Shown here piece after piece: positions 1 to 34,217 of a DNA stretch of 34,217 nt. Source of the DNA: an uncultured Bacilli bacterium (lineage in GTDB: Bacteria > Bacillota_I > Bacilli_A > RF39 > UBA660); contig CASRZA010000008.1 in the NCBI GenBank assembly GCA_949439935.1, positions 1-34,217 on the forward strand, in the 5' to 3' direction. Both the position numbers and the translations under genes were made by a program. How positions within the stretch are numbered: the first letter of the stretch is position 1; each line of letters starts with the position of its first letter. The notes under the pieces are model-generated. The model was not told the DNA's origin and searched no databases. It saw only the letters and a program-made list of their open reading frames with translations.

Positions 1-104
1 CCTACATCGGTTATGTCGCTCCAGTAATCAATATTAAGCCAGAATACTTAAATCAACTAAAAGGAACAGGAACTACGAGTGATCCGTACCGACTTGAAGA
101 CTAG
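1..104 (+). CDS. 3' end of a probable cell-surface or secreted protein (partial)
   Basis: The frame that begins at base 3 stays open to the TAG at 102-104 and gives 33 residues. The tail ends with GTGTTSDPYRLED. Tails of this GTG-TSDPY-L type are common in large exported or adhesin-like Gram-positive proteins, where they sit in small beta-rich repeats. The frame is followed at once by a hairpin terminator, which fits a real gene end. The rest of the gene lies outside the window, so no specific function can be given. The surface-protein reading is an inference from the short motif only. Confidence 0.5.
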   Translation, partial: YIGYVAPVINIKPEYLNQLKGTGTTSDPYRLED

Positions 105-130
105 AAAGCCCTATATAAGAGGCTTTTTTT
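105..130 (+). terminator. Rho-independent terminator after the partial surface gene
   Basis: AAAGCC pairs with GGCTTT across a 10-base loop and runs into seven T residues. It directly follows the TAG stop and separates this gene from rlmN. Confidence 0.75.
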
Positions 131-131
131 C

Positions 132-160
132 TTGTAAAGGATGTTGTTTTTTGCTATAAT
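132..160 (+). promoter_or_regulatory. Sigma-A-type promoter of the rlmN operon
   Basis: TTGTAA (132-137), a 17-base spacer and TATAAT (155-160), with an upstream TG that makes an extended -10 (TGCTATAAT). Transcription would start near 167. This probably drives rlmN, stp, prkC, rsgA and rpe. Confidence 0.7.
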
Positions 161-183
161 TGTGGAGATAGAGAGTGATCTAT

Positions 184-1206
184 ATGACTAATATATACGA
201 TATGACTAGAGATGAACTCATCGCATGGTTAGAGACTAAAAATGTAAAATCTTTTAAGGCTATTCAGATATATGAGTGGCTTTATGTACATAGAGTTAAG
301 ACTTTTGACGAAATGACTAACTTAAAAAAAGAGTTTATAGATGAGCTGAAAAACAATTATACGATCGATCAACTTTCGATAAAAAAACGCGAGGAGAGCG
401 AAACTGCTTTAAAGTATCTCTTCGAGCTTAAAGATCAAAACCTTATAGAGGCGGTAGTCATGAAACACGACTACGGTATAAGCGTCTGTGTGTCTAGTCA
501 AATCGGCTGCAACATGGGATGTGCCTTTTGTGAAAGTGGTAGATTAAAGAAAGTTCGCGACCTTTTGCCTGGCGAAATCATAGGGCAACTCTTGGCGATC
601 GAAGAAAATTCGGGTTTAAAGATAAATTCTGTCGTAATTATGGGTATAGGAGAGCCGTTTGATAACTATGATAATATTATAAGGTTCTTGAATATCGTGA
701 ACGATGCGAAGGGTATGGCAATAGGTGCAAGACACATCACCGTATCGACGAGTGGAATAGTACCTAAAATAAAAGAATTCTCTGAATTCCCTCTACAGAT
801 AAACTTGGCTATAAGTTTGCATGCTCCAAACGACGAGATAAGAAACAGAATAATGAAAATAAATAAGGTTTACAATATTGACACTTTAATGTCCGCTATT
901 CGCGAATATTCGACAAAAACTAATAGACGCGTCACTATAGAGTATGTTATGCTTAAAGGGATAAATGACAGCAAAGAGTGTGCTTATGAATTAGTCGATC
1001 TCTTAAAAGGTATGAACGTCTACGTAAACTTGATACCTTATAATGAAACTAGCCATTTAGAATTTGAAAAATCGAGTACGAAGAAAAAAGATGAATTTTT
1101 TGAAATTTTAAATAAAAATGGTATAACTGTTACCGTTCGTCGAGAATTCGGCGGAGGTATATCGGCAGCATGCGGGCAACTCCGTGCAAATGAGGTGGAA
1201 AGATGA
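184..1206 (+). CDS. rlmN: Dual-specificity 23S rRNA/tRNA adenine-C2 methyltransferase RlmN
   Basis: Radical-SAM enzyme that methylates C2 of A2503 in 23S rRNA and of A37 in some tRNAs. The protein (340 residues) has the CNMGCAFC cluster motif (CxxxCxxC, near residues 109-116), the GIGEP and SVSTSG-type SAM-binding segments, and the second catalytic cysteine in AACGQL near the C-terminus, as expected of RlmN. An upstream in-frame GTG at 175 exists. I prefer ATG 184 because the predicted transcription start (about 167) leaves the GAGAG at 171-175 as the ribosome binding site, and because MTNIYDM fits the family N-terminus. The stop overlaps the start of stp (ATGA). The [4Fe-4S] cluster it needs may come from the Suf operon downstream. 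Cfr was considered and not favoured. Confidence 0.93.
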   Translation: MTNIYDMTRDELIAWLETKNVKSFKAIQIYEWLYVHRVKTFDEMTNLKKEFIDELKNNYTIDQLSIKKREESETALKYLFELKDQNLIEAVVMKHDYGISVCVSSQIGCNMGCAFCESGRLKKVRDLLPGEIIGQLLAIEENSGLKINSVVIMGIGEPFDNYDNIIRFLNIVNDAKGMAIGARHITVSTSGIVPKIKEFSEFPLQINLAISLHAPNDEIRNRIMKINKVYNIDTLMSAIREYSTKTNRRVTIEYVMLKGINDSKECAYELVDLLKGMNVYVNLIPYNETSHLEFEKSSTKKKDEFFEILNKNGITVTVRREFGGGISAACGQLRANEVER

Positions 1207-1946
1207 AATCGTTTTATATAACTGACCCAGGAATCGTCAGAAGTCATAACGAGGATTCGGTAATAATAGTAAAAAACATAATGGGCGAACACATGATGAT
1301 CGTGGCGGACGGAATGGGAGGCCACAGAGCAGGTGAAATAGCAAGTGGTATCGCAGTTTCACATTTGAGCGAGAGATTTAAAAATCTTTCTAGCATAGGG
1401 AGCAAACTAGATGCTATAAACTGGCTAGACGAAAACGTCGCAATAATAAATGCAGAGATCATAAAGTATGCCAATAGCAACCCAGATTGCATGGGAATGG
1501 GAACGACTTTGGTTCTCGCGATTTTGACGGATGAATTTTTAATATTCGGAAACGTTGGGGATTCGAGTGGCTTTGTACTAAAAAATCAGAAACTACATAA
1601 AGTAACTAAGGACCATACCCTCGTAAATGTGCTAGTCGAATCAGGGGAACTCACTGAAGAAGAAGCTATCAATCATCCTAAGAAGAACGTTTTGATGAGA
1701 GCACTCGGAGCGAGTGATAAACAAGAATTAGATAAATTTGCCGTAGAGACTGACATCGATGCCATCCTTTTGTGCAGTGACGGCTTGACGAACATGTTAA
1801 GCTCTGAACAGATCGAAAATATATTAAACGATGATGAACTCGACATAGAGAGTAAATTAACTAAGATCGTTCGAAAGTGCAATTCTAGAGGAGGTACAGA
1901 CAACATTTCTATCGCGTACCTAGTTAAGGAGAGTAAAGAATTATGA
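1203..1946 (+). CDS. stp: PP2C-family Ser/Thr protein phosphatase (PrpC/Stp)
   Basis: Metal-dependent phosphatase that reverses phosphorylation by the PASTA kinase encoded next. PP2C motifs are clear: RSHNEDS near the N-terminus, ADGMGGHRAGEIAS (metal-binding Asp), GDSSGF, a central CSDGLTNML and the terminal GGTDNISIAYL with the last metal-binding Asp. At 247 residues it matches bacterial PrpC/Stp1 length. There is no membrane segment, so it is cytosolic. The ATG overlaps the TGA of rlmN and its own stop overlaps the prkC start, so translation is likely coupled. The order phosphatase then kinase is conserved across Bacillota. Confidence 0.93.
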   Translation: MKSFYITDPGIVRSHNEDSVIIVKNIMGEHMMIVADGMGGHRAGEIASGIAVSHLSERFKNLSSIGSKLDAINWLDENVAIINAEIIKYANSNPDCMGMGTTLVLAILTDEFLIFGNVGDSSGFVLKNQKLHKVTKDHTLVNVLVESGELTEEEAINHPKKNVLMRALGASDKQELDKFAVETDIDAILLCSDGLTNMLSSEQIENILNDDELDIESKLTKIVRKCNSRGGTDNISIAYLVKESKEL

Positions 1947-3691
1947 TAATGAAGGGGCAGAAAATAAACGACCGCTATCAGATAATCAAGTCGATAGGCG
2001 AAGGTGGTATGGCGAATGTATACCTCGCTTATGATACGATTTTAGATAGAAATGTAGCTGTCAAAGTCCTTCGTGGGGATTTAGCTAGTGATGAAAAATT
2101 TGTAAGACGGTTTCAAAGAGAAGCTTTAAGTGCGAGTTCTTTGGCGCATCCTAACATCGTAGAAGTTTATGACGTCGGAGAAGACAACGGTTCTTATTAT
2201 ATGGTCATGGAGTATATCGAGGGGAAACATCTGAAAGAATTGATAAAAAAGCGTGGAAAGCTCACCCTTTCGGAAGTTATAGATATTATGAGTCAGATCT
2301 GTGACGGCTTGGCGGTTGCGCACGATTCGTATATAATTCATAGAGATATTAAGCCACAGAATATCATGATATTGGATAGTGGATTAGTAAAAATAACCGA
2401 TTTCGGTATTGCGATGGCTTTGAATAGTACGCAGTTAACTCAGACTAATTCAGTCATGGGAAGCGTCCATTATCTTCCACCAGAGCAAGCGAGTGGAAAG
2501 GGCTCTACGATGCAAAGCGACATATATTCTATGGGAATACTCATGTATGAACTCTTGACTGGTACTTTGCCTTTCAGGGGAGAGAATGCTGTAGAGATCG
2601 CTTTGAAACAGTTGAAGGAACCCATTCCTAACTTGAAAGAAAAGTTGCCAGATGTTCCAAATTCGATAGTGAACATCGTCAGACGTGCGACGGCAAAGAA
2701 TCCTAAAAATAGATATGCCGATGCAAGAGAAATGCTAGACGATATCAAGACGGCGATGGACGATAGTCGAGTAGGAGAAAAAGTGATGGAATTTAAGTAT
2801 CCAGAAATCGACGAAATCGATAAGCAAGCAGCCGCAAAGAAAGCTCAAAAAGAAGCTTCTTCGGCATCAAATGCGCCTATTAAAGAAGAGCCATTAGTAG
2901 TTTCAAAGAAAGTTACGGAGGACGAAGTGAAAAAGGAAAATAAGTTGTTACTTATCTTGGGAGCAGTATTTACAGGAATCGTGGTGCTCGTTACTGCTAT
3001 ATGTGTCGTCTTACCTCGTGTGACGAGTGTAGGGAACGTCAAAGTTCCCGATGTCAGCGAGATGGACGAGGTCAAAGCTGAAGAGATATTGATCGAAGAA
3101 GGATTGAAAATCAACCAGGAAATCAAAGAAACTCCTTCGGATACGATACCTGAAGGACAAGTTGTCAAAACCGACCCAGCCGCTGGAAGAACGGTAAAAG
3201 AAGGCACAGAAGTTACTATATACGTATCTTCTGGAACGAATGCGTTAACTTTGGAAGACTATACTGGTCAAAACTATATAGAAGTTAAGGCGAGATTGGA
3301 AAGTCTTTATGCTATAAATATAAAAGTGGAATCTAAAGATGTAGATAACCCTGCTGATTATACAGCAACTGAGATAATAGGGCAATTCCCAGCTGCGGGT
3401 GAGAAAGTCTTAGAAGGCGGAACGTTGATACTTTATTATCCAAATGTAGAGGAACGCTATCCTGACTTCACTACTGGCGATTACTCGTTATCTGAGATAG
3501 AAGAGTTTGCTAAAAAATACAGTTTAAAGTTAAACACTAAGTACGAAACGAGTTCAGAGGTTCCGGCCGGTACTATCATAAGACAGAGTCGTCAAGCGGG
3601 CTCTAGAATAACAGCAGGCGCGACTTTCACAATAACTATTTCACAAGAACCGATAGATGAAAATCCGAATGAGGTCGATATCGATGGCTAA
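1943..3691 (+). CDS. prkC: PASTA-domain Ser/Thr protein kinase (PrkC/StkP family)
   Basis: Membrane Hanks-type kinase whose extracellular PASTA repeats bind muropeptide-like cell-wall ligands. Kinase motifs: glycine loop IGEGGMANV (18-26), catalytic Lys41 in VAVK, Glu60, HRDIKPQN with Asp135, DFG at 153-155. A lysine-rich juxtamembrane stretch leads to one transmembrane helix (about 335-357). About three PASTA-like units follow (roughly 362-430, 431-500, 501-570). The third is divergent. The length of 582 is normal for the family. ATG 1943 overlaps the stp stop, and AAGGAGAG at 1926-1933 is its ribosome binding site; ATG 1949 is a possible alternative. The gene overlaps the start of rsgA by 8 bases. 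Confidence 0.95.
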   Translation: MIMKGQKINDRYQIIKSIGEGGMANVYLAYDTILDRNVAVKVLRGDLASDEKFVRRFQREALSASSLAHPNIVEVYDVGEDNGSYYMVMEYIEGKHLKELIKKRGKLTLSEVIDIMSQICDGLAVAHDSYIIHRDIKPQNIMILDSGLVKITDFGIAMALNSTQLTQTNSVMGSVHYLPPEQASGKGSTMQSDIYSMGILMYELLTGTLPFRGENAVEIALKQLKEPIPNLKEKLPDVPNSIVNIVRRATAKNPKNRYADAREMLDDIKTAMDDSRVGEKVMEFKYPEIDEIDKQAAAKKAQKEASSASNAPIKEEPLVVSKKVTEDEVKKENKLLLILGAVFTGIVVLVTAICVVLPRVTSVGNVKVPDVSEMDEVKAEEILIEEGLKINQEIKETPSDTIPEGQVVKTDPAAGRTVKEGTEVTIYVSSGTNALTLEDYTGQNYIEVKARLESLYAINIKVESKDVDNPADYTATEIIGQFPAAGEKVLEGGTLILYYPNVEERYPDFTTGDYSLSEIEEFAKKYSLKLNTKYETSSEVPAGTIIRQSRQAGSRITAGATFTITISQEPIDENPNEVDIDG

Positions 3692-4520
3692 GACTGGATA
3701 TATTACGAAAATAATAAGTAACCTCTTTACAGTCGAGACTACGGATGGGCTCGTATATGAGTGCCGAGCTCGTGGAAAGTTCAGGAAAGACTTACAAATC
3801 CCCTTGGTTGGGGACTTTGTCGTTATAGATAGTGAAAATGCCTATATTTTAGAGATAAAGCCACGAAAGAATGAACTTTCACGTCCCCAAATTGCCAACG
3901 TAGACGTAGGGCTCATTTTAACGAGTGTCGAAGAACCGAACTTAAGTTTGAATCTATTGGATAAGCAGATTTTGGCAGTAAGCGCCGCGGGCATAGAGCC
4001 GATAATCTGTGTTTCTAAAGAAGACCTCGTCGATAAGCGCGAACTCAAAGAAATAAAAGAGATATTTAAATATTATAAGAAAATAGGGTACAAAGTAGTA
4101 AGTAATAAACATCTTTTTAAACTTAAAAGATATATCAAAGATAAGACTGTAGTTCTTACGGGACAGACTGGGGCCGGAAAATCGACGCTTTTAAATAAGT
4201 TAGATCGCCGACTAGATTTGAAGACTAGTCCTATAAGCAAAGCTTTAGGAAGAGGAGTACATACGACTAGGCACGTCGAACTATTCAAAGTTTGTAAGGC
4301 TAGAATTGCGGATACGCCTGGATTTAGTGCGCTTGATTTAAACTTTCCTAAAGAAGATCTTGCAAAACTATATCCAGATTTTAAGGGTTATTCTTGTAAG
4401 TTCGACAATTGCTCGCATGTAAACGAACTAAAATGTGGCGTAAAAGAGGCTTTAAATGAAGGTAAAATCAAAAAGTCTCGGTATGAAAATTATATTAAAT
4501 TTAGAGAAGAGATGAAATAA
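3684..4520 (+). CDS. rsgA: Ribosome small-subunit-dependent GTPase A (RsgA)
   Basis: Circularly permuted GTPase that helps late 30S maturation. The 278-residue protein shows an N-terminal OB-fold region. The GTPase motifs then occur in permuted order: G4-like SKED (about 111-114), G1 GQTGAGKST (about 160-168), a switch region with GRGVHTTRH, and G3 DTPG. A C-terminal zinc motif has Cys238, Cys243, His245 and Cys251. A longer open frame begins at 3657, but ATG 3684 has GAGGT 8 bases upstream and gives the family-like N-terminus. It overlaps prkC by 8 bases. In related genomes rsgA also follows prkC. Confidence 0.95.
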   Translation: MAKTGYITKIISNLFTVETTDGLVYECRARGKFRKDLQIPLVGDFVVIDSENAYILEIKPRKNELSRPQIANVDVGLILTSVEEPNLSLNLLDKQILAVSAAGIEPIICVSKEDLVDKRELKEIKEIFKYYKKIGYKVVSNKHLFKLKRYIKDKTVVLTGQTGAGKSTLLNKLDRRLDLKTSPISKALGRGVHTTRHVELFKVCKARIADTPGFSALDLNFPKEDLAKLYPDFKGYSCKFDNCSHVNELKCGVKEALNEGKIKKSRYENYIKFREEMK

Positions 4521-5140
4521 TGAAGATAGCAGTTTCTATCCTCGTTTCAAATTATTCCGAAGAAGAGACGATTTTAAAGATTAATGAAACAGATGCCGAT
4601 TATTTACACGTCGATGTTACAGACGGCCATTTTGTTCCTGATAAGACACCTGAGAGGGAGTATTTGCATTTATCTCATAAACCGTTAAACGTTCATTTGA
4701 TGGTTTCGAGACCTTTCAGTTATATATCTAAGTATGCTGCTATGAAGGCGGAAACGATAAGTATTTCGTCTGAGATAGAAGACGATAAGTTAGCAATTTT
4801 GGAATATATTAAGTCGCTTGGTGTAAGATGCGGAATGGCTATCAAACCTGGCACTACTGTAAGTATGTTAGAAGATTATTTTGACATTTTAGATGAGATC
4901 ATCGTATTGACTGTCGAGCCTGGTAAGGGCGGTCAGAAGATGAAAGAAGAAGTCTTAGAGAAGGTAGACGAACTCGTAAGATTGCGAGATGAATTTGGTT
5001 ACAAGTATACGATCATGGTCGACGGAGGAATCAACGATAAAAATATTGTGAAGGCTAGTAAAGCCGATATAGTCGTCGTGGGTTCATACATATGCAAAAG
5101 TGAAGATTTCCAGTCCCAAATCGACAGATTAAGACTTTAA
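4520..5140 (+). CDS. rpe: Ribulose-phosphate 3-epimerase-like TIM-barrel protein, divergent
   Basis: Predicted to interconvert ribulose-5-phosphate and xylulose-5-phosphate. The rpe-type position after rsgA supports the call. Retained features: VSIL at the start, HVDVTDGHFVPD with the metal-binding His and Asp, VHLM with the second His, the PGKGGQK loop and VDGGI with the catalytic Asp near the C-terminus, then VVGSYI. Divergences: the block usually reading TVHxEA is TISISSEI, so its histidine is absent; the phosphate loop reads PGKGG rather than PGFGG; and the protein is short (206 residues, usual about 215-225). The metal and acid/base residues remain, so activity is likely but not certain. 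The start overlaps the rsgA stop by one base. Confidence 0.8.
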   Translation: MKIAVSILVSNYSEEETILKINETDADYLHVDVTDGHFVPDKTPEREYLHLSHKPLNVHLMVSRPFSYISKYAAMKAETISISSEIEDDKLAILEYIKSLGVRCGMAIKPGTTVSMLEDYFDILDEIIVLTVEPGKGGQKMKEEVLEKVDELVRLRDEFGYKYTIMVDGGINDKNIVKASKADIVVVGSYICKSEDFQSQIDRLRL

Positions 5141-5144
5141 AAAG

Positions 5145-5153
5145 TGTTATAAT
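5145..5153 (+). promoter_or_regulatory. Extended -10 promoter upstream of the HdeD-like gene and suf operon
   Basis: TGTTATAAT lies just after the rpe stop. No good -35 is seen at 17 bases (CAGATT), so the TG extension may compensate. It probably drives the gene at 5189 and perhaps the suf genes 11 bases further on. Confidence 0.5.
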
Positions 5154-5188
5154 GATGTTAAAATAATAGATAGAAAGAAGTGTTTAAT

Positions 5189-5710
5189 ATGCAAAAAATT
5201 GTCATAAAAAGGTATGAGTCGAAAAAAACTCTCGTTACTCCAGTTATTTTCTTTATCATCGGCATGATACTTTTCTTAAATCCTAGTGGAATCGTCAACT
5301 TTATCTCTTACATATTCGGTGGAGTTTTCTTAGCTTTGGGAATAGGGAAATATATCGCAGATAATAAGAGAAATGATAAGACGACAGGAGATACTTTTTA
5401 CAGTGTCGTGATGGTCGTATTAGGTGTGATATTTATATTTTTCTCTAGCGCGATTGAATTTTTGATAAGACTAGCGATCGGAATTTGGATCATCATAAAT
5501 GCGATCAATACTATTGCAATAGGATCTAACTTGGCTAGAGTAGAAAAGAAAGCAGTAGTCACCTTGATAATCGGATTTATTTTGCTCTTGATGGGATTAT
5601 ATACTATATTAGTCGAAAACTTAGTACTATCGACGTTGGGGTTAGTGATTTTGATCTATTCTATCCTAGAGATAGTCGACTATTTCTATATTCAAGCAAA
5701 AAATAGATAA
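5189..5710 (+). CDS. HdeD/DUF308-like six-helix membrane protein
   Basis: A 173-residue very hydrophobic protein with about six predicted transmembrane helices: VIFFIIGMILFL, FISYIFGGVFLALGI, VVMVVLGVIFIFF, LAIGIWIIINAINTI, VTLIIGFILLLMGLY and LGLVILIYSILEI. The evenly spaced Gly-rich helices and the charged loops after helices 2 and 4 resemble the HdeD/DUF308 family, whose molecular role in Bacillota is unknown. A GTG at 5180 is in frame. ATG 5189 is preferred because GAAAGAAG lies about 9 bases upstream. It precedes sufC by only 11 bases, so it may be cotranscribed with suf, but I see no functional link. Confidence 0.6.
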   Translation: MQKIVIKRYESKKTLVTPVIFFIIGMILFLNPSGIVNFISYIFGGVFLALGIGKYIADNKRNDKTTGDTFYSVVMVVLGVIFIFFSSAIEFLIRLAIGIWIIINAINTIAIGSNLARVEKKAVVTLIIGFILLLMGLYTILVENLVLSTLGLVILIYSILEIVDYFYIQAKNR

Positions 5711-5721
5711 GGAAGAGCACT

Positions 5722-6459
5722 ATGTTAAAAATTAAAGATTTAAAGATCGAAGCTTCTGGTAAAGCGATCGTCGAAAGTTTAAATTTGAAAATCCCAGCAG
5801 GGGAAATCCACGTCATCATGGGACCGAATGGAATAGGAAAGAGCACGATCTGCAGAACCATCATGGGAGATCCAAATTTTAAGGTGTCTGCAGGGACTCT
5901 CGAATATAACAACGAAGAAATTACGAAATTACCCCCTAACGAGCGTGCGAAGAGGGGTATCTTCTTGTTGGAACAAAATCCGACGGCAATCCCAGGCGTT
6001 ACAAATGCTGAGATGTTGAGAGTTGCCGAAGCGGATAGGGGCATTAAAGAATCTATTTTCGAGTTTAATAAAAGATTGTCAAAAGCATGTGAAGACTTGC
6101 ATATCGATTCGGGCTATATACATCACAATATAAATGAATCGATGAGTGGTGGAGAGAAAAAGAAAAATGAACTTTTGCAGATCGAGATTTTAAGACCGTC
6201 GTTGATCCTTTTGGACGAATTGGATAGTGGTCTGGACGTAGATTCACTCAAGAGTCTCGCTACGAGGTTAGACGAATATAGGAAAGAAACTAAATCTTCT
6301 ATTTTGATCATCACGCATCACAAGAATATTTTAGATTATCTACCACCAGATAAAGTATATATTTTAAACGATGGGAAGATGTCTATGGAAGGTGGTATGG
6401 AATTGGCCGAAGCGGTCGAAAAAAATGGCTTTAAGGGGGCGTTTAGTGTAGGTGAATGA
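5722..6459 (+). CDS. sufC: Fe-S cluster assembly ATPase SufC
   Basis: ABC-type ATPase that works with the SufB/SufD scaffold in [Fe-S] cluster assembly in the cytosol. Motifs: Walker A GPNGIGKST (34-42), Q-loop in LLEQNP, signature MSGGEKKKNE (141-150), the SufC-specific run of lysines, Walker B LILLDELDSGLD (161 onward) and the H-loop ITHH. The length of 245 is typical. The ribosome binding site AAGGAAGAG precedes the ATG. It is the first of four closely packed suf genes. Confidence 0.95.
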   Translation: MLKIKDLKIEASGKAIVESLNLKIPAGEIHVIMGPNGIGKSTICRTIMGDPNFKVSAGTLEYNNEEITKLPPNERAKRGIFLLEQNPTAIPGVTNAEMLRVAEADRGIKESIFEFNKRLSKACEDLHIDSGYIHHNINESMSGGEKKKNELLQIEILRPSLILLDELDSGLDVDSLKSLATRLDEYRKETKSSILIITHHKNILDYLPPDKVYILNDGKMSMEGGMELAEAVEKNGFKGAFSVGE

Positions 6460-6466
6460 TAAGTAT

Positions 6467-7123
6467 ATGAATAATATAATATTGAGTGGTGGAATCGTCG
6501 AATTGGATAAGTACATCGATTCAGCACGTCTGATCATAAAAGAAGATACTATAATCAATGCAATAAATCTGCACAACAACATGGACCTCTGTATCGTAGT
6601 AGAAAGCGGATGTAATTTGGAATTTAACATGTTCGACTATGCGGTAAGCTTGGAAACGTCTTTGGATGTTGAACTTCACGACAATTCGACTTTCACCCTC
6701 AACGGTGCCTTTATTTCAGAGGTTAAATATGAACTTAACATAGATACTAAACTATATGGAGATAACATCTACGCAACTGTCGACTTAAGAGGTATAAACG
6801 AAGAAGATGGTACAGTTAAAATAAATATGAATGGAACTGTCGCTGGCGAAACACATAGAAACGTCCTGAACGAATATGCCAAAGTATTAAATAAGAGTAA
6901 ACTGTCGAACGTGTTGATACCAAATTTGATAGTCAATACTAACGATGTCGAAGCTAATCATGGAGTAAGCGTAGGAAGAATAGACGAGAATGAAATATTC
7001 TATTTGACTAGTAAAGGCATAGACAGACATAACGCCGTTAAGTTGGTAGAAGAAGGATTTATAGAATCTATCATGCCTGAAGATGTGAAAGAGAAAATTA
7101 AAAATATACTTATGGGGAGGTGA
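6467..7123 (+). CDS. Short SufB/SufD-type Fe-S scaffold protein
   Basis: The C-terminal half carries the SufB/SufD signature: PNLIVNTNDVEANHGVSVG, then DENEIFYLTSKGI and LVEEGFIESI, including the conserved His in ANHG that is used in cluster assembly. The protein is only 219 residues, against about 430-470 for Bacillus SufB or SufD, so the N-terminal part is missing or reduced and the beta-helix core makes up most of it. No second SufB or SufD gene follows in this window, so the operon appears to have one scaffold, as in the reduced Suf systems of many anaerobes. GTG 6452, overlapping sufC, is an alternative start; ATG 6467 has AGGTGA upstream. Whether it should be called SufB or SufD is not decided by reading. 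Confidence 0.8.
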   Translation: MNNIILSGGIVELDKYIDSARLIIKEDTIINAINLHNNMDLCIVVESGCNLEFNMFDYAVSLETSLDVELHDNSTFTLNGAFISEVKYELNIDTKLYGDNIYATVDLRGINEEDGTVKINMNGTVAGETHRNVLNEYAKVLNKSKLSNVLIPNLIVNTNDVEANHGVSVGRIDENEIFYLTSKGIDRHNAVKLVEEGFIESIMPEDVKEKIKNILMGR

Positions 7124-7127
7124 ACAA

Positions 7128-8327
7128 ATGAATGTACTTAAAGATTTTCCTATGTTAAATAGGGACTTGATCTATTTTGACAACGGGGCTACGACTTTTA
7201 AGCCTCAATGTGTCATCGATGCTATAACAGATTATTATTCTAATTATACGGCAAATGCTCATAGAGGAGATTATGATATCAGTTTACAAGTTGACGTTGC
7301 CTATGAAGCTACGAGGGATAAGATTCAAGAGTTCATCAATGCTAAGCATAGAGAAGAGATCGTTTTTACGAGTGGGACGACAGACTCACTCAACATGATC
7401 GTAAATGGCTTTTTCGAACATATTTTAGATCCTGGTGATGAGGTGATCATTTCTGATTCTGAACATGCCTCTAACGTCTTACCGTGGTTTAGACTGGCAA
7501 ACAAGAAGGGAATCGTCATTAAGTATGTGTCTTTAGACGACAATTTCCATGTAACTGTGGATGCGATTAAGCGAGTCATAACTCCTAAAACAAAAGTAAT
7601 ATCTCTTGCAGAGATCACTAACGTCGTAGGAGATGTGAGACCTATAAAAGATATTTGTGAGTTTGCCCATAAAAACAACATATTTGTCGTATGTGATGGA
7701 GCACAGAGCGTACCACATAAAAAGTGTGACGTACAAGATAGCGACGTCGACTTTCTCACTTTTTCGGCCCATAAAATGTGCGGCCCGACTGGTGTAGGAG
7801 TGCTTTATGGTAAAATTGAACTGCTAGAAAATTTGGATCCAGTCAAGATGGGCGGAGGCATGAACGAGTCGTTCGATAATGAAAAAGCCATATTTTTAAA
7901 AGAGCTTCCTATGCGGTTAGAGGCGGGTACACCTAATATAGCTGGAGTAATCGGATTCGGTGCAGCGATCGATTATCTCAACAATATAGGCATGGACAAT
8001 ATATTAGTCAAAGAAACTAACTTAAAGAAATATTTAGTTGAAAAATTGAGTACATTATCACACGTCGACATCATCAACGAAGAATGTGATAGTGGAATCG
8101 TCGCGTTTAATATAGATGGCATTTTCCCCCAAGATGTGGCTATCTATTTAAATAAATATAACGTCTGCGTACGAGCAGGCAATCATTGTGCCAAAATTTT
8201 GAAGAAAGCAGTAGGTGTCAAAAACACTGTAAGAGTCAGCTTATATTTTTATAATAACAAAGACGAGATAGATTCTTTTGTAGAACTTTTAAAAGATAGA
8301 GACAAAATCATGAAGGAAATGATATAG
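7128..8327 (+). CDS. sufS: Cysteine desulfurase SufS
   Basis: PLP enzyme that removes sulfur from cysteine for Fe-S assembly. The N-terminus (YFDNGATTFKP), GDYDISLQVD, the TSGTTDSLN cofactor loop, the AHK motif with the PLP lysine (Lys216 in SAHKMCGPTG) and the active-site Cys354 in RAGNHCAK are all visible. The usual RAGHHCA is RAGNHCA here, with Asn for the first His. The length of 399 is normal for group II desulfurases. GGGAGGTG precedes the ATG, 4 bases after the scaffold gene. The paired sulfur acceptor SufU follows without a gap. Confidence 0.95.
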   Translation: MNVLKDFPMLNRDLIYFDNGATTFKPQCVIDAITDYYSNYTANAHRGDYDISLQVDVAYEATRDKIQEFINAKHREEIVFTSGTTDSLNMIVNGFFEHILDPGDEVIISDSEHASNVLPWFRLANKKGIVIKYVSLDDNFHVTVDAIKRVITPKTKVISLAEITNVVGDVRPIKDICEFAHKNNIFVVCDGAQSVPHKKCDVQDSDVDFLTFSAHKMCGPTGVGVLYGKIELLENLDPVKMGGGMNESFDNEKAIFLKELPMRLEAGTPNIAGVIGFGAAIDYLNNIGMDNILVKETNLKKYLVEKLSTLSHVDIINEECDSGIVAFNIDGIFPQDVAIYLNKYNVCVRAGNHCAKILKKAVGVKNTVRVSLYFYNNKDEIDSFVELLKDRDKIMKEMI

Positions 8328-8762
8328 ATGGATGAAAATTTAAAAAGAGAAGTCATTTTAGATAATTACACTAACCCTAGCAATAGGATGAGAGTAGAAG
8401 ATGAAAAATATATTTATGTCAATTCCAACAATTCTTCTTGTATAGATAATATCGACCTTTGGGTTTTGATAGAAGATGGATTCATAAAAGATTTAAAGTT
8501 CGACGGCGAAGCTTGTGCTATAAGCACTTCTAGCACTTCGATCATGACTAAGGAACTCGTCGGGAAGAGTACTAAAGAAGCCCGAGAATTTATCGAAAAC
8601 TTCTATAATATGATCGAGGAGAGAGAATACGATAAGGAAACGTTAAATGAAGCTCTGGTTTACGACACGATTTATAAGCAAGCTAATAGGAAGACGTGTG
8701 CAACACTACCTTATAAAGGCGTTTTAGATGCTATAGAGAAATATGAACATGGAACACACTGA
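8328..8762 (+). CDS. sufU: SufU zinc-dependent sulfurtransferase
   Basis: SufU accepts sulfur from SufS. The three zinc/sulfur cysteines and the Asp are present: Cys38 and Asp40 in SSCIDNI, Cys63 in EACAIS and Cys124 in KTCATLPYKGV. The block between the second and third cysteines includes the insertion that separates SufU from IscU. The length is 144. The ATG is adjacent to the sufS stop, so translation is probably coupled. The operon ends here with a weak hairpin, and no sufB gene follows. Confidence 0.92.
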   Translation: MDENLKREVILDNYTNPSNRMRVEDEKYIYVNSNNSSCIDNIDLWVLIEDGFIKDLKFDGEACAISTSSTSIMTKELVGKSTKEAREFIENFYNMIEEREYDKETLNEALVYDTIYKQANRKTCATLPYKGVLDAIEKYEHGTH

Positions 8763-8779
8763 AAAAAGGTGTGTTTTCA
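8750..8779 (+). terminator. Weak terminator-like hairpin at the end of the suf operon
   Basis: AACACAC pairs with GTGTGTT around a purine-rich loop and is followed by a few T residues. It overlaps the sufU stop codon. The T-tract is short, so read-through is possible. Confidence 0.4.
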
Positions 8780-8870
8780 TATCGATAAAAATCGTGTTTG
8801 ACATATGTATCTACAAAATGGAAAAGCTAAAAGTTTTCTAAAACTTACTAATGATTTTGCGCAAAATGTT

Positions 8871-8879
8871 TGTTATAAT
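8871..8879 (+). promoter_or_regulatory. Extended -10 promoter upstream of the short ORF and the 325-residue gene
   Basis: TGTTATAAT with a poor -35 (ATGATT). The predicted start is near 8886. It separates the genes at 8929 and 9080 from the suf operon. Confidence 0.5.
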
Positions 8880-8928
8880 GATAATATATTTTATTAGGAT
8901 GTGCGTACATGAAAATAAGTACTAGAAA

Positions 8929-9063
8929 ATGTTTGTACAAGGCTTCGACGAATGGAGATATAGAAGTTTAATGGACGTATTTGAAAAATGCCAGAGAAGC
9001 CTTGAGATCAAAACGAAAGATTATGCTAACCTTTTAGAAAAAGTATATGACGCATTAAAATAG
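8929..9063 (+). CDS. Small hypothetical protein (44 codons)
   Basis: An open frame of 44 residues with mixed, protein-like composition. It starts MFVQGFDEWRYRSL and continues with an amphipathic, probably helical second half ending in LLEKVYDALK. It ends 16 bases before the ATG of the 325-residue gene and lies behind the same extended -10 promoter. The ATG at 8929 has no strong ribosome binding site. An internal ATG at 8971, and a separate 20-codon ORF from 8909 with AGGATG upstream that overlaps it in another frame, are competing possibilities. It could be a short leader peptide or a decayed gene. I do not recognise it. Confidence 0.35.
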   Translation: MFVQGFDEWRYRSLMDVFEKCQRSLEIKTKDYANLLEKVYDALK

Positions 9064-9079
9064 AAGCTAGGAGGAATTT

Positions 9080-10057
9080 ATGGAAAAGTTTGCTTTTAAA
9101 AGTTTTATGGAAAACGAGGTGGTTCAAAAGACTATCATTTTTGCTGATTCACTCAATCTTAACATAACGGGATGGAAGCCTTCACACTCCAAAGAACATC
9201 CTTATAGAATATTTTTCTTTAGTATGGGCGTATTTGTAGGATATATAGAAGGCAAAACACGGCGGAATAGGAATACTAATTTTAAGACTGATATGCCATT
9301 CAGATTTTGGACTCCGTTTGGGAAAGTAAATGGAAAGTTCTCGACGCGTTTTGAATGCTTTAAATATAGTTTTGAAAATGAGCAGCTAGATAAAATTAGA
9401 GGATTGTTTTGGGTTAAGAATAGTGGATCACAATATAGCCAAGGGTATACTATCGGTTCGAGTGTCCACATAGGACTAGATAATTACGAGGAAATAAGCG
9501 TAAGATTTAATTGTATTAATAGCAATTATGATATCGAGTTAATTAGGTGGAATCGTAGGTCTTATGAAAGCGTGAATCTTTGTTCGAGGTTCGACAGTTA
9601 TTTGAGTATAGGCCATTGTGCTTATCCAATTCTTAATGAAAAGAGAATGCTCGCTAAAATTAATGTGGAATTAGCTGACGATGATGTTACAGTTCCAGTA
9701 AACTTTACATTTTTGAACGGCAAAAGTTATCAGAAGATGACTGATGTCGATGTTTGTAAATTTAAGACAGCTCTTTGTCGAAGAAGAGCAGAACTATTCG
9801 ATTATGACATGTTTGCAGTAGAAATAAATGAGAACGATCCTCGAATGAATGAATTTATCGATGAAATTCGCGAGAAATTAACTCTACTGGCGAACGGAAC
9901 GACTCCAGTTTGTTTATACGATAAGATGGCTAACATTTGTTTCCCAAAGGCTAGAGACGGTTTCAAACTCGCATTATCTAGAGCTCATGACGTGGGAGTC
10001 GCATTTGAACATAGTATGATTTTAAAAAAAATGGAAATCCACGATAGAGTAAATTAA
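9080..10057 (+). CDS. Hypothetical protein, 325 residues, no family recognised
   Basis: A full open frame with an excellent ribosome binding site (AGGAGG, 6 bases before the ATG). I recognise no domain. There is no signal peptide and no transmembrane helix, so it is probably cytosolic. The first 200 residues are rich in aromatic residues and beta-prone segments (for example IFFFSMGVFVGYIEG and MPFRFWTPFGKVNGKF). The C-terminal third is more charged and helical, with DPRMNEFIDEIREKL. Several scattered cysteines are not in CxxC pairs. Base composition and codon use look like its neighbours. It sits between suf and an unusual ABC/FtsX permease in a stretch of three unrecognised genes. Confidence 0.75.
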   Translation: MEKFAFKSFMENEVVQKTIIFADSLNLNITGWKPSHSKEHPYRIFFFSMGVFVGYIEGKTRRNRNTNFKTDMPFRFWTPFGKVNGKFSTRFECFKYSFENEQLDKIRGLFWVKNSGSQYSQGYTIGSSVHIGLDNYEEISVRFNCINSNYDIELIRWNRRSYESVNLCSRFDSYLSIGHCAYPILNEKRMLAKINVELADDDVTVPVNFTFLNGKSYQKMTDVDVCKFKTALCRRRAELFDYDMFAVEINENDPRMNEFIDEIREKLTLLANGTTPVCLYDKMANICFPKARDGFKLALSRAHDVGVAFEHSMILKKMEIHDRVN

Positions 10058-10202
10058 TTATTATATGAATACACCTGTGTTCGATAGATGGTTTTTTGTT
10101 CTGTAAAACCTGTCAGTACGCTTGCAATTAAAATCGTTTGGTTATATTCTTTTAATATAAGGTGAAGGAACTTTACAAAATCCATACTTTCTCGATATAC
10201 AA

Positions 10203-10225
10203 TAGGTCGGTAAAGGCCTGTTTTT
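10203..10225 (+). terminator. Probable terminator between 9080 gene and the permease gene
   Basis: AGGTC pairs with GGCCT (one G-T pair) across GGTAAA and is followed by GTTTTTGTTTT. The stem is short but placed just upstream of the next promoter. Confidence 0.5.
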
Positions 10226-10238
10226 GTTTTGATTTTTA

Positions 10239-10267
10239 TTGTAACTCAAGGGCATTTACGTTATAAT
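10239..10267 (+). promoter_or_regulatory. Sigma-A-type promoter of the ABC/FtsX gene
   Basis: TTGTAA (10239-10244), 17-base spacer, TATAAT (10262-10267). It has the same -35 hexamer and spacing as the rlmN promoter. The gene starts at 10305 behind AGGAAG. Confidence 0.7.
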
Positions 10268-10304
10268 CTAATTATCAGTAATGATCATATAGGAAGTAGA
10301 TAAT

Positions 10305-12572
10305 ATGATAAAAATAATAAAAATATCGAAAGAAGTAGATAAGAAGAAGATTTTAGATAATATAAGTTTAGAATTACCCGATACAGGTTTTGTAGCCCTA
10401 AGTGGAGAAGAACTGTCTTGGAGTGGTTTTATTTTAGGAATACTCGGGGGTATGGAAGCTCCTACAAATGGTTCTGTTATAATAGATAATACCGTTTTGA
10501 CGCATAAAAATGAGAAAGAGTTGGCAGAATTTAGAGATAAAAACTTAGCTTTGCTTGCCGGGGAGAACGACTTGGTCAGTTGGATGAGCGTTCGTGAAAA
10601 TTTGGAATTTGTAAATGATGCGAGTGAATTTGACAGCGTCGTTAAGTCCTTTAACATCGAGAATATCATGGATAAACAAGTTAGCGAAATTACTCTTGAA
10701 GAAAAATATAGAGTCGCTTTGGCAAGGATCATCTTAAAGAATCCGAGAATAATTTTAGTAGATGAAATACCTAACAATTTAAGTAGAGGCGCAAAGACAG
10801 CTACGTTGAAACTCTTGAAGTCGCTTAGTCGACAAAGGCTCGTCGTCCTCGTCTCAAGAGATGACTATGAAGTAGATGAATATATCGATGTTTTGGTAGA
10901 GTTTGAAAGCAATAAAATAGTCAAAGTGAACCGTTTTAAAGACAGTTTTGCTAAAAATGAGATTGTCGTTAATAGAAGTAAATTTCCTATATTTAAGTTT
11001 GTTAGGAGATATTTTGAACTGTTTAAGTATCGAATCTTGCTTTCTATCTTTTTTGGAATATTGTCAATCTTTTCTTTTCTTTTGGGAAGCGCTTTAAAAA
11101 GCATCGACCTTGCAAGCGAGCATGCCGGCCATCTTCTATCGAACGACAGTATTCCTGTGCTGTTGGAAACTGGTAATGACATTTTGGGAGAAAATGTCTT
11201 AAAAATGATCGAAGAAACTAAATTTATAGATAGTCCTTTAAAAATAGGGAAGACTGTGGGTGGTATCAACAACGCCTATGCTAAGTTTTCGTTTGGTACT
11301 TATGATGAAAAGAAGAATGGATTATATTATAAAGATCCAGTAGAAATGTACTCTTATTTCGATGTCGAGGCGTTAGATAATATCGATTTTGGAGCGTCCC
11401 CATCTGATAACAGTGAAATCGTTATAAACTCTTATTTAGCCGATCTGATGATAGAACTGGGAGTCGAAGACAGTGAAGGAGAATTATATAGACCAAAAGA
11501 TTATGAAGAACTAGTGAACTCAAAAAGATATATCAAGTTAGGAGATAAAAACGTAGCCATTTCGGGTATTAAAGTAGTAGATCTCAAACATTTTAGTTCA
11601 TTAAAAGAAACTAGGAATACTTTTAAAAATATCGAAGTATTCGAAGAAACAGTAAAAAATGTAGGTGCAAATATATATGTCATAAAGGGTTTTTTTGAAC
11701 TTTTCTCTGTCGTAGATGAATGTAATCCTATCTACAATTTTAAGTATGCGGAGGCCGATGATACTATCCCCGTTGAACGAAGAGTAGTATTTAAAAACTC
11801 TATTGTTTTGGAAGATGAGACTCTCGTAAGAGAATTAAATAAAGGTGAAATAATCATAGGAAAAGATGATGTCAAACATCTAGGCATATATGCCGATACG
11901 GCGATAGGTAATAAAATCTCACTTTTTGTAGAAGATTCTTCTATGGAAGAAACTTATGTTTTAGACTTTATCGTCAAAGGTATCTCGAGAGATGGAAATA
12001 TGTACTTTAATAGGGAAGACCTGAGCGATTATTTTTGGGATGGCGTAGGAGTAAATAAGGTTGAAGTTCACGAAAGAGATGAGAATAATTTAAGGGTCAT
12101 GCTTGAAAGAGGTTTGTTCGACGAAAATATCTTTATCAAAACGCCATACTCGGGAATTTTTAATAGATTAGGTGAGCAATTAAGGTCTCCTGAAACTCTT
12201 TTGAAATTATCTTGCATCTCAGGTATATTTTTAACTATAAGCTGTTTCGGTTGGCTCGTACATGGTGTCCTAAAAGAGTTTAATCGCGACTTAAGACTTT
12301 TGAGTTGGATCGGAATACCTGACTGGAAGCTTACATCTTCTATAAGTGTTTTAGTGGCAGTCGAAAGTGTAATCGTAACGAGTCTCGGTTTAGTATTTTC
12401 TTATATATCTAAAGTTTTGATAAATCACATGGTCGGTTCATTAGTTTTTAATTCGGTCGACATGGTAGCTTTCAATACGTTCGAGATATTATCCTGTTTA
12501 GCTTTTCTAATCGTCGTGAACGTATGTATATATTTTATTGTAGTTCATAGTAGGAATCGAGCTCGCGGTTGA
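10305..12572 (+). CDS. FtsX/MacB-type permease fused to a degenerate ABC ATPase domain
   Basis: A 755-residue fusion. Residues 1 to about 215 align by eye with an ABC ATPase (GFVALSGEEL, then ILGGMEAPTNGSVII, IILVDEIP). The catalytic motifs are broken: the Walker A position reads SGEELSWSGF with Trp where Lys should be; the Q-loop glutamine is not seen; the LSGGQ signature is ITLEEKYRVALAR; and the H-loop reads VSRDD, with Arg for His. Only Walker B (LVDE) survives. A transmembrane helix near 246-264 is followed by a large extracytoplasmic domain (about 265-645) and three C-terminal helices (GIFLTISCFGWLV, VLVAVESVIVTSLGLVF, LAFLIVVNVCIYFIVV), the MacB/FtsX layout. It is unlikely to hydrolyse ATP by itself. 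It may be a non-transporting sensor or mechanotransmitter, or may pair with a separate ATPase. No such partner lies next to it. Confidence 0.8.
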   Translation: MIKIIKISKEVDKKKILDNISLELPDTGFVALSGEELSWSGFILGILGGMEAPTNGSVIIDNTVLTHKNEKELAEFRDKNLALLAGENDLVSWMSVRENLEFVNDASEFDSVVKSFNIENIMDKQVSEITLEEKYRVALARIILKNPRIILVDEIPNNLSRGAKTATLKLLKSLSRQRLVVLVSRDDYEVDEYIDVLVEFESNKIVKVNRFKDSFAKNEIVVNRSKFPIFKFVRRYFELFKYRILLSIFFGILSIFSFLLGSALKSIDLASEHAGHLLSNDSIPVLLETGNDILGENVLKMIEETKFIDSPLKIGKTVGGINNAYAKFSFGTYDEKKNGLYYKDPVEMYSYFDVEALDNIDFGASPSDNSEIVINSYLADLMIELGVEDSEGELYRPKDYEELVNSKRYIKLGDKNVAISGIKVVDLKHFSSLKETRNTFKNIEVFEETVKNVGANIYVIKGFFELFSVVDECNPIYNFKYAEADDTIPVERRVVFKNSIVLEDETLVRELNKGEIIIGKDDVKHLGIYADTAIGNKISLFVEDSSMEETYVLDFIVKGISRDGNMYFNREDLSDYFWDGVGVNKVEVHERDENNLRVMLERGLFDENIFIKTPYSGIFNRLGEQLRSPETLLKLSCISGIFLTISCFGWLVHGVLKEFNRDLRLLSWIGIPDWKLTSSISVLVAVESVIVTSLGLVFSYISKVLINHMVGSLVFNSVDMVAFNTFEILSCLAFLIVVNVCIYFIVVHSRNRARG

Positions 12573-12581
12573 CTCTTCTTC

Positions 12582-12610
12582 TTTACTTTTATGGAACTTG
12601 ATGATAAAAT
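12582..12610 (+). promoter_or_regulatory. Promoter of the 568-residue gene
   Basis: TTTACT (12582-12587), 17 bases, TAAAAT (12605-12610) with the TG extension at 12602-12603. Its predicted start (near 12617) lies after the upstream ATG at 12591, which supports ATG 12639 as the real start. Confidence 0.6.
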
Positions 12611-12638
12611 ATTCAAGTCTTTTGAAAGGGGAAACGAT

Positions 12639-14345
12639 ATGAGGCCAACAGAAAAGTTTAAACGTGGATTAAAAGATTTACGTAGGCAATTGACCGAAAA
12701 GTTGCAATACTATAAAGAACAGGAAAATGAGTTTTGTGAAAAGCTAGGAAGACAATCTATGGAGGTCGCTATAACCTATCAAGAATTCACCGATAAGATG
12801 AATCAAGAAGAGTACGAGTCATTTTTAGATGCCAAAGCAGAAGATATATGCCTACAAAATAGGGATGAATCCCGGGCACTTAAAAGAAAGATGCTGTACA
12901 TATCTCGAATTATATCTGACTTGAACGATGTAATAAATAATTTTTCTCTCGATAGAGCAGACCGGTTTATTCCATTACAGATTTTAATGGAATTGTTATA
13001 TTATGCGTGTAGTGCAAACATTATTTCATTAGAAGAGGCGGGACGCATATTAGGTATGGTTATACGCGCCGGTAGTAGAAATCTAGGCAAAGATTCTAAC
13101 CGATATAGCGAAGTTGCAATCATAGTCTTAGAGGACTATTTTAATGAAGATGGAACCTTCAAGTATAATGACAGGATCGATAGATTTAAGGTTGCGATAG
13201 AGTATCTAGAAAGATGTCCAGACACACTTAGAATGTTATTAAGTAAATTTTTACATATTAATTATGATAGGGTCGATTTGAGTACTGGCTTGACAGAACT
13301 TTTGGCAGCGAACAATGCGTTGTTGAGAGAAAAGGTGGGAGAAACTAGTACTTTGCTTATAAAACAATATATGAACGATTTCGAGGAGAAAAGTAGTCAA
13401 ATATTTGGCAATACTGGCGAGCAGGATAGTCTTTGGCAAGTGGTATCGATGTGTTTCGATCATGAAAAGGCTATAAAGCCGATCGACTTGAGTTGTTACC
13501 TCTATACTGTCGTGGCCTGTACGATGACCAGTGAAGTTGATCCAAAAGCAGCTGTCGAATGTTTGGGAATGCTCGTACACATCGACCAAAGTGCTAATTC
13601 TAGAATTTATGATGAGAGGTATCCTAAAGAAGTTAAACGTCTTGTAGAGTATTTTAATGAAGATGGAACTTTTAAGGAAAATTCTCGTGTCTTGGACTTT
13701 AGAACTATGATCGGCGATCTCATGCGTATAAATTTTAGAAAACCGCCAGCGCTTCAGCTTCCAAAATCCGCGGAAGATTTACTCGAACGCATGGTCGGCC
13801 TCTTGGAAAAAAGTAATGACGAATATAGACGCAGTCACGTCCAAAGGAAGAAGGAAGCGCTAGCGCAGAAGGCCCGGGAGAGACTAATCGAGTATTATGA
13901 TTATATCGATGGTAGAGTCGTCGCTGTTCCTTTTGACTTGGACGATTTCTTGGATATTCTCGGTAAATGTGATTTTTCGGAGGATGAAAACGAGACTATA
14001 ATGAGACACATGAATAATAGGATCAAAATTAGGGGTTATAAAATAGGATACATTTTAGATGAAGAAGAATTACAATTATATTTAGATGCAACAGATCTAT
14101 TAACTGAGCTTTCTAAAGACAGTTCTGATCGACTCGAAATTGAAGATGCGATAAGCAATCTAAGTTCACTCGTGTCGTTATATTCTAGTGAATTAGATAC
14201 AAGTGAAAAAGCGTACCTAGAAGAAGAAAAACACGAGATATTGGATTGTCTCGAGAGAATCGTAAAGAAATATGCACTTTCTGGTGAATCTTCTGTCGGT
14301 AGAGGTGATACTCATAAATCGTTAGTGATTGAGCCTTTAAAATAG
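12639..14345 (+). CDS. Hypothetical protein, 568 residues, internally duplicated
   Basis: I recognise no named family. The N-terminus (about 1-75) is charged and coiled-coil-like. Two related blocks follow. Each has a hydrophobic helical segment, a spaced stretch and then the motif YFNEDGTFK followed by N-x-R. The motif starts at bases 13137 and 13650, 171 codons apart, and 20 bases are identical between the copies. The C-terminal part (about 400-568) is acidic and helical. No membrane segment or signal peptide is seen. The open frame extends back to 12591, but AAAGGGG lies 7 bases before ATG 12639 and the predicted promoter overlaps the longer start. It sits between the odd ABC/FtsX gene and era, and may be lineage-specific. 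Confidence 0.75.
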   Translation: MRPTEKFKRGLKDLRRQLTEKLQYYKEQENEFCEKLGRQSMEVAITYQEFTDKMNQEEYESFLDAKAEDICLQNRDESRALKRKMLYISRIISDLNDVINNFSLDRADRFIPLQILMELLYYACSANIISLEEAGRILGMVIRAGSRNLGKDSNRYSEVAIIVLEDYFNEDGTFKYNDRIDRFKVAIEYLERCPDTLRMLLSKFLHINYDRVDLSTGLTELLAANNALLREKVGETSTLLIKQYMNDFEEKSSQIFGNTGEQDSLWQVVSMCFDHEKAIKPIDLSCYLYTVVACTMTSEVDPKAAVECLGMLVHIDQSANSRIYDERYPKEVKRLVEYFNEDGTFKENSRVLDFRTMIGDLMRINFRKPPALQLPKSAEDLLERMVGLLEKSNDEYRRSHVQRKKEALAQKARERLIEYYDYIDGRVVAVPFDLDDFLDILGKCDFSEDENETIMRHMNNRIKIRGYKIGYILDEEELQLYLDATDLLTELSKDSSDRLEIEDAISNLSSLVSLYSSELDTSEKAYLEEEKHEILDCLERIVKKYALSGESSVGRGDTHKSLVIEPLK

Positions 14346-14356
14346 TATTGTAGAGT

Positions 14357-14382
14357 AAAAGAGTATGTGTAATGCTCTTTTT
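14357..14382 (+). terminator. Rho-independent terminator before era
   Basis: AAAAGAGTAT pairs with ATGCTCTTTT over 10 positions (one G-T pair) with a five-base loop, and continues into T residues. It closes the transcript of the 568-residue gene. Confidence 0.75.
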
Positions 14383-14386
14383 ATAT

Positions 14387-14415
14387 TTGCAAGGAATGGG
14401 CTTTTATGATAGAAT
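14387..14415 (+). promoter_or_regulatory. Promoter of era-yqzL-recO
   Basis: TTGCAA (14387-14392), 17-base spacer and TAGAAT (14410-14415) with the upstream TG, giving TGATAGAAT. The transcript would begin near 14422, ahead of the AAGGTG ribosome binding site of era. Confidence 0.65.
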
Positions 14416-14437
14416 TATGAAGATGGAAGGTGATGAG

Positions 14438-15325
14438 ATGAGAAGTGGATTCGTAAGCATAATCGGCAGACCAAACACAGGGAAGAGTACTCTTTTGAAT
14501 TCGATAGTAAATGCTAAATTAGCTATCACTTCGAATGTGGCGGGGACAACTAGGAATACGATCGAAGGAATATATAACGATGCGGATACACAGATAATCT
14601 TTATCGATACACCTGGAATACATAAACCGATTAACAGATTAGGTAGAGTGTTGAATCGTGAATCATATAGGATGCTTAAAGACATAGATGCAATATTGTT
14701 TTTGGTCGACGCATCAGAAAAGTTTGGCAGAGGAGACGAGTTCGTTCTCAGAACGTTTAAGACAGTAGATGTACCTGTAGTTTTAGTCATAAATAAGATC
14801 GATAAGATTACAGATGAACAATTAGTTTCAAAGATAAACGAATATAAAAATCTTTATACTTTTGCCGACATCGTTCCTGTAAGTGCTTTAAACGATGACA
14901 ATGTCGACGAACTCATCAAGGTCGTCAAAGCTTATATGAACGACGGAATGAAATATTATAACAGCGATCAGATAACGAATCTAAATCCAAAATTTATGAT
15001 AAGCGAACTCGTTCGAGAGAAAGTTTTGAGATTAACTCATGAAGAAGTTCCGCATTCTGTAACGTGCGTTACGACCCATTATGAAGTGAAAAAGGATATC
15101 GTCGAAGTTTATGTCGATATCATAGTCGACAGGGATTCTCTGAAGAAGATCATAATCGGAAAAGGAGGATCTATGCTCAAGGAGATCGGTAGCCAAGCGC
15201 GAGTCGACATCGAGAGCATGTTCGATAAAAAAGTTTATTTAGAGCTTTATTGTAAAACTGTTCCAAGATGGAGAGATAGAGAAAATCTTCTTAAAGATCT
15301 AGGTTTTAGTGAACACGATGAATAA
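14438..15325 (+). CDS. era: Ribosome biogenesis GTPase Era
   Basis: Era binds the 3' end of 16S rRNA and the 30S subunit and is usually essential. GTPase motifs: GRPNTGKST at the N-terminus (G1), a TTR-type switch (GTTRNTI), DTPG (G3) and NKID (G4). The C-terminal KH domain is clear (IIIGKGGSMLKEIG). The length of 295 is typical. The frame is open upstream to 14372, but ATG 14438 has GGAAGGTG just before it and yields the expected RSGFVSIIG beginning. The order era, yqzL, recO is the conserved Bacillota arrangement. Confidence 0.96.
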   Translation: MRSGFVSIIGRPNTGKSTLLNSIVNAKLAITSNVAGTTRNTIEGIYNDADTQIIFIDTPGIHKPINRLGRVLNRESYRMLKDIDAILFLVDASEKFGRGDEFVLRTFKTVDVPVVLVINKIDKITDEQLVSKINEYKNLYTFADIVPVSALNDDNVDELIKVVKAYMNDGMKYYNSDQITNLNPKFMISELVREKVLRLTHEEVPHSVTCVTTHYEVKKDIVEVYVDIIVDRDSLKKIIIGKGGSMLKEIGSQARVDIESMFDKKVYLELYCKTVPRWRDRENLLKDLGFSEHDE

Positions 15326-15373
15326 AATACTGTAATTTGCCCCAAAATAATAGTAGAAAAGGGGAGAATTACG

Positions 15374-15466
15374 ATGAAAAAGAAAGAAGCATGGCTAAAA
15401 TTTGTCGCTTCAGGAAGAGTCGAAGATTATCTAGAATATAAGAAGATCGAAAGAAAGGAAAAATAA
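15374..15466 (+). CDS. yqzL: YqzL family miniprotein between era and recO
   Basis: A 30-residue ORF with a strong ribosome binding site (GGGGAGA, 8 bases before the ATG). The core AWLKFVASGRVEDYLEYKK resembles the small YqzL family (pattern W-x-x-F-x-x-T/S-G-x-x-x-x-Y-L-x-Y/F-K), which sits between era and recO in Bacillus and relatives. The position is therefore strong support. Its function is unknown. It ends five bases before recO and is very likely cotranscribed and coupled with it. The region from era to yqzL has no separate promoter that I can see. Confidence 0.8.
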   Translation: MKKKEAWLKFVASGRVEDYLEYKKIERKEK

Positions 15467-15471
15467 GTGCG

Positions 15472-16197
15472 ATGATTAGGGAGTTTGAAGGTATAATTGT
15501 TTCAGAAACGCCATATAGTGAATCCAGTAAGATCTTAAATATTCTTACCAAAGACGAAGGCATCATAGGCGTGATGGCAAAGGGGGCTAAGAAGATAAAA
15601 AGTCCCCTTAGAAGTGTGACTGAAAAATTTACTTTAGGTGTTTTTCACGTCTATTACCATAAAGATAAACTCTCTACGCTAGTAAGTGCGGATGTATTAA
15701 ATCCTTTACGCAATATAAAGACCGATATTATAAAGATCGGTTATTTGACGTATATAGTAGAACTCGCATATCAAACTGCTAAACAAAACGAAGATAAAGA
15801 TATATATAATATATTGAAAGCAACAGTATTAAAGATTGAAGAAGGTTTAGATCCACGCATAATGACGAATATATTAGAAGTTAAGATGCTCGACTACTTG
15901 GGGGTCGGTATAGACTTAGATAAATGCATAAAATGCGGCAACAATACAAGTATAGTTACTATAAACGGCGATGCGGGAGGATATATTTGTTCTGATTGCC
16001 ATACGAACGAACCTATCTATAGCGATAAGACGATAAAAATGTTCAGATTATATTATTATGTAGACATAAACTCGGTGAGCGATCTCAAAATAAGCGACGA
16101 AGTCGTCGAAAACATCGATACGATATTGAAGGATTATTACGACAGGTTTACTGGATTATATCTTAAAAGTAAAGAATTTTTGAAAAGCGTCACATAA
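15472..16197 (+). CDS. recO: DNA repair protein RecO
   Basis: RecO binds ssDNA and helps load RecA in the RecFOR pathway. The N-terminal OB fold (FEGIIVSETPYSESSKILNI, then GIIGVMAKGAKK) is typical. The zinc-finger motif CIKCGN...CSDCH is present in the second half with two CxxC pairs. The length of 241 is normal. The ATG follows the yqzL stop by 5 bases, with AAGGA somewhat far upstream. It ends at a strong bidirectional terminator. Confidence 0.94.
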   Translation: MIREFEGIIVSETPYSESSKILNILTKDEGIIGVMAKGAKKIKSPLRSVTEKFTLGVFHVYYHKDKLSTLVSADVLNPLRNIKTDIIKIGYLTYIVELAYQTAKQNEDKDIYNILKATVLKIEEGLDPRIMTNILEVKMLDYLGVGIDLDKCIKCGNNTSIVTINGDAGGYICSDCHTNEPIYSDKTIKMFRLYYYVDINSVSDLKISDEVVENIDTILKDYYDRFTGLYLKSKEFLKSVT

Positions 16198-16198
16198 A

Positions 16199-16231
16199 AA
16201 TATACTGGAATGACCAGTATATTATTTTTTT
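16199..16231. terminator. Bidirectional terminator between recO and the HIT gene
   Basis: AATATACTGG and CCAGTATATT form a perfect 10-base-pair stem with a five-base loop. A T-run follows on the plus side (ATTTTTTT), and A-runs on the left give T on the minus side. It covers the stop of the HIT gene. Confidence 0.85.
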
Positions 16232-16599
16232 AGAAGTTCGGCGAATTCATCTTGAGACATAGTTGGTTTTTTTCCTTTGGCATAGACTGGTAATAGATGC
16301 ATGTGGTAATGTTTGACTTGTTGTTCACTTCCATAGTTTACGATTATTTTTATGCCTTCTAGACCAGGATATACTGATTCCATCTTTTTGATTAGCATCT
16401 TAGCAGTTTCTTGGATGTGGTTATTTATTTCATCGTCCATATCTAAAAACGTCGTATAGTGATTCTTGGGTATGATAAGTACGTGCCCGGGGCTCGATGG
16501 ATTAGCGTCCATGATAGATATTACATGTTCATCTTCGTAGACTGACATCGATGGTATTTCACCTCTTATTATTTTGCAAAAAACGTCCATGTTGTTCAT
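16222..16599 (-). CDS. HIT family nucleotide hydrolase
   Basis: Small histidine-triad protein (125 residues). The HxHxH motif is seen as HYHMHLLP with His97, His99 and His101; the N-terminal CKIIRGEIPS and the PxSPGHVLIIPK block are family hallmarks. Members hydrolyse adenosine phosphoramidate or act on AMP-lysine and dinucleoside polyphosphate type substrates, so the exact substrate cannot be told. AAAGGAGA lies 8 bases before the ATG at 16599, with a second in-frame ATG at 16590. It is a single gene, convergent with recO. Confidence 0.93.
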   Translation of the reverse strand: MNNMDVFCKIIRGEIPSMSVYEDEHVISIMDANPSSPGHVLIIPKNHYTTFLDMDDEINNHIQETAKMLIKKMESVYPGLEGIKIIVNYGSEQQVKHYHMHLLPVYAKGKKPTMSQDEFAELLKK

Positions 16600-16649
16600 C
16601 TCCTTTTAACTATCTTATCATTTTAGTATGCGCATTGGCAACTATATTA

Positions 16650-16678
16650 TTGACATAATTATTTAATTTTTGTAAAAT
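16650..16678 (+). promoter_or_regulatory. Strong sigma-A promoter of the gene at 16704
   Basis: TTGACA (16650-16655), 17 bases and TAAAAT (16673-16678), the closest consensus match in the window. The downstream AAAGGA ribosome binding site is well placed. Confidence 0.75.
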
Positions 16679-16703
16679 AGGAGCCAATAGAAAGGAATGT
16701 ATT

Positions 16704-17102
16704 ATGAATAGCGAAAGATTATATTACGGAAATTTACTTGAATGCACTCAATACGACGAAGTTCCTCATATGGTTTCTGAAGAACCATGGGGTATCACAA
16801 AGCTTGGACATATAGATACAAAGACAAAACAGGTTGCTTCCAACGTTTTATTACTTAAAACTAAAAACGGTTATTATGTGCCGATCGACGAGAGCTTAAG
16901 TGCTTTAGATATTGCTTTTTTATATATGGAAAATACAAAAAGAATATATAGTGGTACATGGGAATGGAAACATTTTTTATCGAGTGCTACGCCTTCTTAT
17001 ATAGGAGAAGTGACAGTAGATCCAGATTCGTTGGTTCCTTATAGCCAAACTAAGGGAAGCGTTTCTCTACTTGCCGAAAGAAAAAAGAATTCTCAAAAGT
17101 AA
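16704..17102 (+). CDS. Hypothetical protein, 132 residues, upstream of cotE
   Basis: The frame has a strong promoter and an AAAGGA ribosome binding site 9 bases before the ATG. I recognise no family. It is soluble and moderately hydrophobic with aromatic clusters (MNSERLYYGNLLEC, PWGITKLGHI, GTWEWKHFLSS), and its last third is polar and lysine-rich at the end. There is no signal peptide. The cotE gene follows after 94 bases, and its own sporulation-type promoter can be proposed, so the two genes may be expressed at different times. The consensus sigma-A promoter suggests vegetative expression. Confidence 0.7.
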   Translation: MNSERLYYGNLLECTQYDEVPHMVSEEPWGITKLGHIDTKTKQVASNVLLLKTKNGYYVPIDESLSALDIAFLYMENTKRIYSGTWEWKHFLSSATPSYIGEVTVDPDSLVPYSQTKGSVSLLAERKKNSQK

Positions 17103-17148
17103 TCATAGAATAATGCTTTATAGGCTTTTTTCTTTTGCTTAATTAGGT

Positions 17149-17176
17149 ACAAACTACTTAGAAGATGCATATTTTA
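17149..17176 (+). promoter_or_regulatory. Possible sigma-K-type promoter of cotE
   Basis: AC (17149-17150), 17 bases, then CATATTTTA (17168-17176), which fits the mother-cell sigma-K pattern AC-N16/17-CATANNNTA. B. subtilis cotE is transcribed by sigma-E and sigma-K. This is a short pattern in AT-rich DNA, so a chance match is possible. Confidence 0.4.
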
Positions 17177-17196
17177 AAATAGGAGGTTTAATTAGA

Positions 17197-17760
17197 ATGG
17201 CATATTTTAAGGAAATCGTGACTAAAGCTGTCATAGGGAAGGGGAAAAAGACTACCACTCAGAAGTACGTTATTAGACCCGAAGAGACTCCAAATACGGT
17301 GTTGGGCTGTTGGATAATAAACCATAGATTTAACGGTACTATGTCACAAGGAAACATATATGTAAATGGTAATTATGATGTGAATGTCTGGTATTCATAT
17401 GACGGCGATACTAAGACAGGAGTGGCTTCTGGCAACTTCTCTTATAGCGATAAAATGAATGTACCTGTCAATTCTTCTAGCAAGTTGACGAATAACTCTG
17501 AAGTTATCGTAAGTTCTTTAAGCGATCCGAACGTCGTCGATGTCAGCGTCGAGAATGGAGAAATCCAGTTTAACGTAAGAAAAGAGATGGGAATCGAGGT
17601 CGTCGGAGATACTAAGATAAGAGTCAACGTCGAAGATAATTTTGACGATTATGCGATAATCGACGATGAAGAAGTTGCGTCTGAAGTATTAGAGGAAATC
17701 GATAAAGAAATCAACGAAGATTATTTAGATGAAGCTATCGAAAATAAGATAGGAGAATAA
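17197..17760 (+). CDS. cotE: Spore coat morphogenetic protein CotE
   Basis: CotE organises the outer coat around the forespore in the mother cell. Family blocks are visible: FKEIVTKAVIGKGKK at the N-terminus, LGCWIINHRFNG, GNYDVNVWYSYDGDTKTGVA, MGIEVVGDTKIRVNVEDNFDD and the acidic C-terminal tail (about 150-187). The length of 187 is close to the 181 of B. subtilis CotE. AGGAGGT precedes the ATG by about 10 bases. I rate the call strong because several separate blocks match. It implies an endospore former of the Bacilli type. Confidence 0.88.
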   Translation: MAYFKEIVTKAVIGKGKKTTTQKYVIRPEETPNTVLGCWIINHRFNGTMSQGNIYVNGNYDVNVWYSYDGDTKTGVASGNFSYSDKMNVPVNSSSKLTNNSEVIVSSLSDPNVVDVSVENGEIQFNVRKEMGIEVVGDTKIRVNVEDNFDDYAIIDDEEVASEVLEEIDKEINEDYLDEAIENKIGE

Positions 17761-17790
17761 AAAAGAGTTCAAATCAAATTGAACTTTTTA
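17761..17790. terminator. Bidirectional terminator between cotE and the minus-strand gene
   Basis: AGTTCAA and TTGAACT form a 7-base-pair stem (17766-17772, 17779-17785) with ATCAAA loop, flanked by A-rich and T-rich runs that serve both strands. It abuts both stop codons. Confidence 0.7.
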
Positions 17791-18969
17791 TTTTATGTTT
17801 TTATCATATTCGACGTCCGAAACTTCGTATTTTCTAGAATTCGATATCAAGCCTAAGATCTTAGTTGAAGACCAACCCAATAAGGCCAAGATAAAGAAGT
17901 ATAAAACTCCGAATATAGTGAATTCTGGCGCTGTTTCGGTAAGTAACCCGATTATTCCTGCGCCTGCACTCATAGATGTAACGATCGTCAAACTGTCGAC
18001 GGATTTAGATGTGACGTCTTGTTTTAAATTGTCGAACAACTTTTGAGCACTAGTTACATAGTTTTTGGTCATAGTCCAGAGGTATTTTATGTAATCTAGA
18101 GTATCTCTTAAAGTCTCATAACGATACCCTGATATGGCTAAGAATTCTGCTAGATCTTTGTCGCTTTTAGCAATTTTTTCTCTCGTTGAAATGTACGTAC
18201 TCATTTGGTTTATTCGTCCGTCGATAAGGTTAATCGTCTTAGCATATCCTTCAAGTTTAGTCGTAAATTTGACTATGTCGGATCCCTTGACGTTTGCATT
18301 TTCTTTTACGGCATCTATCTTTTCCCAGATTATTCTATGCATGTTCAAATATCTATGTAGTTGACCTTTAAATTCTCTAATGAAGATCTGTTCTTCGATA
18401 TATCTTTCGATGTTAGCTTCGCTCTTCTTTTTTACGTTGATAAAATAATATTTATCTCCTCGTACGACGTCGTAGTTTGGATTGTTAAATTCAAAATATT
18501 TCTGTTTCTCTGTGCGAGAGAGCAGGGTAGCCATGTCGTTTTTTGTAATTTTGTTACATACTACAAAGTATGGGAATACTGTTTCTATGTTGGCAAGTTC
18601 CTTCGGTACAGGAGCACCTAAACTAAATAGATAACTGAAAGCTGGCGAAAGCTTATTCTCGTAGTAATCTGCAACGTGATCGATGTCAGCAAACAAGGTG
18701 TCTTCGCTTACATTCGTATTATTTAAAGTTATGAGTCCATCTTCGAAGATTTTTACTGTGATGTCCATGTTCGTCGTATATTCGACATATTCTTCACCTG
18801 CGACTCCATATTCTATTTTGCCGATGCCAAGTTCTTTTCTATATTCTTGTAATTTTTCGGGGTCGAGATCTAATTGAGTTTTACCATCTCTTAAAAAGTC
18901 ATAAATCTCCGATAATTGTAGCATAGTTCTTTGAAACCAACCACCGACATATACATTGTTTATTTTCAT
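17788..18969 (-). CDS. Hypothetical protein with two C-terminal transmembrane helices
   Basis: A 393-residue protein I do not recognise. The N-terminal 200 residues look soluble. A long helical stretch (about 210-330) contains MSTYISTREKIAKSDKDL and TLRDTLDYIKYLWTMTK. Two hydrophobic segments near the C-terminus (TIVTSMSAGAGIIGLL and FGVLYFFILALLGW) resemble the end of CorA- or RMD1-like proteins, which also follow long helices, but no CorA GMN motif is seen. It is 3 bases downstream of the GNAT gene with a GGAGAGA ribosome binding site, so the two are cotranscribed. It probably sits in the membrane with a large cytosolic domain. Confidence 0.7.
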   Translation of the reverse strand: MKINNVYVGGWFQRTMLQLSEIYDFLRDGKTQLDLDPEKLQEYRKELGIGKIEYGVAGEEYVEYTTNMDITVKIFEDGLITLNNTNVSEDTLFADIDHVADYYENKLSPAFSYLFSLGAPVPKELANIETVFPYFVVCNKITKNDMATLLSRTEKQKYFEFNNPNYDVVRGDKYYFINVKKKSEANIERYIEEQIFIREFKGQLHRYLNMHRIIWEKIDAVKENANVKGSDIVKFTTKLEGYAKTINLIDGRINQMSTYISTREKIAKSDKDLAEFLAISGYRYETLRDTLDYIKYLWTMTKNYVTSAQKLFDNLKQDVTSKSVDSLTIVTSMSAGAGIIGLLTETAPEFTIFGVLYFFILALLGWSSTKILGLISNSRKYEVSDVEYDKNIK

Positions 18970-18972
18970 ATA

Positions 18973-19416
18973 TTATCTCTCCAATTCTTTTATAAAAAAT
19001 TTTGCATCCTCGATTTCAAAGCCATAATTAAGGTAGCACGCATGCGCGGCCGCTCTTTTGTTTTTTGACCAAAGACTTAAGTTTTTGCAGTTTCTGTCCT
19101 TGCATATTTTGGTAGCTAAATCGAGCATTTTGGTAGCTATTTTATGACGTCTGTATTCTGGATGGACACAGACGTGGTTGATCATGGCATATGACCCCAT
19201 ACTTTCGTACATCGTTTCGATGATTTGAATTCTCATATGTCCGACTATCTTTTCATCTATAGTAGTTACTAGATAGATTTGATTTTGATCGACTAAGCCT
19301 TTTAGATAACGCTTTTTAGCAAATTCTAGTCTAGTTTTCTCTTCGAAACATAGATTGCAGAGTTTTATCGTCTCAGCAAGATCATCTAAAGACATTCGTC
19401 TAACTTTTAACTTCAT
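18973..19416 (-). CDS. GNAT family N-acetyltransferase
   Basis: A 147-residue GNAT protein. The N-terminus (KVRRMSLDDLAETIKLCNLCF), the central beta strand (VTTIDEKIVGHMRIQI) and the acetyl-CoA loop (VCVHPEYRRHKIATKML, pattern Q/R-x-x-G/A with RRHKIA) fit the fold. The C-terminal block (HACYLNYGFEIEDAKFFIKEL) is typical. The substrate cannot be inferred. AAGGAGAA precedes the ATG. A promoter-like TTTAAA-17-TATACT lies upstream on the minus strand. It is the first gene of a two-gene transcript with the membrane protein. Confidence 0.9.
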   Translation of the reverse strand: MKLKVRRMSLDDLAETIKLCNLCFEEKTRLEFAKKRYLKGLVDQNQIYLVTTIDEKIVGHMRIQIIETMYESMGSYAMINHVCVHPEYRRHKIATKMLDLATKICKDRNCKNLSLWSKNKRAAAHACYLNYGFEIEDAKFFIKELER

Positions 19417-19492
19417 TTTACTTCTCCTTACTATTCTTTTCCTATCATAAGTATACTATAAAATGACAAAATTTTAAAGAAAAAAAAACAGG

Positions 19493-20695
19493 CTATTTGT
19501 TATTACGTCTGTCTTTATCGATTTTATATAGATTTTTCTCATATGTATTATTTTTAGGAGTGTAGTATTTGCGAGTCTTTAGTTTTTCAGGTAAGTAGGT
19601 TTCGTCGACCCAGTAGTTAGGAGGATATTCGTGTGGATATCGATATTTTGGCGAGTGGCCCTTAATAACTTCTGGTATATCTCCAATCACGCCTTTTCTT
19701 ATATCTCCAAGTGCTTGATTTATAGCCATATAAGCACTGTTGCTTTTAGGGGATAGAGCCATTTCACAGACGACGACTGAAAGAGGAATGCGCCCTTCGT
19801 CGATTCCGAGCATTTTTACAGCTTCGACTGCAGCATGAACTTTTGGACCGATCCCAGGATTTGCTAAACCTATATCTTCGTAGGCGATGACGGTCATCCG
19901 TCTGAAGATACTATCCAAGTCGCCGATTTCGATAAGTAAACCTAAATAGTATACTGCCGCATTCACATCGCTTCCACGAATCGACTTTTGAAAGGCGCTT
20001 AGAAGTTCATAGTGGCCATTTCCATTTTTGTCTGTATATAGAACTGGCTTGTCGTTTATGCTCTTAAGTAAGTCTATGGTTATTTTATGGTCTGTACTGA
20101 TGTAATAAGCCATTTCTAAAGTGTTCATGGCACTTCGGAAGTCGCCGTTTGAAAGACCTGCGATGTATTTATAAGCATCCGATTTGACAGATATACCGTC
20201 GAGAGATTTAGCTGAACGTTTAAGGCCTTTAATTATGTCTTCTTCCTTTAAGTCTTTAAGTTCGAATATTTGGACGCGGCTCCTAATCGCAGGATTGATA
20301 GAGTAATAGGGATTTGACGTCGTCATACCTATTAAGGTTATGAGTCCACTTTCGACATAAGGCAAAAGCAAGTCTTGTTTGTCTTTATTCAATCTGTGAA
20401 TCTCGTCCATGATGAGGATCATCTCACCGTTCATCTTGGCTTCTTCTATTACGATATCAAAGTCGGATTTGTTATTTATGGTCGCATTTAACATTCTAAA
20501 CGGCAGTTTTAACTCATTTACGAGGGATAATGCGATGCTCGTCTTACCTGTGCCGGGTTTTCCCCACAGTATCATCGAAAATAGCTTGTGGTTTTTAACT
20601 AGATTTGTGAGAATCCCATCTTTGCCTGTCAAATATTCTTGTCCGATTATGTCTGAGAGTTTAGATGGCCTTGAAGTATTTGCAAGGAGTTCCAT
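19493..20695 (-). CDS. rarA: Replication-associated recombination AAA+ ATPase RarA (MgsA)
   Basis: RarA acts at stalled replication forks. The start (TSRPSKLSDIIGQEYLTG), Walker A WGKPGTGKTS (44-53), Walker B ILIMDEIHR (Asp97-Glu98), sensor region GMTTSNPYYSINPAIRSR and the C-terminal blocks RGSDVNAAVYYLGLL and RRMTVIAYEDIGLANPG define the family, including the C-terminal tetramerisation part (HEYPPNYWVDETYLPE). At 400 residues it is slightly short of the usual 420-440. The promoter is on the minus strand (TATAAT 20 bases upstream). It is transcribed divergently from the gene at 20809. Confidence 0.95.
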   Translation of the reverse strand: MELLANTSRPSKLSDIIGQEYLTGKDGILTNLVKNHKLFSMILWGKPGTGKTSIALSLVNELKLPFRMLNATINNKSDFDIVIEEAKMNGEMILIMDEIHRLNKDKQDLLLPYVESGLITLIGMTTSNPYYSINPAIRSRVQIFELKDLKEEDIIKGLKRSAKSLDGISVKSDAYKYIAGLSNGDFRSAMNTLEMAYYISTDHKITIDLLKSINDKPVLYTDKNGNGHYELLSAFQKSIRGSDVNAAVYYLGLLIEIGDLDSIFRRMTVIAYEDIGLANPGIGPKVHAAVEAVKMLGIDEGRIPLSVVVCEMALSPKSNSAYMAINQALGDIRKGVIGDIPEVIKGHSPKYRYPHEYPPNYWVDETYLPEKLKTRKYYTPKNNTYEKNLYKIDKDRRNNK

Positions 20696-20753
20696 TATAT
20701 CACGTCGCTTTCTTTTATATTATAAGATAAATAGATGCTTTTTACTAGAAGAT

Positions 20754-20782
20754 TTGACTTTTAAAACGATATTCGTTAGAAT
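20754..20782 (+). promoter_or_regulatory. Sigma-A promoter of the gene at 20809
   Basis: TTGACT (20754-20759), 17 bases, TAGAAT (20777-20782). The start near 20789 falls after the ATG at 20785, so the longer frame cannot be used in full. Confidence 0.7.
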
Positions 20783-20808
20783 AAATGTTTAAAGAAGAGG
20801 TTTTTATC

Positions 20809-22104
20809 ATGGTAGAGAATGTGTCTAAAGAGGAATTATACGAGTTAAAATGGCAAATTTTTGCACTTATTTTTCATTTAACTCACATGTGGCGAGTTAC
20901 ACTAGAAGAGTATGAAAATGGCATTTCTGTTACAAATAGGCAGAATGGGATCTATATTCCGAATTTAGTCGCTTCGATCCGCGAGTTGTGGCTGAAGTAT
21001 AATGCTATCGCAGGCGAGAATTCGACTTTACCAGAAATAAAGGTGCTAATCGGAGAGATAGCCGAGTGGTCAACCGAGGAATATTTCGAGTATAGTGATG
21101 CCGAATATAGAATTGTATATGATGATAAAGCCTGCGATATGATGATCGAAAGAAGAAAATTGTTTCTCGAAAGAGAGAATGAGGAGAATGGGTGCTTAAA
21201 AAAAGCCGATGGCATAGACTTAGCAAGAAAGTTTGAAAATGACGAGAGAATTAGCAAGGAAGAATCTCGCATCTTATTGGAATATTATAGTTGCAACAAG
21301 GAGGATATCGTCCGAGAGAGACTCGACGTTATCAAAAATAGCCATAAAAAAAATAAGAAATTCTTTAATAAAATCTATGCTCTCTTAGCAGTGATAGAAA
21401 TTTATACGCTTGTGCCGTTTTCTTTTCTAAGCTATACAGTGTACCAAAGTGGCCTTGCTTTTGAAACTGTATTGATGCATTGTCCGAACATAACGTATTT
21501 TCTGCTCGCCGGCATGACTTTGCCAGTTTTGGGTTTTATTGGATGTGAAACCTATAAAGTCGTTTTTCCGATTATAGACAATCTCGTAGCTAAAAGATCG
21601 CTAGATAGGGATATCAAAACATTACAGGAAGCATGCAATTTAGCAGTCGATTTTGAGAAAGTTCCAGAAGAAAAAACAGATAGCATTTGTGAAGTCGTTA
21701 ATGAAGACCCAAAAGAAGAACGCAACGTTGTTAACACGAATGTCGATGAGTTTTTAGAAGAAGTTCTAACGTTTTTACGAGAGTTGGATACTATGATCGA
21801 TCATGATTATTTAGATGAAATAGTAGATATCGTAGAAAAGTACAGCGATGCTCAAGAAGCGGTTAAATCCTCTTGTTGCAGCACGACAGACATGTTCGCA
21901 GCTTATACTATGATGGATTCTTGTTTTGTGAGATTTTATGAAATCAAGAATAGAATAGGTCTTCAAATGAATGCTAATTTAGTTTCTGCTGTCAATTCAG
22001 GAGTCATTAAAAATATACGCGATGAGCTCGAGAAACTTCGCACTGATGCTTCGACGTTGGAAGAAGATAAGCGTTTTAGCATAATGCCAACGAGGAATGA
22101 GTGA
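20809..22104 (+). CDS. Hypothetical protein with two transmembrane helices
   Basis: A 431-residue protein I do not recognise. The N-terminal half (1-185) is charged and soluble and contains the helical stretch MMIERRKLFLERENEENG. Two hydrophobic segments follow (about 200-225, KIYALLAVIEIYTLVPFSFL, and 238-262, ITYFLLAGMTLPVLGFIG). The C-terminal half (about 280-431) is acidic and helical. An in-frame ATG at 20785 lies upstream, but ATG 20809 has AAGAAGAGG 8 bases before it and the predicted transcription start is at about 20789. Its acidic helical style recalls the 568-residue gene at 12639. It may belong to a lineage-specific family. Confidence 0.75.
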   Translation: MVENVSKEELYELKWQIFALIFHLTHMWRVTLEEYENGISVTNRQNGIYIPNLVASIRELWLKYNAIAGENSTLPEIKVLIGEIAEWSTEEYFEYSDAEYRIVYDDKACDMMIERRKLFLERENEENGCLKKADGIDLARKFENDERISKEESRILLEYYSCNKEDIVRERLDVIKNSHKKNKKFFNKIYALLAVIEIYTLVPFSFLSYTVYQSGLAFETVLMHCPNITYFLLAGMTLPVLGFIGCETYKVVFPIIDNLVAKRSLDRDIKTLQEACNLAVDFEKVPEEKTDSICEVVNEDPKEERNVVNTNVDEFLEEVLTFLRELDTMIDHDYLDEIVDIVEKYSDAQEAVKSSCCSTTDMFAAYTMMDSCFVRFYEIKNRIGLQMNANLVSAVNSGVIKNIRDELEKLRTDASTLEEDKRFSIMPTRNE

Positions 22105-22137
22105 ACATTACTAGTGAAAACATTCTTTGAAAAATCA

Positions 22138-22166
22138 TTGATTAAATGAACTGGCTGTGTTATAAC
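22138..22166 (+). promoter_or_regulatory. Promoter of the Xer recombinase gene
   Basis: TTGATT (22138-22143), 17 bases and TATAAC (22161-22166) with an upstream TG. The gene starts at 22191 behind TAGGTGAAG. Confidence 0.65.
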
Positions 22167-22190
22167 TTTCATAGTAGTAGGTGAAGTTTA

Positions 22191-23060
22191 ATGGATTTTA
22201 TCAACGAGTTCGTGGTCGATTTGATGTACGTTAGGAATTACTCCAAAAATACGATCGAGTCATATAGAAGTGACATGGAACAATTCTGTGAATTTTTAAA
22301 GAAAAAATCGTTAGACAAGGTAGCTGTAGAAGATATAAGAGCGTTTATAAAGAGAGAGGCGCAAATTTCTGAGAAGAGTTTAGCTAGGAAATTATCTTCA
22401 TTCCGTACTTTTTACGATTTTATGGTAAAAAAAGGCTATTTGACGGTTAATCCCATGGACGGGGTAGAAGGACCTAAGATCGGCAAGTACCTTCCAGACG
22501 TATTATCGGTAGAAGAGGTGGATAGGTTACTAGATTTTGAACCAGATGATAATTTCAGTTTTAGGAATAGATGCATCTTAGAATTATTATATAGCACAGG
22601 ACTTAGAATTTCCGAATTGACTTCTTTAAAACTAGAAAATGTCAACTTAGATGAATCTTTGATAAAGGTTATGGGAAAGGGCTCTAAAGAGAGAATAGTA
22701 CCTTTAAACGACATTGCGACTGAGTATATGGGAAAATATATCAAGGAAATAAGACCTAATATGTTGAAGAAAGAACAGACAGATTATATATTTTTGAATA
22801 ATCATGGCAAAGTTTTAACTAGGCAAGCAGTATTTAAAATGATCAAAAAAAGAGCTGAAGATGTGAAACTAGGTAAAGATATCAGTCCTCATACTCTAAG
22901 GCATTCTTTTGCAACACATTTGCTTCAAAATGGCGCAGATATTCGCTTTATACAGGAATTATTAGGGCATTCTGACGTAGGAACTACTGAAATATATACA
23001 CACATTATAAATGAAGCTTTAAAACGGGATTATGACGAGTTAAATCCTCGAGATAACTAA
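22191..23060 (+). CDS. Tyrosine recombinase of the XerC/XerD family
   Basis: Site-specific recombinase that resolves chromosome dimers at dif, or acts in related integration. Catalytic residues visible: Arg139 (STGLRISEL), a Lys (Lys163 or 166 in MGKGSKERIVPL), His234 and Arg237 (HTLRHSF), His260 (LLGHSDVGTT) and the nucleophile Tyr269 (EIYTHI). An N-terminal SAM-like DNA-binding domain (1-100) is present. At 289 residues it has the standard Xer size. It is not flanked by integrase partners or att repeats that I can see, so a housekeeping XerC or XerD is favoured over a phage integrase. Which of the two cannot be told by eye. Confidence 0.93.
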   Translation: MDFINEFVVDLMYVRNYSKNTIESYRSDMEQFCEFLKKKSLDKVAVEDIRAFIKREAQISEKSLARKLSSFRTFYDFMVKKGYLTVNPMDGVEGPKIGKYLPDVLSVEEVDRLLDFEPDDNFSFRNRCILELLYSTGLRISELTSLKLENVNLDESLIKVMGKGSKERIVPLNDIATEYMGKYIKEIRPNMLKKEQTDYIFLNNHGKVLTRQAVFKMIKKRAEDVKLGKDISPHTLRHSFATHLLQNGADIRFIQELLGHSDVGTTEIYTHIINEALKRDYDELNPRDN

Positions 23061-23088
23061 AAAAGGAACTTTTTAGTCCCTTTTTATT
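23060..23088. terminator. Terminator between xer and the repeat microprotein
   Basis: AAAAAGG-A-AC and GT-C-CCTTTTT form an imperfect stem around TTTTTA, with A/T runs on both sides. It overlaps the stop of xer and the end of the minus-strand gene. Confidence 0.55.
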
Positions 23089-23239
23089 CTTCGTTATTTC
23101 TAGCTGAATTGTTGTTTCTAGCTGAGTTATTTGCTCTAGAACTGTTTTTAGCGTGGCTTCTAGCGTTGTTGCGTGCATTATTTCTTGCACTGTTGCTGTT
23201 AGAAGCTTTTGAACGAGCTGAATTACTATTCTTATTCAT
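23084..23239 (-). CDS. Asn/Ser/Ala/Arg-repeat microprotein
   Basis: A 51-residue ORF with GGGAGGT 6 bases before the ATG and a TATAAT-type -10 upstream. It is low complexity: almost only Asn, Ser, Ala and Arg with a few Lys, Glu and His, built from NSARNN-type units, with no hydrophobic residue apart from Met and Ala. The charge is strongly basic. This composition suits a disordered, nucleic-acid-binding or spore-core/coat-associated peptide, and the window carries other spore genes. It does not match the alpha/beta-type SASP motif by eye, so a SASP assignment is only a guess. An in-frame ATG at 23269 would add 10 residues; I do not favour it because no equal ribosome binding site precedes it. 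Confidence 0.6.
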   Translation of the reverse strand: MNKNSNSARSKASNSNSARNNARNNARSHAKNSSRANNSARNNNSARNNEE

Positions 23240-23250
23240 AATTAACCTCC

Positions 23251-23263
23251 CACTATTATAGTG
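23251..23263. promoter_or_regulatory. Palindrome over the -10 of the microprotein gene
   Basis: CACTAT-T-ATAGTG is a perfect 6+6 palindrome that covers the TATAAT of the minus-strand promoter. It could be an operator, or chance. Confidence 0.35.
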
Positions 23264-23338
23264 CGTCATATAACCAAAATAATGTTTGGTAAATAGTGGA
23301 ATTTAATCTACAAATTTAGTCAAAATCTACTGTTTTTC

Positions 23339-23368
23339 TTGATTTTTGTGAATATTATATAGTATAAT
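23339..23368 (+). promoter_or_regulatory. Promoter of pyk
   Basis: TTGATT (23339-23344), 18 bases, TATAAT (23363-23368). The hexamer contains the ATG at 23367, so the longer reading frame starts inside the promoter and is not used. Confidence 0.65.
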
Positions 23369-23399
23369 GCTTAAGGCACTTAAGAAGGGAAGATTTTTA

Positions 23400-24812
23400 A
23401 TGAAAAAAACAAAAATAGTATGCAGTATAGGGCCTGCCAGCAACGGAGTAGAAGTTATGGAGGGAATGGTTCTCGCAGGAATGAACGTAGCGAGAATAAA
23501 CTTTACTCATGCGACATTAGAAGAAAGAAATAAAGCTATAGAGTCAGTTCGTACGGTAAGAAAAAAGACTAACAAGACTGTAGCAATACTTTGGGATACC
23601 AAAGGACCAGAATTTAGAAGCGGAATGATGGAAAACAATGGAATCGAGCTAATTTCTGGAAAAACGGTTAGAATAGTAAAGGAAAACGTTTTAGGTACTA
23701 GCGAAAGATTCTCTGTAAACCATCCAGAAGCTTTAGATTCATTGAAAGCTGGCGACGACTTTCTACTAGAAAATGCTAAGATGAAGTTGAAAGTTATCAG
23801 CACAGAAGAAGATGGCATAACTTGTGAAGTAATAGCTGGAGGTATACTTGGAAATAAAAAGAGTTTGAGCGTTCCAGGTATCGCTTTGAATATACCATAC
23901 GTCAGCGATTTGGATAGAGAAGATATCAAGTATGCTTGCGAAAATGGTGGAGAGTTTCTTGCTATCTCGTTCGTATCTTCTAAAGAGAACGTATTAGAGA
24001 TTAAAGAAATTTTAAAATCTTATGGTAGAGAAGACCTACAGATCATATGTAAGATCGAAAGTCAATTGGGACTGGATAATCTGGAAGAGATATTAGAAGT
24101 ATCAGATGGTATTATGTATGCTCGTGGAGACTTAGGGTCAGAAATACCTAGTGAACTGTTGCCTATAGTTCAAAAACAGGTCATTAAGACTTGTAGACGC
24201 CTCGGAAAAATTTGTATAGTCGCGACTGAGATGCTTGAGAACATGATGGAGAATATAAGACCTAAAAGAGCAGAAACTAGCGATATAGCGAATGCTGTCT
24301 TGGACGGTACTGACGCAGTCATGTTATCTGGAGAAACGACGATCGGTAAGTATCCAATAGAGACAGTAGCTGCGATGGCGCAGATTTGTGAGACGACAGA
24401 AAAATATACAGAATTTGACTTTAAGATCGACGAGAGCAATTTAGATCCTATCAGTTTTGCAATTGCAAGCAACGTCGTAGAAAGCTCTAAGAAGCTAAAT
24501 GCTAAACTGATATGTGCTCCAACTATAAGTGGTAAAACTGCACGAGCAATTTCTAATTTGAAACCATCAGCTCCGATTTTAGCTCTAGTACCAGATATTA
24601 GAACTGGAAGTAGGTTGGCTCTTCATTGGGGAGTGTATCCAACTATGTTGCCTATCATCGATTCTACAGATGAAATTCTTACGAAAAGCGTTGAAAATGC
24701 CAAAAACTTTATGGATCTTGATAGTGGAGATTTAATCATCATCACAGGAGGTTTCCCTAACAATTTGAAAATTAAGCGTACTAACTTGATGAAGATCGAA
24801 ATAATCGACTAA
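23400..24812 (+). CDS. pyk: Pyruvate kinase
   Basis: Last step of glycolysis: PEP and ADP to pyruvate and ATP. The N-terminus TKIVCSIGPAS, NFTHAT in the PEP site, the WDTKGPE block (usual DTKGPEIR), LSGETTIGKYP near the active site, and the MYARGDLG and EMLENM motifs are standard. The protein is 470 residues, the form without the extra PEP-utiliser C-terminal domain found in Bacillus. One usual residue differs: the block reads FTHAT where many enzymes have FSHG. AAGGGAAG precedes ATG 23400. The gene is monocistronic with a strong terminator. Substrate-level ATP synthesis fits a fermentative anaerobe. Confidence 0.96.
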   Translation: MKKTKIVCSIGPASNGVEVMEGMVLAGMNVARINFTHATLEERNKAIESVRTVRKKTNKTVAILWDTKGPEFRSGMMENNGIELISGKTVRIVKENVLGTSERFSVNHPEALDSLKAGDDFLLENAKMKLKVISTEEDGITCEVIAGGILGNKKSLSVPGIALNIPYVSDLDREDIKYACENGGEFLAISFVSSKENVLEIKEILKSYGREDLQIICKIESQLGLDNLEEILEVSDGIMYARGDLGSEIPSELLPIVQKQVIKTCRRLGKICIVATEMLENMMENIRPKRAETSDIANAVLDGTDAVMLSGETTIGKYPIETVAAMAQICETTEKYTEFDFKIDESNLDPISFAIASNVVESSKKLNAKLICAPTISGKTARAISNLKPSAPILALVPDIRTGSRLALHWGVYPTMLPIIDSTDEILTKSVENAKNFMDLDSGDLIIITGGFPNNLKIKRTNLMKIEIID

Positions 24813-24817
24813 CTTTG

Positions 24818-24842
24818 ACAATCTTTTTAAGATTGTTTTTTT
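24818..24842 (+). terminator. Rho-independent terminator of pyk
   Basis: ACAATCTT and AAGATTGT form a perfect 8-base-pair stem with a three-base loop followed by six T residues. Confidence 0.85.
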
Positions 24843-24894
24843 CATAATAAAGCGCTTTTTTAAATAGAATTAAGTAGAGAAGAGGAGCATTTAT

Positions 24895-25632
24895 ATGGAA
24901 ATTTTGTGGCCTTTTATTTTAGCAAGTATTGCAGGCTTTTCTACGATGCTTGGTTGTTTGGGAATATTTATTCCCGTAAAGAAAAAAGATGAATTTTTAT
25001 CGTTTGCTTTGAGTTTATCTCTTTCAGTCATGTTGATGGTCAGCATCTTCGATTTGATTCCCAGTTCTCTTCCATATATCGGAGATGGCATAGCAAAAAG
25101 TTTAGCCTTATTCGTTTTATTTTTCGGTCTAGGTGCTACTTCTGTTGGCTTTTTAAATAAGTTAATCGAGAAAGAGAAGGGGAGTAGTAACCTATATAAA
25201 TTAGGCATACTGAGCTTTATCGCTTTGGTTCTTCATAATTTGCCTGAAGGAATCTTGACTTTCATGAGTACTTATCAGGACTTTAATTTGGGAGTATCTC
25301 TTTGCATCGCTATCACTTTACATAATATACCTGAGGGTATCAGTATAGCTGTACCGATTTACTATTCTACAGGTAGTGTAGGGGAGGCTATAAAGTGTAC
25401 GTTTTTTTCTGCTTTAGCTGAGCCGATCGGAGCCCTTTTAGCATTCTTGATATTTAAAAATTTTATAACAAACCAAATGATAAGTATGTTTCTGATTTTG
25501 GTAGCTGGAATAATGATAACGTTATCGATAAACAAGATGTTACCAGAAGCACTTTCTTATAATAAAAAGAAATCCTTATATATAGGATTTATCTTGGGAG
25601 CATTCATTGTTACTCTAAGTTTGCTTATTTAA
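24895..25632 (+). CDS. ZIP family metal transporter
   Basis: Eight-helix importer of divalent metals, most often zinc. Two HNxPEG-type metal sites are clear, LHNLPEGILTF and LHNIPEGISIAVPIYYSTG, and the helix SALAEPIGALLAFLIF follows with the third metal-contact motif (EP). Seven or eight hydrophobic stretches are seen in 245 residues, as in ZupT. AGAGGAGC precedes the ATG. It is a single gene after the pyk terminator. The metal cannot be decided; zinc or manganese is likely. Its end overlaps the convergent minus gene by 8 bases. Confidence 0.93.
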   Translation: MEILWPFILASIAGFSTMLGCLGIFIPVKKKDEFLSFALSLSLSVMLMVSIFDLIPSSLPYIGDGIAKSLALFVLFFGLGATSVGFLNKLIEKEKGSSNLYKLGILSFIALVLHNLPEGILTFMSTYQDFNLGVSLCIAITLHNIPEGISIAVPIYYSTGSVGEAIKCTFFSALAEPIGALLAFLIFKNFITNQMISMFLILVAGIMITLSINKMLPEALSYNKKKSLYIGFILGAFIVTLSLLI

Positions 25633-25990
25633 TAAAATGGGCGATCGCTAAAAGAGTGTACATGACGGTTGTGGCTGCAACACTTGCTACTAGAAAGATT
25701 ATCGACGCTGAACCATTTCTGTTTGAGACAGCAGTGGGGCTCATAACCATCGAGCGACCCTTTTCTACATTGCTATTATTGCCGTATTTCTTTCCTGTAA
25801 GCTCCGCTTGACGAGTCTTGATTGCACCTAGAATTATTCTTGCATCTACGGGATCTACCTTGCCATCGTATATCTTTTGAGAAAGCATTTTAAGTTCGTT
25901 CGCGAGAATATATGAATCGTTAGTCTTGGCAATTCCATCTATTTGGTTATTGAAATATTCTTTATCTGAAATCCTATTATAATCTATCAT
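25625..25990 (-). CDS. Hypothetical tail-anchored protein
   Basis: A 121-residue protein of unknown family. The N-terminal part (about 1-90) is polar and helical (ANELKMLSQKIYDGKVDPVDARIILGAIK), and a single hydrophobic helix lies at the C-terminus (SIIFLVASVAATTVMYTLLAIAHF), so it is probably tail-anchored in the membrane with the bulk in the cytosol. GAAAGATG-type purines lie before the ATG. It overlaps the convergent ZIP gene by 8 bases, with no terminator between. No functional link to ZIP is evident. Confidence 0.6.
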   Translation of the reverse strand: MIDYNRISDKEYFNNQIDGIAKTNDSYILANELKMLSQKIYDGKVDPVDARIILGAIKTRQAELTGKKYGNNSNVEKGRSMVMSPTAVSNRNGSASIIFLVASVAATTVMYTLLAIAHFIK

Positions 25991-26527
25991 AAAATCACAT
26001 CTTTCGTTTTAAATGGAGAAGTTAACATAATATGTATTATGAGAAGTTGGACGTTTTTGACTTAAAGCTGATAAGTTCCTATGTCTCATACACTTTGTAC
26101 TCTTTATCATACGATATTATTATATAATACTTTTTTTTCATATTCAATTATTAATGGCTATTCGTGTTTTGTTTGATACAAATTTTACATTGTATTCTTT
26201 ATAGTATTCTGTTTTGTTTTATAAGTTTGTAATTCTCACAACATTGTATATATTGTATATTATATCCTTATGGAGCTTTTTTTAGAATATCTGCTTATAA
26301 GAGTTCTTAGATATGTTTTTTAGAGCTTGTTTTTTAATTTTGCTCCCCTATCCATAATATAAATACTGGATAGGGGGAGTGAATTTTGTTTTTGGAACGT
26401 ATAATTTTGAGATTTGCCTCAAATAAATATTTTATTACTCGCCTTTATATAATTTGATCTAATTGATATATTAATGGAAAAAATATTATATTCTAATTTA
26501 GAAGTTTTTAGAGAGTAGGGTGCATAA
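25991..26527. other. AT-rich intergenic spacer
   Basis: About 540 bases between two minus-strand genes with no convincing gene. It is markedly more AT-rich than the rest and nearly free of CG dinucleotides. It holds a large GC-rich hairpin (26343-26379, listed separately) and several long T and A runs. A 31-codon ORF from 26032 has a poor ribosome binding site and is not credible enough to call. No tRNA or other known RNA is recognised. Confidence 0.6.
26343..26379. repeat. GC-rich inverted repeat in the AT-rich spacer
   Basis: CTCCCCTATCC and GGATAGGGGGAG pair over 11 base pairs with one bulged G and a 14-base loop. It is strikingly GC-rich for its surroundings. It could be a terminator, a regulatory RNA stem or a protein-binding site. 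Confidence 0.5.
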
Positions 26528-26554
26528 TAAAAGAGACCTTATTTGAGGTCCCTT
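26528..26554 (-). terminator. Terminator of the HTH regulator gene
   Basis: On the minus strand AAGGGACCT pairs with AGGTCTCTT (one G-U pair) across a six-base loop and runs into TTTATTAT. It lies just after the stop of the gene at 26581. Confidence 0.7.
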
Positions 26555-26580
26555 GATCTTCAATTATCTGTTACCCTATT

Positions 26581-27360
26581 CTACCCTACTTTTCTGGATT
26601 CGATTTCGGCGATCCGTTCAAACACTTCGGCAGCGTTATCTGATGTCAATTCTGTATATCCTAGTTCTCTTAACGCTTGGATCTTAACTGTATTCAGCTG
26701 TTGCGTTCTAGACAATTTCTCTTCGTTTTTGCTCTCGATTTCCTGAACGAATCTAGCTCTAGCTTCGATGACCTTGCTTTTACTTGCGCCACCGTGAGTA
26801 TATAACCCCATTGCAGAATGTACTATTCCTTCGAGCATAAATTGTTCATCTTCGTTGAAAGCAAATTCATTAGCAGGAGTGAATCCCGTATATTTACTTA
26901 AATAAGCTAGGAAGTATTTCACTTCCTTTACATTTTCGAGAGTCTGTAGCAAGTGAAAGATATATGTCAATGCCGCGACACTTTCAGAATGCTTATAATC
27001 GTCAGTAAGCTTGTCTTTTACTAAATAAGTTATGCTCGAGAAAAGTTGTTGTTCCTCTTTTTTTAACTTTTTTAAATCGGACATATTGTCGATATCTATA
27101 GTATCTTTAATACTTTGATTCAACCTAGATTCTACTTCCATGATATATTCGGAAGTGATCTTAACTCTCTCCAATTCGGAGTCGCTTCCCTCTTCTATAT
27201 CTAAAAGTTTGAAAAGTAGTATTCTCTTTTCTTTAGGCCATTTGCTGATATTTTCGAGCTCTAGATAGTTGTAGATCATCTGTCTTGAAACTCCTAAATA
27301 TTTAGCAAGTTTAACTTTAGATATTCCTAATTCCTGTAATATTTCATTTAATTTATTCAT
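26581..27360 (-). CDS. Predicted HTH (XRE-like) DNA-binding regulator
   Basis: A 259-residue protein. Residues 1-50 look like a lambda-repressor-type helix-turn-helix (MNKLNEILQELGISKVKLAKYLGVSRQMIYNYLELENISKW), with VSRQMIYNYL as the recognition helix. The rest, about 200 residues, is helical and not recognised (YLVKDKLTDDYK, FHLLQTLENVKEVKYFLAYL). The open frame extends back to 27444, but the predicted promoter (start near 27386) lies inside that extension, so ATG 27360 is preferred. It is transcribed alone, 114 bases from mnmA. Its target is unknown; it may respond to a small ligand or partner through its C-terminal part. Confidence 0.75.
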   Translation of the reverse strand: MNKLNEILQELGISKVKLAKYLGVSRQMIYNYLELENISKWPKEKRILLFKLLDIEEGSDSELERVKITSEYIMEVESRLNQSIKDTIDIDNMSDLKKLKKEEQQLFSSITYLVKDKLTDDYKHSESVAALTYIFHLLQTLENVKEVKYFLAYLSKYTGFTPANEFAFNEDEQFMLEGIVHSAMGLYTHGGASKSKVIEARARFVQEIESKNEEKLSRTQQLNTVKIQALRELGYTELTSDNAAEVFERIAEIESRKVG

Positions 27361-27392
27361 ATGTATACCCGCCCTTCTAGCTTTACAATCTA

Positions 27393-27422
27393 ATTTTACT
27401 CTACTATACACTATGTTGTCAA
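27393..27422 (-). promoter_or_regulatory. Promoter of the HTH regulator gene
   Basis: On the minus strand TTGACA (27417-27422), 18 bases, TAAAAT (27393-27398). The -35 is a consensus hexamer. Confidence 0.65.
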
Positions 27423-27442
27423 CTAAAACTTGACTTTTTGCC

Positions 27443-27474
27443 AAAAAAAGACTTATTCTGCTAAGAATAGAGCC
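27443..27474 (-). terminator. Terminator of mnmA
   Basis: On the minus strand GGCT-(C)-TATTCT pairs with AGAATA-AGTC across TAGC and is followed by seven T residues. It starts directly after the mnmA stop. Confidence 0.7.
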
Positions 27475-28581
27475 TTATATATACCAAAGTCTTTCACCTG
27501 ATTTGTATACTTTATCTATGATTCCGCTTCCTAAGCATTCTTCATTATCATAAAGAACACATGCTTGTCCTGGCGTTACGGATTCTGTCTTGTTAGGGTA
27601 TTTAACTAACAGTTCATCTTTACTTGTGTACTCTAATAGAACTTCGACGTCCTTGCTTCTGTAGCGGAATCTGGCAGTACACTTTTCTGGTCTCTTCTCA
27701 CTTATAAAGTTGAGATTTGTGATCGTACATGCGTCGCTATACAAGTATTCCGAATCGTCGCCGAAAGCAACATATAATATGTTCTTCTCGACATCTTTCC
27801 CGACGACATAGTGTTTTTCTTTTTGACCGCTTATACCGACGTTTCGCCTTTGACCTATAGTATAGTTCATTAGCCCTGTATGTGTGCCGACGATCTTTTT
27901 TGTTTCGACATCTACGATATCTCCAGGATTAGGTTTTAAATAATTATGTAAAAACTTTTGGTAGTTGCGTTCTCCTATGAAGCATATTCCAGTCGAATCT
28001 TTCTTTGTTGCAGTCGGCAATGATATACTATTTGCTATTTCTCTTACTTTTGGCTTTGTAATTTCGCCGATGGGAAATAGAATATCTTCAAAGTTTTCTT
28101 TTGATACTTGTGCTAGGAAGTATGTCTGATCTTTGTTGTCATCGATACCGCGTAATAGTTGACCTTCTTGTAGTCTTGCATAATGACCCGTTGCTATATA
28201 ATCAGCTCCCAAGCGTTTAGCTTCTTTCTTAAAAAGGTCGAATTTAATATATTTGTTACACATTAAATCTGGATTGGGAGTTCTTCCTTTTTTTAGTTCT
28301 TCCAAAAAATAGGTAAAGACGTCGTCCCAGTACTCTTTGATAAAATCTATTCGGTGGAGTTCGATCCCTAGAAAATCGGCAACTTTTTTGGCGTCATTAT
28401 AGTCTTCTTCTTGGGGACATATCGGTCCATCGTTCGGGTTTCCTTCGATATCGTTATTGAGAAGAGAATCCCAGTTTCGCATGAAAAGACCGACGACTTC
28501 ATAGCCTTGTTCTTTTAAAAGATATGCGGCGACAGACGAGTCTACTCCCCCACTCATACCGATAACTACTCTTTTAGGCAT
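27475..28581 (-). CDS. mnmA: tRNA 2-thiouridylase MnmA
   Basis: Makes 2-thiouridine at U34 of tRNA Lys, Glu and Gln. The PP-loop SGGVDSSVAA (10-19), catalytic Cys108 (DLMCNKYIKF) and Cys200 (DSTGICFIGER), TGHYAR and the C-terminal PGQACVLYDNEECLGSGII block are typical. The protein is 368 residues. A frame open from 28695 exists, but ATG 28581 has AGAGGG 6 bases before it and matches the family start PKRVVIGMSGG. A TGGTATAAT extended -10 lies at 28604-28612 on the minus strand. CCCTCTT and AAGAGGG flank this region as an inverted repeat. The sulfur may come from the SufS or another desulfurase; no such gene is adjacent. Confidence 0.96.
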   Translation of the reverse strand: MPKRVVIGMSGGVDSSVAAYLLKEQGYEVVGLFMRNWDSLLNNDIEGNPNDGPICPQEEDYNDAKKVADFLGIELHRIDFIKEYWDDVFTYFLEELKKGRTPNPDLMCNKYIKFDLFKKEAKRLGADYIATGHYARLQEGQLLRGIDDNKDQTYFLAQVSKENFEDILFPIGEITKPKVREIANSISLPTATKKDSTGICFIGERNYQKFLHNYLKPNPGDIVDVETKKIVGTHTGLMNYTIGQRRNVGISGQKEKHYVVGKDVEKNILYVAFGDDSEYLYSDACTITNLNFISEKRPEKCTARFRYRSKDVEVLLEYTSKDELLVKYPNKTESVTPGQACVLYDNEECLGSGIIDKVYKSGERLWYI

Positions 28582-28603
28582 AAACATCCCTCTTTCGTAA
28601 ATG

Positions 28604-28612
28604 ATTATACCA
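28604..28612 (-). promoter_or_regulatory. Extended -10 promoter of mnmA
   Basis: On the minus strand TGGTATAAT, 23 bases upstream of the ATG. No clear -35 was found. Confidence 0.5.
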
Positions 28613-28634
28613 TAAGAGGGCTCATTTTTCCACT

Positions 28635-29201
28635 TTATATCAAATGAATCAGCAAAGAAACTATCTTGTTGGCTAGAAAGTAGACTATAGTACAATTTAT
28701 TATCGTCGTCACAAGGACGATCAAATAGCGATAAAAATGATATACGATCGTGTTATATAAGTTTTCTCGGTTTTTGCTCATTACAGAGTCTATAAATTTT
28801 ATCGAATATCTTATCGAAACGATGGAGAAATAGATTACTATCGTTAAGAAAAGCAGTTTAGATACGAGCAAGTAAAAGAGATAAAAGAATGCGCCTTTTA
28901 TGCTATAAACGCCTAAAAACAAAGCGAGAGTGAAGCCGATGCTTAATCCTTCATAAAAGATGTAGAACGCTAGAACTGGTAATCCTATTATGGAAATAGA
29001 AAGAATAAAGACCATCGATACGACTACTATGGAAGATAAAAAGATATTTTGGTGTGAAGTCTGTATCAGGTTTTTAAAAGACTCTAAGTAAGCCGACAGA
29101 TCTGGCTTGTAAAAAAAGTAAAATAGAAATCCGATGATAATACCTATTAAAAATAATGTGACTACGAATTTTACTATAAAATTATTCTTAAAATTTTTCA
29201 T
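28635..29201 (-). CDS. spoIIM: Stage II sporulation protein M (SpoIIM)-like membrane protein
   Basis: SpoIIM joins SpoIID and SpoIIP in the complex that remodels septal peptidoglycan in engulfment. The 188-residue protein has about five hydrophobic helices. The core SISIIGLPVLAFYIFYEGLS, then IGFTLALFLGVYSIKGAFFYL, follows the SpoIIM pattern of G-LP near a helix end, F-x-x-G-x-x-x-GFT and a lysine-glycine pair (compare IGLPV and GFTVGF in B. subtilis). The ribosome binding site AGGAGA is 8 bases before the ATG. It ends 53 bases before mnmA, behind a TATAAT-like element. The call rests on this block and on other spore genes nearby, so it is good but not certain. Confidence 0.7.
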   Translation of the reverse strand: MKNFKNNFIVKFVVTLFLIGIIIGFLFYFFYKPDLSAYLESFKNLIQTSHQNIFLSSIVVVSMVFILSISIIGLPVLAFYIFYEGLSIGFTLALFLGVYSIKGAFFYLFYLLVSKLLFLTIVIYFSIVSIRYSIKFIDSVMSKNRENLYNTIVYHFYRYLIVLVTTIINCTIVYFLANKIVSLLIHLI

Positions 29202-29234
29202 GTGATAATCTCCTCACCTAATTATATTTTAGGG

Positions 29235-29263
29235 TTTAAATTTTATGAATAATTTAGTATAAT
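29235..29263 (+). promoter_or_regulatory. Promoter of the DUF4044 miniprotein gene
   Basis: TTTAAA (29235-29240), 17 bases, TATAAT (29258-29263). It is divergent from spoIIM. Confidence 0.5.
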
Positions 29264-29286
29264 TAGAGTAACTGAGAGGTGAAATT

Positions 29287-29409
29287 ATGGCTTATAAAGC
29301 AAAAAAGAAGACAGGAATAGGCACAAAGATATTCATTTGGTTTATGGTTTTCGCCATGTTATTTAGTTTTGTAGGAACGATTCTTTATTATTTAATTGCT
29401 ACAAAATAG
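29287..29409 (+). CDS. DUF4044-like single-helix miniprotein
   Basis: A 40-residue ORF with GAGAGGTG upstream of the ATG. Lysine-rich start (MAYKAKKKTGIGTK) followed by one hydrophobic helix (IFIWFMVFAMLFSFVGTILYYL). This layout, K-rich then IF-W-M-F-M...GS/GT, fits the small DUF4044 family of Bacillota. Its function is unknown. The positive-inside rule places the N-terminus in the cytosol. It is monocistronic and followed at once by a terminator, which supports it as a real gene. Confidence 0.7.
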   Translation: MAYKAKKKTGIGTKIFIWFMVFAMLFSFVGTILYYLIATK

Positions 29410-29433
29410 ACATTTTATGTGTCTGTTTTTTTT
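29408..29433 (+). terminator. Terminator of the DUF4044-like gene
   Basis: AGACA and TGTCT pair over five base pairs across a seven-base loop, then eight T residues. It overlaps the stop codon. Confidence 0.7.
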
Positions 29434-29617
29434 AATTCAGTAGTCCTTAGGGATTATGTTTATTGCTTTGGTCTACTATTATATTAATGCTACTTATATA
29501 AAAACAGCATATTATAAAATAGCCGAAATGGTTTGCTAAATATGGCTATCGACTTTAGAGAGCTTGGTAAATTCGTCAGGCGGCTGTTCCTTTGTTAATT
29601 TTCTACAAAAAAAGAAG

Positions 29618-30172
29618 CTATACGAATATATCTTCATCTTTTTTATATAAAGGCGTTATGTCTTTCTTTTTCATATATTTCTCGATTAAGACAACTTTAC
29701 CTTTTTTTAGCGACTGACGTGTGTCGATGACCCTTTGGTTATCTGAACCTCTAAATAAAAGATCTAAGGAGCGTCTTTCCATCATGAATTTACCATCTAC
29801 CAAACAATCTACGGTTTCTAAAAGTTCTTTACCACGTGGCATACTGATTATTTCTTCGTAAGTAAATCCTGAATAAACCCAGATGTTCATTTTTTTTGTG
29901 GACTTTATGTATTTGGCAAGTTCTATGACAGGATCTATCTGGTAAAGTGGATCTCCTCCAGAAAAGGTTATTCCGTCTTGCCCTTCGATTTCATCTAGGA
30001 CGTCTTTGATTTCCTCCACGTCGACTACTACTCCCCTACTCATAGAGTGTGTTCCCGGGTTGTGACAGCCGGGACAGTTGTGAGCACATCCTTGTGTCCA
30101 AATAACTGTCCTTATACCTGGCCCATCGACTATGCTATCTGTACTTAGATCACTAGCAAGTCTAATAGTCAT
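29618..30172 (-). CDS. nrdG: Anaerobic ribonucleoside-triphosphate reductase activating protein (NrdG)
   Basis: Radical-SAM activase that generates the glycyl radical of NrdD. The CxxxCxxC motif is CAHNCPGC (Cys29, Cys33, Cys36) followed by HNPGTHS. The SAM-binding GGDPL (TFSGGDPLYQ), DLSTDSIVDGPGIRTVIW at the start and VDGKFMMERRSLDLLFRGSDNQRVID near the end are family blocks. The length of 184 is normal. The start is 2 bases after the stop of the small nrdD-tail ORF (TAGAGATG), so translation is coupled and all three genes form one operon. Confidence 0.95.
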   Translation of the reverse strand: MTIRLASDLSTDSIVDGPGIRTVIWTQGCAHNCPGCHNPGTHSMSRGVVVDVEEIKDVLDEIEGQDGITFSGGDPLYQIDPVIELAKYIKSTKKMNIWVYSGFTYEEIISMPRGKELLETVDCLVDGKFMMERRSLDLLFRGSDNQRVIDTRQSLKKGKVVLIEKYMKKKDITPLYKKDEDIFV

Positions 30173-30174
30173 CT

Positions 30175-30351
30175 CTAAACAGCCTTTTTATCGCATTTAA
30201 GAGTATCGATGGAGTGTTTTACTCTATCTCTTTCTTCAGCTCTTTTAGCGTTGTTGAATCTGTCGATTGTCCCAACTAGGTATCCTGTGATTCTCCTTAT
30301 GCGTTCGAATTTAACGCCTTCTCCTACTAAATTTTGTTTTGTGTTTTTCAT
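30175..30351 (-). CDS. Separate glycyl-radical-tail peptide of NrdD
   Basis: A 58-residue ORF between nrdD and nrdG with its own ribosome binding site (AAAGAGG, 8 bases before the ATG). Residues 11-46 contain EGVKFERIRRITGYLVG followed by DRFNNAKRAEERDRVKH. This resembles the C-terminal glycyl-radical segment of class III NrdD, where the pattern R-[VI]-[TC]-G-Y carries the radical Gly (here Gly23) and RFN-x-x-K-x-A-E-x-x-x-R-V-K-H follows. The long NrdD chain lacks an RVTGY-like tail. So this peptide may complete NrdD in trans. It is in the same frame as nrdD, separated only by the TAA and 10 codons of a lysine/asparagine-rich linker, so read-through would give one chain. Alternatively it is a duplicated spare part. 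Confidence 0.75.
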   Translation of the reverse strand: MKNTKQNLVGEGVKFERIRRITGYLVGTIDRFNNAKRAEERDRVKHSIDTLKCDKKAV

Positions 30352-30381
30352 ATTATTTTCCTCTTTCTTTTTTATTTTATT

Positions 30382-32652
30382 TTATTTTGTGCAACTTGCG
30401 CATTCGGTTCTGATTTCGAAATGTTCTACTTGTTCGACTGGAATGCCCTCTGACTCGTGTCTTCCACATCCCGGACAAACGTCTCCGATGACACCCGTAT
30501 AACCACATACTGGATCTCTGTCTACTGGGTGATTTATAGCTCCGTAACCTATCTTGTTGTCGTGCATGCATCTGACTATTTTTTCGAAAGCTTCTAAGTT
30601 GTTAGCGGTATCTCCATCTAGTTCGATGTATGTTATATGACCACCATTTGTAAGTGCGTGGTATGGACCTTCGATCTTTATCTTTTCTGTAGCACTTATG
30701 TTGTATCTAACAGGCACGTGATACGAGTTCGTATAGTATTCTTTGTCGGTTATTCCGGGCATCGTGCCGTATATAGATCTATCGATCGCGACGAATTTAC
30801 CTGAAAGTCCTTCAGCAGGTGTTGCTAGAAGTGTGAAATTAAGCTTGTACTGCTTAGAAATGTTGTCGAGTCTTTCTCTCATGTGCGAGACGATTTCTAA
30901 GCCTAATTTACGGGCTTCTTCTGTTTCTCCATGGTGAGAACCGATCAAAGCGGTCAGACATTCTGCCAAGCCTATGAAACCGACTCCTAAAGAGCAATTT
31001 CGAAGAACTGGAGTAATGTCGTCTTCAGGACCTAAACCGTCAGAATCGACGAATAATCCCTGTCCTAACAAGAACGGAAAGTTGTAGACTTTTTTAGAAC
31101 ATTGTATTTTAAATCTTTCTAATAATTGATCCTTTACTAAATCTATCTTTTCATCTACCTCTTTATAGAACTCTTCCATATTCGGCTCTTTATTAGTTGC
31201 AATTCCGTGTTTGATGCCTATCCTTACTAAATTTATCGACGTGAACGATGCGTTTCCGCGGCCTGTTGCGATCTCTTTGTCTGGATTTGCCGTATTTCCC
31301 ATAACTCTCGTACGGCAGCCCATGTAGGCGACCTCTGAGTTAGGATCTCCTTTTTTATAGTATTGAAGATTGAATGGAGAATCTATGAAAGAGAAGTTCG
31401 GGAACAGTCTCTTAGCAGACACTTTGCATGCCAACTTGAATAGATCGTAGTTCGGGTCTTTTTCAAAATAATTTATATCTTCTTTTACTTTGAAGATCGA
31501 TATAGGGAATATCGGCGTTTCGCCTTTTCCTAATCCTGAATCTAACGCATAAAGATAATTTTTAATAACCATTCTTCCCTCATAAGAGATGTCTGTACCA
31601 AAGTTTATAGAAGAGAACGGAACTTGAGCACCTGCACGAGAATGCATAGTGTTTAGATTGTGTACAAACGCTTCCATGGCTTGGAATGTCTCTCTATCGG
31701 TCTTTTTTATAGCCATATCGTAAGCTTTTTTAATCGATTTTTCGAGTTGCTTGTCTTTCTCATAGAACTCTTTAAAAGTTTTAATGTCGACATCCATAGT
31801 AGTTAGCTCGTCGACTTTTTTGACGAACTTGTCGAAATCGATCTCTTTTGTAATTTCCAAAAGATCGATATATTCTTTCACTGCTTGTTTAAACATTTTC
31901 TTGAACGTTTGGAGAACTCCTGGAGCCATATAGAAATCGAAAGCCGGAATGCTTTGCCCTCCATGTTGATCGTTTTGGTTTGACTGGATTGCGATGGCCG
32001 CAAGAGCTGCATAAGTGCTTATTCCTTTAGGAGGTCTTAAATGACCGTGACCCGTCGAAAATCCGCGAGAGAACAACTTGTCTAAGTTTATTTGACAGCA
32101 AGTCGTAGTACCCATAGGCATGAAATCCATATCGTGAATGTATATTTCTCCGTCGTCGTGCGCACTTGCGATTCTCGGACTCATTATGTAACTTTTGGCA
32201 AATTCACGAGCTAAAGTACTACCGTATTGAAGCATCGTACCCATCGCCGTATTTCCATCTACGTTTGCGTTATCTCTCTTGGAATCTTCTTCGATCGCCG
32301 TCTTCAGTGAAAGACTCTCTATCGCTTTCATCAGCTTGTGTTGACGATTTTGGAACGCTTTTCTCGATTCACTTCTCCTCGTTCTATAGCTAGAGAAAGA
32401 ATCGTATATGTCTACATATCCGAGACTTTTGAGTTCCTCCTCAATTATATCCTGTATCACTTCGATCGGCACTTGACCATCCTTAGGATATCTTTTGTTT
32501 ATTTCTTCTATTACTTTCGTAAAAATTTTATTGTGATCATCTTCTGTATAAGAAGTTGCACTTCTAGAATTTACGAAACCTTTCCTTATTGCTATTGCAA
32601 TTTTGGTATCGTTGAACGATACAACTTTACCATCTCTTTTGACTACTTTCAT
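30382..32652 (-). CDS. nrdD: Anaerobic (class III) ribonucleoside-triphosphate reductase, long chain without radical tail
   Basis: Makes dNTPs from NTPs without oxygen. An N-terminal ATP-cone regulatory domain (VVKRDGKVVSFNDTKIAIAI) is followed by the large barrel. Blocks: HDMDFMPMGTTTCCQINL, GQSIPAFDFYMAPG, HSRAGAQVPFSSINFGTD and the active-site MGCRTRVMG with Cys446. The C-terminus has VCGYTG (715-720), CPGC (726-729) and a final CASC (751-754) that probably bind zinc. The usual radical motif R-V/I-T/C-G-Y after these cysteines is absent in this chain and is found in the next ORF. The length of 756 is somewhat longer than usual for the barrel and zinc part. AAAGGA lies about 10 bases before the ATG. 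It leads the nrdD, tail, nrdG operon. Confidence 0.95.
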   Translation of the reverse strand: MKVVKRDGKVVSFNDTKIAIAIRKGFVNSRSATSYTEDDHNKIFTKVIEEINKRYPKDGQVPIEVIQDIIEEELKSLGYVDIYDSFSSYRTRRSESRKAFQNRQHKLMKAIESLSLKTAIEEDSKRDNANVDGNTAMGTMLQYGSTLAREFAKSYIMSPRIASAHDDGEIYIHDMDFMPMGTTTCCQINLDKLFSRGFSTGHGHLRPPKGISTYAALAAIAIQSNQNDQHGGQSIPAFDFYMAPGVLQTFKKMFKQAVKEYIDLLEITKEIDFDKFVKKVDELTTMDVDIKTFKEFYEKDKQLEKSIKKAYDMAIKKTDRETFQAMEAFVHNLNTMHSRAGAQVPFSSINFGTDISYEGRMVIKNYLYALDSGLGKGETPIFPISIFKVKEDINYFEKDPNYDLFKLACKVSAKRLFPNFSFIDSPFNLQYYKKGDPNSEVAYMGCRTRVMGNTANPDKEIATGRGNASFTSINLVRIGIKHGIATNKEPNMEEFYKEVDEKIDLVKDQLLERFKIQCSKKVYNFPFLLGQGLFVDSDGLGPEDDITPVLRNCSLGVGFIGLAECLTALIGSHHGETEEARKLGLEIVSHMRERLDNISKQYKLNFTLLATPAEGLSGKFVAIDRSIYGTMPGITDKEYYTNSYHVPVRYNISATEKIKIEGPYHALTNGGHITYIELDGDTANNLEAFEKIVRCMHDNKIGYGAINHPVDRDPVCGYTGVIGDVCPGCGRHESEGIPVEQVEHFEIRTECASCTK

Positions 32653-32683
32653 TTTGTGTTTTCCTTTCTATGTTTGTGTTTCA

Positions 32684-32692
32684 AGTATAGCA
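32684..32692 (-). promoter_or_regulatory. Extended -10 promoter of nrdD
   Basis: On the minus strand TGCTATACT. The start would be near 32678, 26 bases before the ATG. The -35 position (about 32707-32712) is poor and lies inside the palindrome below. Confidence 0.55.
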
Positions 32693-32706
32693 TAAAATTC
32701 ACAGTT

Positions 32707-32730
32707 TATTTGTTGCTTTTGCAACAAATA
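32707..32730. promoter_or_regulatory. Palindromic operator upstream of nrdD
   Basis: TATTTGTTGC and GCAACAAATA are perfect 10-base arms separated by four T. The centre is 40.5 bases upstream of the predicted start. The TTGTTGC-N4-GCAACAA shape resembles sites of Rex or of CRP/FNR-family regulators that sense redox or oxygen. The centre fits class II activation or a block of the -35 region by a repressor. Confidence 0.55.
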
Positions 32731-32780
32731 TTGCACTTTGAAAATTTTGCTTTTCTAGCCCCCTATTTAAAAGAAAAAAT

Positions 32781-32821
32781 AAAAATGACAATTTTTTTGT
32801 AAATATAAATTTGTCATTTTT
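32781..32821 (-). repeat. AT-rich inverted repeat, possible second spoIVB terminator
   Basis: AAAAATGACAA and TTGTCATTTTT form a perfect 11-base-pair stem around a 19-base AT-rich loop. On the minus strand it runs into TTTTTATTTTTTC, so it may back up the spoIVB terminator. Confidence 0.45.
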
Positions 32822-32874
32822 ATACATATATTTTTATATTATTCTTTCGACATCGACGATTTTGAGGGACTAAA

Positions 32875-32896
32875 AAATAAGCGCTTCCGCTTATTT
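32875..32896 (-). terminator. Terminator of spoIVB
   Basis: AAATAAGCG and CGCTTATTT form a perfect 9-base-pair stem with a CTTC loop. It overlaps the stop codon (32891-32893) and is followed on the minus strand by a run of T. Confidence 0.8.
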
Positions 32897-33871
32897 CTCG
32901 CCGTCTTCTAACATACTTACTATACTTATGCCATATCCACTTGAAGGATTAGATATGACTACATGGGTGACGGCTCCTATTATTTTATCGCCTTGTATGA
33001 TGGGGCTTCCACTCATACCTTGAACAATTCCTCCCGTTTTCTCGAGTAACGTCTTATCTGTCACTTGGAAATAAATATTTTTAGTCTTATTGTTTTTGTC
33101 AATCTTCGTTATCTCTATATCATATATTCCCATTTTTTCTCCCTCGAGAACAGTGTATATCGAAGCTTTTCCGAGTTCTATTTCGTCGAGAGTTGCAACT
33201 TCTAATTGTTTTTTAGAAGAATCGTTCAGTTTGTATGTACCATAGATTCCTGAGCTAGTGTTTTTTTCTATATATCCGTAGACATTTGAAGAATAGAACT
33301 TAGCATTTTTCCCTCCTGGAGTACCCGATACGCTTCGGTCTATGCTAGTGATGCTACTTCGGAAGATCGTACCTGTCCTTACTTCTACTAGCCTGTTAGA
33401 ATTTGATTCGACGATGTTGTGACCTAGAGCTCCGAATATTTTAGTTTCAGGGTCTATATAAGTGAGAGTTCCAATACCTGTTATTTCATCTTTAACGTAT
33501 AACCCAGTCTTATAAGTCTCTCCCTCTTTGATCAATTCTAGCTCGATAGTTTTGGTTTTATTATCTCTTATGATCGTCAATTCTACTGAGCCTTGTGACG
33601 CGTGGTTTTCCATCTCAGTGACGAGATCATCTACCGTCTCTATTTTTTTACCATTTACTTCCTGAATCCTATCTCCAACTTTGATAGATGGATTTCCTTT
33701 ATTAAATTTGCCGTTTACTTTATAAAACCCTACGATCATTATCCCGTCTGATTTTATCTCGATTCCTATCGACTCGCCGCCTGGAATTATGTAATCTGAG
33801 TACGCTAAAACATTCCATGGAAAAGAAAGAGTTACCAGTGTTGTACATATTATTTTATTTAGTTTTTTCAT
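32891..33871 (-). CDS. spoIVB: SpoIVB-type S55 serine peptidase
   Basis: SpoIVB is made in the forespore and secreted to the intermembrane space, where it triggers pro-sigma-K processing. The 326-residue protein has an N-terminal hydrophobic signal or anchor (ICTTLVTLSFPWNVLA), a PDZ domain (about 30-110, with KVGDRIQEVNGKKI), and the S55 domain. The catalytic His in FGALGHNIVE and the Ser in GIVQGMSGSPIIQGDKIIGAVTHV are visible, and the GYGISI end is family-like. It is shorter than the about 425 residues of B. subtilis SpoIVB. Start ATG 33871 is preferred over GTG 33880 because AGGAAG is 8 bases before it. I did not find a clear forespore sigma-G or sigma-F promoter. Confidence 0.92.
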   Translation of the reverse strand: MKKLNKIICTTLVTLSFPWNVLAYSDYIIPGGESIGIEIKSDGIMIVGFYKVNGKFNKGNPSIKVGDRIQEVNGKKIETVDDLVTEMENHASQGSVELTIIRDNKTKTIELELIKEGETYKTGLYVKDEITGIGTLTYIDPETKIFGALGHNIVESNSNRLVEVRTGTIFRSSITSIDRSVSGTPGGKNAKFYSSNVYGYIEKNTSSGIYGTYKLNDSSKKQLEVATLDEIELGKASIYTVLEGEKMGIYDIEITKIDKNNKTKNIYFQVTDKTLLEKTGGIVQGMSGSPIIQGDKIIGAVTHVVISNPSSGYGISIVSMLEDGEK

Positions 33872-33880
33872 ATAGACCAC

Positions 33881-34158
33881 TTCCTTTTTTTAGTGTGGCC
33901 TAAATAGTCTTTTTTATTTTGTTAATATATGGAAAAAGTGAAATAAATTAGGAAATTTTAAAATTAAAAAGAGTTAAATTAGGTGAATCCGATGCGACAA
34001 TTATCTTCATTACCGCATCAGAGATCAATACTAGCCCCATTAAATAATTTCGTATATAAAAAAATTTACAAAACTTTATAAAGCCTAGAATTCACTATAT
34101 AAATTAGAATTATATTAAAGTATAATTATGATCAGGGAAACTTAAGATAGTATGAGTG
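33881..34158. other. Intergenic region upstream of spoIVB
   Basis: AT-rich sequence with no credible long gene. A 29-codon ORF at 33992 has an AGGTGA ribosome binding site 5 bases upstream but no known match; I leave it uncalled. TATAAT at 34121-34126 may be a -10 for a plus-strand transcript that enters the hairpin at 34161. No tRNA or riboswitch is recognised. Confidence 0.5.
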
Positions 34159-34160
34159 TT

Positions 34161-34213
34161 TACCTCCATTTTTGATTCTCTCTTTTGTTCTATAGAATCT
34201 AAATGGAGGGAGG
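34161..34213 (+). promoter_or_regulatory. Large hairpin in a leader at the window edge
   Basis: ACCTCCATTT..GATTC and GAATC..AAATGGAGG are inverted copies of about 15 base pairs (small internal asymmetry), with a T-rich loop. GGAGGGAGGT at the end resembles a ribosome binding site, so the stem may hide or expose it for a gene just beyond the window. Confidence 0.45.
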
Positions 34214-34217
34214 TACA

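Follow-up and report, generated by a model that had tools for sequence, protein, structure and literature searches.

Degenerate ATP sites are a familiar feature of paired ABC proteins, in which one good site remains. Each site in such a protein is composite, and is formed by the Walker A, Walker B, Q-loop, and H-loop motifs of one nucleotide-binding domain (NBD) together with the signature motif of the other (PMC7756269). Heterodimeric ABC exporters commonly have a degenerate site, and the known examples keep one canonical site. The most extreme of these is Pdr5, in which all motifs of one site are changed and cysteine takes the place of the Walker A lysine (PMC7756269). MacB, a type VII ABC transporter, carries in order an NBD, a first transmembrane (TM) helix, a large outer domain, and TM helices 2 to 4. 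Passages in two reports on FtsEX, which shares the type VII architecture, state that this system works through ATP hydrolysis by FtsE (PMC11627006, PMC11491553). For the transporters encoded in lactococcin-972 operons, functions have been presumed and not tested (PMC11796350). In the open-access literature we found no described case of a pseudo-ABC or degenerate MacB protein.

Here we describe a MacB-like (type VII) fused ABC protein of 755 amino acids whose NBD has lost nearly all of its catalytic motifs. The gene resides in a window of 34,217 nucleotides, the full stretch of DNA analyzed, which is contig C8 of a draft genome (1.43 Mb, 109 contigs, 91% complete). The nearest named relatives of the source are metagenome genomes labelled uncultured Bacilli bacterium, and some isolate names hint at rabbit samples, which may indicate the host. 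On balance, we favor the view that the protein is a maintained pseudo-ATPase that most likely serves as an ATP-independent, membrane-anchored ectodomain binder.

Architecture and genomic setting

As originally predicted, the gene is a single open frame without a stop or frameshift, and its codon use is normal, like that of its neighbors. The promoter, which had also been called normal, is less secure. A promoter-like site does precede the gene (Table 1), but the surrounding region is AT-rich and contains 33 such sites, a number that does not clearly exceed the 24.5 ± 5.3 expected by chance.

An AlphaFold2 model built from 10 sequences (mean pLDDT of 77) begins with an ABC domain and continues through a single TM helix into a large outer domain, which is followed by three further TM helices; it thus reproduces the MacB layout; the overall pTM is 0.52, and the orientation of the domains relative to each other is not reliable. 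The modelled NBD matches MJ0796 and FtsE-type cassettes with Z scores of about 26 (rmsd of 1.9 to MJ0796), and MacB fills the first seven places among the full-length Foldseek matches. A profile search with the permease matches YtrF, MacB, LolE, and LolF, with a weak match to FtsX. Thus, the ABC fold is retained and a MacB architecture is predicted.

The claim that an FtsX-type permease part is kept is only partly borne out. The four-helix topology is predicted, and in sequence the FtsX permease family (PF02687) scores 10.2 bits (E value of 0.81, cut-off of 25.5), compared with 29 to 44 bits in paralogs from the same genome. TM helices 2 to 4 and both coupling helices typical of type VII proteins are strongly diverged: the major coupling helix is altered and carries extra residues, and the minor one is missing from the C terminus. 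Specifically, an SP..LLK segment that is conserved in relatives, and whose position is that of the minor coupling helix of MacB (PMC5985334), is absent. The protein further differs from MacB in its dead ATPase motifs, in lacking an adaptor or outer-membrane partner, and in coming from a Gram-positive-type lineage.

Table 1. Features of the 755-amino acid fusion protein and its surroundings, in window coordinates.
Feature	Position	Strand	Basis or remark
325-aa protein, cassette member	9080..10057	+	no Pfam, NCBIfam, PHROG, or PADLOC match
Promoter-like site TTGTAA-17-TATAAT	10239..10267	+	not clearly above chance in region
MacB-type (type VII) ABC fusion protein with pseudo-ATPase domain, 755 aa	10305..12572	+	single open frame
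Pseudo-NBD, residues 1-210	10305..10934	+	Pfam ABC_tran 46.6 bits; ABC fold
Degenerate Walker A, residues 34-42, GEELSWSGF (family GENGSGKTT)	10404..10430	+	alignment, HMM
Degenerate Q-loop, Gln to Gly at residue 86 (FQ to AG)	10560..10562	+	alignment
Degenerate signature ITLEE, residues 129-133 (family LSGGE; Ser-Gly-Gly lost)	10689..10703	+	alignment
Walker B IILVDE, residues 149-154, Asp-Glu kept	10749..10766	+	alignment
Degenerate D-loop, Asp to Ser at residue 160	10782..10784	+	alignment
Degenerate H-loop, His to Arg at residue 185	10857..10859	+	alignment
TM helix 1, residues 241-265	11025..11099	+	AlphaFold2 helix, hydropathy
Extracellular domain, residues 269-615	11109..12149	+	predicted model; family-typical rate
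TM helices 2-4, residues 616-753, strongly diverged	12150..12563	+	predicted model, alignment, branch lengths
Major coupling helix remnant, LKEFNRDLRLLSWIGI	12270..12317	+	alignment
Downstream cassette protein, about 570 residues, without known domain	12639..14345	+	open frame from 12591; likely start after AAGGGG

The gene sits within a three-gene insertion between sufU and era. In a sister species (G004), era comes immediately after sufU, 160 bases away, whereas genomes G006 and G008 carry unrelated genes in this interval. The sufU-era interval (window 8762-14435; L145, L146, L147) therefore appears to be an insertion hotspot in the genus, being empty in one genome and differently occupied in the others. 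The same hotspot may be used in another genus, wherein an intact tandem ABC-FtsX pair (L142:5599-10417; G315:C3) is convergent with sufU and lies 22 bases from its 3′ end.

Of 193 family genomes, 3 contain a match to the 325-amino acid cassette protein, counting the genome that encodes it. The downstream cassette gene begins 66 bases past the fusion gene on the same strand, and its product belongs to no known family in Pfam, NCBIfam, PHROG, or PADLOC. A paralog with 41% identity is encoded on contig C36 (L141:5969-7696), away from any ABC gene, making this a two-copy family. Phage and defense origins were considered and rejected, as PHROG matches are to generic ABC transporters only and PADLOC only matches the C-terminal half of the ABC protein to mad3.

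Loss of the catalytic motifs

The NBD aligns through its motifs without gaps to those of nine intact relatives, and the motif assignments from this alignment agree with those from an HMM built without the 755-amino acid protein. Four motifs had been reported lost, and the loss proves both real and wider, in that the A-loop (Tyr to Val), the D-loop, and the minor coupling helix are gone as well. The Q-loop glutamine, the LSGGQ signature, and the H-loop histidine are each replaced as predicted. The Walker A lysine is likewise lost, but the tryptophan thought to substitute for it was misplaced by one residue: serine replaces the lysine and tryptophan replaces the preceding glycine, among four lost positions of this motif. 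The Asp-Glu of Walker B, whose retention had also been anticipated, is the only catalytic motif kept.

A set of 54 non-redundant fusion NBDs has 50 columns with at least 85% conservation, and 26 of these are changed in this protein, whereas the median for relatives is 2. An outlying relative has lost 27 of 49 such columns and keeps the Walker A lysine; it is apparently a different exporter type admitted by our length filter. The changes are enriched at catalytic columns (13 of 16, versus 13 of 34 elsewhere; Fisher p = 0.006). Across 128 related NBD rows in which Walker A is covered, two of which are filled by this gene itself as a full-length and a truncated copy, the lysine is absent only from the 755-amino acid protein. 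Two other origins were rejected. A frameshift is not responsible for the broken Walker A, as the other frames of 10395-10440 contain no GKS or GKT remnant, and an assembly error would not yield 26 scattered changes within an open frame. Judged from sequence, the motif loss makes it very probable that the protein is unable to hydrolyze ATP, as had been proposed.

A separate case of motif loss was observed on contig C21. Two overlapping, degenerate EcfA-like genes (L062:609-1253 and 1244-2029; G000:C21, minus strand) are conserved in the genus as a pair. The first encodes a 214-amino acid ABC-like protein without Walker A, and its partner keeps Walker A and has lost the signature, the catalytic glutamate, and the H-loop histidine. 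Homologs of the protein without Walker A are present in 8 of 9 genus genomes (32 to 45% identity), each beside the partner.

Uneven constraint and the possibility of decay

The domains of the protein have not evolved in concert. Mean identity to ten relatives is 32% for the NBD and 16.5% for TM helices 2 to 4, compared with 48% and 33%, respectively, among the relatives themselves. For the ectodomain, the corresponding values of 26% and 29% place the protein within the family range. On a fixed permease tree, the terminal branch of the protein is 1.32 for the NBD (next longest 0.68) and 2.72 for TM helices 2 to 4 (next longest 1.14), so that these two parts have evolved at about twice the rate of any relative. 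The ectodomain branch of 1.10 ranks only sixth of 16, where a ‘normal’ rate carries a wide error because this domain is near saturation in all members. Thus, the motor and its transmission have drifted and the outer domain has not.

Such long branches, which are the longest of the family in both the NBD and TM helices 2 to 4, would also be expected if the function had been lost and the gene were drifting under relaxed selection before breaking. Of the rival explanations this one survives best, although we consider it unlikely. The missing C-terminal coupling helix and the accessory location, absent from the sister species, are likewise in its favor, as is the fact that only a single sequence is known. 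Orthologs with dead motifs were found neither in the 9 genomes of the genus nor in two overlapping family samples (291 and 386 genomes) or an order sample (385 genomes), all of which yielded intact-motif relatives only. A wider search of genome contigs with the protein alone gave no match, one with a permease alignment recovered seven relatives, all with intact motifs, and viral contigs yielded none. In a nine-row permease alignment, no stretch was well enough conserved to serve as a query. Because we have a single sequence without a dead-motif ortholog, conservation of the degenerate state cannot be demonstrated.

Drift, however, should have left other marks. When an intact paralog was mutated at random until the same number of conserved NBD sites (26 of 50) had changed, 300 runs produced a mean of 30 stops and never fewer than 16, whereas the actual gene has none; the simulation assumes that all 26 changes arose in one neutral period, and it offers an argument rather than proof. 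The absence of a motif remnant in the other frames also speaks against drift. Given no stops where about 30 are expected, normal codon use, and an ectodomain that evolves at a family-typical rate, we agree with the original prediction that this is not a gene in plain decay.

Relatives, partners, and a proposed ATP-independent role

The intact paralogs in the same genome form two tandem pairs, on contigs C32 and C21. Together with similar fusions of the same Bacilli family in G006 and G315, they are homologous to the 755-amino acid protein over its full length (25 to 31% identity) and have the same length and topology. These relatives retain every motif as well as the SP..LLK helix at the C terminus, and are mostly paired, whereas the gene described here stands alone. 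In one tandem pair (L063:9881-14623; G006:C2), the NBDs are nearly identical and the permeases strongly divergent, which suggests gene conversion of the NBD. Genes upstream of this pair (4960-5953 and 8725-9718) are also duplicated.

The tandem arrangement suggests that heterodimers exist in the family, and the protein could then be an inert half that joins an intact paralog from C32 or C21 and modulates that transporter. We regard this also as unlikely, and place it next in order. Degenerate sites are indeed common in heterodimeric exporters, and Pdr5 and ABCG5/G8 resemble the present case in having several catalytic motifs changed, including the Walker A lysine (to cysteine in Pdr5; PMC7756269). 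However, the known cases split their losses so that one composite site remains canonical. Here Walker A, the Q-loop, the H-loop, and the signature are dead together, and the NBD could complete neither site. With Walker A and the signature lost from the same NBD, neither a homodimer nor a pairing with an intact paralog would contain a complete site, which makes a heterodimer less likely. Furthermore, the paralogs are already partnered and the coupling elements of the candidate half have diverged, the minor coupling helix being absent. Intact ATPases are encoded elsewhere in the genome as the tandem pairs, but no partner gene lies beside this one, and the proposal that the protein is a partner of another ATPase is weakened.

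A quite improbable alternative is that the pseudo-NBD now binds or regulates a partner in the cytoplasm, perhaps the downstream cassette protein, through which the ectodomain would signal inward without ATP. The retained NBD fold and Walker B, and a downstream gene on the same strand only 66 bases away, are consistent with this arrangement. Conversely, the C36 paralog of that gene is not next to an ABC gene, and the NBD evolves fast. Regulation of a cell-wall hydrolase in the style of FtsEX, suggested by the shared type VII architecture and by the YtrF, LolE, and weak FtsX profile matches, is very improbable, because such a role needs ATPase activity (on which FtsEX depends according to passages in PMC11627006 and PMC11491553), and here the motifs are dead, the FtsE family score is 66.1 bits against a cut-off of 264.85, and no hydrolase gene was recognized nearby.

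Clues to the role of the family come from its relatives. The best NCBIfam match of the NBD, for this protein and its paralogs alike, is the lactococcin-972 exporter ATPase (TIGR03608), although the protein scores 85.7 bits and falls below the cut-off of 254.85. Relatives in the genus and beyond adjoin short secreted proteins and separate ABC and FtsX genes. These gene neighborhoods suggest a role for the family in bacteriocin export or immunity, and resemble those of TIGR03608 ATPases with their large permeases. The present protein differs from the latter in its low score, in being fused, and in having no bacteriocin gene recognized beside it. No ligand or partner gene adjoins it, and a lactococcin-972 family protein (PF09683) is absent from the draft genome. 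Elsewhere, short proteins with signal peptide-like starts lie next to ABC-FtsX genes (L062:12493-13056, L062:16877-17326, and L063:14682-15158); they match no known family and are candidate bacteriocin-like products.

Returning to the maintained pseudo-ATPase, we infer that the protein does not hydrolyze ATP and that its ectodomain binds something outside the cell. The cytoplasmic ABC domain would fold yet form no catalytic ATP sandwich, and its linkage to the membrane part may have been loosened by divergence of TM helices 2 to 4 and the major coupling helix and by loss of the minor one. The large extracellular domain would remain as constrained as it is in relatives that work. Its ligand might be, as a guess, a peptide, a bacteriocin, or a lipid-linked cell-wall precursor, and the protein could act without ATP as a receptor, a decoy, or a stoichiometric immunity factor. 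The earlier suggestion of a sensor is compatible with this proposal only if the ectodomain is a static binder. More tentatively, with the chances falling a little short of even, a type VII ABC protein has here been parted from its motor, such that the ectodomain is selected as an ATP-independent binder (an orphan immunity factor, decoy, or receptor) and the ABC domain serves only as a folded scaffold.

What would set this protein apart from the known degenerate pairs is that a fused, MacB-type NBD leaves no complete site even with a good partner, while the outer domain is still constrained. If this reading is correct, the outer domain of MacB-type transporters can be useful without energy, which would help to tell binding from pumping in a poorly understood branch of bacteriocin immunity and sensing.
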